Shown piece after piece: positions 1-64,000 of a stretch of 64,000 nt of DNA. Location: NCBI RefSeq assembly GCF_030440425.1, contig NZ_CP098023.1, forward strand, positions 3,036,501-3,100,500, written 5' to 3'. Every line of letters begins with the position of its first letter. Positions within the stretch are counted from its first letter, which is position 1. The notes under the pieces were generated by a model that did not search any database, had not been told where the DNA came from, and was given only the letters and a program-made list of their open reading frames with translations. The DNA comes from Microbulbifer sp. MI-G (lineage in GTDB: Bacteria > Pseudomonadota > Gammaproteobacteria > Pseudomonadales > Cellvibrionaceae). The translations under genes were made by a program, and so were the position numbers.

Positions 1-384
1 GCCCAGTCATCTTGGGCGTTGAGTTTAACTTGCCCTGAAGGGCTTCCCAAAGGGGTAAGTTCAGAAAGTGTATCAATAGATTGGCGCAATGAAGGGAATT
101 CTATAATCCTTGCGAATGTATTTATTTTAAAGGAATATGAAGGCAATGAGTTATATGATGTGTCTCTAGAACTTGGTGAGTATGAGTTTGATGCCGAGGG
201 ACGTGATGTTGAGGCTCCTATATTATCTACTAGCTTGAGGTTTCGTGAAGTTAAAAATAAACAAATGGTTCAAATCATTTTCTCACGGGAAGCACCAAAA
301 GTTAGCTTGCTAATTCAGTATGGTGAATTATGTGGCTATACGATGAACTACGAAATCACCCAAAATCTTGGCAGTATGGACTAG
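1..384 (+). CDS. Hypothetical protein, 5' end outside the window
   Basis: Reading frame 1 is open from the first base of the window to a TAG at 382-384, giving at least 127 residues. An internal TTG at 19 could be a start, but the frame continues upstream without a stop, so the gene is most likely cut by the window edge. The visible part is acidic, has two cysteines (SLTCPEG and GELCGYT) and alternates hydrophobic and polar residues as beta-rich proteins do. I recognise no domain. It is more AT-rich than the housekeeping genes further along and lies beside insertion-sequence debris, which suggests accessory DNA. Confidence 0.5.
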   Translation, partial: AQSSWALSLTCPEGLPKGVSSESVSIDWRNEGNSIILANVFILKEYEGNELYDVSLELGEYEFDAEGRDVEAPILSTSLRFREVKNKQMVQIIFSREAPKVSLLIQYGELCGYTMNYEITQNLGSMD

Positions 385-477
385 CGGGGGCATTTGAACA
401 AAAACTTACGGTTTCACGCTCGCAGATCCAGCTTAAACCGTATATTCCTGCGCAATTCCCCCCTGCCTCATTTTATT

Positions 478-690
478 TTATGGACGAGGGTTGAGATTGA
501 GCGGATACTTCATTAAATCAAGATAATCCCAGTTATTTCTGCACACCCAATTCATCACTGCACCTGGTGGATCAGGGTTTTTGGTAAAGGTCTCCACCGT
601 CCTTTCGTACTGTTCTGAAGCGCAAGTGTCCTCACAAAATTGTTCCTGGTTGGTGCGTAGTCCCGCCAGGTCATGGGCCTCAAATTGTGA
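478..690 (-). pseudogene. Possible C-terminal fragment of a hypothetical protein cut by the IS3 element
   Basis: On the minus strand a frame runs from the left end of the IS3 element to a TAA at 478-480 and gives about 70 residues of protein-like composition: three cysteines, then a segment with NWDYLDLMKYPLN near the end. The same frame continues into the IS only by chance. The fragment would be the 3' end of a gene whose 5' part is now missing. It does not match the transposase fragment on the other side of the IS, so the two flanks were not one gene. I recognise no family, and it may be a chance frame. Confidence 0.3.
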
Positions 691-741
691 GCTGAATCCC
701 CCGGGTTTCTCGGAGGCTAACTTTCTTGAGAGAATTAGCCA

Positions 742-1062
742 ATGAGCAAACGACCTGGATACTCCCCCGAAGTACGGGAACGCGCAGTTCGCATGGTGTT
801 GACCGGCGAGCACGAGCACCAATCACGCTGGGCAGCGATCACATCTATCGCTTCCAAGATCGGCTGCACACCCGAGACCCTACGATCATGGGTCAACAAG
901 ATGGAAGTCGACAATGGTACTAAACCCGGCACCACCAGCAGCGACGCAGCCCGCCTCAAAGAGCTGGAGCGCGAAGTCCGTGAGCTGAAGCGCGCTAACG
1001 AGATCTTGCGCAAGGCTGCCGCTTTTTTCGCCCAGGCGGAGCTCGACCGCAAACCGAAGTAA
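742..1062 (+). CDS. IS3-family transposase OrfA
   Basis: This 106-residue protein is the DNA-binding subunit of an IS3-group transposase. Residues 1-60 form a transposase_8/HTH domain ([13 protein letters not shown], then TPETLRSWV). Residues 71-95 form a leucine-zipper-like helix ([20 protein letters not shown]) followed by the [14 protein letters not shown] tail typical of the IS3 subgroup. Length is normal. The stop overlaps the orfB start as TAATG at 1060-1064, so orfB could be translated by coupling or by frameshifting upstream. A GAGAG stretch upstream may be the ribosome binding site. Confidence 0.9.
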
Positions 1063-1895
1063 TGGTGGCATTCATTGACCAGGAACGTGAGGCGCACGGT
1101 GTCGAGTCAATCTGTGAGGTTCTGCCGATTGCACCGTCGACCTTTTACCGCTGCAAGCATCTACAGGCCAATCCAGAGCAACGCTGTGCGCGCGCTCAAC
1201 GTGACGATGAGCTGAAGCCTGAGATCCAGCGGGTCTACGAAGAAAACCACTGCACAGTTGAACGGCTGATGAAGGTACTGCAATTGAAAGGTGTTCGAAG
1301 AGGCAAACGTTGCGTTACGACTATCCCGGATGAGCTGGCCGATAAGCCGCTGGATCTGGTGAATCGCGAGTTTACGGCAGAGCGCCCCAACCAGCTTTGG
1401 GTGGCCGACATAACCTATGTCGCAACTTGGTCTGGTTTTGTTTATGTCGCATTCGTTGTCGACGTATTCTCCCGCCACATTGTTGGCTGGCGCGTATTAA
1501 AGAGCCTTCAAACCGACATTGTGCTTGATGCTCTGGAGCAGGCACTGTGGGTACGAGGTAAGCCCCGTGGCGTTACCCATCATAGTGATCGAGGTAGTCA
1601 GTACCTGTCAATTCGATATACCGAGCGGCTTAGTGAGGCGGGTTTTCAGGCGTCAGTCGGCAGTGTCGGCGACTCCTACGACAACGCACTGGCAGAAGCC
1701 ATCAACGGTTTATTCAAGGCGGAGGTCATCCACAGGGCAGGTCCCTGGAAAGGGCTGGATGAGGTTGAACATGCAACCTTGACCTGGGTCGACTGGTTTA
1801 ACCATCGCCGCATTCTTGGGCCAATTGGCGATATGCCTCCAGCTGAATACGAAAACCTGTATTATCAACAAACCGAGTCTGCCCAAGCGGCATGA
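1062..1895 (+). CDS. IS3-family transposase OrfB with an internal in-frame deletion
   Basis: This is the DDE integrase-like catalytic subunit (277 residues). The rve domain begins near residue 105 (RPNQLWVADITYV). The three acidic residues are visible in VADITYV, HHSDRGSQY and NALAEAINGLFKAE, so the catalytic core looks intact. The N-terminal part is odd. After EENH at residues 60-63 the sequence jumps straight to CTVERLMK, whereas family members carry about 20 more residues there (a VYGARKVWRQL-type block in the HTH_21 region). The junction is near nucleotide 1250. The frame is kept, so a protein is made, but it has lost part of the N-terminal DNA-binding region and may be inactive. Confidence 0.85.
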   Translation: MVAFIDQEREAHGVESICEVLPIAPSTFYRCKHLQANPEQRCARAQRDDELKPEIQRVYEENHCTVERLMKVLQLKGVRRGKRCVTTIPDELADKPLDLVNREFTAERPNQLWVADITYVATWSGFVYVAFVVDVFSRHIVGWRVLKSLQTDIVLDALEQALWVRGKPRGVTHHSDRGSQYLSIRYTERLSEAGFQASVGSVGDSYDNALAEAINGLFKAEVIHRAGPWKGLDEVEHATLTWVDWFNHRRILGPIGDMPPAEYENLYYQQTESAQAA

Positions 1896-1931
1896 CTCAA
1901 ATCAAATTGCCTCCGACAAACTCGGGATGAT

Positions 1932-2132
1932 TCAGTTCTTGTGATTTGGCACTTGCCGGTTCTTCTCCAGCAGGGCGTTCACGCCGCCGCTGGATACAGC
2001 TTCTTTGTAACGATAGAAGGTGTCTCGCGATACGCCGAGCATCTTGCAGGCTTTGGAGATATTGCCGAGTTCTTCCGCCAGATCGAGCAGACCGGTCTTG
2101 CGTTTAATGATGCGATCGTTAGTATGAATCAT
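1932..2132 (-). pseudogene. IS481-type transposase, N-terminal fragment
   Basis: This 66-residue fragment has a helix-turn-helix of the IS481 family: DRIIKRKTGLLDLAEELGN, then SKACKMLGVSRDTFYRYKEAV, ending RQVPNHKN. A full transposase is about 340 residues with an rve domain that is absent here. The reading frame is cut at 1935. The stop codon TGA at 1932-1934 is the first three bases of the IS3 inverted repeat, so the stop was supplied by the inserted element. The fragment may still give a short DNA-binding peptide. Confidence 0.8.
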
Positions 2133-2236
2133 GGGGTTTATCCTTGGTTTTGGTTTCAGGCTTCGTCACCTTCATCAAAACCAGTAAACCCCCCTCTTTT
2201 CAAGGAGATGTGTCAGATTTGGTCTGAACTAATACA
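1935..2236 (-). mobile_element. Truncated IS481-type element
   Basis: This holds the 5' end of an IS481-type transposase gene plus its upstream terminal region. Read inward, the outer end starts TGTATTAGTTCAGACC at 2236, compatible with the TGT ends of IS481 elements. The other end is cut off at the right end of the IS3 element, so the rest of the element is gone. The left flank of the IS3 element does not carry the missing part. Confidence 0.6.
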
Positions 2237-2359
2237 CTTAAGGTGATAAGCAAGATCTAGTTTTAGTTTGATCTGACGACAAACTTCCCCCTTAAAAGCT
2301 GCCATAGCCTCCCGAAGATATGGCGTCAGTACTTAATTTCTTAATCGATCATCGTGCTA

Positions 2360-2767
2360 CTAATTCGGTCCTGAATAATCTGGAACTTCTGACTTAGGGA
2401 AACGTGGGACTGTGATTTTGACATCCTGAACATTGTCAAGTGCGTCATAATACACCGCTGTAATGACTACAACCTTCTCTGTAGCTGTAGTGTATTCTAC
2501 TTGTGTCATCTCAACACTCCCGCTCCTATCTGAAGATGGATTTGAGTTTATTGAAGGTATATTGCTAGAGGATACCTCCGTAGCATCCTGACCAAGGTCT
2601 ATAGGTATAACCTTGAATATCCCGCCATTCTTATCCAATACCACTACTGCATGGCTACCATCGGTCGTTTGCATAATATAGGTGCAATCTTTGACGCAGT
2701 CAGGTCCTGCAAATGCTTTAAATGAAAAAAAGGCAACCAGTAATAGTGAAAAAATTATAACTCGCAT
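2360..2767 (-). CDS. Small secreted hypothetical protein
   Basis: The gene encodes 135 residues. Residues 1-20 are a clear Sec signal peptide (MRVIIFSLLLVAFFSFKAFA) with likely cleavage before GPDC. The mature part has a close cysteine pair (CVKDC), which may form a disulfide in the periplasm, and a serine/asparagine-rich middle (about residues 68-82). A perfect AGGAGG five bases before the ATG fixes the start. I recognise no family. The gene stands alone between IS debris and a non-coding stretch and is AT-rich, so it is probably accessory. Confidence 0.75.
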   Translation of the reverse strand: MRVIIFSLLLVAFFSFKAFAGPDCVKDCTYIMQTTDGSHAVVVLDKNGGIFKVIPIDLGQDATEVSSSNIPSINSNPSSDRSGSVEMTQVEYTTATEKVVVITAVYYDALDNVQDVKITVPRFPKSEVPDYSGPN

Positions 2768-3012
2768 GTTTCCTCCTGAAATTCACTTAATGATAGTAAT
2801 AACCCCAAAAAACATAATCAATAAATAACCTGTTGTTACCCCCATCACCAAGCCTCAAATCTGTGACCCTTGATTGTGGAACCTGACCCGTCAAGGGTGA
2901 TGGGATAGCGGTGAAGGGAATAGCCCTCACCCTGTGGAATCGTGTGTGACGGGTATCCACAATAAAGGGCCTCTACGCTTCACTGATTTACTCCAGAATC
3001 GAAAACACCCAG

Positions 3013-3034
3013 AAGGTTTCACGCGTGAAACCTT
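3013..3034. repeat. Perfect 22-bp palindrome
   Basis: The half-site AAGGTTTCACG is followed immediately by its exact reverse complement, with no spacer. The length and symmetry fit a binding site for a dimeric regulator or a recombination or replication site. No adjacent gene clearly uses it. Confidence 0.7.
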
Positions 3035-3227
3035 AAGAATTATTTGGGTCCCTAAAAGGGGTGTCCGTGGTGGTTGCCGTCCCCGGGTATAAATATCTAT
3101 AGCGGCCCCGTATAAATATTTAGAATCCGCAGGCTATAATGCTTGCGGTACTCGACCCGCTCGCTGCGGGCTCACGCTAAGTTCCTCAGCCTCTTCGAAT
3201 GACTACTCCGGTTAGTTGTTGTGTGTA

Positions 3228-3257
3228 GGCTCCCGGGTGTGCCGACATCCGGGAGCC
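3228..3257. repeat. 13-bp hairpin with a GCCG tetraloop
   Basis: The arms GGCTCCCGGGTGT (3228-3240) and ACATCCGGGAGCC (3245-3257) pair over 13 positions with a single G-T wobble and enclose GCCG. No T-run follows on either strand, so it is not a standard intrinsic terminator. It may be a structured RNA element or a repetitive palindrome. Confidence 0.6.
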
Positions 3258-3550
3258 ACCTTGAAATCAATGCTCTATGTCATGGCCCATAGCTCCCAGG
3301 CAAATAACCAAGTGTGTCATTGTGTCCTGGTCTACCCACTCAGAAACACCCTTCACGGACGAAAGCTCCTTGTCGTGACAGGCCCACATTCGTCTTGAAT
3401 CGAGTCAAGCAAGGGAGCCTCTCCCTCAGCTGCTCACAGATCCGGACATGAAAGTCTTCTCTCATCGGGCTTTTTTATCCAGCCGGTGATCCACAACCGA
3501 TCCATAGTGTGCCATTAAGCACAGAACTCTTCTAGCAAATCTTCTCAGAC

Positions 3551-4142
3551 AGTGACTAGCCCGCTTCTTCCACCCCTTTCAATTTTTTGTATTTGCCAAT
3601 TGTCCAGTGAACCCGTGTTGCTTTCACATGGTTCAGCAGCACGCCAACGTCTGCACTCCGTAGGGTATCAACTGCCCCTCCAACAAACAGGGAAACACCA
3701 TTACCATGACCGTCAGGGCATTTTCCTAACCAATGACCAGAGACAGCTTTCCATTCAAAGCTTCAAACGCCGTCGGCAGGGGGCTCTCTGCGATCAACCC
3801 CACCCAGCCCTGCGTGGAATAAGATCGCCCTATCTGCGGATAAACAGGATTTCACACAGATTTTTCACTGGAATTCAGCAGTTTCCCCGCCTGAATCCCG
3901 CAGATTGCCCAGGTTCCCAACGGTTGCTAAGATGCGCGCCTGCCGCTATGGCCCGGAATCCCTGCAGCCCCCGCATCCCACCTGCGAGGCTGCCGTTGAT
4001 CCGACCTCCCCATATGTCACCCCGCCTATCCGAAACCCGGAGAACCGGGGCTTTACACAGGAAAAGCGGCACAGAGGCCAGGTGCTATTTTTTAACCGCG
4101 AGCGCACTGCGACGACTCCCTGCGACTACAGGAACGAAGTTT
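3551..4142. other. Upstream region of gcvP, no gene seen
   Basis: The frame of gcvP stays open upstream to 3552, but these roughly 197 codons show no similarity to the P-protein N-terminus and no protein-like composition. I looked for a glycine riboswitch, which often precedes gcv genes, and did not see its conserved motifs. Nothing else is supported here. Confidence 0.4.
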
Positions 4143-7034
4143 ATGACCCAACCATCGCTGCAGCAGTTGGAACAACACGACGCCTTTATCCACCGCCATA
4201 TTGGCCCCGATACCAAGCAGGTAGTGGCCATGCTGGAAACCCTCCGGGTCGCCAGTCTCGACGAACTGATCGGGAAAACCGTGCCCGAAGCCATTCGCAA
4301 CACCGATGCGCTGGACCTGGCCGATGCGGTCAACGAGGAGGAGGCCCTCGCAGAGCTGAAGGATATCGCGGCGCGCAACCGCATTTACCGCACCTTTATT
4401 GGTATGGGCTACCACGACACCATTACCCCCAACGTGATCCTGCGCAATGTGCTGGAGAATCCGGGTTGGTACACCGCCTATACCCCCTACCAGCCGGAAA
4501 TAGCCCAGGGCCGCCTGGAGGGCCTGCTGAACTTCCAGCAAATGATCATGGACCTCACCGGTATGCAACTGGCCAACGCCTCCATGCTGGACGAGGGCAC
4601 CGCTGCTGCTGAGGCCATGGCCATGTGTAAGCGCCAGGCCAAGCGCAACAAGTCCAACGTCTATTTTGTAGATCGGGATTGCCATCCGCAGACGATCGCC
4701 ATCGTACAAACCCGTGCCGAGCACTTCGGCTTTGAGGTGGTTGTGGGCGATATGGAAACCGACATCCCCGCCGAGCTGTTCGGTGCCCTGCTGCAATACC
4801 CCGGCAGCACCGGTCGCGTACGCGACCTGACCGATATCATCGCCCGGGTGCACGAGGCCAGTGGTCTGGTGACCGTAGCCGCCGACCTGATGAGCCTGGT
4901 GGCCCTGAAAGCACCGGGTGCCATGGGGGCAGACGTGGTGGTGGGCTGTAACCAGCGCTTCGGTATCCCCATGGGCTACGGCGGTCCTCACGCCGGTTTC
5001 TTCGCCTTCCGCGAAGCCTACAAACGCTCCGCGCCGGGCCGCATCATCGGTGTTTCCGTGGACAGCAAGGGCAAGCGTGCCCTGCGTATGGCCATGCAGA
5101 CCCGCGAACAGCATATCCGCCGCGAGAAAGCCAACTCCAATATCTGTACCTCCCAGGTTCTGCTGGCGGTAATAAGTGCCTTCTACGGGATTTACCACGG
5201 CCCTGAAGGCCTGAAAACCATCGCCGCCCGCATCCAGCGCCTGACAGATATCCTCGCTTCCGCCCTGCAGCGCGAAGGCTTCAACCTGACCCACGACAGC
5301 TGGTTCGATACCCTGACTGTCATCACCGGTGCCAAGCGGGAAGAGATCTACCAGCGCGCCCTGGCCTCCGAGATCAACCTGCGCAAAGTGGGGGAAGACG
5401 CCCTGGGCGTGAGCCTGAGCGAGACCGCCACCTTGCAGGATGTGTCCGACCTGATCGATGCCTTTATCGGCACCGGGCACAGCCTCGACCTGGACACCCT
5501 GGACAGCGAGATCGCCAGCAAGGGCTCTCTGGGTGTGCCCGCTTCCCTGCAGCGCGATACCGAATTCATGACCCACCCGGTGTTCAACTCCTATCACTCC
5601 GAAACCGAGATGTTGCGCTATCTCAAGTCTCTGGAGGCCAAGGACATCGCCCTGAATCACTCCATGATTCCCCTGGGTTCCTGCACCATGAAGCTGAACG
5701 CCACCGCCGAGATGATCCCGGTGACCTGGCCCGAATTCGGCAAACTGCATCCCTTTGCCCCGGCAGACCAGGCCCAGGGCTATGGAGAAATATTCCGCCA
5801 GTTGCAGCAGATGCTGGCTGCCTGTACCGGCTATGATGCCGTGAGCCTGCAACCCAACGCCGGTTCCCAGGGCGAGTACGCCGGCCTGGTTGCTATCAAG
5901 AAATACTTCGAGGCAAAAGGCGAAGTCCAGCGCGATATCTGCCTGATCCCCGCCTCCGCCCACGGCACCAATCCAGCCTCCGCCATGATGGTGAGTATGA
6001 AAGTGGTTGTGGTTGCCTGTGATGATAAAGGCAATGTGGATTCCGAAGACCTGAAGGCCAAGATCGAAGAACACGGCGACCGCATCGCCGCGCTGATGGT
6101 GACCTACCCCTCCACTCACGGTGTCTTCGAGGAAGGTATCCGCGAGGTGTGCGACCTGGTGCACCAGGCCGGTGGTCAGGTGTATATCGATGGCGCCAAC
6201 ATGAACGCCCTGATCGGGGTGGCGGCGCCGGGCCGGTTTGGTGGTGATGTCTCCCACCTGAACCTGCACAAAACCTTCTGCATTCCCCACGGTGGTGGCG
6301 GCCCCGGCATGGGCCCGATCGCTGTCGGCGAACACCTGAAGCCCTACCTGGCAGGCCACCCGGTAATAGAAGTACCGGAAACCCATGTGGAGAACGGCAC
6401 TATCTCCGCCGCTCCCTGGGGCTCCGCCAGCATTCTGCCAATCAGCTGGATGTATATCCGTATGATGGGCAAGCAGGGCATGAAGCGGGCTACCGAAATA
6501 GCGATCCTGAATGCCAACTATGTGGCCAAGAAACTGAGCGAGCACTACACCCTGCTCTATACCGGCAGCAACGGCTTTGTCGCCCATGAATGCCTGGTAG
6601 ACCTGCGCCCGCTCAAGGAATCCAGCGGTATCACCGAGGAGGACATCGCCAAGCGCCTGATGGACTTCGGCTTCCACGCACCCACCATGTCCTTTCCGGT
6701 AGCCGGCACCCTGATGATCGAACCCACCGAGAGTGAATCCCTGCAGGAACTGGACCGTTTTATCGAAGCCATGGCCACTATCCGCCGTGAAGTGGAAGCT
6801 GTTGCCAGCGGCAAGTACACCGCCGAGGACAACCCACTGCACAACGCACCGCACACCCTTGAGGATGTGATGACCGACGATTGGACCCACAGCTACTCCC
6901 GCGATGTAGCCGGCCGCCCGGCAGCCTGGCTGAAAGCGCACAAGGTATGGCCGGCTGCCAACCGTATCGACAATGTCTACGGAGACCGCAACCTGATTTG
7001 CTCCTGCCCACCGATCGAAAGTTACACAGAATAG
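4143..7034 (+). CDS. gcvP: Glycine dehydrogenase (decarboxylating), P-protein
   Basis: This is the PLP-dependent P-protein of the glycine cleavage system. It decarboxylates glycine and passes the aminomethyl group to the lipoyl arm of GcvH. Starting at ATG 4143 it has 963 residues, the usual single-chain length. The N-terminus ([14 protein letters not shown]) matches the family, which is why this start is preferred to upstream in-frame codons. Two halves are visible: GDC-P N-terminal (to about 440) and the PLP-binding C-terminal half with [15 protein letters not shown], where K710 should bind PLP. A weak AGGA lies 9 bases upstream. gcvT and gcvH are not in the window. The lipoyl genes lipB/lipA, needed for GcvH, lie about 1 kb downstream on the other strand. 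Confidence 0.96.
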
Positions 7035-7560
7035 AAGCCGAAGTGTTTAACAACCTGGAAAGCCACCGGGAAACCGGCTCAAGGCGGTGCAGGGAAGCAC
7101 CGCTACCGGGAATAAGAATCTCCGCAGAAGCTATGTAACACCTTCTTACACTCCCATCCTGTCCCCACGCCAGTCACAGCCGCCAGCAGAAAATTTCTTA
7201 TCCGGACAATGGAGTTTCACCAACTCTGAGATCGCGCGTACAGTTCCTGTAGTGAACAAAAATTTTTTGATGCAGGGGGACCCCTTGCACAAGGTAATTC
7301 ATCTGTTTTTTGTACCACACCACCCGCCTGTACCAGAGGGGGGATACGCATCCACAAAGTTATGGCAGATATTGAAGTGCTTTGCGACCAAGGAGGCCGG
7401 GTGTGGGTGCATTACAGCAAATGCAGATAACCAAACAGACCTTCTAACCCTGGCGCAAACAGTAGGGTGGCACAGGGACCGACCAACAGAAGGAATCCAA
7501 GCCAATGCAGAGGGAGAATGAACAGCTGCGTTGAACAGTCGCGGACCTGGCTCTGGACAG
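7035..7560. other. Non-coding stretch after gcvP
   Basis: No gene is supported. A 7-bp hairpin (GCGGTGC at 7084-7090 with GCACCGC at 7097-7103) lies 50 bases after the gcvP stop and could help end transcription, although no T-run follows. The remainder may be degraded insertion-sequence DNA. Confidence 0.35.
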
Positions 7561-7574
7561 ATGGATTCTGTCAG

Positions 7575-7751
7575 AGGCCACCAGGGGAAACGGACGCGCT
7601 CTGGTTGAGAAATGGAGAAAGCGCTGCAATAGCAAGCGGCCACACAGCGCCTTGGGCTACCGCCCACGGGCTCCGGAAACCACCGTGGAGAAAGAGCCAC
7701 GGCCCGCTATGCACTAACATTTAAACTGGACCACCTTGGTGGGGCTGATCA
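7575..7751 (+). pseudogene. IS3-type transposase C-terminal remnant with element end
   Basis: A forward frame reads EKWRKRCNSKRPHSALGYRPRAPE and stops at TAA 7715-7717. KRPHSALGYRPPAPE-type sequence is the hallmark C-terminus of many IS3-group OrfB transposases. About 30 bases further the DNA ends in GGGGCTGATCA at 7741-7751, a CA-type element terminus. Only the last 45 or so residues remain, and I could not trace the frame further upstream. It is unrelated to the IS3 copy at 693-1934. Confidence 0.6.
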
Positions 7752-7941
7752 AAAATGGCTGACTTCGCAAGCAAACATTCGGCCATGAACACGATCTGGT
7801 GCTTGGGGCAAAGCTGGCAAGTCTTTTTTCAGAGCAATAACCAAACTGCGGAATAACCTACTCTCAGCATTGAAAAAACACTCTGCTTTCATACATACGC
7901 GGCACCTATCACCGCAGAGCACCTCAGGCTGCTGTGGAGTA

Positions 7942-8940
7942 CTATTTCACGTTGTAATTGATCTGTTTCTCACCCTGGGCCTGTTTATCCGCATGGTATG
8001 AAGAGCGTACCAGCGGGCCGCAGGCAGCGTGCTTGAAGCCGATCTGCTCGGCATAGCGGCGGTACTCCTCAAACTCGTCCGGGTGCACGTAACGTTGTAC
8101 CGGGAGGTGTTCCCTGCTTGGTTGCAGGTATTGGCCAATGGTGAGCATATCGATATCGTGCGCACGCATAGTATCCATCACCTGAAAGATCTCTTCCTTT
8201 TCCTCACCGAGGCCCACCATCAGACCGGATTTGGTCAGCACATCCGGGCGGCATTGCTTGTATTCCTGCAGTAACTTCAGGGACCATTTGAAATTGGCGC
8301 CGGGGCGCGATTCGCGGTACAGGCGCGGCACCGTCTCCAGGTTGTGGTTGAACACATCGGGCGCTTCCTTTGCGAGAATCTCCAGGGCAGCTGCCATTCG
8401 CCCGCGAAAGTCCGGCGTGAGAATTTCCACCTGCAGATTCGGTGAGAGCGCCCGGGACTGGCGGATACAGTCGGCGAAGTGCCGGGCCCCACCATCGCGC
8501 AGGTCATCGCGATCCACCGAGGTAATGACCACGTAGCGCAGCCCCATGGCTGCTATGGCCCGGGCGAGGTTTCCGGGCTCTTCCGGGTCCAGGGGATTGG
8601 GCTTGCCGTGCCCCACATCACAGAAAGGGCAGCGACGGGTACAAATTTCCCCCATGATCATAAAGGTTGCAGTGCCACCGCTGAAACATTCGCCCAGATT
8701 GGGGCAACTGGCCTCTTCGCAAACGGTGGCGAGTTTTTGCGAACGCAAAATACGCTTGATACGCTCCACCTCCTTAGAGGCGGGCACCTTTACACGAATC
8801 CAGTCCGGTTTGCGCAGGACCGTATCACTGGCAATCACCTTGACCGGGATACGTTCCACCTTGTCACCATCGCGCAGTTTTTCTCCCTGTTGCAGGCGAC
8901 GGGTGCGTTTAACCGGCACCAGATCGGGTTTATTAGCCAT
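7942..8940 (-). CDS. lipA: Lipoyl synthase
   Basis: This radical-SAM enzyme inserts two sulfurs into protein-bound octanoyl groups to make lipoyl. It has 332 residues. Both iron-sulfur clusters are visible: the auxiliary cluster ligands C74, C79 and C85 ([12 protein letters not shown]) and the radical-SAM CxxxCxxC at C100, C104 and C107 (CTRRCPFC). The C-terminal serine ligand region ([10 protein letters not shown]) is present. It is the last gene of the ybeD-lipB-lipA run, and its start overlaps the end of lipB by 8 bases, so the two are translationally coupled. Its products serve GcvH and the 2-oxoacid dehydrogenases. Confidence 0.97.
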
Positions 8941-9634
8941 TACTTAAATCCTGCTGTTCGGCGCTCAATCGAGCAAATACGGTGTTATCCAGCGGTTGCC
9001 ACTGGGCAGCGGGCAGTTTCAGGGCAGGCAGCAACTCGCGTACAAAAATCTCTGCAACCTGCTGCCAATCGGGTGCGCGCTGGAGTAACTCGGCCATCTG
9101 CACCATCTGCAATCCGGCGTAACCACAGGGGTTGATACGGAGGAAAGGCGCCAGGTCCATGTCGATGTTAATGGCGATGCCGTGGAAACTGCAGCCGCGA
9201 CGCACACGCAACCCGATAGAGGCGATTTTGTTGCCGGCGCGCTGGCCTTCAGCCAAATAAACCCCCGGCGCATCGGCGCGTGGTGCCGCTGCGATGCCAA
9301 ATACCCCCAGCATGGCCACGGTGGCAGTCTCCAGCGCCGTCACCAACTCACGCACGCCAATTTTTGCCCGGCGCAGATCCAATAGTGGATATACCACCAA
9401 CTGGCCGGGGCCGTGGTAGGTCACCTGGCCGCCGCGATCCACCTGCACAACCGGAATATCCCCGGTATTGAGCAGGTGCTCAGCCCGGCCCGCCTGCCCC
9501 TGGGTAAAAACAGGCTCGTGCTCCACGCACCAGATCTCGTCTGCACTGCTTGCGTCACGGAGATCGGTGTAACGGGACATGGCGCGCCAGACAGTTTCAT
9601 AATCCCGACGGGCCAGGTTGCGAACAGTGATCAT
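8933..9634 (-). CDS. lipB: Octanoyl-[ACP]:protein N-octanoyltransferase
   Basis: This enzyme moves octanoate from acyl carrier protein to the lipoyl domain lysine, the step before LipA. It has 233 residues. Catalytic residues are in place: K136 (AGNKIASIG) and C170 (NPCGYAG). The substrate-site motif [13 protein letters not shown] (H74) and [10 protein letters not shown] (H151) are also present. It overlaps lipA by 8 bases downstream and ybeD by one base upstream, so the three genes form a tight operon. Confidence 0.97.
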
Positions 9635-9915
9635 CAGAGCACCATATGTACCGAAGGGTGTGCTTTGAGTTCCTCAAACAGTGCCCTGAGTTGGTCTTCA
9701 CCGGTGGCGAGAATATAGAAGGTCATGGAAGTGAATTTGCCAGTGCTGCTGTCGCGCAGGGTCATACGGTCCTCGTCCAGTTCCGGGGCGTGGCGACGCA
9801 TCACTTCCAATACAAATTGATGCGCTTTTTCATCGGCGTCACGCACAACCTTGACCATGTAGTCTTCACAGGGGAATTGGATCTTTGGAGGTCGCTGACT
9901 GGTGCTCTGGTTCAT
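9634..9915 (-). CDS. ybeD: DUF493 family protein YbeD
   Basis: This small cytosolic protein of 93 residues belongs to the DUF493/YbeD family, which has an ACT-like fold and is found between dacA and lipB in many gammaproteobacteria. The family core is visible: [13 protein letters not shown] near the N-terminus, then [16 protein letters not shown] and the C-terminal [11 protein letters not shown]. Its stop overlaps the lipB start by one base. The biochemical role is not established; a link to lipoate metabolism is inferred from its position. Confidence 0.93.
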
Positions 9916-10082
9916 ACCACTCTCCGGGGGCGGGCTGGTCAGGTAAGGGAAAGCTGGGACACAGCCGGGCGGCGATTATACAGCGGCTGGTACTCAGTGG
10001 ACAGGGAACAGCAGGAGGGTGTTGGTTTTACACAGCGGGCAGGACGGGGCAATGCCCGCCCGGAAACCCGTCAAAGTACGAT

Positions 10083-11228
10083 TTAGTTAAAGAAGCCAAT
10101 CACAAAGCGCTTGATGGCATCCCACAGGCGTTTGAAGATACCGGCACGCTCCACGTCGTCCGCGGTTACGGCTTTGACTTCGGAAACGGTCTCGCCATCC
10201 AGGATCACCACAACCTTGCCCACCGGCTGGCCTTTCTGGATCGGGGCCTCCAACTCGCCATCCACAATCAGATCCGCTTTGATGCCCTCCTCTCCACCGC
10301 GGGGGATGGTAACGAAAACATCCTTTTCAACCGCGATACCCACGCGGGGCTTCTTGCCACCCCAGACGCGCTCGGTCTGCAACACCTCACCCTGACCATA
10401 CACTTTGTGGGTCTGGTAGTAGCGGAAACCATAAGCCAGCAGTTTCTGGGTCTCGGAAGCGCGTTTTTCATCGCTATCGGTGCCCACCACTATGGCAATC
10501 AGGCGCATGCCGCGCTTCATCGCAGAGGCCACCAGGCAATAGCCCGCCTCTTCTGTGTGACCGGTTTTAATCCCGTCCACCGAGGCGTCGCGCCACAACA
10601 GACGGTTGCGGTTGGGCTGGTTGATGCCCGAGTAATTGAAATACTTCTCGGAATATATATCGTAGTGCTCCGGATGGTCGGCAATCAGTGCACGGGCCAG
10701 AATGCCCAGGTCGCGCGCAGTGGTCAGGTGCCCGTCCTCCGGCCAGCCGGTGGAATTGACGAAGTGGGTATTTTCCATGCCCAGCAGTTCTGCCTGCTGG
10801 TTCATCACCTCCGCAAATACCTCTTCACTGCCGGACACATGTTCGGCCAAGGCGATACTGGCATCGTTACCGGACTGGATGATGACTCCGCGCATCAGAT
10901 CTATTACAGAGACCTGGTCGCCGACTTTGACAAACATTTTTGAGCCGCCCTTGCGCCAGGCTTTCTCGGAAATGCGCACCAGGTCATCTTCCTTGACACT
11001 GCCTTTGAGTATCTCCTCAGAGACGATATAGACGGTCATCATCTTGGTGAGACTGGCGGGGGGAATCTGTTTGTCGGGTTCGTGCTCCACCAGAATCTGG
11101 CCGGTATTGGCATCCATCAACAGGTAGGAGATTGCGGTCAATTGCGGCGGTGCCGGGATTAGAGATTGCGCCTGAACCAGGCCCGCACACAACAATAGGA
11201 AAGAACAGGCGATAATCCGTGTGATCAT
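10083..11228 (-). CDS. dacA: D-alanyl-D-alanine carboxypeptidase, PBP5/6 type
   Basis: This periplasmic penicillin-binding protein trims the terminal D-Ala from peptidoglycan pentapeptides. It has 381 residues. A signal peptide occupies residues 1-20 (cleavage after VQA). The three active-site motifs are present: SxxK at S59-K62 (ASLTK), SGN at 119-121 and KTG at 221-223. The PBP5 C-terminal domain follows, and the last 20 residues (FKRLWDAIKRFVIGFF) form the amphipathic membrane anchor. The gene lies between rlpA and ybeD as in Pseudomonas. About 170 bases separate it from ybeD and about 260 from rlpA. Confidence 0.96.
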   Translation of the reverse strand: MITRIIACSFLLLCAGLVQAQSLIPAPPQLTAISYLLMDANTGQILVEHEPDKQIPPASLTKMMTVYIVSEEILKGSVKEDDLVRISEKAWRKGGSKMFVKVGDQVSVIDLMRGVIIQSGNDASIALAEHVSGSEEVFAEVMNQQAELLGMENTHFVNSTGWPEDGHLTTARDLGILARALIADHPEHYDIYSEKYFNYSGINQPNRNRLLWRDASVDGIKTGHTEEAGYCLVASAMKRGMRLIAIVVGTDSDEKRASETQKLLAYGFRYYQTHKVYGQGEVLQTERVWGGKKPRVGIAVEKDVFVTIPRGGEEGIKADLIVDGELEAPIQKGQPVGKVVVILDGETVSEVKAVTADDVERAGIFKRLWDAIKRFVIGFFN

Positions 11229-11486
11229 AGGGGGAGTCTCATTAATCCTCGTGTTTTTTGGCTGGCTGTTAACCCATTATGTATTTTAATAGATTAGTCG
11301 GCAGCGCTGGGGAGGCACCCCATGCCGCAAGCCACTGTATACTGACAAAATACAAGAAAATTCGCGCCAATGCGCAGTATTTTGTGAACGGTGATCCAAA
11401 TGACCGTCAAATCATAAATCAGTCACAGGTTGCCAGGAATTTTTCGCGCAAACCAACCGCCTGCTCCGGCAGCCATGTTGATGATC

Positions 11487-12359
11487 CTATTCATACACCA
11501 CCTGGGGCTGCCCCAGCTGCTTCTGTGTCACGGTTTCCCGTGCCGTGGCGAGAGCCCTTTGCCGGGCGATGGGACCAATACGCACCCGGTATAATACCTT
11601 GCCATCCCGCTTTACCGGGCTGACCAGAACAGGGTAGTCAATCGCGTCAGCAAGCTGGGCCCTCACGGCCTCCGCCTGGGCAAAGTTGCTGTAGGCACCG
11701 ACCTGCAAAAATGTATTCCCGGGCAGCTTCACGGAGGTATCCTTTGCCAAACCTTCCGGGCCTTTCAACCCGTCACCAGTCAGCAGTACCTCGGTGACCG
11801 GCGGCAATGCCGCGGGGTCCAGTGACTCCACTTCCACACGGGCCACACCCCGCTCCACATACCCCAGCTTCTGGGCAGCCGTATAACTGAGGTCAATAAT
11901 ACGCCCCTGCACAAAGGGGCCACGGTCATTGACCCGCACAATGATACTGCGACCATTGTCCAGATTGGTCACTTTGGCATAACTGGGCAGAGGCAGGGTT
12001 TTATGTGCAGCAGAGATGGCGTACATGTTATAGATCTCGCCATTGGCGGTATTGCGGCCATGAAACTTGGTGCCATACCAAGAGGCCTTGCCGCGCTCTT
12101 TATAGCCTTTGACCGCATCGCGCACATGGTAGGTCACACCGTTGACCCGATAGGGGGACTTGTTCCCGGCGGGGCCGATGGGCTCACGCACTGGCGTCGG
12201 GTCTGGGGTGGCCAGCATACTGACGGGTGTTGGCGGGCCACTGTCACGAATACTGTCACCGGGCCCGGCCTGCGAGCCCGGGTCAGTCTGCAGACCCCCA
12301 CAGGACACCAAAAACACCGCGGCAAGCAACATCCCACACCGCGCATTGCACTGAACCAT
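11487..12359 (-). CDS. rlpA: Septal ring lytic transglycosylase RlpA, lipoprotein
   Basis: This outer-membrane lipoprotein cleaves denuded glycan strands at septa. I take the second in-frame start (MVQCNARCGMLL) because it puts a proper lipoprotein signal directly before the lipobox LVSC; the frame extends 7 codons further to 12380. The double-psi beta-barrel begins at GKASWYGTKFHGRNTANGE and carries the conserved aspartate in VNDRGPFVQGR. A C-terminal SPOR domain (TFLQVGAYSNFAQAEAVRAQL to VRIGPI) binds denuded peptidoglycan. Its neighbours mltB, mrdB and mrdA are all wall genes. Confidence 0.93.
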   Translation of the reverse strand: MVQCNARCGMLLAAVFLVSCGGLQTDPGSQAGPGDSIRDSGPPTPVSMLATPDPTPVREPIGPAGNKSPYRVNGVTYHVRDAVKGYKERGKASWYGTKFHGRNTANGEIYNMYAISAAHKTLPLPSYAKVTNLDNGRSIIVRVNDRGPFVQGRIIDLSYTAAQKLGYVERGVARVEVESLDPAALPPVTEVLLTGDGLKGPEGLAKDTSVKLPGNTFLQVGAYSNFAQAEAVRAQLADAIDYPVLVSPVKRDGKVLYRVRIGPIARQRALATARETVTQKQLGQPQVVYE

Positions 12360-12605
12360 AATCCCCCCACACGGCAACAAAAGGTTGCCGCCCCCAAGAC
12401 GCCGTTGGCTGACACTATCTGGTGAAATGAAAAAACTTTGACTGCAACCAGGACCATTGGTTTCCCAATGCCGGCTGTGATCGCCAGCTCAAAGCCTGAT
12501 TGTCACTCTATTGACCGGGCCCGTGCCGGTGAGATACGGGCATAGTCCCCGCCATTTTAGAACGACACATCAAGGCACGATAAAAAAGCCCGGCAGTTTG
12601 TCCGA

Positions 12606-13619
12606 TCAATAGGATTTTCCGCCACGGGCCTTGACAATCTCCTGGGCCAGTTCATTGACTGCCATCGCATAGAGGCGACTGCGGTTATAGCTGGTAATGG
12701 TGGAAAAATTATTGAGTCCCAGCCAGTACTGTTTGCCCCGCTCTGTCTGCAGGGAGAAGACCGTGGCAGGCATTTCCGGTGACACCTGGCTGGTGGCTGT
12801 GAATCCTTTTTCCGCCAACTCCCCTACGGTCCATTCCGGTTGCAAGGTATTGTTGACAATGGTCATATCCGCATTGGGGCGCGGGATCGACAGAACGGCA
12901 ATGGGTTCACCGGACTTCCACCCGTGCTGGGCGAGGTAATTGGCCACGCTGCCAATGGCATCCTGGGGGTTATTCCAGATATCCACCTTGCCGTCATTAC
13001 TGAAGTCCACTGCGTAAGCGCGGTAGCTTGAAGGCATAAACTGGCCGTAACCCATGGCACCGGCGTAGGAACCCTTCAATGTCAAAGGGTCTATACCCTG
13101 ATCCCGGGTTAGTAGCAGATAGTGTTCCAGCTCTTTGGTAAAGAAGGCGGAACGACGCGGGTAATTGAAGGCCAGGGTAGAGAGTGCATCCAGTACCCGG
13201 TGACCACCCATATTGCCGCCGTAGCGGGTTTCAATACCGATAATAGCGACAATGATTTCCGCTGGCACACCGTACTTCTTTTCCGCTTCGGCCAGGACTT
13301 CGGCGTTGTTGTCCCAGAAGTCGACACCGCCGGCAATGCTCTGTGGGGTCAAAAACAGCTTGCGGTATTCGTACCAGGGTTTGGCCTTTTCCGCTGGGCG
13401 CTGGATGGCCCTGAGAATGGAGTCCTTGCGTTTGGCCTTGCGCATCAGATCCTGTAGCGTTTCGCGATCGAACTGGTGTTCTTCCACCATGTACTCGACA
13501 AACTTCTGTGCATTTGCATTGTCACCGTGTCCAGGCTCCTGCGCGCAGGCAGCGAGGGCCAGCCCCACGCCAAACAATAGTCCAGAGGTCCACTTCAAAA
13601 CCAACGCTCCTGTCTTCAT
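12606..13619 (-). CDS. mltB: Membrane-bound lytic murein transglycosylase B
   Basis: This lytic transglycosylase cuts the MurNAc-GlcNAc bond to give 1,6-anhydro ends. It has 337 residues. A signal peptide ends in the lipobox LAAC (C25), so it should be lipid-anchored. The catalytic glutamate is E130 in IIGIETRYGG, followed by the family motifs NYPRRSAFF and GSYAGAMGYGQFMPSSY. A short EF-hand-like loop (DFSNDGKVDIWN) follows. It lies 44 bases downstream of mrdB in the elongation cluster. Confidence 0.95.
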   Translation of the reverse strand: MKTGALVLKWTSGLLFGVGLALAACAQEPGHGDNANAQKFVEYMVEEHQFDRETLQDLMRKAKRKDSILRAIQRPAEKAKPWYEYRKLFLTPQSIAGGVDFWDNNAEVLAEAEKKYGVPAEIIVAIIGIETRYGGNMGGHRVLDALSTLAFNYPRRSAFFTKELEHYLLLTRDQGIDPLTLKGSYAGAMGYGQFMPSSYRAYAVDFSNDGKVDIWNNPQDAIGSVANYLAQHGWKSGEPIAVLSIPRPNADMTIVNNTLQPEWTVGELAEKGFTATSQVSPEMPATVFSLQTERGKQYWLGLNNFSTITSYNRSRLYAMAVNELAQEIVKARGGKSY

Positions 13620-13663
13620 TACGCGTCTCTATATCCGGTTATCAACCAGTTGAACAACACCCA

Positions 13664-14809
13664 CTAGAAGTGGACCCTGCGCCGCTCAGTCCCTACAGCC
13701 ATGAGGATGCCGAATCCCGCCATCAGGGTAATCAGTGAAGTTCCCCCATAACTGATCATCGGCAGGGGAACACCCACTATTGGCAGCAGTCCTGTAACCA
13801 TACCAATGTTTACAAACACATAGACAAAAAAAGTGAGCGTTATACTCCCCGCCAATAGCCGTCCGAACAAGTACTGTGCCATAAAGCTAATATAGATGCC
13901 GCGTGCGATCACCAAAACGTAGAGCAGTAGCAGTATAAGCACGCCGCGCATACCCCACTCCTCCGCCAAGACCGCAATAATAAAGTCGGTATGGCTCTCC
14001 GGCAGAAAATCCAGCTGCGATTGGGTGCCTTGCAGGTAACCTTTACCATATAGCCCCCCGGAACCAATAGCGGCCTTGGAGTTAAAAATATTCCAGCCGG
14101 CTCCAAATCGGTCATCGTGAGGGTTGAGTAGTGTCAGAATGCGCTGGCGCTGGTAGTCCCTCAACCCCCACTGCCAGATAGGCCAGGTGGAAGCCATGAG
14201 TGCTGCGGCCGCGGCGCCGATCATCTTCCAGCTGAGCCCCGCCAGATACAGTGCAAACAGGCCGGCGGCGGCGATCAGAATGGCTGTGCCCAGATCCGGC
14301 TGGCGCACGATCAGCGCAGCCGGTACCGCCACGATGACCAAAGCCCCGCACACCGTGGCAAACGCAGGGGGCTGTGCGCGCTGGTGCAGGAAGGCAGCGA
14401 CCATCATCGGTACCCCCAGCTTCATCATCTCAGAGGGTTGGAAGCGAAAGCCGCCGATCTCCAGCCAGCGCTGGGCACCCTTGGCACCGGTACCAAAAAA
14501 CAGCACCCCCAGCAACAGGGTGCAGCCACCCAGATAGGCCCAGATCGACCAACGCCGGTAAAAGTCCAGGGGAATCTGCGCAACAATGAACATGCCTAAA
14601 AACGCCAGGCACATAAAAACCGACTGGCGCTGTACATACTTGAAGTCACCGCCAGAAGCACTGTAGAGCACTCCCAGGCCGGCAGATGCCAACAGCAATA
14701 ACAACACCAGCAGCGGCACATCGAGGTGCAGGCGACGGGCAAGGCTCACCGGCTTTCTGAGGCTGCTGTCCATATCGGAGAGCCGGTGCGAGTAGTCGCG
14801 ATTAGCCAT
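13664..14809 (-). CDS. mrdB: Peptidoglycan glycosyltransferase RodA (rod shape)
   Basis: This SEDS-family polymerase of the elongasome works with PBP2 to polymerise lipid II. It has 381 residues and about ten membrane segments. The signatures LDFLPESHTDFIIAVLAEEWG, with its conserved extracytoplasmic glutamates, and GVPLPMISYGGTSL near the C-terminus are diagnostic. The start overlaps the end of mrdA by 8 bases, so the two are co-translated. The soluble N-terminus before the first helix is about 28 residues. Confidence 0.96.
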   Translation of the reverse strand: MANRDYSHRLSDMDSSLRKPVSLARRLHLDVPLLVLLLLLASAGLGVLYSASGGDFKYVQRQSVFMCLAFLGMFIVAQIPLDFYRRWSIWAYLGGCTLLLGVLFFGTGAKGAQRWLEIGGFRFQPSEMMKLGVPMMVAAFLHQRAQPPAFATVCGALVIVAVPAALIVRQPDLGTAILIAAAGLFALYLAGLSWKMIGAAAAALMASTWPIWQWGLRDYQRQRILTLLNPHDDRFGAGWNIFNSKAAIGSGGLYGKGYLQGTQSQLDFLPESHTDFIIAVLAEEWGMRGVLILLLLYVLVIARGIYISFMAQYLFGRLLAGSITLTFFVYVFVNIGMVTGLLPIVGVPLPMISYGGTSLITLMAGFGILMAVGTERRRVHF

Positions 14810-16694
14810 TGCCCCTCCTCCCAGTCAGATCGGTATCCCGCGCGGTTTCAACCGGTGGCTGCGGACGCGCCATCCATTCGGCGAACAGCGCCCGGGCTAC
14901 CGGGGCAGCCACCTTGCCGCCGGCTTCCCCATTTTCCACCAGAACCGCGACTGCAATGCGGGGTTTGTTCACTGGAGCAAAAGCGACAAACAGCGCGTGA
15001 TCCCGGTGGCGCTCCAGCAGGGCCTCGGAATCATATTGCGCGCCCTGGGCAATACCCACCACCTGAGCGGTACCGGATTTACCGGCAACGCGAAAATCCA
15101 GGCCCTCACCGGCGCGCTTGCCAGTACCGTCACTGCGATTGACCACAGCCTCCATGCCTTCAAACACCAAGTCCCAATGGTCCGGGCGCGCTTCCAGGTT
15201 GTGCAGCCTTTCCGCTGGCTGTACCACGCCATTGATGGTTTTTACCATTTGTGGCCGATAGTGGGTGCCGCGATTGGCGATAGTCGCGGTCATCACTGCC
15301 AGTTGCAGCGGAGTGGCCAACACGAAGCCCTGCCCCAGCACCGCATTCAGGCTATCCCCGGGGAACCAGGGCATGCCCCGCGCGCTGCGCTTCCAGTGCC
15401 GCGAAGGAAAGAGGCCGGCGCGCTCTGTAGGCAGATCAATGCCGGTCTTGGCACCGAGCCCGAAATGGGTGGCGATAGTGTGCATTTCGTCGATATCCCA
15501 GCGGTGCGCCATATCCCAGAAGAACACATCGCAGCTCTGTGCCATGGCCTGTACCAAATCCACTTTATCGCCATGGCCCCAGCGGATATGGTCCCGGTAG
15601 ATACGCGGGTCGTTGGGCAGTTTGTAGAAACCCGGGTCCTGAATCCTGGTCTCACGGGAAATAATCCCGGCCTCCAGGGCCCCGAGCCCCATCACGGGCT
15701 TCAGGGTCGAACCCGGAGGATACTGTCCCTGTATGGCGCGATTAAACAGGGGGACGTCAAGGGAGTCACTGAGGGTGCGGTAGTCGACAAAACTGATGCC
15801 GGTGACAAACAGATTCGGGTCGAAAGAGGGCTTACTCACAAACGCCAGTACACCGCCGGTATTGACATCAATGGCGACCACGGCACCGCGGCGATCACCG
15901 AGGGTTTCGGAGGCCACCTGCTGCAGGCGCGCATCCAGGTGCAGGGTCAGGCCAACACCCGGTTTGGGGTCTTCGCGCTCCAGCACCCGCAGTACCCGCC
16001 CGCGCGCATTGATCTCTACATTCTCATACCCCACTTCCCCGAGCAGGTGCTGCTCGTAGCTGCGTTCCAGCCCCACCTTGCCGATACTGCGGGTACCCCG
16101 GTAGCGCCGCACGTCCTCCCGGGTGAAATTATTCAAATCTCGGTCACTGATACGCCCCACATAGCCGACACTGTGAGCAAACAGCGCCCCCAGTGGGTAA
16201 TAACGCACCAGTTCGGCCTGAACAGAAACACCGGGCATGCGAAACTGGTTGACACTGATACGCGCAATTTCATCTTCTTCCAGGCGAAAGCGCAGGGGTA
16301 CCGGCTCAAATGGGCGTCGGCGCTTCATGCGCTTGCGAAACTTGGCCACATCACTGTCTTCAAGGCGAATAAGGTTGCCGATCAATTCCAGGGTCGCATC
16401 CAGATCCCGCACACGCTCGCGCACAATGGAGAGATTGTAACTGGCACGGTTATCCGCAAGCAGAGTGCCGTTGCGGTCGTATATCAATCCCCGGGTGGGG
16501 GCTACCGGGCGTACCTGGATACGGTTTTCCTCGGATTGAGTGCGATAGTCTTCGTAATTGATAATCTGCAGATTGTAAAAACGCGCGACCAAAACCCCCA
16601 GCAGAACAATGACACCGGCGATGGCCACCAGCATGCGATTGCGGAAAAGCCGCTGCTCGATATAGGGGTCCTTGAGGCGATGGGCGTGGGGCAT
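14802..16694 (-). CDS. mrdA: Penicillin-binding protein 2 (elongasome transpeptidase)
   Basis: This class B PBP cross-links new glycan during cell elongation. It has 630 residues, the usual length. One membrane anchor lies at about 22-38. The PBP dimer domain covers about 62-240, and the transpeptidase domain carries S329-xx-K332 (GSTLK), SCD in the SxN position and KSG in VAGKSGTAQVV. It overlaps mrdB by 8 bases and lies about 110 bases after rlmH. The complete pair mrdA-mrdB indicates a rod-shaped cell. Confidence 0.97.
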   Translation of the reverse strand: MPHAHRLKDPYIEQRLFRNRMLVAIAGVIVLLGVLVARFYNLQIINYEDYRTQSEENRIQVRPVAPTRGLIYDRNGTLLADNRASYNLSIVRERVRDLDATLELIGNLIRLEDSDVAKFRKRMKRRRPFEPVPLRFRLEEDEIARISVNQFRMPGVSVQAELVRYYPLGALFAHSVGYVGRISDRDLNNFTREDVRRYRGTRSIGKVGLERSYEQHLLGEVGYENVEINARGRVLRVLEREDPKPGVGLTLHLDARLQQVASETLGDRRGAVVAIDVNTGGVLAFVSKPSFDPNLFVTGISFVDYRTLSDSLDVPLFNRAIQGQYPPGSTLKPVMGLGALEAGIISRETRIQDPGFYKLPNDPRIYRDHIRWGHGDKVDLVQAMAQSCDVFFWDMAHRWDIDEMHTIATHFGLGAKTGIDLPTERAGLFPSRHWKRSARGMPWFPGDSLNAVLGQGFVLATPLQLAVMTATIANRGTHYRPQMVKTINGVVQPAERLHNLEARPDHWDLVFEGMEAVVNRSDGTGKRAGEGLDFRVAGKSGTAQVVGIAQGAQYDSEALLERHRDHALFVAFAPVNKPRIAVAVLVENGEAGGKVAAPVARALFAEWMARPQPPVETARDTDLTGRRGNG

Positions 16695-16806
16695 TTGGGC
16701 ATTTGGGCTTATTTGAACAGTGTTGACTGGCGCTGAAAAAAACCAAGTGAACTACATTACCACAGGGCACAAGTGAACAGACAATCCGGGCTGGCCATTG
16801 TCTCCG

Positions 16807-17280
16807 TCACTTGTGGTAGGGATGTCCCACCAACAGTGTCCAGGCGCGGTAAATCTGCTCCGCCAATACCACACGCACCAGCGGATGTGGCAAAGTGAGC
16901 GGAGAGAGGGACCAGCATTGTCTGGCCGCATTCAGGCAATCCCCAGAGAGGCCATCGGGACCGCCAATCAGCAGGCAGACACTTTCCCCCGAGAGCTGCC
17001 ATTCACGCAATTGCCGCGAGAGCTGCGCCGTACTCCAGGGTTTGCCCTTTACATCCAGCGCCACGACATGATCCCGGGGACCGAGGGCAGAGAGCATTGC
17101 CTCCCCCTCCTTCCTACGGGCTTTGTCAATCAGTGCCAGGGTATTTTTCCGGCCGCGCGGCCCCAGGGGGATTTCCACCACCTCCAGGAAAATATCTCGG
17201 GGCAGGCGCCTGGCGTACTCAGTGTAGCCCTCCTGCACCCAACGGGGCATTTTCCCTCCGGCGGCGAGAATTCGGATTTT
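16807..17280 (-). CDS. rlmH: 23S rRNA pseudouridine-1915 N3-methyltransferase
   Basis: This SPOUT methyltransferase modifies pseudouridine 1915 of 23S rRNA. I choose the GTG at 17280-17278, giving [12 protein letters not shown] as N-terminus and 157 residues, the family length. A frame start 9 codons earlier would overlap rsfS. A GGATGAG stretch just upstream fits a ribosome binding site. The SAM-binding knot has [10 protein letters not shown], and the C-terminal [18 protein letters not shown] is characteristic. The stop of rsfS lies 7 bases upstream. Confidence 0.94.
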
Positions 17281-17287
17281 CACGGTC

Positions 17288-17650
17288 TCATCCCCCGTGG
17301 GGATCACTGCCGTCCGCCTCTTCGCGCGTATTCGGCGTCATCGACCAGAGTTTTTCCAGGTCGTAGAAGCTGCGCAAATCCTCCAGCATCACATGTACCA
17401 CCAAATCCCCATAGTCCACCAGTACCCATTCCCCCTGCTCTTTCCCTTCCACACCAATGGGGCGCACACCCTGTTTCTGCAATTCACCCACAACATTTTC
17501 CGCAAGGGATTTCACCTGGCGGCTTGAGGTACCGGTACAGATCAGCAGATTGTCCATCACATCAGACAGTTCGGAAACATCCAGGGCAACGATATCTTTG
17601 CCTTTCAGGTCTTCCAGTGCGTTGAACGCGATTTCTTTAATATTTGTCAT
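17288..17650 (-). CDS. rsfS: Ribosomal silencing factor
   Basis: RsfS (DUF143/Iojap) binds ribosomal protein L14 and blocks subunit joining when nutrients are low. It has 120 residues with the family motifs [16 protein letters not shown] and [16 protein letters not shown]. Past about residue 105 a short polar tail ([16 protein letters not shown]) extends beyond the conserved domain. It lies 14 bases after nadD and 7 bases before rlmH, the standard nadD-rsfS-rlmH order. Confidence 0.96.
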
Positions 17651-17664
17651 AACACCTTGATGCT

Positions 17665-18351
17665 TTACCGGTCGCCGGCGGTATTCTGTTTTCTGTAAAG
17701 TTGATGGTCTTCAATATACTGCAACACCGCAGCTGGAAGGAGGTAACGGGGCGACTGGCCGTTGCCGAGCAATTGGCGGATATGGGTGGAGGAGATTGGC
17801 AGCAGGGTCTGTTCGCGCACCACCAGGCGCCCGCAGGGCTCCCCATGCAAATCGGCGGTGCTTCCGCGGTGGCGCTCGAGCACATCGAGCAGCGGGGAAT
17901 GATCACCCCCTTTTGCCCGCTGGGGCGGACTCCAGCCCGGCCGGGTCACCGCCACCAGATGCGCCAGCGCCAGCAGGCTCTGCCAGCGGTGCCAGCGGTG
18001 CAGACTGAGCAGGGAATCCAGCCCCATACAGAAACTGATCGACACCTCAGGACCCAGCTCTGTACGCAATTCCTCCAGGGTGTCCACAGTATAAGTGGCT
18101 CCCCCCCGGCGCAATTCCCGCTCATCCAGCTGCAATTCGTCACAACCCGCCAGTGCCAGCACCAGCATCTGGCAACGTTGACGGGGGGACACCCCCGGAC
18201 TTTCACGGTGGCCCGGCTGGTGGCTTGGCAGCAGGCGCATTTCATCGAACCCCAAAGCCTGGCGCAGCTCTAGTGCCATACGCAGGTGGCCAAAATGTAT
18301 CGGGTCGAAAGTGCCGCCAAACAGGGCGATACTGTGCCGCTTGGTCGCCAA
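17665..18351 (-). CDS. nadD: Nicotinate-nucleotide adenylyltransferase
   Basis: NadD adenylates nicotinate mononucleotide to deamido-NAD in the NAD pathway. It has 228 residues. The nucleotidyltransferase signature GGTFDPIHFGHLR lies at 13-25, and the second signature is ISSTHIRQLL near the C-terminus. It lies between proA (39-base gap) and rsfS (14-base gap), so it is likely co-transcribed with both. Confidence 0.96.
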   Translation of the reverse strand: MATKRHSIALFGGTFDPIHFGHLRMALELRQALGFDEMRLLPSHQPGHRESPGVSPRQRCQMLVLALAGCDELQLDERELRRGGATYTVDTLEELRTELGPEVSISFCMGLDSLLSLHRWHRWQSLLALAHLVAVTRPGWSPPQRAKGGDHSPLLDVLERHRGSTADLHGEPCGRLVVREQTLLPISSTHIRQLLGNGQSPRYLLPAAVLQYIEDHQLYRKQNTAGDR

Positions 18352-18390
18352 AATTACCTCTTGCGCCAGATGATTACACCGGGACAGTGT

Positions 18391-19668
18391 CTACTGTCGT
18401 ATATGTCCATTTCCCAGCACGATCCATTTTCGGGAGGTGAGTCCTTCCAGCCCCACCGGACCACGGGCGTGGATTTTATCCGTGCTAATACCAATTTCCG
18501 CCCCCAGGCCGTATTCATAGCCATCGGCAAAGCCGGTGGAGGCATTCACCATCACCGAACTGGAATCCACCTCCGTGAGAAAACGCCGGCTGCGGCTGTA
18601 ATCCTCGGTCACTATGGCATCCGTGTGGCCGGAGCCGTAGCGGGCAATATGAGCCATCGCCGCCTCCATATCCGCCACTACGCGGATCGACAGTATTGGC
18701 GCCAGGTACTCCTCAGTCCAGTCCGCTTCCATGGCTGCCAGGCATCGCGGCAGTATCTCGCGAGTGCGCTCGCAACCGCGCAGCTCCACACCTCTGGACT
18801 CAAAGGCCGCGGCCAGATCCGGCAGTATCTCTGCGGCGATTCCCTCTGCAACCAGCAGGGTTTCCATAGCATTGCATACGCCGTAGCGGCGGGTTTTGGC
18901 ATTGAGGGCAATATCGAAGGCCTTTTTCGGATCCGCACGGTCATCGATATAGACATGGCACACCCCGTGCAGGTGTTTGATTACCGGTACACTGGCCTCA
19001 CGGCTGACACGCTCAATCAGGCCGGTGCCACCGCGAGGCACAATCACATCCAGGTATTCCGGCATGGTGATCAAAGCACCCACGGCAGCGCGGTCGCTGG
19101 TCCCCACCACCTGAACGGCTGTCTCCGGCAGGTCTGACGCGCGCAATCCAGCGACAATGCAGGCGGCAATAGCCTGGTTGGAGTGCAGCGCCTCACTCCC
19201 GCCGCGCAAAATAGTGGCATTTCCGGACTTCAGGCAGAGGCTGGCAGCATCTATCGTCACATTGGGGCGGGACTCGTAAATAATCCCCACCACCCCCAGC
19301 GGCACACGCATTCTACCCACCTGGATGCCGCTGGGACGATAGTGCAGATTCTCGATTTCCCCCACCGGATCAGGCAGATCCGCGACCTGTAACAGGCCTG
19401 CAATCATAGCGTCGATACGGGGGTTATCCAGTTCCAGACGATCGAGCAGTGCAGCGTCCAGACCCTGTGCAAGCCCCGCCTGCATATCTCGGATATTGGC
19501 CTCGGTGAGTTGCGCCCGCTGCGCTTCGATCTGGGTGGCGATGGCCCTGAGGGCTCGGTTCTTGGCCGCAGTACTGGCCCTGGCCATCAGCCGCGCTGCA
19601 GCGCGGGCAGCCTGGCCCATCTGCCCGAGTCGCGTACGGATTTGGTCAGCGGTGTCGGTGGTGGTCAC
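18391..19668 (-). CDS. proA: Gamma-glutamyl phosphate reductase
   Basis: ProA reduces gamma-glutamyl phosphate to glutamate semialdehyde in proline synthesis. It has 425 residues, near the family norm. The catalytic cysteine is in [13 protein letters not shown], and [15 protein letters not shown] and SNQAIAA are family motifs. It heads the nadD-rsfS-rlmH-wall gene run; the same proA-nadD order is known in Pseudomonas. Confidence 0.96.
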
Positions 19669-19771
19669 TTGGCGCTCCGTGCATAATCCGGTCGGCCGCG
19701 CAGTATACCCCAGGGGAGCGGGGTTTGAATGGCCAATCCCGGCCTATTCCGGAAAATAGGTCCACAGCCGG

Positions 19772-20356
19772 TCACTGCCGGGTCCATCGGTCCAGATTGT
19801 CAGCGATATTGGCCAGGCGTGCCAGCGGGTCCTCCAGGGCCAGAAGTTCTACCCGCACCTTGTCTTCCAAGGGCAGCAACTGCGCCAGCTGCCAGGACAG
19901 CGCATCGGCGGAATCCACCTGGTCGAACTTCAGCGACAGTATTTTGGCGCGCTCTTTCAGTTCATTGAGTACAGCGAGCAAGCCATCGCAATCGGCGGGT
20001 ATGGGTTTCGGCGACTCTTCCGGCAGCCATTCCACATCCCCCAGCAATAGATCGTCTTCGGCCCTGTCCGTATGGGTAATGCGAAATCGGCGCCGGCCCA
20101 CCACCTGTATATGCAGCAGCCCCTCCTCACCCTGGCCCCAATCGACAATATGCACATAAACACCTAGCGGCCACACCGAGGCATGCCCCACTTCGCCGCC
20201 GGAACGAATGAGCACCACGCCAAATCCGCTGTCGGTCTTCAGCGCTTCACTCACCAGATGCAGGTAGCGCTGTTCGAAGATACGCAGGGGCAGGGTAACC
20301 CCGGGATACAGGGCCACGCTCAAGGGAAAAAGAGGGATCTGTTGCAATGGGGTCAC
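19772..20356 (-). CDS. LON N-terminal-like substrate-binding domain protein
   Basis: This stand-alone LON-SB/PUA-like domain protein lacks the AAA+ and protease parts of Lon. From the GTG at 20356 it has 194 residues and begins TPLQQIPLFPLSVALYPG, matching where family proteins start. Another GTG at 20437 would add 27 residues that look non-coding (several cysteines and glycines), so I prefer the shorter form. Conserved motifs are LPLRIFEQRYLHLV and FGVVLIRSGGEVG. The cellular role of these short LON-domain proteins is not established. Confidence 0.85.
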   Translation of the reverse strand: MTPLQQIPLFPLSVALYPGVTLPLRIFEQRYLHLVSEALKTDSGFGVVLIRSGGEVGHASVWPLGVYVHIVDWGQGEEGLLHIQVVGRRRFRITHTDRAEDDLLLGDVEWLPEESPKPIPADCDGLLAVLNELKERAKILSLKFDQVDSADALSWQLAQLLPLEDKVRVELLALEDPLARLANIADNLDRWTRQ

Positions 20357-20545
20357 TCGCCGTATTGTGTTGTCTTCACTAAAGATACCACTGCACACAC
20401 ACCCGCCGCCCCGACAGAAGTGACGTTTTCGTGTCACTGGTCAAGAGTGCGACCAGGCTTGGGATTTGTTGCGGATATTACCGGTGGCAAATGCCGCGCA
20501 CACCCAGTAAGCTGCTGCGGTCAATGCAATAGATGGAGACGATGT

Positions 20546-20827
20546 ATGCCCACAGCGACAGCCCGTCATATTCTGGTGGAGAACGAAGCAAAGTGCCAGC
20601 AGCTGAAGCAGGAAATCGAAAGCGGTGCCGAGTTTGGCGAAATGGCCAAAGCGCACTCACAGTGCCCATCCGGCCGCACAGGAGGCGATCTGGGAGAATT
20701 CAGCAAGGGCGTCATGGTCGCGGAATTCGACAAAGTGGTTTTTTCCGATGAATTGCACAAGGTGCACGGACCGGTGAAAACCCAGTTTGGTTATCACCTG
20801 CTGGAAATCACCAGCCGCGAGGATTAA
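20546..20827 (+). CDS. ppiC: Peptidyl-prolyl cis-trans isomerase, parvulin type
   Basis: This small cytosolic parvulin has 93 residues. The Rotamase domain fills the protein: ATARHILVENEAKCQQL, then SQCPSGRTGGDLGEF, and the C-terminal VKTQFGYHLLEITSR. The ATG at 20546 has a GGAG ribosome site and gives the normal PpiC length of 92-93. The open frame upstream is antisense to the LON gene. A strong terminator follows 30 bases after the stop. Confidence 0.94.
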   Translation: MPTATARHILVENEAKCQQLKQEIESGAEFGEMAKAHSQCPSGRTGGDLGEFSKGVMVAEFDKVVFSDELHKVHGPVKTQFGYHLLEITSRED

Positions 20828-20855
20828 TCCCGAACGGGAGAATACGCCTTGATCA

Positions 20856-20882
20856 AAAAGCCGGGCTTTCTGCCCGGCTTTT
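20856..20882. terminator. Bidirectional intrinsic terminator
   Basis: Stem GCCGGGC (20860-20866) with GCCCGGC (20872-20878) encloses a 5-base loop. It is flanked by AAAA on the left and TTTT on the right, so both strands give a hairpin followed by U residues. It lies between the convergent ppiC and RND exporter genes. Confidence 0.9.
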
Positions 20883-20907
20883 CATTACCCGGCGTGGGCA
20901 TTCCCAA

Positions 20908-23478
20908 TCAGGCACCTGCCGCAGCTTCTGCTGCCACCTGCTCGTGGCTCGGCTTACCCCTTCCCAGTGGCTTGAACATCACCAGCAGCAGCGGCAGCAG
21001 GGTGAGGGAACCGAGCAGTGCTGCGGACATAGCCAGTGCGGTCAGCAGGCCAAAATAAATGGATGGTACAAACTTTGACAACGCCAGAATCGAGAAGCCG
21101 GCAATAATGGTGATCGCCGTGTAGAACATGGCGCGGCCGATGGTTGCGTGGCTGCGGTGCATGGTGGCCAGGTAGTCGGCGTCTTTGGCAAACTCGGCGC
21201 GGAAACGGTACAGATAGTGAATCGCATGATCCACACCGATACCGACCGTTATCGCAGCGATGGTAATGGTCATCATATCCAGCGGTATGCCCGCCAACCC
21301 CATACCGCCAAGCACCACACAGGCTGCCAGCATATTTGGCACCAGCGCGATAATGGCCAGGGACAGGGAGCGGAACAGCACTAAAAACATCAGCAGGATA
21401 CCGACAAACACCGCCCCCAGGGTAAGGATTTGCGACTTGAACAGGCTCTGCAACATATTGTTGTAAAGCACCAGCAGGCCGGTCAGGTGAATATTTTGCG
21501 GGGCTATGCCCATTTCGTTGTGGGCGTAGTCGTAGATGCGCTGGATCAATGCATCGCGGCGCAGACCCGGATCAGTTTCCATAACCCGCAGGGTGATGCG
21601 CGCCTGGTTGTCCTCCGTGGAAAGATAGGGGCTGATCAGCACACTGCGAATTTGCGCTGGCAGGCTGTTATTCGCCACCGCCAGTTCGAAGTCATTGAGC
21701 GGGCCGCCATTCAAATCGCGGGCCACCTTGTACGCAGTTGCCAGGGACTGCACCTTGCCGACCTCCGGCTGGGCCTCCAGGTAGTCATGCAACTGCTCCA
21801 ACTCAGCAAGACCGGCTACAGTAAACCAGTAACTCAGCTCCTGAGACTCTTCCGCACTGCCGAAGGGATCCTCTGTGGCAAAGGGGTCTTCCGCAGCGAG
21901 GGCGTCATCACCAGCGGCCTCGCCGAAAGGATCTTCCTCCCCCTCAAAGGCCACTGCTTCCTCCTCGGGTTTGTCGAGGACAATATCCAGGGTGACCGTT
22001 CCGCCCAGGCGGCGGTCGATCACCAGCATCCCTTGATAGATCTCTGTGGCATCATCGAAATAATCGATAAAACGGTTTTCCACCTTCAACTGGGACACGC
22101 CCGCAATGCCGGCCGCGAAAGCCAGGAGGGAGACACCCAACACAAAAACCCGGTGCCTCTCGGCAAAACGGGAAAAACGCAGGGTAAAGGCGTGGGAGTT
22201 GTCCGTACTCACCTTGCCCTCGCGCTTGGGCAGAATCATCAGGCAGCAGGGAATAATCAGGAAAGACAGCACCAGGGCCAGGGTAACGCCCATGGTCATC
22301 ATCCAGCCAAAATCGATTACCGGGCGTATACCGCTCACTACCAGGGACGCGAAAGCCACAATCGTCGTCAGTGCAGTGTACAGGCAGGGCTTGGCCATAA
22401 AGCGCACGGTCTGCAGAACCAGTTCCTCGCGGCTCCAGTGGGGGTGCTGTGCGATATATTCGCGGTAGCGCACCGCCAGGTGAATGGTGATGGCGAGAGT
22501 GATAATCAGCAACAGCGCGACAAAATTGGCAGAGATCACCGTGAGGCGCCAATCGAGCCAGCTGAGCAGGCCCAGCATTATCACAGCGGTGGTCACACAG
22601 GTGAGTAGTGGCAGCAGCACCCAGCGCGGCTGGCGGAAGATCAGCAGCAGGGTGAGGATGATAAAGGCGAGGATACCCACACCAAACACCACCAGATCGC
22701 TCTTGATAAACGCGATCATGTCCGCGGTAATCATGGTCACACCGCCGAGGAACAGCTCCGCCTGCCCCTGGTAACCGGCGAGAATCCCCCGCACCGTCTC
22801 CACTCTCTGGCGGGCCTCCAATTCCTGGGCGGTACGATGTTCCAGGTAAACCGCACTCACCACCTGCAGCCGCGCGGCCTCCTCCGCATTCAGGCCCTCA
22901 CTGCTGCGTTTGCGCCGCAGGGCGTCGCGCTCGCGCACCAGTTCAATACCGCGGTTGTCCAGTTTCAGGTTGGCGAGCAGCGCAGTGGTCTGGCCGTCCG
23001 GGCTCAGGATCAATTCACGGTAAATGGGGCTGGAGAGAAACTCCTGGCGGGCCAGGTCCCTGTCGGTATCGGCATTGGACAGGGTGCGAATATCATCGCT
23101 GAGATCGGTCAAAGACAGCTTGGGACTATACAGCAGTGGCACATCCAGAATGGTCTGCACGCTGGTGACGCCATCCACCCCGCCCAGTGCATCGCGCAGT
23201 CTGCCCAGGGTGTCCAGGGACCCATCGCTGAACAGGTCACCATCCTTATAGCGGTAGGTCACCACCAGGAAGTCGCCACTGGCATAGCGCTCGGAAATCT
23301 CGCGAAAATAATCCAGGGACTGGTCCGCTTCCAGCGTGAGGGAATCCGCGGAGGCATCCAGTTTAAAGCGGGGCAGGCCCATTGCAGCCAGCAGGCTCAA
23401 CAGGCCGACAACCATCAATACAGCCAATGGCCGCTTGGTCACCAGGTGTTCGTAACAGGTCTTGAAAGCTGACAGCAT
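20908..23478 (-). CDS. RND superfamily exporter (MMPL/HAE3 type)
   Basis: This inner-membrane transporter of 856 residues has the RND duplicated layout. A first membrane helix (about 18-36) is followed by a large periplasmic loop, a block of five helices from about 255 to 430, a second periplasmic part, and a final block of helices from about 700 to 840. TITIAAITVGIGVDHAIHYLYRFR is the typical signature with a charged residue in the membrane. The family includes hopanoid, lipid and hydrophobe exporters, and the substrate here is unknown. An acidic linker (about 495-545) carries three EDPF units. No membrane-fusion or outer-membrane partner lies beside it. Confidence 0.88.
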   Translation of the reverse strand: MLSAFKTCYEHLVTKRPLAVLMVVGLLSLLAAMGLPRFKLDASADSLTLEADQSLDYFREISERYASGDFLVVTYRYKDGDLFSDGSLDTLGRLRDALGGVDGVTSVQTILDVPLLYSPKLSLTDLSDDIRTLSNADTDRDLARQEFLSSPIYRELILSPDGQTTALLANLKLDNRGIELVRERDALRRKRSSEGLNAEEAARLQVVSAVYLEHRTAQELEARQRVETVRGILAGYQGQAELFLGGVTMITADMIAFIKSDLVVFGVGILAFIILTLLLIFRQPRWVLLPLLTCVTTAVIMLGLLSWLDWRLTVISANFVALLLIITLAITIHLAVRYREYIAQHPHWSREELVLQTVRFMAKPCLYTALTTIVAFASLVVSGIRPVIDFGWMMTMGVTLALVLSFLIIPCCLMILPKREGKVSTDNSHAFTLRFSRFAERHRVFVLGVSLLAFAAGIAGVSQLKVENRFIDYFDDATEIYQGMLVIDRRLGGTVTLDIVLDKPEEEAVAFEGEEDPFGEAAGDDALAAEDPFATEDPFGSAEESQELSYWFTVAGLAELEQLHDYLEAQPEVGKVQSLATAYKVARDLNGGPLNDFELAVANNSLPAQIRSVLISPYLSTEDNQARITLRVMETDPGLRRDALIQRIYDYAHNEMGIAPQNIHLTGLLVLYNNMLQSLFKSQILTLGAVFVGILLMFLVLFRSLSLAIIALVPNMLAACVVLGGMGLAGIPLDMMTITIAAITVGIGVDHAIHYLYRFRAEFAKDADYLATMHRSHATIGRAMFYTAITIIAGFSILALSKFVPSIYFGLLTALAMSAALLGSLTLLPLLLVMFKPLGRGKPSHEQVAAEAAAGA

Positions 23479-23590
23479 ATATTTCCGCTTGTAGTGAATA
23501 TCAGTGGGCCACAGCCGCGTACGTTTTGGCCGCCTTCGGGATACCTACGAGTACACAGTTTGCGTCCACCCCGTGGTATTGGAAATACAT

Positions 23591-23866
23591 TCAGGGCATA
23601 TCACTATGTCCCAGCGCGCGGTCCGGGAACAGCAGATCCCGCACACGCCGCTTGAGGGTCTTGGCGCCGGGAAAGCCGCCATCGCGCTTGCGCTCCCAGA
23701 TCAAATTTTCGCCAATCCGGATTTCAAATACTCCCCCAGTTCCGGGTTGTAATGCAACCTGCTGGAGGTCATCGGCAAAGGTGGAGAGCAATTCCTGGGC
23801 CATCCAGGTGGCCCGCAACATCCAGTTGCACTGCACACAGTAATGAATCGTGACGCTCGGTTTCAC
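23591..23866 (-). CDS. Rdx/SelT-SelW-SelH family protein
   Basis: This short thioredoxin-like protein of 91 residues has a CVQC redox motif at the N-terminus (VTIHYCVQCNWMLRA) and FEIRIGENLIWERKRDGGFP in the middle, both typical of the bacterial Rdx family. Both positions are cysteine, not selenocysteine. The start is a GTG with a purine-rich AAGGGGG upstream. A redox or thiol-handling role is inferred from the motif. The nearest neighbour is ubiX, 23 bases away and upstream on the same strand. Confidence 0.88.
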   Translation of the reverse strand: MKPSVTIHYCVQCNWMLRATWMAQELLSTFADDLQQVALQPGTGGVFEIRIGENLIWERKRDGGFPGAKTLKRRVRDLLFPDRALGHSDMP

Positions 23867-23889
23867 GACAATAGCCCCCTTTTAGCGCG

Positions 23890-24510
23890 CTATTCACCCC
23901 AGTTCGGCAATAAGTTTTGCTCCACACCCAACTGATCGAGCAGGCGTGCCACAATGAAGTCGACAATATCGTCAACCGTGCGCGGTCTCTGGTAAAAACC
24001 GGGACTGGCAGGCAGAATGACCGCACCCATGCGGGTGAGCTTGAGCATATTCTCCAGGTGTATTTCCGAATAAGGCGCCTCGCGCGGGACCAGGATCAGC
24101 TGGCGGCGCTCCTTCAGGGCTACATCCGCGGCGCGCTCGATCAGATTGTTGGAAGCGCCGCAGGCAACCGCCGAGAGGGTACCACCACTGGCGGGACAGA
24201 TCACCATACTGACCGGCGCGCCGGTGCCGGATGCCACCGGGGAAAACCAGTCGCGCATGCCAAACAGGGTCAGCTGACCCTCCTTCGCGTCAAAATGATC
24301 GGCGAGACAACCCTGCAGCGCCCCACTGTCGCCCTCGGGCAGTTTGAGGTCAGTTTCGGTATTGATCACCACCCGCGCGGCTTCGGACACCAGCAGCCAG
24401 ACGCGCGCCCCGGAGGCGAGCAGGCACTGCAGCAGGCGCAGGCCGTATTGCGCCCCGGAAGCTCCGGTCATGGCCAGAGTCACGGTTTTGTCGAAGGTGT
24501 GCTGCTGCAA
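23890..24510 (-). CDS. ubiX: Flavin prenyltransferase UbiX
   Basis: UbiX makes the prenylated FMN cofactor used by UbiD in ubiquinone synthesis. It has 206 residues. Motifs are [18 protein letters not shown] (FMN binding), [28 protein letters not shown] and [24 protein letters not shown]. The track start is a TTG; an in-frame GTG eleven codons later is possible, but the longer N-terminus resembles known UbiX. It lies 63 bases downstream of mpl, the same pairing as in Pseudomonas. Confidence 0.95.
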
Positions 24511-24573
24511 TCTCCCAACCTCAATTTGTCCCGCAATGCATCTTCCCTACCCCTTCCCTGCCGGTAACATGGC

Positions 24574-25962
24574 TCAGACCGGTCGGCGGTATTTCTGTTC
24601 CAAAGCACCGATAAGGCGCTGGTGAATACCACCGAACCCCCCGTTGCTCATCACCACAATATGGCTGCCCTCATCAGCGAGTTTGAGGGCCGACTCCACA
24701 CCGCTCTCAATACTATCGAAAATTCCGGCGGGCACCGAAGAGTGGCGGGCCACTTCCTCCAGTGACCAGTCCATGCCCGGGGGCTGATACCAGAGCACCA
24801 TATCCGCACCGCTGCAGGCATTCGCCAGCTTGTCCCGATGCACTCCCATGCGCATGGTGTTGGAACGCAGCTCGATCAAAGCGATGATCCTGTCCCCTCC
24901 CACTTTGGCCCGCAGCCCGGTGAGGGTTGACTGGATCGCCGTGGGGTGATGGGCAAAATCGTCATATACCCGGATTCCTGCCACCTCGCCCAGACATTCC
25001 ATACGCCGCTTCACCCCCTGGAAACGCCCCAGTGCGGTGCCACTCAACGCCGGTAACACCCCCACATGACGGGCGGCCGCCACAGCGGCGAGGCCATTGC
25101 ACACATTGTGTAATCCGGTGCAGTCCCACTCCACCCGCGCCACCTCGGCCCCCTCGAACTGTATGGTGAAACTGCTGCCATCCGCGGCGATATCCACCGC
25201 GCGCCAGTCACCCAGGCCCAGCCCTTCCTGACCCTCAAAGCCAAAGCGCTGAACCTCGCTCCAGCAGCCCTGCGCCAATACCTGTTGCACATTTTCCTCT
25301 GCAGCGGCAACCACCAGGCCACTGGCCGGCACCGTGCGCACCAGGTGGTGGAACTGGCGCTGGATCGCCGCCAGATCTTCAAAGATATCCGCGTGGTCGA
25401 ATTCCAGGTTGTTGATAATGACTGTGCGCGGGCGGTAGTGCACGAACTTGGAACGCTTGTCGAAGAAGGCGGTATCGTATTCATCCGCCTCCACCACAAA
25501 AAACGGGGACTCACCCAGGCGTGCCGATACGCCGAAATTACCCGGCACCCCGCCGATCAGGAAACCCGGCTGCATATCCGCCGCTTCCAGAATCCAGGCC
25601 AACATACTGGCGGTGGTGGTCTTGCCATGGGTGCCGGACACCGCCAATACCCAGCGTCCGCCGAGGCAGTGATCACACAGCCACTGGGCGCCGGAAGTAT
25701 AGGGCAGGCCCCGCTCCAGCACCGCTTCCACCGCGGGATTACCGCGGGGCATGGCATTGCCAATAATCACCAGATCCGGCGCCGGCTCCAATTGCGCCGG
25801 ATCATACCCCTCAATGATCTGGACTCCCGCTTGCAGCAACTGGGTGCTCATTGGCGGGAAGATATCGGCATCACTGCCCGTCACCCGGTGCCCTTCCGCC
25901 ACAGCCAACTGGGCCAGGCTACCCATAAAGGTGCCGCAAATACCTAGAATGTGAATATGCAT
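24574..25962 (-). CDS. mpl: UDP-N-acetylmuramate:L-alanyl-gamma-D-glutamyl-meso-diaminopimelate ligase
   Basis: Mpl recycles cell-wall tripeptide by joining it to UDP-MurNAc. It has 462 residues in three Mur-ligase domains. The N-terminal Rossmann motif is ILGICGTFMGSLAQLA, the ATP P-loop is VSGTHGKTTTASML, and the C-terminal domain has VYDDFAHHPTAI. A strong match to Mpl and not MurC is the N-terminal HIHILGICGTFMGS. The gene is cytosolic in role and lies upstream of ubiX. Confidence 0.96.
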   Translation of the reverse strand: MHIHILGICGTFMGSLAQLAVAEGHRVTGSDADIFPPMSTQLLQAGVQIIEGYDPAQLEPAPDLVIIGNAMPRGNPAVEAVLERGLPYTSGAQWLCDHCLGGRWVLAVSGTHGKTTTASMLAWILEAADMQPGFLIGGVPGNFGVSARLGESPFFVVEADEYDTAFFDKRSKFVHYRPRTVIINNLEFDHADIFEDLAAIQRQFHHLVRTVPASGLVVAAAEENVQQVLAQGCWSEVQRFGFEGQEGLGLGDWRAVDIAADGSSFTIQFEGAEVARVEWDCTGLHNVCNGLAAVAAARHVGVLPALSGTALGRFQGVKRRMECLGEVAGIRVYDDFAHHPTAIQSTLTGLRAKVGGDRIIALIELRSNTMRMGVHRDKLANACSGADMVLWYQPPGMDWSLEEVARHSSVPAGIFDSIESGVESALKLADEGSHIVVMSNGGFGGIHQRLIGALEQKYRRPV

Positions 25963-26247
25963 GGCGGAAATCTGTACTCCCGATCGTTGCGGCGCAAGCT
26001 TAACACGGCATCACAGGCCAGTAATTGCCAAATACTCCGGTCTCCATGCATTCTCCGTGCTATTCCATTAGACTCCGCCCCCACACTGCTCGACCCCACT
26101 CTCTACCAACGGATAGCGACTTAGCCGCAGTGGCCGGCAGCCGACACGAACTCCGGCATTCCCCGCATGCCACCGTAACGAGAACAGCCGCATAGCGGAC
26201 AGCCGAGCAACGATGTATTTCAAGACCCCGATAAATACAGGATAACC

Positions 26248-27510
26248 ATGTCGAAAAAAAATGCCTTTTACGCACAATCCGGTGGTGTGACCGCCGTGAT
26301 CAACGCGTCTGCCTGCGGTGTCATCGAAGCCGCGCGTGTAAACCAGGACAAGATAGGCAATGTCTATGCAGGGCTAAACGGCATCCTCGGCGCACTGCGC
26401 GAGGAGCTGATCGACGTGGGCCAGGAGCGTGCGGAGGATATTGCCGCGCTGCGCTACACCCCTTCCGGCGCTTTTGGTTCCTGCCGTTACAAATTGAAGA
26501 GCCTGGAGGAAAATCGTGCAGAGTACGCACGTTTGATAGCCGTATTCAAAGCGCACAATATCGGTTACTTCTTCTATAACGGCGGCGGTGATTCCGCGGA
26601 CACCTGCCTGAAAGTGTCCCAGTTGTCCGAGACCATGGGCTATCCGATCCAGGCCATCCACATTCCCAAGACCGTGGACAACGACCTGCCCCTGACCGAC
26701 AACTGCCCCGGCTTTGGCTCTGTGGCCAAATATGTGGCCGTATCCACCCAGGAGGCCGCCATGGATGTGGCCTCCATGTGTGCCACCTCCACAAAAGTCT
26801 TTATTCTGGAAGTGATGGGCCGCCACGCGGGCTGGATTGCCGCCGCCGGTGCCCTGGCCCAGGAACAGGAAGGCGATGCACCCCACATTATCCTGTTCCC
26901 GGAAGTGCCCTTCGACAGGGAAAGGTTCCTCGCCAAGGTACAGGCAACCGTGGACGAGAAAGGCTACTGTGTCATCGTCGCCTCTGAGGGCGTCCAGAAC
27001 AAAGATGGCACCTTTCTCGCCGATGCCGGGACCACCGATGCCTTCGGCCACAAACAACTCGGCGGTGTTGCGCCGACGCTCGCCACTATGATCAAGAGCA
27101 CCTTGGGCCTGAAATACCACTGGGCTCTGGCCGACTATCTGCAGCGCGCCGCGCGCCATATTGCCTCCGCCACCGATGTGGAGCAGGCCTATGCCGTAGG
27201 CCGCGCTGCCGTGCAAATGGCAGTTGCCGGCAAAAATGCCATTATGCCGGCAATCATTCGCGCCGAGGGCAGTGAGTACAGCTGGTCTGTGGGTGAAGTG
27301 CCGTTGTCCCAAGTGGCCAATGTGGAAAAATTCATGCCGGGTGAATATATCAGCGAGGACGGGTTCGGCATTACCCAAAAGGGGCGTGATTATCTGCTGC
27401 CGCTGATCCAGGGGGAAGACTACCCCCCCTACAAAAACGGAATCCCGCGCTATGCCAGGCTGAAAAAACATCTGGTAGAGAAAAAACTGGCTGCGGATTT
27501 CAAAGCCTGA
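26248..27510 (+). CDS. Pyrophosphate-dependent 6-phosphofructokinase
   Basis: This 420-residue enzyme phosphorylates fructose 6-phosphate. The substrate loop reads IPKTVDNDL with lysine where ATP enzymes have glycine (PGTIDND), and the nucleotide loop reads NGGGDSADT with aspartate after the third glycine. Both point to use of pyrophosphate in place of ATP. Other motifs are the N-terminal YAQSGGVTAVINAS and VMGRHAGWIAA. PPi enzymes run reversibly and can serve gluconeogenesis. A short AGGA precedes the ATG. A hairpin lies 16 bases after the stop. Confidence 0.9.
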   Translation: MSKKNAFYAQSGGVTAVINASACGVIEAARVNQDKIGNVYAGLNGILGALREELIDVGQERAEDIAALRYTPSGAFGSCRYKLKSLEENRAEYARLIAVFKAHNIGYFFYNGGGDSADTCLKVSQLSETMGYPIQAIHIPKTVDNDLPLTDNCPGFGSVAKYVAVSTQEAAMDVASMCATSTKVFILEVMGRHAGWIAAAGALAQEQEGDAPHIILFPEVPFDRERFLAKVQATVDEKGYCVIVASEGVQNKDGTFLADAGTTDAFGHKQLGGVAPTLATMIKSTLGLKYHWALADYLQRAARHIASATDVEQAYAVGRAAVQMAVAGKNAIMPAIIRAEGSEYSWSVGEVPLSQVANVEKFMPGEYISEDGFGITQKGRDYLLPLIQGEDYPPYKNGIPRYARLKKHLVEKKLAADFKA

Positions 27511-27525
27511 TGTAATCACTGTGCA

Positions 27526-27558
27526 GCCCGAAGCCCCATAATACCGGGGGCTTTGGGC
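27526..27558. terminator. Strong hairpin between convergent genes, probable terminator
   Basis: A 12-bp stem (27526-27537 with 27547-27558, one G-T wobble) encloses ATAATACCG. It lies between the stops of the phosphofructokinase gene and the convergent VOC gene. No T-run of four or more follows on either side, so termination efficiency is uncertain. Confidence 0.55.
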
Positions 27559-27566
27559 ACAGCGCC

Positions 27567-27926
27567 CTAGAAATCCGCATCCGACCAGACGGCAAACTCA
27601 TTGCCGCACGGCTCGGTAAAATGAAAGCGCCTGCCACCGGGAAAAGAGAAAATGGGTTTCACCACCCTGGCACCGCAGCCTTCCACCTTTCGCTGGGTTT
27701 CTTCCAGATCGGTACTGTAAAATACCACCAGCGCACCACCGCTTGCGGTAGAGTTGTGCAAGTTGGCCTGATAGAAACCCCCATCCAGCCCGGCAGCGGT
27801 AAAAGCCGTATATTCAGGGCCATAGTCGGTAAATACCCAATCGAAAGCTTCCGCAAAAAATGCCTTGGTTTTTTCCAGGTCGTTGGCCGGGAATTCGACA
27901 TAATTGATTTTTTCGTGCTCGCTCAC
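27567..27926 (-). CDS. VOC family protein (glyoxalase-like)
   Basis: This single-domain vicinal oxygen chelate protein has 119 residues from the GTG at 27926. A GGAGA stretch about 8 bases before the GTG supports that start over the longer frame to 28028, whose first 34 codons look non-coding. The fold signature runs INYVEFPANDLEKTKAFF to FHFTEPCGNEFAVWSD at the C-terminus. Such proteins include lactoylglutathione lyases and resistance proteins, and the substrate cannot be told. It is convergent with the phosphofructokinase gene. Confidence 0.85.
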   Translation of the reverse strand: MSEHEKINYVEFPANDLEKTKAFFAEAFDWVFTDYGPEYTAFTAAGLDGGFYQANLHNSTASGGALVVFYSTDLEETQRKVEGCGARVVKPIFSFPGGRRFHFTEPCGNEFAVWSDADF

Positions 27927-28098
27927 CCAACTGTCTCCAAAATCCATAAATCGCCAGGGGATACAACCTCTCCAGCAGCAGACTCCAGTCCCAGAAGCTC
28001 TCCGGGCACCGGCAAATGCTCCAGTCAATGCCGTCTGCCAGTATACCGGGTATTCCCTGTCTTCGGATCAGAGACAAAGCACTCGCCGGTAAGCCTCT

Positions 28099-30341
28099 CT
28101 ATTTCAGCTTCCAGTCTGTCACTTCAACAAGTTGCACAGCGGTGGATACCGCACCGCGCTCATCTTTCACCTTCAGACGCACCGGATAGAAACCCGGAGC
28201 GTGGAAATGGTGGTTGGGATTTTGTTGGGTACTGCTCGAACCGTCGCCGAAATGCCACAACCAGCGCACCAGGTTACCGTCCGGATCATTGCTGGTATCG
28301 GCGAAAGAGATCGTGTTGTCCTCGGCTTGCCAACGAAATCCCGCCGAGGGCGCCAGGTTAATGGCATTCAACACCAGCTCCACAATCACAGGATCGTGGT
28401 CCGAAGCGCGAAAGGGACCCGGGGAATACAAGTTCGCCAGCTGCAGGTCGCTCTTGTACTCCGTATTGTAATCCAGTGCCCGCGGCTCATCGGCATTGAT
28501 AGGCCAAACCACCGCAGCGGTTACCAGCGGTGCCAGGGCCGCACTGGCGAGGGCGTGATCGAGATACCCGGACTGACCATCGTACACATAAGAATAAGCC
28601 TTACCCTTACCGTACCACTGCAGCAAATCCGTGTAACCGGCATTCTTCAGGGCGGTGATGGGGTTCTCCTGTGCATAGCTGTTGAGGTCACCGAGTACCA
28701 ATACCCGGTCAACCCCGCTGCCGGCGGGATCGCGGTCTATCCATCGCACCAGTGTTTCCGCGGCCCGGGTGCGCAGGGTGTTCCAACAGCCCTGCCCATC
28801 ACCCTGGTCATCATCAAAGCCGCCATCATCGGGGCAACCGCCCTTGGACTTGAAATGATTCGCAACAATAACAAACCGCGCCCCGGAGGAAACTTCAGCA
28901 AAGGTCTGCAGCAGTGGCTGGCGATTGCCAGCCACAAACGGGTAATTCTGCAGAGTCACCGCCCTGCCCAGGGGCACAACCCGGTCGCTGCGATAAATCA
29001 TTCCCACACTGATGTCGTCATTACCGAGTCGGGCGAGACCCGGATCGACAAACCGGTAACCCTGACCACCACTGGCGTTGTTGAGGCCGTTGACCAGATC
29101 CTGGATCGCGCTGTCAGTGCCGTAACCATCGTTTTCCAGTTCCATCAGGCCGACAACATCCGCCTCCATTCGCAGGATCGCGGCAATAGTTTTATCCCGC
29201 TGACGCTGGAACTCCTCCGGGGTATCCGCCCCGCGCAGTGTGGGGAAGCCCCCTCCGTTGCCATCACCATTGAAATAATTCAACAGGTTAAAGCCGGCGA
29301 TACGCAAGCTGCCTTCGCCGGGCAAAACGGGCGTTTCTTCGCGTATATTCGCCGGGGTAAATTGCGGCACTTCAACCGGATGTACACGGTAGGCCCCAAA
29401 CCCATAGGCCATGACACCACTGAGCCCCTGCAAGGTGTCACCACTGCGCAGCGGGTTGTCAGCCCTGAGACCTGGCGCCGGATAGGGCGGCACCTCGGGG
29501 TTCCGCACGGTGGCACCGTCATCCAGCACAATCCGGTTCAACTGGTTGGCCGCCGCTTGTGCCATGGCTGCTGCACCCGGTGCATGCTTGTGGGTGGGAA
29601 TATACACGCGATCCTTGGAGAGAATCACCTCGCCATAACGGCCCAGGTTGTGGTGGCCGTTGACTGTCAGGGTCTGGGGGAATGTCACCAGCATCCCTTC
29701 AAGCTGTTCCTGCGCCTGGATAGAGTCAAACGGCAACTGTACGCTGGCAGCGGTTACCGCATAACCGCTGCCACAAATAGTAACGCCGTAGACCTGCGTG
29801 AGCTCGGTAAAACCATAGAACTCATCAACGATCCCCCCCACACGCACCAGATCGCCTGCCTGCACCGCCACACCGAAGGCATTGTCGTAGATAAACAGGC
29901 CCTCTGAGGTTTCGTTTAGCCCGTCCTGGTCGCTGCCTTCTTCCTGCAGGAAAAAGCCGGCAAGACCGGTGATGGGGTTCTGAAATTCCCCACTACCACC
30001 GCTTCAATCTCGTGGCGCTCTCCCTGCAGGTCACTCACAAAACCGGGGCCCTGCACCCGACTGATCAAAGTGGCTGCTTCGCCGCAGGCAGCCAGGGCGG
30101 GAGCAGTGATTCCGCGACCATCCGCACCTGGCCAATCCGGCGTTTCTGACTCAACCGGGCCGGTGCCAACCCCCTCCAGTGACACGGTACCGGCGCCGCC
30201 ATCCCTGTAGAGAGCCAGGGCCCTGCTGTGGTCACTGGCCGCAGCAAAATAAGACATACCGGCACCAGTGGCACAGACCACCTGGGCCGATAGCAGGGCA
30301 CCCGCCAGGACCGCTGCCGGGGCCAGATCCAGTACCTGCAT
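28099..30341 (-). pseudogene. ExeM/NucH-type extracellular nuclease, broken by one frameshift
   Basis: Two adjacent frames together make one secreted nuclease of about 747 residues. The first (29916-30341) has a signal peptide and the start of an OB-like domain, ending in IEAVVVGNF and then a frameshifted tail. The second frame carries GLFIYDN, then the endonuclease/exonuclease/phosphatase domain with LMELENDGYG, NHFKSKGG, VLGDLNSYAQENP and ASDHDPVIVEL, and a C-terminal PKD domain (DPDGNLVRWLWHFGDG). Restoring one base near 29981-29986 (AATTTCAG to AATTTCCAG) joins them as NFQNPITGLAGFFLQEE. Either the gene is broken or the sequence has an error there. The protein would degrade DNA outside the cell. 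Confidence 0.85.
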
Positions 30342-30952
30342 CTTCTCTTCTACCTGTCGACACTAAAGGGTATCAATGCTGCAAACAGTTACAGGGCATT
30401 CCTGAATCCTGATGACAAAATCATGAATTTTTGGTTTCACCAGTACCGTACACCGACAAAAGCACGCCGGATTGACTCGACGCTCACAAACGACTCCATG
30501 ACCTTGTGAATTGACATTGCGGGGATACGGCCAAACGCCATGGCACTGCTTGTATTTCACAGGCCCCATCTGGCCAACACCCACAGCACCGCCCAAGGCC
30601 AGGTCTCTTTTGGCGCAGTTTTCATTTTTTTGGATATACTGGCTCTGAGTGCGTGCTGATCCCGAAGCCCCGGTCTGATTGGCATTTCTTTCAAACCGTC
30701 AGCAGCACGGGGCAGATGGCTTTTCTCCAGGTCGAGTCCCACAGTGCCATCAACATGCACCCCGCCGGGCGACCGGACAGTGGGTTGGGGTAGGGCAAAA
30801 AAATCTATAAAACAAAGCGTTATTTTGCAGTCAGTCACTTTTCCCTGGGGTGCCGGACACAGCCCCGCCTCCGCCCCCTCGGGGGAGGATGTGGCGGGTT
30901 GTCACGAAGCCTAGGATGCGACTCATCACCATAACGATAATTCCGGGAGAAG
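30342..30952. other. Upstream region of the TonB-dependent receptor gene
   Basis: No gene is supported in these 610 bases. The leader holds an AT-rich patch near 30800-30830 that could contain a promoter and a GC-rich hairpin (CCCGCC at 30864-30869 with GGCGGG at 30893-30898, enclosing a CCCC-TC-GGGG inner stem) about 55 bases before the start codon. Confidence 0.4.
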
Positions 30953-33817
30953 ATGATGCGTCTATCCAACAAAAACCCAGGGGGGTTTCGGCCCGCATTG
31001 CTGTCCATCGCCATTGCGGCTACCGTCGGTATGCCCCTGGCAGCGCTCGCAGCGGACGAGGAGGCCGCTGGTGCGACGATCGAAGAGGTCACTGTGACCG
31101 GTTTCCGCAAGAGTGTGATGGACGCCATCGGCACCAAGCGCGACGCCAAGGCTGTGGTTGAGGCCATCTCTGCCGAAGATATCGGCAAGCTGCCCGACTC
31201 CTCCATTGCAGAAGCCATTGCCCGCCTGCCCGGCCTCGCGGCACAGCGCCTGGACGGCCGCGCCAGCCGCGTGTCCATCCGCGGCTTTGGTGAAAACGAG
31301 AGTGCCACCACCTTTAACGGTCGCGAGCAGGTCTCCATTAGCGACAATCGCGGCGTCGAGTTCGATCTCTACCCGTCCGAGATTATGAGCGGTGTGACCG
31401 TTTACAAGACACCCCAGGCCAGTATCGAAGCCGAGGGTATCGCCGGGGTCATCGATCTGCAAACCGTCAAGCCCCTGGCGCGCAACGAGCGCGTGATTCA
31501 GCTCAACGGCCAATTCGAAATGACCGGCTTCGATAAACTGAACCCCGATGGGGAGGATCAGGGCCACCGCGCCACCTTCTCCTATATCGACCAGTTTGCC
31601 GATGACCGCATCGGCGTGGCCTTCGCTTACAACACCATGCGCTCCCCCAATCAGGAAGAACGCTGGAATGCCTGGGGTTATCCTGAAATTTTCGTTGATG
31701 ACCAGGGTATTTATCATAACTGGCCGGGTGACGAGGATAATCGGAACAGTGATGGCTCTCCCTGGGAATCCACGGGCGGCAGCATGCTGGGTGGCGCCAA
31801 GCCCTTTGTGCGCTCCTCGGTACTGGAGCGCGACAGCGCGATGCTGGTGGTGGAGGTTCAGGCAAGCGAGAAGTTGCATACCACTTTTGATGCCCTGTAT
31901 GTGGATTTTTCCGATGAAAAAATCCTGCGAGGGATTGAGGTACCGTTCGCCTGGGGACAAGGTTCGTTTATGCCAGGTGAATTGGATGCAAATACGGGCT
32001 TCTTCACCAGCGGTGTTACCGAAGGCCAACGCGTGGTGGTGCGCAATGATATGGAAAGCCGGGATGCCAAGCTGAGCGCATTCGGTTTCAATGCCCAATA
32101 CGATCTCAGCGATGCACTGCAGCTGGAATTTGACGTCAGCCATTCCAGCGTGGCGCGGGAAACCTGGAGCTTCGAAAGCTATGCGGGTACCGGCCGTGGC
32201 GACAGTGAGGGTGTCGCCGACAATCTGGGCTATGCCTTTAACTCCGGCAATACCGGAGCCAAGTTTACCCATGGACTCGACTACAGCGACTTTGGCTTGA
32301 TCAAGCTGGGCGGCCCTTTAAGCTGGGGAGCGAGTACCGCGCTGAATAACAAGTATGGCCTTAAAGACGGGGATCAATACCTCAACGCCGCCCAAGACGG
32401 CTTTATTAACGCCCCGGAAATTGATGACGAGCTCACTTCACTCAAGCTGGCCGCCACGCAGATGGTGGAAGCCGGTATCGTCAATGAAATCCGCTACGGG
32501 GTTTCCTTTCGCGAACGCGAGAAAATCAAGCGTTCCCAAGGCTTCTATATGACGTTGCGGGATTTCCCGCAGGTGCTGGAAGTACCGGAGCAGTACCGCC
32601 TGGGTACCGTTTCCTTGGACTTTATCGGCATGGGCGACATGATCGCTTACGATTCCGCTGGCCTGCTGGCGGACGGCTACTACGAGCTGACCGATGAAGC
32701 GCTGACCGGTATCCAGCACCTGACCAAATCCTACACTGTCAACGAGAAGATCACCGCCGCGTTTGCCCAGGCGGATTTCGGCACTGAAATTTTCGGTTTG
32801 CCACTAACCGGTAATGCGGGCCTTCGCTACGTCTACAGCGAGCAAAGCTCTCAAGGTTTTGCTGGCCAAGTCAATGAAACGAGCGGGCTTGTGATTGCCG
32901 AGCCCACCAATATCAGCCATGACTACAGTCACCTTCTGCCGAGCCTGAATCTGGCGCTAGAAATTGACGATCAGCAGACCGTACGCTTCGGAGCCGCCAA
33001 GACCATCTCCCGTGCGCGCATGGACGAGATGAATGCATCCTTGGAGGTTTCCTACAACCCACAGGTGGATGGCAACGGTAACAACTGGAGTATCAGCGGC
33101 GGTAACCCGACGCTGGAGCCAAAAGAAGCCGTGGGTGTGGATTTGACCTATGAAAATTACTTCAGTGACGAAGGCTACTTTTCTGCAGCGATTTTCTGGA
33201 AAGATTTGAGTGATTGGCACTTCGACGACACCTTCACTGTCGACCTCGTGGGTGTTGCCGATCCGGCTACCGGCCAGATACCGGAGAACCCCACCGCAAC
33301 TGCTTCCGGTAAAGTAAATGCTGGCGGCGGCACGCTAACGGGTTATGAACTCTCTGTGGCCCTACCGTTCAATCTCTTTACCGAGCATCTGGATGGTTTC
33401 GGTCTGCTCGCCAGCTATACGGGCATTGATTCGGACATTCAGGACCAGCATGGTAATGATTATCAACTGGCAGGGCTCTCAGACAGTATTCAGAATATAA
33501 CGGCTTATTATGAAAACTATGGCTTTTCCGCCCGTGTCAGCATGCGCAAGCGCGACGACTTTAAAGGCGAGGTCTACGGCATCGGCTTTAATAGCGAGCA
33601 GGTGGACGTGGTGGGCGAAACCCTCGTCGATGCGCAGATCGGATACGATTTTGCTGAGTCCGGCATTACTTCTCTGGAAGGCCTGTCGGTATTCCTGCAG
33701 GGCCAGAACCTGACCAATGAGCCCTTCACTACCTTGAGTGGCGATAACCCACTGCAGGTGCGCGACTACCAGAACTACGGCAGAACCTATCTGCTGGGCT
33801 TTAGCTACGCGCTATAG
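30953..33817 (+). CDS. TonB-dependent outer-membrane receptor
   Basis: This 954-residue receptor imports a large ligand across the outer membrane. A signal peptide ends at ALA (about residue 34). A TonB-box-like EEVTVTG follows, then the plug domain (IGKLPDSSIAEAIARLPG to SIEAEGIAGVIDLQTVKPL) and a 22-strand-type barrel. The plug wording is that of the Xanthomonas/Caulobacter TonB receptor group (TIGR01782-like), which typically takes up oligosaccharides. A GGGAGA site precedes the ATG. The barrel ends YLLGFSYAL, a little unlike the usual terminal aromatic. The next gene, a halogenase, is a known frequent companion of such receptors. Confidence 0.92.
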   Translation: MMRLSNKNPGGFRPALLSIAIAATVGMPLAALAADEEAAGATIEEVTVTGFRKSVMDAIGTKRDAKAVVEAISAEDIGKLPDSSIAEAIARLPGLAAQRLDGRASRVSIRGFGENESATTFNGREQVSISDNRGVEFDLYPSEIMSGVTVYKTPQASIEAEGIAGVIDLQTVKPLARNERVIQLNGQFEMTGFDKLNPDGEDQGHRATFSYIDQFADDRIGVAFAYNTMRSPNQEERWNAWGYPEIFVDDQGIYHNWPGDEDNRNSDGSPWESTGGSMLGGAKPFVRSSVLERDSAMLVVEVQASEKLHTTFDALYVDFSDEKILRGIEVPFAWGQGSFMPGELDANTGFFTSGVTEGQRVVVRNDMESRDAKLSAFGFNAQYDLSDALQLEFDVSHSSVARETWSFESYAGTGRGDSEGVADNLGYAFNSGNTGAKFTHGLDYSDFGLIKLGGPLSWGASTALNNKYGLKDGDQYLNAAQDGFINAPEIDDELTSLKLAATQMVEAGIVNEIRYGVSFREREKIKRSQGFYMTLRDFPQVLEVPEQYRLGTVSLDFIGMGDMIAYDSAGLLADGYYELTDEALTGIQHLTKSYTVNEKITAAFAQADFGTEIFGLPLTGNAGLRYVYSEQSSQGFAGQVNETSGLVIAEPTNISHDYSHLLPSLNLALEIDDQQTVRFGAAKTISRARMDEMNASLEVSYNPQVDGNGNNWSISGGNPTLEPKEAVGVDLTYENYFSDEGYFSAAIFWKDLSDWHFDDTFTVDLVGVADPATGQIPENPTATASGKVNAGGGTLTGYELSVALPFNLFTEHLDGFGLLASYTGIDSDIQDQHGNDYQLAGLSDSIQNITAYYENYGFSARVSMRKRDDFKGEVYGIGFNSEQVDVVGETLVDAQIGYDFAESGITSLEGLSVFLQGQNLTNEPFTTLSGDNPLQVRDYQNYGRTYLLGFSYAL

Positions 33818-33843
33818 GCCGCCAGTTACCTCACAGGTACTGC

Positions 33844-33877
33844 GCCCTTGTGATCCTGTATTGCAAGGGCTTTTTTT
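33844..33877 (+). terminator. Intrinsic terminator after the TonB receptor gene
   Basis: GCCCTTG (33844-33850) pairs with CAAGGGC (33864-33870), followed by seven T. It separates the receptor from the halogenase gene, which starts 25 bases later, so halogenase expression needs read-through or its own promoter. Confidence 0.85.
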
Positions 33878-33901
33878 ACGCTTTTCTACCGGGGGCATCC
33901 A

Positions 33902-35398
33902 TTGAACGGCGACACTATCCGCAAGCTCATCATTCTTGGAGGCGGCACCGCCGGCTGGATGACCGCAGCCCTGGCGGCCAGGGTGCTCGGCAAGGTAATC
34001 GACATTACCTTGGTGGAATCAGAAAAAATCGGTACCGTCGGGGTCGGTGAAGCCACCATCCCGCCAATAAGCCTCTTTAACCAGTCCCTGGGGCTGGATG
34101 AACAGGCATTCCTGAAGGCCACCAAAGCTACAATCAAGTTGGGCATCCAGTTTGAAAACTGGTTGCAGCAGGGCAGCAGTTATATGCACGCCTTTGGCGC
34201 TATCGGCAAACACTTGCCGTTTTGTGATTTTCATCACCTCTGGCTAAGAAGTCGTCACAATGGCGACACTTCGAGCCTGTGGGATTACTCCCTGAACTAC
34301 CAGGCCGCCATCCGCAATAAGTTCGCCCCCTTGACGCAGATTGCAGGTACCAATTTGCCCGGCCTGTCCTATGCCTATCATTTTGACGCGGCACTCTATG
34401 CCCGATTCCTGCGCCGCTACAGTGAAAACAACGGCGTAAAACGTGTGGAAGGTACCGTCAGGGAAGTACAAGTGCGCGCAGACAACGGCTTTGTGGACAG
34501 CCTGCAGCTGGAGAGCGGCCAAACGGTTGACGGCGACCTGTTTATCGACTGCTCCGGCCTCTCCGCCCTGCTGATAGAAAAAACCCTGAACACAGGATTT
34601 GAGGACTGGTCTCACTGGCTGCCCTGCGACCGGGCAATCACCGTGCCCGGCACCGCGAAAAAACCCATAGTGCCCTATACCCGTGCCATCGCCCACGCAG
34701 CGGGCTGGCAGTGGTGCATTCCCCTTAGGCACCGTACCGGTAACGGCATGGTTTATTCCAGCCGCTTCTGGAGTGACGAGCAGGCTCGCAATACGCTGAT
34801 GCACAACCTGGATTCCAAAGCCCTGTCGGAGCCCGGGGTCATTCGCTTCCGCACGGGGCGCAGGCGCGCGCAGTGGAATAAGAACGTGGTCAGTATCGGC
34901 TTGTCGAGCGGCTTTCTGGAACCCCTTGAATCCACCAGTATCCACCTGATCCAGTCTGCGGCCACCCGCCTGATCCAAACCTTTCCCCACCGCGGCATCA
35001 GGCCCTGCGAGGTGGAGGAATTCAATCGCCAGTCGCAGGTGGAAATGGAGCACATCCGCGACTTTATAATCCTGCATTACAAAGCCAACCAACGCCGCGA
35101 CGGTGCATTCTGGCAAGCTTGTGAAAGCATGGACATTCCTTTCGGCCTGAGCGACAAGATCGCCCTGTTCCGCGACACCGGCAAGATATTCCGGGATTAC
35201 AATGACCTGTTTTCGGAAATGGCCTGGCAGCAGGTGATGATCGGCCAGGGCGTTCTGCCTGGGGATCACCATATCATCGCCGATAGCCTGTCTCAGGCAC
35301 AACTGCAGGAACTGATGGCAAATCTGAAGACGCTGATCAACGGCAGCGTAAATCGCCTGCCCGACCATGAGCAGTTTTTGCCCGATGAGCGGGAATGA
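33902..35398 (+). CDS. Flavin-dependent halogenase, tryptophan-halogenase family
   Basis: This 498-residue FAD-dependent protein starts at TTG 33902 and has all the hallmarks of PrnA/RebH-type enzymes. The FAD-binding GGGTAGW lies at 13-19, the catalytic lysine is K79 (ATIKLGI), the halogenase motif GWQWCIP at 268-274 blocks monooxygenase activity, and GFLEPLESTSI (E343, S344) lies near the substrate and chloride site. The family adds Cl or Br to aromatic rings, using reduced FAD from a partner reductase. No reductase or biosynthetic cluster is next to it. The receptor upstream suggests a link to an imported aromatic or glycan-associated compound, but this is inference. A terminator precedes the gene. 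Confidence 0.92.
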   Translation: MNGDTIRKLIILGGGTAGWMTAALAARVLGKVIDITLVESEKIGTVGVGEATIPPISLFNQSLGLDEQAFLKATKATIKLGIQFENWLQQGSSYMHAFGAIGKHLPFCDFHHLWLRSRHNGDTSSLWDYSLNYQAAIRNKFAPLTQIAGTNLPGLSYAYHFDAALYARFLRRYSENNGVKRVEGTVREVQVRADNGFVDSLQLESGQTVDGDLFIDCSGLSALLIEKTLNTGFEDWSHWLPCDRAITVPGTAKKPIVPYTRAIAHAAGWQWCIPLRHRTGNGMVYSSRFWSDEQARNTLMHNLDSKALSEPGVIRFRTGRRRAQWNKNVVSIGLSSGFLEPLESTSIHLIQSAATRLIQTFPHRGIRPCEVEEFNRQSQVEMEHIRDFIILHYKANQRRDGAFWQACESMDIPFGLSDKIALFRDTGKIFRDYNDLFSEMAWQQVMIGQGVLPGDHHIIADSLSQAQLQELMANLKTLINGSVNRLPDHEQFLPDERE

Positions 35399-35655
35399 CA
35401 GGCTCTGGAAATACACCTGCCGCAACCGGGCTACTGGCCTGGTAAAAACCGGGGACATATCTGGCTGCAGTAGCCCCCTTAGCGACAGGTTGCAAGAGAC
35501 AACCGGCTCCACCATTGCATCAGCACCGCACCCCTAACCTGCCCATCCGCTGGCGGGGTAAAAACCCTGGCACCGATGCCCGCAGATACAGGCTTCTCTG
35601 CGCTGCTTCGAACGGTGCCAGAAGCCAGCACCGGCACGGTGTGGCCGCAAAAGAT

Positions 35656-36078
35656 CTATTCCCCGGCCCCCTCGCGACACTCTCCGCGCACTTCACCACC
35701 GTATTTGTAAACCGTGCGCTCTATTTCAAAATATCCCTGCTTGCAAAAGCCTGTTTCGGCAAGTTGCCGCGCCAAAGCCCGCTCGAAATAGGCGATATCG
35801 CGGCGGCTGGCGCCTGCACCCGCTCCAGCAGACCCACGCTGCATACGCCTCTGGCCCTCAGGATGGGCCAGTACCGGTGCAGGGAATGACTTGTGTTCCC
35901 TTTCCAGGGTAAATACAAAGCGCTTGGCACCGTTGGGCGCAATTTCAGTGTGAAAGGATTCCTTCGCCCCGGGCATGAGCCCATCGCTGGCACAGGCGGC
36001 CAGAAACAGCGGGAGTAGCCATAAACCCCGCAGCTGCGGCGGAAAAAGTAGACCGATATATTTTTTATCAACAGCCAA
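35656..36078 (-). CDS. Hypothetical lipoprotein
   Basis: This 140-residue protein has a lipoprotein signal: a hydrophobic stretch then LAAC with C29. The start is TTG, supported by GGAGG eight bases upstream. The mature part is basic and contains an alanine/glycine-rich stretch (GSAGAGAGASRRD) and two further cysteines near the C-terminus (GFCKQGYFEIER and GECREG). I recognise no family. It lies alone between the halogenase and purU. Confidence 0.7.
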   Translation of the reverse strand: MAVDKKYIGLLFPPQLRGLWLLPLFLAACASDGLMPGAKESFHTEIAPNGAKRFVFTLEREHKSFPAPVLAHPEGQRRMQRGSAGAGAGASRRDIAYFERALARQLAETGFCKQGYFEIERTVYKYGGEVRGECREGAGE

Positions 36079-36161
36079 AATACGCCCTCCTGATCTCTAT
36101 GTATTCTCAATGTGCAGTGCAACAGTAGCCCGGTTATCCCATTGGCCAGATTATCCGCTGG

Positions 36162-36998
36162 TTATTTGAACACCACCGTTTTATTACCGTGGATAAACAC
36201 CCGCTCCTGCAACACCATCAGCAGGGCTCTGGACAATACCAGTTTTTCCACATCGCGGCCGGCCTCCGCCATGGACGCAGCGGAGTGGGCGTGGTCCACA
36301 TGAATCACGTCCTGCTCAATGATCGGCCCCTCATCCAGATGGTCGGTGACGAAGTGCGCCGTGGCGCCGATGATTTTTACCCCGCGCTCATAGGCCTGCT
36401 GGTAGGGTCTGGCACCGATAAAGGCGGGCAGGAAGGAATGGTGGATATTGATCATTCGCCCACTGTAGCGGGTCACGAAAGCGGGGGTGAGTATTCGCAT
36501 ATACTTGGCAAGTACCAGGTAATCCGGCCTGTACTCGTCCACCACGGCTGCCACCTGTTGTTCATGCTCGCAGCGTGCCAGCTCTTCGGTCGGCACACAG
36601 TGGAAGGGAATATCAAACTTCTGTACCAACCCGGCCAGATCCGGATGATTGCTGATCACCGCAGCGATTTCCACATCCATTGCACCGGAGTAGCCCTTCA
36701 TCAGGATATCCCCCAGGCAATGGGGCTCGCGGGTGACCATCAGCACCAGGCGCTTGCGCCCGGCAGATACCAGTTGCCGCTCGGCCCCCTGGGGCAGGGC
36801 CATATCCAGGTCTTCCAGGAAGATGATATCGTTGAAGATGCCCTCCAGGACAGTACGCATAAAGAAGCGGCCCTGCTGCCGGTCCACAAACTCATGGTTC
36901 CTGATGATATTGAGCTGGTGCTTGTAGCAGATATTGGTAATCTTTGCGATCAAGCCCTTGTCATCGGGGCAGTCGGTCAGCAGTATCTTCTTTTCCAT
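36162..36998 (-). CDS. purU: Formyltetrahydrofolate deformylase
   Basis: PurU hydrolyses 10-formyltetrahydrofolate to formate, which supplies PurT and balances one-carbon pools. From ATG 36998 it has 278 residues; a TTG two codons earlier is also in frame. An N-terminal ACT domain (ILLTDCPDDKGLIAKITNICYKH) is followed by the formyltransferase-like domain with INIHHSFLPAFIGARPY and the catalytic aspartate region THFVTDHLDEGPIIEQ-type (ATAHFVTDHLDEGP). It is divergent from pepQ, with 75 bases between starts. Confidence 0.95.
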   Translation of the reverse strand: MEKKILLTDCPDDKGLIAKITNICYKHQLNIIRNHEFVDRQQGRFFMRTVLEGIFNDIIFLEDLDMALPQGAERQLVSAGRKRLVLMVTREPHCLGDILMKGYSGAMDVEIAAVISNHPDLAGLVQKFDIPFHCVPTEELARCEHEQQVAAVVDEYRPDYLVLAKYMRILTPAFVTRYSGRMINIHHSFLPAFIGARPYQQAYERGVKIIGATAHFVTDHLDEGPIIEQDVIHVDHAHSAASMAEAGRDVEKLVLSRALLMVLQERVFIHGNKTVVFK

Positions 36999-37073
36999 CG
37001 TCAAATTTCAGGCCAACTATCCAGAGCCCAGACTATACACTATGCCGATTCAGCGATTCATACCGGGGAGAAC

Positions 37074-38429
37074 ATGGATAACAACCTTTACGCCGAGCAT
37101 ATGGCCACCCTGTGCCGCCGCTACGATACAATACTGGAAGCCTGCGGCTTCGAGACCCTCAATGTGTTCAGCGGCGCACCCAGGCTGCAGTTTCTGGATG
37201 ACAACCCCTACCCCTTCAGGGTCAATCCCCACTTCAAGGCCCTGGTACCGGTCACAGACAACCCGCACAGTTGGGTGATCTATCAGCGTGGACGCAAGCC
37301 AAAGCTGCTGTTCTACCGCCCGGTAGACTTCTGGCATTATGTCCCGCCCGTTCCCCAGGCTTTCTGGAGCGGGTTTTACGATATCGAGCTGCTGGGCAAA
37401 CCCAGCGATGCCAAGGCGTTCCTCAGTGCAGACAGCGCAGCCTTTATCGGTGAGAGCGACAGCCTGCGGGACTGGCCCCTCGGCAGTGACAATCCGGAAC
37501 TGCTGATCAACCGACTGCACTGGGCGCGCGCCTACAAGACCCCTTACGAAATCGCCTGTCTGCGCGAGGCCAACCGCATCGCCATGGCCGGCCATCGGGC
37601 TGCAGAACAGGCTTTCCGCAGCGGTGCCAGCGAATTTGAGATCAACCAGGCCTACCTGGGTGCTGCCGGCCAGGGCGAGCACCGCATGCCTTACGGCAAT
37701 ATCGTTGCCCTGAATGCGCACGCGGCGATTTTGCACTACAACCACCTCTCCACCGAGCGCCTGCCGGAATCGGAACTGAGGACTTTCCTGATCGATGCCG
37801 GTGCAGACTGTCACGGCTACTGCTCAGATATCACCCGCACTTATGCTTACGCCGACAACGCATTCGCGCAGTTGGTGGCCGCCATGGATGAGAAACAACT
37901 GGAACTGGTGGACGGACTCAAACCCGGCCTGCCCTATCCGGCCCTGCATCGCCAGTGCCACCTGAAAGTCGGCGAACTGCTGGCCCAGTTTGGCGTCATC
38001 AAGACCTCGCCAGAGGGCGCCGTGGAATCGGGCCTGACCCGCCCGTTTATGCCCCATGGCCTGGGCCACTTCCTCGGCCTGCAGGTCCACGATGTGGGCG
38101 GCCACCAGAGTGGTCCCGATGGCGGTACCACGCCCCCTCCGGCACAATACCCCTTTTTGCGAAGCAGCCGCACAATAGAAGAGAATCAGGTATTTACCAT
38201 TGAGCCGGGGCTCTACTTTATCGACAGCCTACTGGAGGAGTTAAAAGCCTCCCCCCTTGCCACTGAAGTGCACTGGGAAAAGGTAGAGGCATTCCGCCCT
38301 TATGGCGGTGTGCGGATCGAGGACAATATTGTGGTGCACGCCGCGGGTAATGAGAATCTCTCCCGCGAGGGTTCAGTCCCAACCGGGTTCAATAAAGTAA
38401 CTGAAACCACTGTTACACCCAGCAATTAA
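37074..38429 (+). CDS. pepQ: Xaa-Pro dipeptidase
   Basis: PepQ cleaves dipeptides with C-terminal proline and, in some species, organophosphate esters. From ATG 37074, preceded by GGGGAGA, it has 451 residues. The creatinase N-terminal domain is followed by the pita-bread fold with five metal ligands: two aspartates in LIDAGAD and CSDITRTY, H in MPHGLGHFLG, and two glutamates in FTIEPGLYF and GGVRIEDNIV. The frame extends upstream to 36189 only as an antisense shadow of purU. Confidence 0.95.
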   Translation: MDNNLYAEHMATLCRRYDTILEACGFETLNVFSGAPRLQFLDDNPYPFRVNPHFKALVPVTDNPHSWVIYQRGRKPKLLFYRPVDFWHYVPPVPQAFWSGFYDIELLGKPSDAKAFLSADSAAFIGESDSLRDWPLGSDNPELLINRLHWARAYKTPYEIACLREANRIAMAGHRAAEQAFRSGASEFEINQAYLGAAGQGEHRMPYGNIVALNAHAAILHYNHLSTERLPESELRTFLIDAGADCHGYCSDITRTYAYADNAFAQLVAAMDEKQLELVDGLKPGLPYPALHRQCHLKVGELLAQFGVIKTSPEGAVESGLTRPFMPHGLGHFLGLQVHDVGGHQSGPDGGTTPPPAQYPFLRSSRTIEENQVFTIEPGLYFIDSLLEELKASPLATEVHWEKVEAFRPYGGVRIEDNIVVHAAGNENLSREGSVPTGFNKVTETTVTPSN

Positions 38430-38434
38430 CCGGC

Positions 38435-38472
38435 TTGGCGCCAGACAGGTAGCGGGGCCTGTTTGGCGCCAA
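38435..38472. repeat. Long hairpin after pepQ
   Basis: TTGGCGCCA-G-ACAGG (38435-38449) pairs with CCTGT-T-TGGCGCCAA (38458-38472), giving 15 pairs with one wobble and an 8-base loop. No T-run follows. It starts 5 bases after the pepQ stop, so it probably protects or ends the pepQ mRNA. Confidence 0.65.
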
Positions 38473-38590
38473 CTGCACCCGCATTTAACCTGCCGGTTTG
38501 AACGCAAGTGCAATATCTTAAAATCGAAAATTGTGGTAAAAAACCAATAACCGGCCTCAGCGCCACGGGGAAAAGATTCCCTCTCCATAC

Positions 38591-38624
38591 AAAAAACCCG
38601 CAATCCCAGCCATTGACGGGTTTA
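38591..38624 (-). terminator. Intrinsic terminator of metE
   Basis: Read on the minus strand, AAACCCG and CGGGTTT pair and are followed by a T-run (38591-38596 as A on the plus strand). The hairpin begins 2 bases after the metE stop. Confidence 0.85.
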
Positions 38625-38625
38625 T

Positions 38626-40860
38626 TCAGGCCAACTCGTCACGCACTGCGCGCGCCGCCGCCACCATATTGAGCAGGGATGACCCCACCTCGGCCCAGCT
38701 GCGGGTTTTCAGGCCGCAATCCGGATTGACCCAGAGCCGTTCCACCGGTACCACCTGGGCAATTTTCTTCAGGCGCTCCACCAGCTCTTCCCGCTCGGGC
38801 ACATTGGGGGAATGAATATCGTAAATCCCCGGCCCGATCTCATTGGGGTAGCCGCCAGTCTTGTCCGCAAAGGCGCTGAGCAGGCGCAAATCGGAGCGTG
38901 CAGATTCGATCGTAATCACATCCGCATCCAGGGACACAATCGCATCCATGATGGCATTGAAGTTGCTGTAGCACATATGGGTATGAATTTGCGTTTCCGG
39001 CTTCACCGCACTGCAGGTATAGCGAAAGCAGCCCACCGCCCAGGCGAAGTAATCGGCGTGTCCGGCCGCCCTTAGTGGTACCCCTTCACGGAGAGCCGGT
39101 TCATCAATCTGGATAATGCCAATACCCGCCGCCTCCAGATCCAACACCTCCTCACGCAGTGCCCTGGCAATCTGCAGGCAGCTCTCGCTGCGGTGGATAT
39201 CCTCCCGCGGGAAAGACCAGTTGAGTATTGTAACGGGGCCGGTGAGCATGCCCTTCACCGGCTTGCTGGTGAGGCTCTGCGCATAGCGGCTCCACGTTAC
39301 GGTCATGGCCTGCGGGCGGGAGATATCACCGAAGATAATCGGCGGTTTCACACAGCGGGAGCCGTAGCTCTGTACCCAGCCGTTGCCGGTGTGTACAAAT
39401 CCAGCCAGTTGTTCGCCGAAATACTCCACCATATCGTTGCGCTCGGCTTCACCATGCACCAACACGTCCAGGCCGAGAATTTCCTGGCGACGAATGGCTT
39501 CGGCAATTTCCGCGCGCAGGTGTTCCAGGTAGTCCTCCTCGCTGATCTCTCCGTTGCGATATTGCCGGCGCACCTTGCGCAACAGATCGGTCTGCGGGAA
39601 GGAACCGATGGTGGTGGTGGGCAGCAAGGGCAGTTGCCAACGTTTTGCCTGTACCGATGCCCGCTCCAGGTAGCACTGTTCCCGCCAGGTATCCCGCAGT
39701 TTTTCTGCAACTGAGTGGGTGCTCTCCCCCTGTTCTGTTCCAGCCTCAGCTGCAGCGGCCTCTTCTTGCAGCAACTGTTGCAACTGCGCGAGCTCGGCCA
39801 GTTTCTGACGGCTGTAGGCCAGTTTTTGTTTTTGCGCCTGCGGCAGGGCTGTTTCGGTCTTCAGGTCTACCGGGCTGTGCAGCAGGGAACAGCTGGCAGA
39901 GAGCCACAGGCGATCTCCCAGTTGTGCAGCCAGGGGCTTCAGGGTTCGCTGCCACTTGTGCAGGTCCGCACGCCAGACGTTGCGCCCGTTGAGTACGCCG
40001 GCAGACAGCACCTGCCCCTCACCGACAAGCGCCACCGCAGACTCCAATTCTTCAGGCGCGCGCACGCAATCGATATGCACGCCATCCACCGGCAGTGAGA
40101 AAGCGAGGGGCAAGTTTTCTCGCAGGGGGGAAAAGTAGGTGGTCAGCAGTAACTTCGGATTGCCTGCAGCGGCACTGATCTCCTGGTAGGTGCCACTGAA
40201 TGCCGAGCGCCACTCAGCAGGCAAGTCGAGCCCCAAAATTGGCTCATCCATCTGTACCCACGCCACGCCCAGTTCCCCAAGCTGCGCCAGCAGCTGCTTA
40301 TAACAGGGCAGAAGGTTGGGAAGCAGATCCAGGGCATTGTCGACACCCCGCCCCAGCCACAGGTAAGTCAAAGGGCCGATAAGCACCGGCTTCGCCCTGT
40401 GTGCCTGGGCCTGGGCCTCGCGCACCTCTGCCAGTAACCACCCACTATCCAAGCAAAACGCCTGCTCCGCATCAAATTCCGGCACCAGGTAGTGGTAATT
40501 GGTATCAAACCATTTGGTCATGGCACTTGCGGCCACCGGCTGACCCGAGGGCGCGCGGCCCCGTGCCAGGCGAAAATACTGGTCCAGTTTATTTTCTGCT
40601 GCGCCATCGACAAACCGGTCGGCAACCACACCAAACATCAGCGAGTGATTGAGCACCTGGTCGTACCAGGCAAAATCCCCAACTGCCACAAAGTCCAGAC
40701 CGGCATCACTCTGCGCCTGCCAGTTGGCGCGGCGGATATCAGTGCCCACCTGCAGCAATTGCTGCTGGGAAATATCCCCACGCCAATAAGCCTCCTGGGC
40801 TTTTTTCAGCTCGCGATCGGCCCCGATCCGGGGGTAGCCGAGAATATGTGTCTGCGCCAT
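38626..40860 (-). CDS. metE: Cobalamin-independent methionine synthase
   Basis: MetE transfers a methyl group from 5-methyltetrahydrofolate-polyglutamate to homocysteine. From ATG 40860, preceded by GGAGATACAGAG, it has 744 residues, slightly shorter than the usual 753-760. The N-terminal domain begins AQTHILGYPRIGADRELKKA. The C-terminal catalytic domain has the zinc ligands in HTHMCYSNFNAI and NPDCGLKTR, plus IQIDEPALREG. The track frame starts 31 codons earlier, but that stretch lacks similarity. It is divergent from metR, its likely activator. Confidence 0.95.
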   Translation of the reverse strand: MAQTHILGYPRIGADRELKKAQEAYWRGDISQQQLLQVGTDIRRANWQAQSDAGLDFVAVGDFAWYDQVLNHSLMFGVVADRFVDGAAENKLDQYFRLARGRAPSGQPVAASAMTKWFDTNYHYLVPEFDAEQAFCLDSGWLLAEVREAQAQAHRAKPVLIGPLTYLWLGRGVDNALDLLPNLLPCYKQLLAQLGELGVAWVQMDEPILGLDLPAEWRSAFSGTYQEISAAAGNPKLLLTTYFSPLRENLPLAFSLPVDGVHIDCVRAPEELESAVALVGEGQVLSAGVLNGRNVWRADLHKWQRTLKPLAAQLGDRLWLSASCSLLHSPVDLKTETALPQAQKQKLAYSRQKLAELAQLQQLLQEEAAAAEAGTEQGESTHSVAEKLRDTWREQCYLERASVQAKRWQLPLLPTTTIGSFPQTDLLRKVRRQYRNGEISEEDYLEHLRAEIAEAIRRQEILGLDVLVHGEAERNDMVEYFGEQLAGFVHTGNGWVQSYGSRCVKPPIIFGDISRPQAMTVTWSRYAQSLTSKPVKGMLTGPVTILNWSFPREDIHRSESCLQIARALREEVLDLEAAGIGIIQIDEPALREGVPLRAAGHADYFAWAVGCFRYTCSAVKPETQIHTHMCYSNFNAIMDAIVSLDADVITIESARSDLRLLSAFADKTGGYPNEIGPGIYDIHSPNVPEREELVERLKKIAQVVPVERLWVNPDCGLKTRSWAEVGSSLLNMVAAARAVRDELA

Positions 40861-40996
40861 CTCTGTATCTCCAAGTCCATGTCTGTGCGTGGAACAACGC
40901 CACATTGGCACCCTCGCCCGCAGCGTTGTCACCGGTGCCAGTGCCAGCCACACCCTCTGCGAGCATCCGGACTTGATTGTGTCAATACAATGTTAT

Positions 40997-41009
40997 TCAA
41001 TCAATTTCA
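40997..41009. promoter_or_regulatory. Candidate MetR binding site
   Basis: TCAA-TCAAT-TTCA differs from the established MetR consensus TGAA-N5-TTCA by one base. It sits in the 182-bp divergent metE/metR intergenic region, 34 bases before the metR ATG and 137 before metE. Function is inferred from position and similarity. Confidence 0.5.
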
Positions 41010-41042
41010 TATTTTTTGCAATAAACATGAATAAACCTAAAG

Positions 41043-41972
41043 ATGATTGAACTGCGCCAATTACGCGCCCTAAGTGCCTTGAGAGATACCGGCAGCCTGG
41101 TACGGGCCGCAGAGCGCCTGCACCTGACCCAGTCGGCCCTGTCACACTTATTCCGGGAGATGGAGCAGCGCCACAACCAGCCGTTGTTTGTGCGCAAGTC
41201 CCGCCCGCTGTGCTTTACCACTGCCGGGCTGCGCCTGTTACAACTGGCCGATGCTGTACTGCCACAGGTGACCCTGGCCCAGCGCGACCTGGCACGGCTG
41301 GCCTGCGGCCAGTCCGGTCGTTTGAATATCGCCATTGAATGTCACAGTTGCTACCAGTGGCTGATGCCAACCCTGAACACCTATCGGGACGACTGGCCCG
41401 AAGTGGAGCTGGATCTGTGCAGTGGCTTTCACTTTGCTCCGCTGCCGGCGCTGGTGCGCGGCGACCTGGACCTGGTAGTTACTGCCAATCCGGATACGAT
41501 GTTGAAAGACATCCACTACCAGCCCCTGTTCAGTTTCGAGATGTGCCTGGCGCTGAGCCGCAAGCACCGGTTGCTGGAACACGGCAAGCGGCGCTGGATC
41601 GCGCCCAAAGACCTGGCCGGGGAAGTGCAGATCACTTACCCTGTGGAGCGGGAGCGGCTGGATATCTTCCAGCGCTTCCTCGACCCAGCGGGAGTGGAAC
41701 CTGCGGAAGTGCGCACGGCGGAACTAACAGTTATGATGGTGCAGCTGGTGGCGAGCGCGCGCGGCGTCTGTGCCCTGCCCGACTGGGCCCTGCACGAATA
41801 CCTGCAAAAAGGCTTTATTGCCCAGCTGCGCCTGGGAGAAAAGGGCCTTTGGAGCACTCTGTACGCCGCCGTGCGGGCAGATATGCTGGATCAGGCCTAC
41901 ATTGTCGATTTCCTGCAAACCGCACGGGATACCTCATTTAGCCACTTAAACAGGATACGCGCAGTTACCTGA
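41043..41972 (+). CDS. metR: LysR-type regulator MetR
   Basis: This LysR-family activator of methionine genes has homocysteine as known co-inducer. It has 309 residues, with an N-terminal helix-turn-helix (MIELRQLRALSALRDTGSL, then ERLHLTQSALSHLFREME) and a C-terminal periplasmic-binding-like domain. The divergent metE/metR layout is the well-known one. SALSHLFREMEQRHNQPLFVRKSRPL is typical of MetR. Confidence 0.93.
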   Translation: MIELRQLRALSALRDTGSLVRAAERLHLTQSALSHLFREMEQRHNQPLFVRKSRPLCFTTAGLRLLQLADAVLPQVTLAQRDLARLACGQSGRLNIAIECHSCYQWLMPTLNTYRDDWPEVELDLCSGFHFAPLPALVRGDLDLVVTANPDTMLKDIHYQPLFSFEMCLALSRKHRLLEHGKRRWIAPKDLAGEVQITYPVERERLDIFQRFLDPAGVEPAEVRTAELTVMMVQLVASARGVCALPDWALHEYLQKGFIAQLRLGEKGLWSTLYAAVRADMLDQAYIVDFLQTARDTSFSHLNRIRAVT

Positions 41973-42138
41973 TAAAATGGCAACCCTCCAACAGGACCAG
42001 CACAGAGATCTCCACCGATATTCACAACCAGAAACCGGGCACCGTATTTTTACCGGTAAGTGCCCATTCTCCGCCATTATCCCCAGAGCCCGCGGGGAGA
42101 CCGGGAGCACGGCTTGGCAGCAGACTCTTGCCGCCCCA

Positions 42139-43875
42139 TCAATCCTGCCTGTCAGCACGCCTGGGCTTGCGCCTCCCTTTGGGCTGACCACCGGGCTTTA
42201 CACCCGCATCACCGGAACGGGAAATCCGCATGGGCTGTCCCGCTACCCGCACTTTTTTCAGGTGCTGGAAAACCTCTTTGGGCATGCCCTCTGGAAGATC
42301 GACCGTGGTGTAATCCGGGTAAATCTCAATACGGCCGATATATGAGCTGTCCAGCTCGACCTCATTGGCGATTGCGCCCACAATACCGCCCGGACGCACA
42401 CCCTGCTCGCGGCCGATTTCGATGCGGAAACGCTCCATGCCCTCCTCCGGGGGCGGCATCTTGCGGTCCTTTTCGTAACCATCCTGCTTGCGACGGCCTT
42501 CGAACTCCCCGCCCCGCTCCTGCCGAGCCTTGCGGGGCTTCGGCTTCTGCTCCCTGATCAGCAGGGGCTGGTCACCCTGGGCCATAGACGCCAGTGCTGC
42601 GGCAACATCCAGCGGATCCACTTCGTTTTGTGCCAGGTACTCCTCTACCAACTGGCGGTAGGGGGCCAGGTCAGCCTGGCCTTCCAGGGTTGTGGTGATA
42701 CGCTCGCGGAAGCGCTGCATACGCGCGCTGTTGACCACTTCGGCGCTGGGCAACGCCAGTTTCTCGATCGGCTTTTTGGTCGCCTTTTCAATAATGCGCA
42801 GCATACGGCGCTCACGGGGTGCCACAAACAGAATGGCGTCGCCCTCGCGACCGGCGCGGCCGGTGCGGCCGATACGGTGGATATAGGCCTCTGCATCATA
42901 GGGAATATCGTAGTTGATCACGTGACTGATACGTTTCACGTCCAGTCCACGCGCTGCCACATCCGTGGCCACAACAATATCGAGCTTGCCGTTTTTCAGC
43001 TTGTCGATCACCGCCTCGCGCAGATTCTGCGCCATATCCCCGTTCAGTGCTGCACTGGCAAAGCCCCGCGCGGCCAGCTTATCCGCCAGCTCTACGGTGC
43101 TGTTCTTGGTGCGCACAAAGATAATGGTGGCATCCACCGGCTCCGCTTCCAGGATGCGGGTCAGGGCATCCAGTTTGTGCAGGCCACCCACCGGCCAGTA
43201 ACGCTGGCGAATGGTCTCTGCGGTTTCGGTTTTGACGCGGATCTTGACCTCAACCGGATCCCGCAGGTGCTCGCGTGCGATGCGGGCAATCTCCCTTGGC
43301 ATGGTGGCAGAGAACAGTGCGATCTGGCGCGTTTCGGGAATCTGCTCCAGCACCCATTGCACATCGTCGATAAAGCCCATGCGCAGCATTTCATCGGCTT
43401 CATCCAGTACCAGACTGCGCAGGTTGGACAGATTCAGGGAGCCGCGGCGCATATGGTCCATCACCCGGCCCGGGGTACCCACCACCAGCTGCACACCCCG
43501 CTTCAACTGCTGCATCTGTCCGCGGTAGTCGGCGCCACCGTAGATGGGCGCCACATGGAAGCCTTTCAAATGGGCGGCGTAAGACTGGCAGGCCTCGGCC
43601 ACCTGGATGGCCAGTTCCCGGGTCGGCGCCAGTATCAGCACCTGGGGACGGCGATTATTCAGGTTCAACTGGGAGAGCAGTGGCAGCGCAAAGGCCGCCG
43701 TTTTACCGGTGCCGGTTTGTGCCTGGCCCAGCACATCCCGCCCTTCCAGCAGGGATGGGATAGTCTGCGCCTGAATCGGTGACGGCGTTTCGTAGCCGAG
43801 CTTTTCAATGGCATCGAGGATTTCAGGCGGCAGGCCCAGCTGGCTAAAGCCAACCGGTTGGGAAATATCGGTCAT
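42139..43875 (-). CDS. deaD: DEAD-box ATP-dependent RNA helicase DeaD/CsdA
   Basis: This RNA helicase acts in ribosome assembly and mRNA turnover, especially in the cold. From ATG 43875 it has 578 residues; a GTG four codons earlier is possible. Motifs in order: Q motif (GYETPSPIQAQTI), I (AQTGTGKT), Ia (PTRELAIQV), II (VLDEADEM), III (SATMP), VI (HRIGRTGRAGR). The C-terminal DbpA-like RNA-binding domain (RFRIEIGREQGVRPGGIVGAIANE) is present, followed by a basic tail (about 555-578). It is monocistronic here. Confidence 0.95.
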   Translation of the reverse strand: MTDISQPVGFSQLGLPPEILDAIEKLGYETPSPIQAQTIPSLLEGRDVLGQAQTGTGKTAAFALPLLSQLNLNNRRPQVLILAPTRELAIQVAEACQSYAAHLKGFHVAPIYGGADYRGQMQQLKRGVQLVVGTPGRVMDHMRRGSLNLSNLRSLVLDEADEMLRMGFIDDVQWVLEQIPETRQIALFSATMPREIARIAREHLRDPVEVKIRVKTETAETIRQRYWPVGGLHKLDALTRILEAEPVDATIIFVRTKNSTVELADKLAARGFASAALNGDMAQNLREAVIDKLKNGKLDIVVATDVAARGLDVKRISHVINYDIPYDAEAYIHRIGRTGRAGREGDAILFVAPRERRMLRIIEKATKKPIEKLALPSAEVVNSARMQRFRERITTTLEGQADLAPYRQLVEEYLAQNEVDPLDVAAALASMAQGDQPLLIREQKPKPRKARQERGGEFEGRRKQDGYEKDRKMPPPEEGMERFRIEIGREQGVRPGGIVGAIANEVELDSSYIGRIEIYPDYTTVDLPEGMPKEVFQHLKKVRVAGQPMRISRSGDAGVKPGGQPKGRRKPRRADRQD

Positions 43876-44096
43876 TTCGGGAGTCACTTGAAGCCCCAGT
43901 GCCGTTCGCAGAACTGGGGTGCTGGATAAAAGGTGGGGCAGTCTAACAGGTTAAATTGCAAAGAACAGCCTGTTTTTTGATCAAAATTTGCTCCCTGAAG
44001 CTGGGTTTGGTGTAAGTTCTTTGCTCGTGGATTAGTGGCTGAGCGATACGTTTTCCTGGGGACAGCGCTTTGAGGCTCAGTAAACTGAACCCCCTC

Positions 44097-45338
44097 TCAG
44101 CCCGTGTGCATGTTTCTGGCTTCGACCAGCGTATCGCTAGGCCCACTGTTCACAGTCTGCAGCAGGCGTTCGTTAACCCCTTCGACGGTCTTATTGATTC
44201 CCTTGAAAAAGCTACCATCCAGTTGGGTTTGCTCATATAAATAGGTCCGAAAGCGCAGAAACAGCTTATGGTCAACCACAGCAGGGGCCTTCCAAAAGCT
44301 GGAGAGTGAACCCTGGTGCGTTAGACCCCGCAAATCGTAGAACGCGCGCCCCAGCACCTTGGTTGAAACCCTGTGCAGAAGCGCTGAAATGCCCACGGTG
44401 CTGTTGATGGTCACAACCCCCCTGGCATGATCCAGCAAGGTGGGCAGATGCAGATCATGGCAGTAAATCACCCTGCCGGAGAGTCCATAGCGCACCTCCA
44501 AGGCATCAACAAGCTTTTGGTAGTGACAAAAGCCCCGATCCATTGGGTGGTGTTTGATCACAAGTACTGTATTTGCCGGGGCATAACGCGCAAAGGATTT
44601 CAATACTGCGTCAATTGCGTTTTCCATAGAGAGCAGGTCCGAGTGCTCACGAAGTTGGAAATCATCTCGGGTTTGTAACGGAAACAGGAAAAACTTACGA
44701 CTGAAATTCGTCGTCAATTTTGGGGTTAAGGAACGCTGGGTAACCCTGTAGAGACCCTTTCGGAAAAAGCTTCTGATCCAACAAGCCCCCTCCGCTTTCC
44801 AGTCTCGGCTTCGATGATGCTGATAGTGCGGATACCTGGACCTGGCAAAACGCATCGCCAGATAATAGCCCATAGCAAAACGGGCCCGTTGAAAGAAAGT
44901 CCGACCTACAGGCGCCCCGGGTTGACGCCCGCGGCTCTGGTAACGCCCAATAGCCTCATGAGACCAGTCTGTATGGGAAAAAGCATTCACACCACCCCAC
45001 TCAAAAGTTACAAAATCCGGGCGTAAATAACCCTCTTCAAAAACACCAAAGGGTATACCCAGAGACTCGCAGACTGCTCGGGCCCTGGTATGCAAAGGCC
45101 GGCAGTCACCATAGACAAATACGGCTTCTGCATCATGCTCCAGCAAATAGCGACGAAAAAAGGATGGCCAGTCATGTTCACAACCGCTGAAATCGGCCTG
45201 GAAATCGGCCCAGCCAAAAAAACGGTCACCGCCATTAAAATTGATCTTGTGGGTGATCACCCCTTGCTTTGACAGTTTTTTTGCCAACTCGGCAAAGAAT
45301 AGGCCATGAGGCCCCTGTAAAAATACCGCCACAGGCAT
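44097..45338 (-). CDS. kpsS: Capsule polysaccharide Kdo transferase, KpsS-like
   Basis: KpsS adds the first Kdo to the lipid phosphatidylglycerol anchor of group 2-type capsules. It has 413 residues of the Capsule_synth family. Signatures are VYGDCRPLHTRA, FGVFEEGYLRPDFVTFEWGG and, near the C-terminus, TINSTVGISALLHRVSTKVLG. It works with KpsC, encoded 1.6 kb upstream. The two are separated by a dioxygenase gene, an unusual arrangement. It is the first gene met where the moderately high-GC core gives way to AT-richer DNA. Confidence 0.85.
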   Translation of the reverse strand: MPVAVFLQGPHGLFFAELAKKLSKQGVITHKINFNGGDRFFGWADFQADFSGCEHDWPSFFRRYLLEHDAEAVFVYGDCRPLHTRARAVCESLGIPFGVFEEGYLRPDFVTFEWGGVNAFSHTDWSHEAIGRYQSRGRQPGAPVGRTFFQRARFAMGYYLAMRFARSRYPHYQHHRSRDWKAEGACWIRSFFRKGLYRVTQRSLTPKLTTNFSRKFFLFPLQTRDDFQLREHSDLLSMENAIDAVLKSFARYAPANTVLVIKHHPMDRGFCHYQKLVDALEVRYGLSGRVIYCHDLHLPTLLDHARGVVTINSTVGISALLHRVSTKVLGRAFYDLRGLTHQGSLSSFWKAPAVVDHKLFLRFRTYLYEQTQLDGSFFKGINKTVEGVNERLLQTVNSGPSDTLVEARNMHTG

Positions 45339-45737
45339 GAATTTCCCCTACCCAAAAACTACAACACGCAACAGCATATGCTGCCAACACCCAGGCAATT
45401 CCCCTTTCAAGTTATATTTGAGTAAATTGTGCCTGTTTTCGCCACTTTCACACTGCTGTTTAGCTTGAGAGTGCCTCAAAAATGAACCGCGCATTGCAAC
45501 ACTAATCTTCGCAAATGTCTATATACAGGTGAATTACTTCTATAGCGACTGCTTCAAAACGTTCTATATGTCGGTCAATCACAAAAACCCATGCCTGCTG
45601 CAAAGCTGCATTCAAGGAATCATTTCATAAATAATAGATTTACCAGACCAATCAAAGTGCGTGCATTGATTATTATTTTTTTGTTTGAAATCACATAATA
45701 CCGTTTTGCCCATGAGTGGATTTTATTTTTATGGATC
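45339..45737. other. AT-rich intergenic stretch, no gene seen
   Basis: No coding region, RNA or clear repeat is supported between the kpsS-like and dioxygenase genes. Its AT-richness could hold a promoter for kpsS. Confidence 0.4.
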
Positions 45738-46787
45738 TTAAACTGAGTCTTGGATCCGTGTAAATCTTCCAAAGAAAGTATTTAGCTCTCCACTGGCAAT
45801 TTTGCGCTTGTCCAATCTTTGTAAAACCTTTCCCCAACCCCATTCAAACAACCTTCCCGTGTATTTTGGACAAGGGGTAAACAGTGGGTTGAAGGGGTTA
45901 TCCCGTGCCTGCATCCAGATTGTCATTCGGTTGGATTTCGCACTGGCCTCACCACGGCGATGAAACCCGAACACATTGGCTATTACAAGCGTGTTGGGAG
46001 GCACACACAGTTTCTCAACCGACAGCCCCATCTTAGCAAGTGCAAAATCACTGACCCGAAATGACCCATCCCAATATCTTCCCTTGTCCCGAAGTGCGCC
46101 TTTCTGACATGCCTTCAGGCTCTGACTGTATTCCCACTTTAAACGCCCCCAGGAAAGGCGATGAGAGCCTGGTACATAAATATAGGGCCCGTTTTGGTCG
46201 TCGGTGCCGTCAATATACAACCAGGCTTTCACACAGGGGTGGAATGTATCCGCATGCATATCCCGCTGTGGATCAGGGCGGGGTGTTACATTGGCATGAT
46301 TGCATAGATTTTCTATGAAAAAAAAGGGGGGACGATTTTTAGAGGAGCTGTAACGCATCAACCTATCAAGATAGGGATTGTCCGCTAGCTGACAAAATTC
46401 CGGTGCCTGTCGTCTGCTGGCGTGATCCATAAAAACACGCTGCGTCAAAGTCGTCCCCTCAACAACTTCGCGTATCATCCCCTTATAGCTATTGAGTTCA
46501 ACAGAGAGGTTAGTGAACTGCGCCTCTGGTAAAAAATTCTTTTTCAGGATAAATCCTTTTTCAAGAAAGTCTTTTCTATCTTTTTCAGATACCAATGGGG
46601 ACAAGAGTAAAAGGCGCAACCTGAACAGCAAATGGGCCACTACGACCCTGATTACATGCAATCCACAACGATTTAACCAATAGCTCCCTATAAGCGGGTT
46701 GTTCCTAAAGCTTTTACCCCAACTAAAAATTTCAAAAACCCATTTTGGCAATTTCCAGACCAAATCTATGAAATCACGAATTCGCAT
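45738..46787 (-). CDS. Phytanoyl-CoA dioxygenase-like 2-oxoglutarate/Fe(II) oxygenase
   Basis: This 349-residue protein has a PhyH-type double-stranded beta-helix. The iron ligands are H178 and D180 (DMHADTFH) and H276 (NVFGFHRRGE), with R287 nine residues later (KSNRMTIW) to hold 2-oxoglutarate. YVPGSHRLSW is a typical motif in this fold. The first 60 residues are hydrophobic and basic, which may anchor the protein at the membrane. Family members hydroxylate lipids, sugars or amino acids. Its place between kpsS and kpsC suggests it modifies the glycan or lipid anchor, but this is inference. Confidence 0.8.
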   Translation of the reverse strand: MRIRDFIDLVWKLPKWVFEIFSWGKSFRNNPLIGSYWLNRCGLHVIRVVVAHLLFRLRLLLLSPLVSEKDRKDFLEKGFILKKNFLPEAQFTNLSVELNSYKGMIREVVEGTTLTQRVFMDHASRRQAPEFCQLADNPYLDRLMRYSSSKNRPPFFFIENLCNHANVTPRPDPQRDMHADTFHPCVKAWLYIDGTDDQNGPYIYVPGSHRLSWGRLKWEYSQSLKACQKGALRDKGRYWDGSFRVSDFALAKMGLSVEKLCVPPNTLVIANVFGFHRRGEASAKSNRMTIWMQARDNPFNPLFTPCPKYTGRLFEWGWGKVLQRLDKRKIASGELNTFFGRFTRIQDSV

Positions 46788-46928
46788 AAACCCTTCATCC
46801 CAGGATTAATATAGTAAAATTCCACACAAGTATTTTTTATAGATAAGTTATACAAAATTCACATAAAGAAAGTTAACTTATACCCTCACCACCATTTATT
46901 GACATAATCCAAAGCCAGGAATAAATCC

Positions 46929-48980
46929 CTATTTGAACAGATATTTATTCCGGTACCAACGATAGATTTTCTGAATAACCCCGGCTGGACCTATTGTATT
47001 CCTGTTATTATCCAGCAGCTCTACCGCTGTCTCAACATCAATATATTCTCCCGAAGAGGGATCTATATAAAATGGATAGAGAATCAGGGTTCCGGCGATT
47101 AGTTCATCCAAAGTCAGCCTTCGACTTCTTCTGGCTTTGAAGGCTTCAAGATCAATGCCAGCCAAAACATCGCCAGTGAGGAGTTTATCGTCTGTTAGGC
47201 CCCATCCTGCATAAAAAGGCAATCCATAGGTTACTACTTTCAGGCCACGCAATAATGCCTCAAACCCTGTCAAAGAACTCAATGTATGAACTTCATTTAC
47301 CTGCTTGAGCAATACAGACATTTCGATATTTTGAATCAAGTGATCATAAACTGCCTCTGAGTCAGGCTGCAGTGCTCCCAAACGAGCTCCTACTTCAACA
47401 TCTGGATGGGGCTTGTAGAGTATATAGGCATCGGGGTTTTCAGACCTGACCTTTTCCAACAGAGATTGATTGCTTTTTATTCTCGGTGATCCAAAAGCAA
47501 TCGATGCATCACTCTCAACCTGCCCTGGCACCAGTATGATTTTTCGATCTCGGGGAAAACTAAAAGAGTCCAACCCACCAGAGCTTCCAACATTATATTT
47601 ACTGATACCCTTTTCAAGAATCATTTTTTGTAATTTTCTAGCACGATTAATTAGCGTAAGAGAGAATTCTGTTTTATTCAACAATACCTCTAAATCACTG
47701 GAACAGTGTGCATTAAAGTATATCCCTCTTGCATCAAATACCAATGATATAGGAGCAACCAGATCTGCACCCAAACCAACTGAGCGCAGAAATCCATCTT
47801 CAGCCTGCCAGAGGTTTAATTCGGACTTCTCACAGCTGTTGCGTAATTCTTCCGTAACACTGCTGGCCCATACAAGCGCATTCACGCCCTCAGTGGCCTT
47901 GTGTATTTTCTGAAAATCACTTATAAACTGTATATTTTTACGCCGCTCCAAAAAATCAGCAATAAACCGCCGCTTCCAGGATGAGAAACCTACCCCTACC
48001 CAACGTCCATTCAAATGGGAGAACATGCGTTTTTGCTCCGCAATTAAACGGACAGTATCCTCAAATTTGCAAGGGCGGCCAGTATAAGGGTTGATATAGC
48101 GGCAATAGAGATAATAGGCTGCAAAAAAAATCTGAGCCAGGGAACGAGAGACATTTCGACGGTTCAATTTTTGACGGTCTTTGGTTAATCCCCATCCCGC
48201 ATAAAAGGGAATACCAAAGCAGTGCACCTCTTTGCCGGCAATCAATGCATCAAAGCCCAACTGGCTAGTGACGACATAGACCTTTTCTATATCATCAAAT
48301 AATGCCCAGGGGGAAATATCTTCTGCAATTACGCGACAACCCTGCTTGTGAGCTTGGCTGAGCAAGTATCCCTTTTTCTTGCCAACAATTACATCCGGGT
48401 GTATCTTTACAAGAATTTCTGCATCGGGATTTTCCCGTATTGCGGAATCCAACATTGTATAAAACTGTTGCCTGGAGCCATAGCCAGCCTGTACAGAGAT
48501 ATCATTATATGTTTGGTCCACCACCAGCACGCGCCTTGGCTTGCCGAGCCAGCTTAAGGGCAAATCTGTAGAGTTATTATACTTTGACAGGCGATAATGC
48601 TTGAGAAGCTCTATTCCCCTATTCGCTCGCTTAATATTCTCTTGGCTAAAATCCGCCTCTTTGATAAGGTTTTCCAGGTCACTGACTTGCGTGGCATCAT
48701 AATAAATTCCCGTATTATCCACTACAAGGCTATGGGGCAGTGAACCTTCAACACCAAGCCCCAAAGAACGTAAAAATCCATCCTCAATACAGATATAAGG
48801 CAAATGATATTTATTGGCGATTTTTCGCGCTTTAATTGCAGTATCCTTGAGCCCCCAACCAACCATATGGGTTATTTCATTACCAGGGTAAAAGGGGATA
48901 TAGCGGCACTGTGCCCTGAGAAACTGATCCAGATTTTTCAAACGACGCAAGCCGAGGGAGCAATAACCAACTACAGGCAC
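46929..48980 (-). CDS. kpsC: Capsule polysaccharide beta-Kdo transferase, KpsC-like
   Basis: KpsC extends the Kdo linker that attaches capsules to phosphatidylglycerol. It has 683 residues and two tandem halves, each a beta-Kdo transferase domain. The repeated signature is visible in IEDGFLRSLGLG and AEDGFLRSVGLGAD, and in SLVVDNTGIYYDA and SLVFDARGIYFNA. The halves cover about 1-330 and 330-683. Together with KpsS it indicates a Kdo-linked, ABC-exported polysaccharide, though the exporter (kpsM/T) is not in the window. Its end overlaps the next gene by 10 bases. Confidence 0.9.
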   Translation of the reverse strand: MPVVGYCSLGLRRLKNLDQFLRAQCRYIPFYPGNEITHMVGWGLKDTAIKARKIANKYHLPYICIEDGFLRSLGLGVEGSLPHSLVVDNTGIYYDATQVSDLENLIKEADFSQENIKRANRGIELLKHYRLSKYNNSTDLPLSWLGKPRRVLVVDQTYNDISVQAGYGSRQQFYTMLDSAIRENPDAEILVKIHPDVIVGKKKGYLLSQAHKQGCRVIAEDISPWALFDDIEKVYVVTSQLGFDALIAGKEVHCFGIPFYAGWGLTKDRQKLNRRNVSRSLAQIFFAAYYLYCRYINPYTGRPCKFEDTVRLIAEQKRMFSHLNGRWVGVGFSSWKRRFIADFLERRKNIQFISDFQKIHKATEGVNALVWASSVTEELRNSCEKSELNLWQAEDGFLRSVGLGADLVAPISLVFDARGIYFNAHCSSDLEVLLNKTEFSLTLINRARKLQKMILEKGISKYNVGSSGGLDSFSFPRDRKIILVPGQVESDASIAFGSPRIKSNQSLLEKVRSENPDAYILYKPHPDVEVGARLGALQPDSEAVYDHLIQNIEMSVLLKQVNEVHTLSSLTGFEALLRGLKVVTYGLPFYAGWGLTDDKLLTGDVLAGIDLEAFKARRSRRLTLDELIAGTLILYPFYIDPSSGEYIDVETAVELLDNNRNTIGPAGVIQKIYRWYRNKYLFK

Positions 48981-49945
48981 TGTCGTGCCTCCTCTAACAT
49001 ACGCTGACGCAAGCCTTGATCTTCTGCCAAGCGTAATATGGCTTCTACCCAGACCTCTGGTTCCATTGGTAATAACAAACCATTTTCCTCATGCCTGACC
49101 ACTGTGGCATAAACAGAACCTTCTGTGTATATTCCCACGGCGCCCGCCTGGGTAATATCAAAAAACTTGGTGTGTGATCTTGCCCGGTTGAAAGGGGTAT
49201 CAAGCAAGGGTGCCAAACCTATATGGCGGCCAGGCCGCCGAATTAAAGACCGGTATGCCGGCCATTTCATTGGATACAGTACTTGGACCCTGGGCAAACT
49301 GCGAAAGAGCTTATTAACCCTTTTGTCACCTATGACCTCAAAAATCATATTTTGGTTTCTTTTTAAGGATTCCTCAATGATCGGATATAGCCAGCACAGA
49401 TCTTTATAGTGTGAAGCAGAACCATGGTAAAAAACAGTCTGCGGTTCATCGACTTCGAAATTAATAGGCTGTGCCTTCAGCAGGATTGGTTCCCATTCTG
49501 TATATTTCTGTTGTAGCCAGGGGGTAGACACCAGCAGTTTAGCACCTATAGATCGCAGCCATTGTTGATTGAACCAACTATAACGCAAGAGTTTGGCCTG
49601 GTATCGCAACGGCATGCCGTTAAAGGCTCGCCAGCTCAACAGATCATCGTCCATAAAAAGGTAAATTGTGGAAATAGAACTCCGATATTTTTCGATCACA
49701 GCCTTCCAAGCTGGGGGCACATAGCGTACAAAAAGAATGGTTGCCCCTTTAATTTTTTCTTTTGAAGGAATCTGGCCAAACGATACACGCTCGAATTGTA
49801 TTTTATTTTTATGCAAGTAGGGAAGCACAAAATAATCTGTAGAGGGATTCCCTCCCTCCTCCACAACAAAATATTGGATATTTTTCTCCAAAACCAAAAC
49901 ATCAAGATTTAAATAAAAAAACAGAAAAAAATGCCAGCACTTCAA
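48971..49945 (-). CDS. Glycosyltransferase, GT-B type
   Basis: This 324-residue protein has a C-terminal glycosyltransferase family 1/4-like part (GRHIGLAPLLDTPFNRARSHTKFFDITQAGAVGIY, then ENGLLLPMEPEVW). YLFMDDDLLSWRAF and FYHGSASHYKDLCWLYPII are further motifs. The start is uncertain: the first 16 residues look unlike the rest and the conserved part begins around NIQYFVVEEGG. It overlaps kpsC by 10 bases, so the two are probably co-transcribed. Confidence 0.75.
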   Translation of the reverse strand: MKCWHFFLFFYLNLDVLVLEKNIQYFVVEEGGNPSTDYFVLPYLHKNKIQFERVSFGQIPSKEKIKGATILFVRYVPPAWKAVIEKYRSSISTIYLFMDDDLLSWRAFNGMPLRYQAKLLRYSWFNQQWLRSIGAKLLVSTPWLQQKYTEWEPILLKAQPINFEVDEPQTVFYHGSASHYKDLCWLYPIIEESLKRNQNMIFEVIGDKRVNKLFRSLPRVQVLYPMKWPAYRSLIRRPGRHIGLAPLLDTPFNRARSHTKFFDITQAGAVGIYTEGSVYATVVRHEENGLLLPMEPEVWVEAILRLAEDQGLRQRMLEEARQCL

Positions 49946-50472
49946 AAATCTTATTCACCAGGACTTCTTTCCGCCAAACCCTTAAAACCATCATATTTCA
50001 TTCTTCCTCCCTGCATATGCTCACAGATACGCTAGTAGTGCAGTAATACCAATGCCCTCTGCAGAATCAGTCTGAAACCTATAATAGATGCATCCTCAAA
50101 TTATTCTTTAAAACCGCATACTTTTCAAATTTTTTAATTTTCCTATGGGTGTATATAGAGAGTTCAGGCATTTGGGCTTGGCTTTAGTGATTTTCACATT
50201 GTTTAATATTACGCGCCAGTTATTTAAACTCAATAGTTGAATCACACCAGAAGTAGAAACTTCCCACACCAGTGCAAAGCCATATTTTTAATTACTCAAT
50301 GAAGAATCTTAACCCACGAGTTATAAATTCGCAATGTCTCACCATATAGTAATTAAAGTGCAAAAATAACGTAAACTTCAATATTTTGTAGCCTAATCTG
50401 GATTTGTATTGACAAATTTCTTTGGAAAAACCACCCCAGTATAAAAGCTTAAATAACCAACTAAAATTTCAA
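49946..50472. other. AT-rich intergenic stretch, no gene seen
   Basis: No open frame with protein-like content is present in these 527 bases. It is among the most AT-rich parts of the window and may carry promoters for the downstream minus-strand genes. Confidence 0.4.
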
Positions 50473-52755
50473 TTATGCCAAAGAAAAATCCTCAAGTGCC
50501 AAAGTCAAATTGGGGTTGTAAGCCGGATCCCGATCCAACAGACCCCCCCAACGCTTGCGCATATAGGCAGTCTCCGCCGCCATCCGGCGCCGCTTGATCA
50601 AGGTATCATCCGCGCCGCGAGAGATAGATTCATGATGATAGAGTTCCGCATAGGGCGTCCAAAGATTCCGATAACCCAACTCGCGTACTTTCAAGCACAA
50701 ATCTACATCATTAAAGGCTACCGGAAGCTTCACCTCCTCCAAGCCACCTGCCTCCTCAAATACAGATTTTCTCAGTAATAAACAGGCGCCGGTGACCGCT
50801 GAAAAATTCTGCACCAGGCTCAGACGGGCAAAATAGCCATGCTCACCCCGACCAAAATGCTTGTGCGCATGGTTAGCAACGCCCCCGATACCAAGAATGA
50901 CACCGCCATGCTGGATAGTATCGTTGGGGTAATATAGCTTGGCACCCACACAACCTATTTCCGGGCGGCAAACCTGGCTGACCATCTCCGTCAGCCAGCT
51001 TCCGTTTATCGGTTCAATATCGTTGTTGATCAGGCCGATGATCTCCCCTCTCGCCTGACTTACACCGAAATTGTTAATGGCCGAATAATTGAACGAATAG
51101 TCCCAGCAACAAACCCTTACCCGAGGGTCGGTACGGACCTTTTCCAGATAGTTAAGAGTCTTTTGACAGCTACTCTGATTATCCAGAATTAGTAACTCAA
51201 AATTTGGATAATCCGTGAGAGACAAAATTTTGTCTACACAGGGCTGGAGAATGTCATAATGATCTCGGGTTGGTATCAGGAGGCTGACAAGAGGCCTTTT
51301 CTTCGGCAGGTTCCAGCATATCCGGTATGTATTCGGCACAAAGCCCTGTTCCACCTGCGCATCCAGCTTCTCAGACTCCAAATAGTTACTCAGCACTTTC
51401 ATACCGGCTTCTGACGTGTAGCTTTTTTCACTACAGTCCAGCGCCGTGGATCCCTCTATCGCCCGCCAATGGTAGAGAATTTCCGGAATATGCACCACAT
51501 TGCCAGCATTCAGATAGGGCAAACAGCGCAGTAACAGGTCATGATCCTGGGCTCCCTCGACGCCGCTACGAAGCCCGCCAACTTTTCTGACCAGATCTGC
51601 CCTCAGCACAGTGAAGTGGCAGATATAATTATTCGACAGCAACAGGTCCGGATTCCAGTCTGGCTTGAAATGCGGATCAAAGCGATAGCCGGCGCGATTA
51701 ATCTTATCTTCATCGCTGTAAATCAGCTGTGCCTGTGGAGATTTTCCGATCTCCTCACAAACTCTCTGAAGTGCATGTGGCGGTAAAGTATCGTCGTGGT
51801 CCAAGAAGGCAATATAGTCTCCTGTTGTCAGCTCCAGTGCACTGCTACTTGCCACAGAGATATGGCCATTTTTGGTGCGAAACACAACTTGAATACGTGA
51901 ATCTTTGTCTTGGTAGACAGAGAGACACTCCCTAACCTTCAGGTCTGTCGAAGCATCATCGGCAATACAAAGCTGCCATTTGGTGTAGGACTGCGCCAGT
52001 ACTGAATCAATGCAGGCACGCAAGAATTCGATTCTCGTGTTGTAAGTAGGAAGCACAATGGAAATCAGTGGCCCATCTATCTGAGTCGCGAACTGTGCAG
52101 AGGGCAACTGTAACGCCTCCACTTGATCTATCCACTCCCGGTAGGCCCGCCCTCTGCATTTGCGGTTAAAGGTCTCCGCATAGCGAGCAAGACCAAGATT
52201 GATCCAGTTACAACGCAACGCACTGGCATCGGCTTTCAAGCGCACCAATACCTCTCCCCTATTGAAACTCCTGAAGCTGTGGTGCCTTGCAATCAGACGC
52301 TTTGCCATCAAACCATGGGCAAATCTGGGCAATAGAAATATCAGCTGTAGATGCCCGATACTGAACAAGCCCGTATCCTCCATCGGGTCAAAACGAAGAG
52401 TACGCACTCCTTTTGGAAAATACAGCAGTCGTTTCACTATTCGATCAGAACTACAGTTGAGTGAGTAACGCTCCTCCTCGCTGAATCCAAGACCGGAATC
52501 GACATATAGGCTGGCATTTGCACTCACTTGATTATGGACCAGTCGCAACTCAAGCATATACCAACCCGGCAGAAGTCGGCGCCCGGGTAAAGAAAACTGT
52601 GGGTCCGCACCGAGAGAACGCCACTGAAGACCACTCTCCCATCCATTTACCAGCTCTATCTCGGCAAATGGCTCGAGATGGGGCATCAAATCAACCTTAA
52701 AAAAGGATTTTATAAATTTAACCACGACATTTGTCTTTTCTAATTCATGCTTCAA
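50473..52755 (-). CDS. Two-domain GT2 glycosyltransferase with N-terminal extension
   Basis: This large protein of 760 residues contains two family-2 glycosyltransferase domains. The first begins at PLISIVLPTYNTRIEFLRAC (about 229) with LDHDD at 319-322 as the metal site. The second begins at PLVSLLIPTRDHYDILQPC (about 488) with INNDIEPI and the acceptor-side NDVDLCLKVRELGY. Residues 1-220 are a beta-rich extension of unknown role. Such proteins build repeating units of capsules and O-antigens. Confidence 0.88.
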   Translation of the reverse strand: MKHELEKTNVVVKFIKSFFKVDLMPHLEPFAEIELVNGWESGLQWRSLGADPQFSLPGRRLLPGWYMLELRLVHNQVSANASLYVDSGLGFSEEERYSLNCSSDRIVKRLLYFPKGVRTLRFDPMEDTGLFSIGHLQLIFLLPRFAHGLMAKRLIARHHSFRSFNRGEVLVRLKADASALRCNWINLGLARYAETFNRKCRGRAYREWIDQVEALQLPSAQFATQIDGPLISIVLPTYNTRIEFLRACIDSVLAQSYTKWQLCIADDASTDLKVRECLSVYQDKDSRIQVVFRTKNGHISVASSSALELTTGDYIAFLDHDDTLPPHALQRVCEEIGKSPQAQLIYSDEDKINRAGYRFDPHFKPDWNPDLLLSNNYICHFTVLRADLVRKVGGLRSGVEGAQDHDLLLRCLPYLNAGNVVHIPEILYHWRAIEGSTALDCSEKSYTSEAGMKVLSNYLESEKLDAQVEQGFVPNTYRICWNLPKKRPLVSLLIPTRDHYDILQPCVDKILSLTDYPNFELLILDNQSSCQKTLNYLEKVRTDPRVRVCCWDYSFNYSAINNFGVSQARGEIIGLINNDIEPINGSWLTEMVSQVCRPEIGCVGAKLYYPNDTIQHGGVILGIGGVANHAHKHFGRGEHGYFARLSLVQNFSAVTGACLLLRKSVFEEAGGLEEVKLPVAFNDVDLCLKVRELGYRNLWTPYAELYHHESISRGADDTLIKRRRMAAETAYMRKRWGGLLDRDPAYNPNLTLALEDFSLA

Positions 52756-52869
52756 GTATCCAGACCCGCAATAGCCAATGAAAGTCCGACTATAATAGCT
52801 TCACAGATATATTCATATCACTTCACAAATAAGGGGCCGGATTTATACTCATTATTACTATTGATAAGG

Positions 52870-54012
52870 TTAGGAAGCAGACTCCAACGAGTAATTGACC
52901 TTGGCACTGATCGAAGTACCGTAGATATAGGCTTCTATCTTATCTTGTGATGTCAGCACCCTATCTGGCCTGAAACTGAAACCACAGTGCCGACGGTTGG
53001 AAATCCCTTTTCGAAAAACATCCGGGCGCTCGTGGTCGACATTTACTAAATACTCTTCACCATTTATTAACAGACGAATTTTTAGAGGCCCTTCAAATTC
53101 CGATACAGCCCAGCCCCCAACTAATTTCGGCATCACATTCACATGTGCCTTTCCAAAGCAAAGATAGGGGGATTCTGTAGACAATCGTTCACGTAGATTT
53201 TCGATTCTCCTCTTTACGTCTCCGGCGAAACAGGCCAAGGCATCATCAAGTTCGTCGTTCAGGTCATGGTCTTTAAAATAGGCTTCTCCTTTTTGCCTAC
53301 GAGCACTTCCCCCTCCGGAACCCTTCCATTCTTTATTCATTATATGTTCCTGTCGAGACTTTACCACATAGTGGTTAATCCTAATCCTGTCGTATAAAAC
53401 TTCTATAGTTTTCGGCTCGAACGACGTACCTTTCTCGAACACGGTAGGTTCCAAGTTGCCCGAATAATAGCGACCAGACTCTAGTATGCACTCGTGTATG
53501 TTCATTCTGCGAGCCATGCTAGGTTTCAAAACTGTTTTGATATGGCGATTAGCTATGTGATTCTTCTGTGAAGCACGTAAAAAGCGCTCAATAACCAATC
53601 CCTCCCCCTTGAATTTACGCCTCGATGAACCAAAATTTCGCCAATTGAGCGCCAGAGCCCCCGCATCCTCAATAGAAGCAAAATCGAATAAATTCTCTTT
53701 TAGCGAAAGGTTGTTCGTACTGACCATAAATTCGTCGGCATCGATAAATCCCAGTAAATCCACTTCACTGCCATATCGATGCAATATGTGATTGTAAGCT
53801 GGAGCCTGGGGACCGCCATCGCCAATTCTAGGGAAATAGATTCGATTGATTACTCCCAAATAATCCAACGCCTCCAATAATTGGGAGGACCCATCATTAC
53901 TGATATTATCTGCAATAAAAAATCTGTCGACACCAGCGAGCTGATGATACGCAATCCACTCCAAGATATAATCGAATTCATTCTTGAAGATTCCAGCGAC
54001 ACCTAACTTCAT
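52870..54012 (-). CDS. Glycosyltransferase family 2/92-like protein
   Basis: This 380-residue protein begins KLGVAGIFKNEFDYILEWIAYHQLAGVDRFFIADN, the opening of DUF23/GT92-like transferases, with a DADEF metal site in LLGFIDADEF. RINHYVVKSRQEHI is another typical block. From about residue 290 a C-terminal domain (HVNVMPKLVGGWAVSEFEGPLKIRLLING) looks beta-rich and resembles accessory domains of cell-surface glycosyltransferases. It lies between the two-domain GT2 and a sulfotransferase in AT-rich DNA. Confidence 0.75.
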   Translation of the reverse strand: MKLGVAGIFKNEFDYILEWIAYHQLAGVDRFFIADNISNDGSSQLLEALDYLGVINRIYFPRIGDGGPQAPAYNHILHRYGSEVDLLGFIDADEFMVSTNNLSLKENLFDFASIEDAGALALNWRNFGSSRRKFKGEGLVIERFLRASQKNHIANRHIKTVLKPSMARRMNIHECILESGRYYSGNLEPTVFEKGTSFEPKTIEVLYDRIRINHYVVKSRQEHIMNKEWKGSGGGSARRQKGEAYFKDHDLNDELDDALACFAGDVKRRIENLRERLSTESPYLCFGKAHVNVMPKLVGGWAVSEFEGPLKIRLLINGEEYLVNVDHERPDVFRKGISNRRHCGFSFRPDRVLTSQDKIEAYIYGTSISAKVNYSLESAS

Positions 54013-54153
54013 TCAACACCCCACAGTCATCAGCAATAAGATTAAGTAACACTTTACATAAACATCTTTTTGCTGTACTAATTAATTTGAAATATTTTTT
54101 AAGTAATCAAAAAACCCGGAATGCTCACCATTCTCAGTGCATCTATCAACAAT

Positions 54154-54714
54154 TCAACAGGCAGTTCTGTGTTCATGCCTGTAATATGAAGCATTAATCT
54201 TAGAACAACCGATAAAATTCTTTATTTTTTCACCATCATCTTTTTCTATATTAAATAAAAGAAAATTTTTACGGCCATAAAAATATTGCAACACATTAGA
54301 ATGATGTCTATGCCATTCGTACTTCCAGCGTTGGACCACTTCTTCACGATCACAGGAGTAGATTTCCTTAAATCGTCGCAGGTAACTCCCTAGACCATGA
54401 TTAAGCCGGCTATTTATCCATTTTTCTATAGGGCGTGTATTCAATATAAAAAGAGAGCCCGGATACTGCCGATCCAATTCTTGATAGTATTTTTCAAAAG
54501 CATATAGGCATCGGGTTGAAACCAGCTCCATATCACTAAAGAAATTATATTCTTCATATCCACTCAACAGTGGCCGCCCATGTAGACAATTAGCCTCAAG
54601 CTGCAGAGCCAAGTTTCCATAGTCCCAATGAATGGCTTTATAACCATTGCGCAAAAAAAAATGGTTCAGACTTGTTGTACCGCACTTGTTAAAGCCGATC
54701 TGAAATACTCTCAT
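54154..54714 (-). CDS. Sulfotransferase-like protein
   Basis: This 186-residue protein starts with the PAPS-binding loop FQIGFNKCGTTSLNHFF (residues 4-20) and has FILNTRPIEKWINSR, the 3'-phosphate site, in the middle. Both are marks of the sulfotransferase fold. At 186 residues it is short for the family (usually 250-330). Sulfation of a surface glycan would be its natural role here. The base composition is AT-rich. Confidence 0.75.
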   Translation of the reverse strand: MRVFQIGFNKCGTTSLNHFFLRNGYKAIHWDYGNLALQLEANCLHGRPLLSGYEEYNFFSDMELVSTRCLYAFEKYYQELDRQYPGSLFILNTRPIEKWINSRLNHGLGSYLRRFKEIYSCDREEVVQRWKYEWHRHHSNVLQYFYGRKNFLLFNIEKDDGEKIKNFIGCSKINASYYRHEHRTAC

Positions 54715-54878
54715 ACCAAATATTAAAATCCTAGATAACGTGTTAAAAGCAAGACGGTGCTATAACAAATCGGTAGCTCTCCTTACCACAGATCCGGGCC
54801 GGCACCATGTTAGAGAAAACCCGCAGGAATCCCCTTACTCTTGACTACACTTAGAGTAATCAATGGTACATTATACAA

Positions 54879-55943
54879 TCAGTTAACCAACGATGTCGCA
54901 ATTTCCACCTGCTTATCGCTATCGGCACTCCGGTAACCATTTGGATTACCGCTCTGCCAGCGCCAAGTGTCGGCCATCATTTCCTCCAGCCCCAGGTTCA
55001 CCGCCCACCCTAGCACTCTCGCCGCCCTGGAAGCATCAGCCCAAAAGGCTGGTAGGTCCCCGGTACGACGCGGCGCCATCTGATAGGGTACAGACACACC
55101 TGAAGCTTGCTCAAAAGCTCGAATTATTTCCAGCACCGAAGTGCCCTGGCCAGTCCCAAGATTAAATGCTTCTGCACCTGTGTGATCCGCCAGCCATTCC
55201 AGAGCACGGACGTGTCCCAGAGCCAAGTCCACCACATGCAAGTAGTCCCGCAGGCAGGTACCGTCCGGTGTAGGGTAGTCGTCACCAAATACTGAGAGCT
55301 CCTCACGCTTGCCCACCGCCACCTGAGCGATATACGGCAGCAGATTATTGGGAATTCCCTGGGGGTCCTCTCCAATCAGTCCTGAGGGGTGAGCTCCAAC
55401 CGGGTTAAAGTAGCGTAGCAACGCGATAGAAAGCTCCGGGTCGGCAGCGGCAGCGTCGCGCAGAACCTGCTCTACGATCCATTTACTGGTACTGTATGGG
55501 TTGCTGGTATTCCCAGTTTGCAAAGTTTCCACATAGGGCACCGGTGCCTCACTACCATAGACAGTGGCCGAAGAACTGAACACCAACCGCTTCACACCGA
55601 ACGCACGCATAGCCTCCAGCAGCACGAGACTGCCGGAAACATTATTCTGGTAGTATTCGAGCGGCTTCTGGGAGGATTCACCCACCGCCTTCAGGCCGGC
55701 AAAGTGAATCACCGCACAAATAGCGTTCTCAGTAAATATCCTATCCAGTAGCATTCTGTCCAGAATATCCCCTCGATAGAAACGCACCGACTTACCAGTG
55801 ATTTCCTCCACCCGTTGCAATGCTACCTCGGAGCTATTACACAGGCTGTCGATAACCACCGCCTCAAACCCTGCCTCCTGCAGAGCCACCAGGGTGTGCG
55901 ACCCTATATAGCCAGCGCCACCCGTAACAAGAACCTGCTGCAT
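54879..55943 (-). CDS. galE: UDP-glucose 4-epimerase
   Basis: GalE interconverts UDP-glucose and UDP-galactose. It has 354 residues of the SDR extended family. The NAD loop is VTGGAGYIGSHT, the catalytic serine is in FSSSATVYG, and the YxxxK pair is in NPYSTSKWIVE. RYFNPVGAHPSGLIGEDP is a GalE hallmark. It would supply UDP-galactose for the neighbouring glycosyltransferases. It is noticeably more GC-rich than both neighbours, as if it belonged to an older core segment. Confidence 0.94.
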   Translation of the reverse strand: MQQVLVTGGAGYIGSHTLVALQEAGFEAVVIDSLCNSSEVALQRVEEITGKSVRFYRGDILDRMLLDRIFTENAICAVIHFAGLKAVGESSQKPLEYYQNNVSGSLVLLEAMRAFGVKRLVFSSSATVYGSEAPVPYVETLQTGNTSNPYSTSKWIVEQVLRDAAAADPELSIALLRYFNPVGAHPSGLIGEDPQGIPNNLLPYIAQVAVGKREELSVFGDDYPTPDGTCLRDYLHVVDLALGHVRALEWLADHTGAEAFNLGTGQGTSVLEIIRAFEQASGVSVPYQMAPRRTGDLPAFWADASRAARVLGWAVNLGLEEMMADTWRWQSGNPNGYRSADSDKQVEIATSLVN

Positions 55944-56134
55944 CCTAGAAAAACCTATGTAAATCCTACTTAAGTCAACAGTTAACCTGAAACCATCATT
56001 AACCTATCACCATAGATGGTTTATGAAAAACAAGCTTTCTGAATTTATGTTCGCTATAGGCTGTAAAAATCATAAAATTAGCCTTTGAACAACTTTAAAA
56101 ACAGCAACTAACCTCAAAAGTCATATCAAAACCG

Positions 56135-56527
56135 CTAGTTTGAACTAATGATTTCAATAATTTCAGTGGTTGAAACCGAAGGTGTTCTTGGTAAATAACA
56201 AACTTCACAAAGGGACTGTAAATGATCAAATTTCCCGACCCAATCATCTCCCATCACCAAGACATCAGCACTGTAAAGAGAAATGTAATGAGCCTTTTTT
56301 TCAAGAGTTTCCTCTTCAAAGCAAAAATTAACATATCTCAGGCTATTGATTATTTTCATTCTGTCATGCTGGTTATATATAGGATTTCGTCCTTTTTTTG
56401 CCATATTAAGCGCGTCAGTAGAGACACCTACTATCAACCTGTCGCCGAGCGCTGCGGCTCTCTGAAGTAAATTTGCATGCCCCACATGAAAAACATCAAA
56501 TGTCCCGAAAGTTATTACTGTTCTCAT
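56135..56527 (-). CDS. Glycerol-3-phosphate cytidylyltransferase-like protein (TagD type)
   Basis: This 130-residue protein belongs to the cytidylyltransferase family. HVGH at 14-17 is the first nucleotidyl signature and RTPSVSTTEII (about 113-123) is the second. This pattern, at this length, matches TagD and other glycerol-3-phosphate or small-alcohol phosphate cytidylyltransferases. The likely product is CDP-glycerol or a similar CDP-alcohol. It lies 30 bases after the large LicD-GDPD gene, so the two are probably co-transcribed and functionally linked. Confidence 0.85.
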   Translation of the reverse strand: MRTVITFGTFDVFHVGHANLLQRAAALGDRLIVGVSTDALNMAKKGRNPIYNQHDRMKIINSLRYVNFCFEEETLEKKAHYISLYSADVLVMGDDWVGKFDHLQSLCEVCYLPRTPSVSTTEIIEIISSN

Positions 56528-56556
56528 CCCTCCCCCAAAAAATATTTCTCACAACT

Positions 56557-58860
56557 TTAATTCTCACCTCTACCAATCAGCTCAACAAAGGCCTCCGAGC
56601 TACACTCTAGTGTAGTAACATACTCGATTCCCATTGCAACCATCTTTTTTAGCGACGCATTGTAACAATCAACACCTCTAACAGTCTGATTCGGACTCAA
56701 ACCACTAGAGTGTGGAGGCGTCCAGTTCTGACCGTGAATAAAGCACATGGACTTCAAATCGCGTCTTTTTATCTGGTACATACTTTCACTTATATCCTCA
56801 TCATAATGTGGATACATAAACATAATGCCATCTACACCATACATCCTCACCTGATCAAGAACTAGTGGGTCAATCTCCCAAGCTTGAGTGTAGAATTTCC
56901 AAAACAATAAACTTTCTGGAAAATGCCGAATCAATGGTTCAACTTGTTTTTCGTTGTAAACACAAAAAATAAGCATCGAAGGATCAAATCCTGCATTATC
57001 AATACAATGCTTGAGCTTCGAATAGTCCTGAGGCTTGAATCGGGCATCCAGTAGTACCTGCTTACCACTGAGATCTTGCAATGCTCGAGACAACGATGCC
57101 ATAAATACATCTTTGCCCTGAAAGTCCCCCAATCTAAAATTGACTACTTGCTCCAATGAAGATTTAGACAAATAAATTTTTTCTCCTGCGTTATTCTCAA
57201 CCAAATCATCATGCGCCAGTACTATTTCCCCATCCCCAGTAACCCTAAGATCAAGCTCTATAACATCAAATCCATAATCAATAGCTTGGAGCAACATGGG
57301 AATTGAATTGCTTGGTGGCCTTTTATTCTTAAGGACACACTGAGACCATGCAACTAGACGTGTACGCGTATACCCGTATCTATATTTTCTTTGCTTTTCC
57401 CTTTGATCATATAAATCCGATAGGTTTTTATCATTAAAGTAAACTCGCCTCTCTATATGCCAAGACCATTCATGATAAGGATTACTGCGACTCCAGCCCT
57501 CACCATATCTATCAAAAAGAAACTCATCCACTTTTGCAGGGCAAGGGTAACGTCTACCATGTAATTTTATTTCTGAAGGCGGCGTCAAAATTTTACAATC
57601 AATATCACGGTACACTAAATTTTCCATGACAACACTTGCCTTACCACTAGCAATAGAGGCCCATGCAAAAAATATGTCTATACCAACCGAAGCTGTCGAT
57701 GAATTAACAGTAATATGAGGAAATGACGATCGAGAACCCACTGTAAACCCAAGCCTCCTCAAATACTCTATAAGAGAATTCCTTTCTCGTTCGCAAGCGC
57801 ACTCCTCTACAATGTCTGGATAGTATAAAATAATATCAATATCATCATCAAACGGAAGAAAAGCTTCATTTCTAAATGCCCCAAGCAATGTACCATATGC
57901 AACCATCGGAATAGCATTTACATCATTCAAAGCACTCATCAGCTTATCAAGATAATCCAAATGAGAATTGCGCTTCGACACAAGAGTATCGTAGTGCACT
58001 CTATGCTTAGCAATTACAACCTTCTTATCTTCACCATATTTTCTGCTAATCTTTCTAGTTGCATATTCCCTAAGACAATCTATCGACACATCATCGCACA
58101 AGATTGACCCAAACTCTTTTAAGTTACGAGTATTAAAATAATTTTTTGACTGCAACTCTCTATCGATAACTTTCGTTAAGTAATATGCACCCAAGCTATC
58201 CAATCTTGGCTTTGCCCCCCCCACAGGAAAAAGAGCACAAACTAATTCATCACTAACCTCTACACCAGATTCAATTAGTTCGTAAAGCTTCAATCTGAGA
58301 TACTTAGAAGACTGAAAGACATTTTCAGGAATACAAGCTTCACCATTATATTTTGATAAAATCCCATATAATTCATCTTGTAAATTCTGCTTTAACAGAT
58401 CAGGGACATTTTTATATGAAAACCCCAACTCTCCATCATTCATTCCTTCCAGGGCAATGAATCTGGATCTTAAACCACAGTCACCTTGCCTGTTAAAAAC
58501 CCTAATAACACTAACATTTCTTTTTTCTTTAAACTTAATCTTCAATCTTGGCCTAAGTTCACACTTACTATGCAATAACTTCCTTTCATTCAAACGCGCC
58601 TTCACGCAGTTAGATCCATCCACATCAAAATAGTAATTCGAGCTTAACTTCGCACTCTCAATCAGTCCTAAAAAAACTAAATCTTTTCCGTCATCCATTA
58701 TAATTTCTATTGCTTGAATGTTTAGAAACTCCCGAAAATCAGAATCAATGTACACCTCAAGCTCAGAAAGATATGTATTGCATTGTATTTCTAATGGCAC
58801 CCCACTTAAACCCCAAGCACCTAGACTTTCAAGCAACCCAATATTTATTTTTTTATACAT
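56557..58860 (-). CDS. Three-part protein: unknown N-terminal region, LicD domain, GDPD-like domain
   Basis: This 767-residue protein joins three parts. Residues 1-150 are beta-rich with no recognised family; residues 150-290 are mostly helical. Residues 313-465 form a LicD domain with AYGTLLGAFRNEAFLPFDDDIDI (split here: GTLLGAFRNE and LPFDDDIDI); D338, D339, D340 and D342 are the metal-binding set. Residues 500-760 form a glycerophosphodiester phosphodiesterase-like barrel: IELDLRVTGDGEIVLAHDD keeps E535, D537 and H550. The normal HRG loop at its start is replaced by AWSQ (504-507) and the ENT motif by SNS, so hydrolysis is doubtful. LicD proteins transfer phosphoalcohols from CDP donors. 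With the TagD-like gene next door it may add glycerol phosphate to a glycan. Confidence 0.8.
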   Translation of the reverse strand: MYKKINIGLLESLGAWGLSGVPLEIQCNTYLSELEVYIDSDFREFLNIQAIEIIMDDGKDLVFLGLIESAKLSSNYYFDVDGSNCVKARLNERKLLHSKCELRPRLKIKFKEKRNVSVIRVFNRQGDCGLRSRFIALEGMNDGELGFSYKNVPDLLKQNLQDELYGILSKYNGEACIPENVFQSSKYLRLKLYELIESGVEVSDELVCALFPVGGAKPRLDSLGAYYLTKVIDRELQSKNYFNTRNLKEFGSILCDDVSIDCLREYATRKISRKYGEDKKVVIAKHRVHYDTLVSKRNSHLDYLDKLMSALNDVNAIPMVAYGTLLGAFRNEAFLPFDDDIDIILYYPDIVEECACERERNSLIEYLRRLGFTVGSRSSFPHITVNSSTASVGIDIFFAWASIASGKASVVMENLVYRDIDCKILTPPSEIKLHGRRYPCPAKVDEFLFDRYGEGWSRSNPYHEWSWHIERRVYFNDKNLSDLYDQREKQRKYRYGYTRTRLVAWSQCVLKNKRPPSNSIPMLLQAIDYGFDVIELDLRVTGDGEIVLAHDDLVENNAGEKIYLSKSSLEQVVNFRLGDFQGKDVFMASLSRALQDLSGKQVLLDARFKPQDYSKLKHCIDNAGFDPSMLIFCVYNEKQVEPLIRHFPESLLFWKFYTQAWEIDPLVLDQVRMYGVDGIMFMYPHYDEDISESMYQIKRRDLKSMCFIHGQNWTPPHSSGLSPNQTVRGVDCYNASLKKMVAMGIEYVTTLECSSEAFVELIGRGEN

Positions 58861-58980
58861 TTAAATTAGACCAACCATGATAACTGAAAAACTCTAACCA
58901 CTTCATTTTCAATGAACGCTCAATGCTTACCAAAATCATCTACAAAAATCTGAGACATCTTATTCAAATTGGTTGGAGAC

Positions 58981-59618
58981 CTAGACCGTGTAATATTCTT
59001 TTTTTACAACTTTCGCTGGAACACCCACCGCAATTGAACACTGGGGGATATTTGATGTTAGAATTGCACCAGTACCAATTACAGAACCCGATTTCACCTC
59101 AACATCTGGCATTAGTGTTGATTTCTTCCCAGCCATACATGATCACCTAGTGTAGTCACCCTTAACATCTTATTAAGAATCTCCCCACTCTCTAGGCTTA
59201 CCAACGCATGCTGATCTGCTGATTGAATCAATACCTCACCAGAAAACATGCAATCTGATCCATTTTTTACTTTAGAATTGTCACAAACAATCCGGGTTCC
59301 ATTTGAGCTTGTGCCCGCACCTATCTCTATCTCACTGCTTCTCCAAAATCTTATCTCATATGAATCAATGCAACCCCTAGAAAAAATAACCCTAGAATCG
59401 TTATTACCAACAAAAATAGAAAAAACACCCGCCAGATAGGAAATATCAAAGTGAAATCTATCTTTACAGGCCATCTCACCTTGCTGCATCACAGATATTT
59501 TTAGCTTACCGGCAGCGATAGCCTTTTGAGATTCATCACTTATACTGGCCGTACAACTTATACCAAACACTCCCTTAACCTCTACTTCATGAGGAAGATT
59601 AAAAATAGAATAATTCAA
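58981..59618 (-). pseudogene. Hexapeptide-repeat acetyltransferase, frameshifted near its C-terminus
   Basis: The frame 59112-59618 encodes 168 residues ending DHVWLGRNQH. The next frame, ending at 58981, continues with KKSTLMPDVEVKSGSVIGTG and SIAVGVPAKVV, exactly what follows in left-handed beta-helix acetyltransferases (WbbJ/maltose acetyltransferase type). One missing base in the GGGAAG at 59125-59130 separates them. Restored, it would be about 212 residues and O-acetylate a sugar. The first 70 residues are beta-rich. It is either broken or affected by a sequencing error. Confidence 0.75.
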
Positions 59619-59672
59619 TTTTCGTAAAATCCAACCTTAGATAGGTACTTCAATGAAAAACATGAAAAATTT

Positions 59673-60620
59673 TCACTTTATTTCTCGGGAAACAAAGAAC
59701 TCAATAAGCTGATCAAACCCAACCAATGGATCCCACTCAAATTTTTCAACATTCCCAGCATTACTAGTAGATGAAATAAAATCACTCATATCTAAGCCCA
59801 CACAAAACTCTTCTGAAAATCTTTTGTTAGAGCCTGAGTAATAATCCATCACTATTCGCTCAAAATGCTTTGGAAGAGAAAACCCTATATCTTGATTATT
59901 AAATGCTATAAATTCCTTCATAAGGTCTGGCGCCTTAATGCCTTGCCGATTCAAAGCCAAATTCAATAAAACCTCTCTTCTTTTCAGAGAGTAATTAACT
60001 CCTCCCGATCCTGGAGTTGCATAGCTTGATAGATCCCCATACACACCACAAGTCTCAAGGAAAATATATTCAATATTTTGGTTGCACTTTCGAACATGAT
60101 CAAAATTAATAATCGATATTTCAACACCTAGGTCTGCCCATTCTTGACAGTTGACATAGTAGTTTAATAACTTGTCATTTTTTGACCAAACGAGATTTGA
60201 AGTTCGTCCCAGAGCTTTTACATCCTGATTAAACCCCGAGGCCAGTAATTTGTCTTGCCTGCGAACAGTATAGATTACCTCCACCTTATCAAAATAAGTC
60301 AAGAAATACTTCAAAACTGAGCTTTTTTCAGAAAGGGTAAAATATTCAGAAGAGCAGATAACTACAGAGTCTGCACCAAAGGTTTTTAGCTTCTCAGATA
60401 TTTCAGATAATTTTTTTTCTTGCAACAGCCTATTAATATCTTCCCGTTTTTTCAAACGTGTATCACTGATGTGCTCACAGGCAATAATATGTGGGTATAG
60501 TCCGGACAATACATCAACTCTATGTTCCACTTTCAACCTTTCAGCATTCAGATTCATATAGGCCTGAATAAAACTCGTGCCTGTTTTTGGCATTCCGACA
60601 TGCAGATACAATTTAGCCAT
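59673..60620 (-). CDS. Sulfotransferase-like protein
   Basis: From ATG 60620 it has 315 residues and begins AKLYLHVGMPKTGTSFIQAY, in which GMPKTGTS is the PAPS-binding loop. YTVRRQDKLLASGFNQDV near residue 130 fits the 3'-phosphate site. The frame extends 11 codons upstream to 60653 without similarity. Its start overlaps the end of the glycosyltransferase gene by 8 bases, so the pair is translationally coupled. It is distinct in sequence from the shorter sulfotransferase at 54154-54714. Confidence 0.8.
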   Translation of the reverse strand: MAKLYLHVGMPKTGTSFIQAYMNLNAERLKVEHRVDVLSGLYPHIIACEHISDTRLKKREDINRLLQEKKLSEISEKLKTFGADSVVICSSEYFTLSEKSSVLKYFLTYFDKVEVIYTVRRQDKLLASGFNQDVKALGRTSNLVWSKNDKLLNYYVNCQEWADLGVEISIINFDHVRKCNQNIEYIFLETCGVYGDLSSYATPGSGGVNYSLKRREVLLNLALNRQGIKAPDLMKEFIAFNNQDIGFSLPKHFERIVMDYYSGSNKRFSEEFCVGLDMSDFISSTSNAGNVEKFEWDPLVGFDQLIEFFVSREIK

Positions 60621-61851
60621 GATAAATACCCCTATGCTTATCTGCGCACTCAAAAATAGTCAGCGGATTTGGAACTTCTTTGACGACCAAGTCCCAATTG
60701 CCTTCTCCCCCATAAGCTTTCAATATCGCCTGCTTTAGTGAATTGCTACTCCCGTTGCGGAAGCTGTAGCCATTGACATCATCGGTGATTTTCTCAGCTA
60801 TTCCGCCAATATCACTGCCAATCAGCGGTCGACCGTGGTTAAATGCCTCCTGAATGACCATCGGCGAGTTTTCCCACCACACTGAGGGAATAATCACCCA
60901 ATCAGCCTGCTCCATCAATCGACCTATTTCGTGGGATTCATAAGAACCGTGCAGGGTCACCAAGTCACCGAGATCCTCTAACAACCCAAAGATCTTCTCC
61001 TGGAACTCCTCTGTTTGCCCCTGCAAATTGGCGCCGTGAATATCCAGGTACACCTTCTCTTGAACATCTTCTGGCAACAGTTTGAAAGCCTCCAGCAAGA
61101 CATCTACGCCTTTGAACGGGTTGATCTGGCCGAAGAAGGCAAATCGACCACGTACCTCGCCCTCGGCCAATGGTCGCGGTGCCGGGGTTTCGATCTCAGG
61201 CTGGCCATTTTCGATCATAACCATTTTGTCCTCAGGAATTCCCCAGGCCTTGTAACGCTCAATCAGGAAATAGCTGGGTGATACAAACCTATCCACCAAT
61301 TTGAAAATGGACTTGATGTATTTCTCGCGCAAAAAGAAGTCTGCCGCAGAGCGCTCCGGGAAACAGCGTGCGCAATCTGTTGGTGAGGATTTATAGCAAA
61401 GCTTCATCTGCTCACCAGGCTTAACCATTTGTCCATGATTGGCACAGATGGCCAAATATTCGTGCAGGGTGAGTACTATACGAGTATCGGGCAGTGTATT
61501 CTTGACCTCGCGAATCAATTCCAGGCCCATATGAATATAGTGATGGAAATGCACCACCGTCGGTCTGTAGCGCTGCAGTAACGCACGAAACTCCTGCCAT
61601 ACGTGCTTTTTGTAGCCGGACTGAAACAGGAAGAAGTCCGACATATGGGTGTGGAAAAAGATTTCCCTGTCCGAATTAATCGTGGAAAAAGCGGAACCAC
61701 CATGGGAAGGCTGGTCGGTACGCGCTAGAAAGATGGTATCCAACCCCTGTCGTTCATATTCCTTGAATAGGTTATAGGCAGCCATTTCAGCACCGCCTTT
61801 GCTGTGATCCGGATGACCGTGGGAAACAATCAGTATTCTTTGCTCTGTCAT
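60613..61851 (-). CDS. Glycosyltransferase family 4 protein
   Basis: This GT-B glycosyltransferase has 412 residues. The N-terminal half starts RILIVSHGHPDHSKGGAEMAAYNLF. The C-terminal nucleotide-sugar half has FAFFGQINPFKGVDVLLEAFKLL and VIIPSVWWENSPMVIQEAFNHGRPLIGS, the EX7E-type motif. A cysteine cluster (CYKSSPTDCARCFPE, around 170-185) suggests a metal site or disulfide. It lies between a GT2 gene and a sulfotransferase, and base composition returns toward that of the core. Confidence 0.9.
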   Translation of the reverse strand: MTEQRILIVSHGHPDHSKGGAEMAAYNLFKEYERQGLDTIFLARTDQPSHGGSAFSTINSDREIFFHTHMSDFFLFQSGYKKHVWQEFRALLQRYRPTVVHFHHYIHMGLELIREVKNTLPDTRIVLTLHEYLAICANHGQMVKPGEQMKLCYKSSPTDCARCFPERSAADFFLREKYIKSIFKLVDRFVSPSYFLIERYKAWGIPEDKMVMIENGQPEIETPAPRPLAEGEVRGRFAFFGQINPFKGVDVLLEAFKLLPEDVQEKVYLDIHGANLQGQTEEFQEKIFGLLEDLGDLVTLHGSYESHEIGRLMEQADWVIIPSVWWENSPMVIQEAFNHGRPLIGSDIGGIAEKITDDVNGYSFRNGSSNSLKQAILKAYGGEGNWDLVVKEVPNPLTIFECADKHRGIYHG

Positions 61852-61860
61852 GGTAAGTCC

Positions 61861-63729
61861 TTAACGCACCAGCTGTTCAATCAGACTTCCCCAACGCTCG
61901 GTGTGCTGCCAAGCGTTGTATAGGGTGATCTTAAATTTCCAGTCACAGTTTTCGAACAAGTTTTGCGACAACCTCTCCAGGTGATAGAGCTTTTCATCCG
62001 TGAGCACATAGTGGCGGTAACCCGCCTTACGCAATTTCAGGCAGAGATCAGAGTCCTCAAAATCCCCAAGTACATAGGTTTCATCCAGGCCGCCGATAGA
62101 GTCGTACAGCGCCTTACTAATAAACATGCAGGCACCGGTAACGGCTGGCGACTCCATCACTGGATCAATATCCATCAGCCATTCCGGATTGCCCTTGCCA
62201 GGATGCTCGTTCACCCACAGGTTGCCAAACTGCGGGCTCCTGGAAAAATTCATGCCCACATGCTGGATGGTGCCATCGCCAAAGACCAGCTTCGGTGCGA
62301 CCACGCCAACGGCTTCCAGCGAAACTGCCTTTTGCTCGATGCGCGAAAGCCAGCCGTTACGACTGGGGATAATATCCGAGTTGAGTAGTACCAGTTTATC
62401 TGCAGTGGCGTAGCGCGCACCCAGGTTGTTGGCACCGGCATAGCCCCGGTTGTGCCCGCCGTAAATCACCTTGAAGCCCACAGGGAAGAGCATGCTGGTG
62501 TCGTAGCAGAATGGTATAAACGCATCGTAAAGCCTGGGATCATCCAATACGTAGATCAGCTCCGTCTCGGCAAAATCAGCATCTTCGGTAAACTGGGCCA
62601 CTTGGTGCAGCAGAAAGTCATAACGGCCGTACAGTGGTACTATTACACTACGCTTGGGATCCTTTACTTCGCGACCAAACTGCAATACCTCGACTTGCGG
62701 CTCGTCCAGAAGGTAGTGTCGGTTCGCCCAGAGCGCGGATAGGGCCGGGCCGATATGTTTGCGCATATTGCTCTGGACTTCACCACCGCTGACATTGAAA
62801 TTCACCAGTACCTGCTGACTGGCCTTGGTGATGTCCTCACGGATATTAGTCTGCTGCAGGGGGAAAATACCCAGGCTTCCTTCTTTGGTAAAGAACAGCA
62901 GTTCCAAATGGGCTCGCTCCATCAGATGCGGCATGGGCACCCAAGTAAAAAAGCCCGCTTTGTAACCCTGCGCCGCCTTGCCGGGAAAAGCTTCCAATAC
63001 ATCCGGGCGGGCATAGCGCACGGACTCCTTGAGCAAATTCCGGCTGTAACTGCCATCGGTAGTGCGCAATACCAGATTGGCCAGATCCAGATGGCCGTCC
63101 AGTAGCCAGCCGGACAAAAATAGCCCGTGACCGGCCACCGCCAGGACATTGTCCCAGTGCCAGTTGATCTTAGATTGGAGTTGACTTTCTTCCAACTTTC
63201 TCAATCCCGGTATTCCAAAGATTCCGTTGCCCATGCTTTTAAACATCACATCCAGCAACTCTGCCTTTTCCTCGGTACGCCAGGTCATGCAGTGGCCAAA
63301 CACCGCTTCGCCACCCAGTTCTGCAAATGGCTTTAACTCCACTTCTTTAACCTGGTCAGCAGCACTTACGGTCATGCGAAGGGCCTTGTTGTCCACGGCC
63401 CTGTCGTAGGGCCACTCCACCAGCAGACTATATCCCCAGCGGCTACTACCTTCGAAACCGAAATGTCGGTTTACATCCAGCCGGGTGGTACGCAAGGTAA
63501 AGTAATTGAGGCCTTCAATGCCGTCGGCATTGGTATCCACTTCACTGCCGATATGTTCCAGGTGAAATTCCAGAGACTTATGACGCGGGTGAAACGCCCA
63601 CCCCTGTATCAACAGATGCCGCTCGCCAATCATTCCGCAAACATCCACCCACACTTGCACCAGTTCCGAGAACGCCTTTTCCGGCTTGTCGCCGGTGGTT
63701 TTGAAGCGCTTTCGTATCTTAATTCCCAT
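61861..63729 (-). CDS. GT2 glycosyltransferase with long N-terminal extension
   Basis: This 622-residue protein has a family-2 glycosyltransferase domain from about 362 (SVIVPLYGRYDFLLHQV) with LLNSDIIPS as the metal site and FEDSDLCLKLRKAGYRHYVL at the acceptor end. Residues 1-350 are two beta-rich segments of unknown role (LIQGWAFHPRHKSLEFHLEH and LFLSGWLLDGHLDLANLVLR are parallel, suggesting a duplicated domain). It lies 9 bases upstream of the GT4 gene on the same strand and is probably co-transcribed with it. Confidence 0.87.
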   Translation of the reverse strand: MGIKIRKRFKTTGDKPEKAFSELVQVWVDVCGMIGERHLLIQGWAFHPRHKSLEFHLEHIGSEVDTNADGIEGLNYFTLRTTRLDVNRHFGFEGSSRWGYSLLVEWPYDRAVDNKALRMTVSAADQVKEVELKPFAELGGEAVFGHCMTWRTEEKAELLDVMFKSMGNGIFGIPGLRKLEESQLQSKINWHWDNVLAVAGHGLFLSGWLLDGHLDLANLVLRTTDGSYSRNLLKESVRYARPDVLEAFPGKAAQGYKAGFFTWVPMPHLMERAHLELLFFTKEGSLGIFPLQQTNIREDITKASQQVLVNFNVSGGEVQSNMRKHIGPALSALWANRHYLLDEPQVEVLQFGREVKDPKRSVIVPLYGRYDFLLHQVAQFTEDADFAETELIYVLDDPRLYDAFIPFCYDTSMLFPVGFKVIYGGHNRGYAGANNLGARYATADKLVLLNSDIIPSRNGWLSRIEQKAVSLEAVGVVAPKLVFGDGTIQHVGMNFSRSPQFGNLWVNEHPGKGNPEWLMDIDPVMESPAVTGACMFISKALYDSIGGLDETYVLGDFEDSDLCLKLRKAGYRHYVLTDEKLYHLERLSQNLFENCDWKFKITLYNAWQHTERWGSLIEQLVR

Positions 63730-63777
63730 TGTCTATTTCCATCCTTCTCTAGCTGTACTGCAATGCTGCACTATCCA

Positions 63778-64000
63778 CTATCGATATCCGCCGTCCATCA
63801 CCGCCATCCACCAGCTGTCGTTTTCCAGATACCATTGCAGCGTCTTGCGGATACCAGTTTCAAAGCTTTCCTGCGGTTGATAGCCAAGCGTGTTGTTAGA
63901 CTTTTGTGGGTCTATAGCGTAGCGGCGGTCGTGGCCTACCCTGTCCTTCACAAAGGTGATCAGTTCCTGCGCTTTGCCAGCTATGGCGGATACCGCTTGC
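63778..64000 (-). CDS. rfbB: dTDP-glucose 4,6-dehydratase, C-terminal part (cut by window edge)
   Basis: The last 74 residues are visible: [20 protein letters not shown], then [22 protein letters not shown] and a stop at 63778-63780. [14 protein letters not shown] is the signature C-terminal block of RfbB/RmlB. The enzyme begins dTDP-rhamnose and related deoxysugar synthesis. The 5' part and any rfbACD genes lie beyond the window. Confidence 0.93.

Follow-up and report, generated by a model that had tools for sequence, protein, structure and literature searches.

In the staphylococcal protein LpgD (8GHH), an enzyme of the GDPD/GlpQ type (PF03009), two histidines have distinct tasks. According to the portions of the LpgD report considered here (PMC10404611), His51 has the task of activating the substrate's 2-OH in the step that generates a cyclic phosphate. 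It is not absolutely required: the H51A protein keeps significant activity, yields a larger relative amount of cyclic product, and is unimpaired in hydrolysing the cyclic intermediate. His93 and the metal site, on the other hand, matter in both steps. A GDPD-derived protein can also make phosphodiesters rather than cleave them. AvrBs2, which is grouped with agrocinopine synthase, is a phosphodiester synthetase that uses UDP-galactose and keeps H274, E304, D306, H319 and D596 together with an extra motif of its own; a motif with R544 and D547 is specific to the clade (sections of PMC12807533).

CpsC of A. pleuropneumoniae, a LicD protein whose N terminus is a TPR domain and whose partner is the PF04464 protein CpsA, polymerises glycerol-3-phosphate on a Kps-type capsule lipid (parts of PMC11666461); the polymerisation of polyol phosphate by a LicD protein has been reported only recently, and the enzymology of phosphate-containing capsules is still little known. 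In H. influenzae a GDPD, GlpQ, and the LicD of LicABCD work in one pathway, but as separate proteins; the contribution of GlpQ is choline, obtained from host lipid products (excerpts of PMC10434233). A precedent for joining a transferase to a phosphate-removing domain within a single capsule enzyme is the Hib polymerase Bcs3, which combines a ribitol-phosphate transferase with a phosphatase; its parts, the HAD phosphatase CrpP and the GT-B transferase CroT, have folds unrelated to those considered below (passages of PMC10299916).

The sequence analysed here, called the window, is a stretch of 64,000 nucleotides from Microbulbifer sp. MI-G. Its minus strand contains a reading frame of 767 codons, beginning with ATG, that encodes, from the N to the C terminus, an F-type-lectin-like region, a spacer, a LicD domain and a GDPD-like domain. 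The features of this protein are as follows (all on the minus strand).

56557..58860, minus strand: fusion protein of 767 aa, lectin-like, spacer, LicD and GDPD-like (reading frame, Pfam)
58411..58860, minus strand: F-type-lectin-like region, residues 1-150 (profile matches to 3cqo and 1k12; limits set by the authors)
58006..58410, minus strand: spacer, residues 151-285 (no family match in this region; limits set by the authors)
57436..58005, minus strand: LicD domain, residues 286-475 (PF04991; 6kaj)
57835..57849, minus strand: DDDID, residues 338-342, the LicD metal motif
56560..57369, minus strand: GDPD-like domain, residues 498-767 (PF03009; hhalign)
57340..57351, minus strand: AWSQ, residues 504-507, replacing AHRG
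57250..57258, minus strand: E535-x-D537, the metal-site motif
57211..57213, minus strand: H550, the second catalytic His of GDPDs
57040..57048, minus strand: D605-x-R607, probably at the place of the canonical E-x-K
56896..56898, minus strand: K655, invariant and not seen in ordinary GDPDs
56734..56736, minus strand: H709, invariant, a candidate replacement His

Each domain assignment is based on profile similarity. The LicD part scores 41.5 bits against PF04991 (cut-off 22.6; residues 319-349) and resembles fukutin-related protein (6kaj, E=3.8e-5), with which, as with CpsC, it shares the LicD motif and a likely CDP donor. The GDPD part scores 41.6 bits against PF03009 (cut-off 23.6). Pfam's match covers only residues 514-590, but the similarity extends across the sequence of the putative TIM barrel to the end of the protein: the profile matches GDPD structures (3mz2, 1.1e-13; 3i10, 2.8e-13; 2pz0, 1.4e-12), and hhalign pairs it with ordinary GDPDs at 99.3% over 208 columns, or 99.55% over 241 columns when forced into global mode. 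(The first of these comparisons used 21 rows and the second 31, nine of 40 having been excluded because they were at least 300 aa long.) A beta-rich N-terminal region had been noted earlier, and this description can now be refined: with a 10-row profile the region matches the F-type lectins 3cqo (E=2.4e-8 for the whole chain, 0.00094 for the best single stretch) and 1k12 (E=5.3e-6). Residues 1-150 are thus F-type-lectin-like in terms of sequence similarity, and sugar binding is putative. The reading frame, the Pfam matches and the residues found in place rule out a chance motif or a wrong reading frame. No signal sequence was seen by eye, and the protein is probably cytoplasmic.

Relatives were gathered with three queries, namely the whole protein, its GDPD-like domain and the corresponding domain of relative P0019. 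Because the whole-protein search scored 8000 candidates, the size of the family is a lower bound, and further members are possible. At least 32 relatives with the GDPD-like C-terminal domain were kept, giving a collected set of 33 with the window protein; P0020-P0029 (other LicD or unrelated proteins) and P0035 (internally deleted) were left out of the counts. The group is well set off from ordinary GDPDs, since in the domain search a gap separates the last relative (P0035, E=3.1e-47) from the first ordinary GDPD (5e-5), and a tree divides the domain from four ordinary GDPDs with support of 100/99. The tree is rough, with long branches, open forks and an unsettled bootstrap, and is used only for this split and for label changes, in which the forms lacking LicD require at least two changes.

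Both domains are present in 26 of the 33 collected proteins. The remaining seven have the GDPD-like domain without LicD, either with a lectin-like part (P0015-P0017) or almost alone (P0030-P0033); P0034, conversely, has LicD and no lectin-like part. In all 26 LicD-bearing members the metal motif reads DDDxD, in agreement with the earlier note, which had described the DDDID set as intact. (P0017, with an apparent motif DNAQD, is a misalignment in a protein without LicD, and was left out of this count.)

The GDPD-like site differs from that of ordinary enzymes in a consistent way. At position 505, where 31 of 31 ordinary GDPDs have the first catalytic His within HRG, the family has Trp in 30 proteins and Phe in 3, and MAFFT and hhalign concur in the placement of this column. 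The change of the HRG loop to AWSQ, pointed out previously together with SNS at 517-519 in place of ENT, is therefore real and not a chance feature of one protein. The other canonical elements are kept: E535, D537 and H550, all present in the window protein as had been stated, occur in 32, 31 and 32 of the 33 family members (the complete ExD in 31), and each of these positions is uniform, as Glu, Asp and His, in the 31 ordinary GDPDs. These 31 sequences are not independent, however, as they comprise 21 loci from few genomes, mostly of one genus, and 10 protein matches, several of them nearly alike. In place of the canonical E-x-K the family probably has D605-x-R607 (each in 32/33); hhalign pairs D605 with the canonical Glu and R607 with the canonical Lys, whereas the MAFFT alignment is shifted by two residues. 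Finally, K655, E688 and H709 are found in 33 of 33 family proteins, and ordinary GDPDs mostly have Leu, Thr or Val at position 655 (n=31).

The claim that the domain lacks the usual catalytic histidine thus holds for the first His, and its loss is a family trait, but it was overstated. The missing residue corresponds to LpgD His51, the one that activates the 2-OH, and H550 corresponds to His93, so that of the two catalytic histidines a single one is absent and, in LpgD, replacement of that one leaves significant activity. As judged from these residues, what the family has lost is the assistance to cyclisation, while the central acid/base and the metal-binding motif persist. This is most simply read as a phosphodiester-handling enzyme whose substrate or nucleophile would need no activated neighbouring hydroxyl.

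Could another histidine have taken over the missing role? Within the domain, only columns 550 and 709 have His in at least 25 of the 33 proteins; column 508 has it in nine. One His is gone and another, invariant one has been gained, so H709 may be a replacement. If so, the domain might be an ordinary GDPD hydrolase in which H709 stands in for the first His and the cyclic-phosphate mechanism is retained. The MAFFT alignment would suit this idea, as it sets column 709 on the canonical Val/Ile of the WTVN strand (Val in 22 and Ile in 9 of the 31 ordinary GDPDs), two residues past the Trp, Tyr or Phe; 13 of the 31 carry a His at some point between columns 703 and 714, though never at 709. In contrast, hhalign leaves H709 in an insertion before W713 and pairs WTVN with W713-T714. 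On judgement, the MAFFT placement is favoured because it needs no gap after the helix and because P0018 and P0034 have no W713. Nevertheless, K655, E688 and the aromatic residue at 505 are invariant too, so that several residues have changed rather than one, and the genome already encodes three other GDPDs, all ordinary. A relocated histidine within an otherwise ordinary hydrolase is consequently quite improbable.

The variant site appears to be maintained by selection. Among 14 full-length members (91 pairs; 14 of the 20 rows of the A1 alignment, after exclusion of three without LicD and three fragments), mean pairwise identity is 0.515 in the GDPD-like domain and 0.490 in LicD, and drops to 0.352 in the spacer and 0.344 in the lectin-like part. 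In comparison with the Microbulbifer agarilyticus gene, pN is 0.163 in the GDPD-like domain, 0.231 in LicD and 0.300 in the N-terminal 285 residues; outside LicD (dN/dS 0.21) the synonymous sites have reached saturation. The share of invariant columns is larger in LicD (29/190) than in the GDPD-like domain (30/270). Because the domain is as conserved as LicD, it looks rebuilt rather than decayed, and with its altered motif invariant in the 33 collected proteins, a decayed GDPD was rejected as the general case. Four members with canonical losses may be exceptions: P0012 (E535Q, D537G), P0018 (D537N), P0034 (D605G) and P0053 (H550Q, D551S, R607Q). Such losses are thus seen in 4 of the 26 LicD-bearing members and in none of the seven without LicD.

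These four proteins, along with the loss of HRG throughout the family, are what might be expected if the domain were non-catalytic and bound phosphoglycerol ends or phosphodiester chains, holding the acceptor for LicD; the aromatic residue at 505, K655, E688 and H709 are kept in 33 of 33, P0053 included. A complete ExD in 31 and H550 in 32 of 33 proteins nonetheless exceed what a binding site needs, and in P0030-P0033 the domain occurs nearly alone. For the family as a whole, a purely binding role is therefore regarded as unlikely. P0053, which is from a metagenome, has lost H550, D551, R607, C633 and Y635 together and has kept W505, K655, E688 and H709; this protein is perhaps a binding-only descendant and, if so, a natural test case.

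Around the fusion gene the following genes, all on the minus strand, were recognised.

44097..45338, minus strand: KpsS-like capsule protein (PF05159, 270.3 bits; NF050054, 350.2 bits, below the cut-off of 600)
45738-46787, minus strand: PhyH-type dioxygenase, between the two PF05159 genes
46929..48980, minus strand: KpsC-like capsule protein (PF05159, 308.1 bits in three stretches; no NCBIfam match)
54154-54714, minus strand: sulfotransferase-like gene (above the Pfam cut-off)
54879..55943, minus strand: GalE, UDP-glucose 4-epimerase (TIGR01179, 450.8 bits, cut-off 262.3)
56135..56527, minus strand: TagD-like cytidylyltransferase, 130 aa (1coz, E=5.2e-34; TIGR01518, 127.9 bits, below the cut-off of 165.4)
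59673-60653, minus strand: sulfotransferase-like gene (weak match only)
60613..61851, minus strand: glycosyltransferase, family 4 type

The TagD-like gene lies directly downstream of the fusion gene and is followed by galE, an order shared with M. agarilyticus (a synteny of two genomes). The locus also contains glycosyltransferases and the sulfotransferase-like genes, from which sulfation of the capsule may be supposed. Its setting is thus Kps-type, like that of CpsC, but the LicD protein here carries lectin-like and GDPD-like parts instead of a TPR domain, and a search of the window's genome for a PF04464 (CpsA-type) partner gave 0 matches. A second LicD was likewise not found in this genome. 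GC content is 0.56-0.60 over 3-45 kb and falls to 0.37-0.48 over 45-63 kb, with the minimum at 57-60 kb, which fits a horizontally acquired capsule island. At about 58950-59618 on the minus strand, a hexapeptide-acyltransferase-like frame (weak NF007499 match) stops early at 59112 and has a similar continuation in another frame; it looks like a broken gene.

Taken with this neighbourhood, the leading reading of the fusion protein is a capsule-synthesis enzyme with two active sites, although the chance of this is put slightly below even. The cytidylyltransferase would make CDP-glycerol or a similar CDP-polyol, and LicD would move the phospho-polyol onto a glycan to which the lectin-like part is bound. 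As an active metal enzyme, the GDPD-like domain would then cleave a phosphodiester of the LicD product or of the chain, in a kind of editing or trimming. In this cleavage H550 would serve as general acid/base, 2-OH cyclisation, the step served by the lost His in ordinary GDPDs, would not occur, and activation of the nucleophile would fall to the metal or to H709. The invariance of the rebuilt site, its near-complete ExD and H550, and the identity and pN of the domain argue for such an enzyme, as do the lesser role of the first His in LpgD relative to His93 and the metal, the TagD-like gene downstream both here and in M. agarilyticus, the capsule genes, the separated pieces in Alteromonas sediminis (below) and the precedent of Bcs3. 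Weighing against it are the canonical losses in four of the fusions, the lead of LicD in invariant-column share, the ambiguous place of H709, the sub-cut-off TIGR01518 score and a synteny limited to two genomes. Since the proposal is built on the absence of the first His and the presence of H550, the disagreement of the aligners over H709 leaves the standing of the several readings unchanged.

The same residues can be viewed from the side of synthesis. The domain might be a transferase or synthetase that takes a phospho-alcohol or a sugar phosphate off a CDP- or UDP-linked donor, or off the LicD product, and places it on another hydroxyl, creating a second kind of phosphodiester. The residue lost is precisely the one that serves intramolecular cyclisation, the domain is fused to a transferase within a biosynthetic locus, and AvrBs2 provides an example of sugar phosphodiester chemistry by a GDPD-derived protein. 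AvrBs2, however, requires its canonical residues, including H274 (taken as the first His), according to the sections cited above, and this residue is absent in the family here. The curated AvrBs2 model gives only 9.2 bits as against 1000, so that membership of the AvrBs2 clade is not supported. A transferase role is therefore rated as somewhat unlikely. If it were correct, the family would give a GDPD-based path to phosphodiester synthesis in addition to those of AvrBs2 and agrocinopine synthase. A bolder form, itself considered unlikely, makes the AW[SG]Q domain a new catalytic branch within the GDPD fold: having lost the His that activates the 2-OH and acquired the invariant residues H709 and K655, it would not cleave but would link a phospho-alcohol or a sugar phosphate to another hydroxyl, and one polypeptide would then form two different phosphodiester links in a marine capsule.

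Of the changed role proposed in the earlier note, then, what stands is that an altered site is under selection, given the family-wide motif and conservation at the level of LicD; binding, trimming and transfer are not distinguishable by sequence. Whichever applies, the family presents a naturally selected GDPD site that has parted with one catalytic histidine and retained the other, so that their roles in ordinary GDPDs become directly testable. It also adds an architecture to those known for LicD, and the fusion suggests an unusual two-step handling of phosphate links in surface sugars.

The fusion had been called unusual, and it is indeed rare, yet with 26 collected examples it is a family and not a single case. 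A search with the A1 alignment found the full fusion in one of 390 genomes sampled from the order (three more matched LicD only) and in two of the 48 genomes from the genus (six more LicD only); the GDPD-like domain turned up in one of 398 genomes sampled from the phylum and in one of 395 sampled from the A. sediminis family. A widespread fusion is thus not seen in any of these samples. Three loci from the A. sediminis family (L052-L054) were rejected as relatives, being ordinary AHRG/AHRA GDPDs. A scan of genome contigs gave no match with a single-protein query and two loci with an alignment query. No relatives were found in viral contigs, nor any relatives of the window protein in plasmids, where P0046 as query gave two Shinella records and no others, aligned to its LicD part (residues 305-459). 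No report of a LicD-GDPD fusion was found in the open-licence literature; the family is apparently an uncharacterised one, in which a selected GDPD variant is joined to LicD in a capsule locus.

Named sources of relatives are M. agarilyticus (63% identity), A. sediminis and Litoreibacter halocynthiae, the last of which is an alphaproteobacterium. In A. sediminis a LicD-less form adjoins a pyruvyltransferase gene. On another contig, a LicD gene with a weak, sub-cut-off lectin-like match is accompanied by one other gene, by a TagD-like gene and by glycosyltransferases of the same two types. As judged by these matches, the pieces of the fusion are present, apart, within one genome. LicD also has other partners: at two loci in genomes of the same order as the window (L006 and L007), LicD is followed in the same frame by a methyltransferase-like stretch, which by eye is another LicD fusion.
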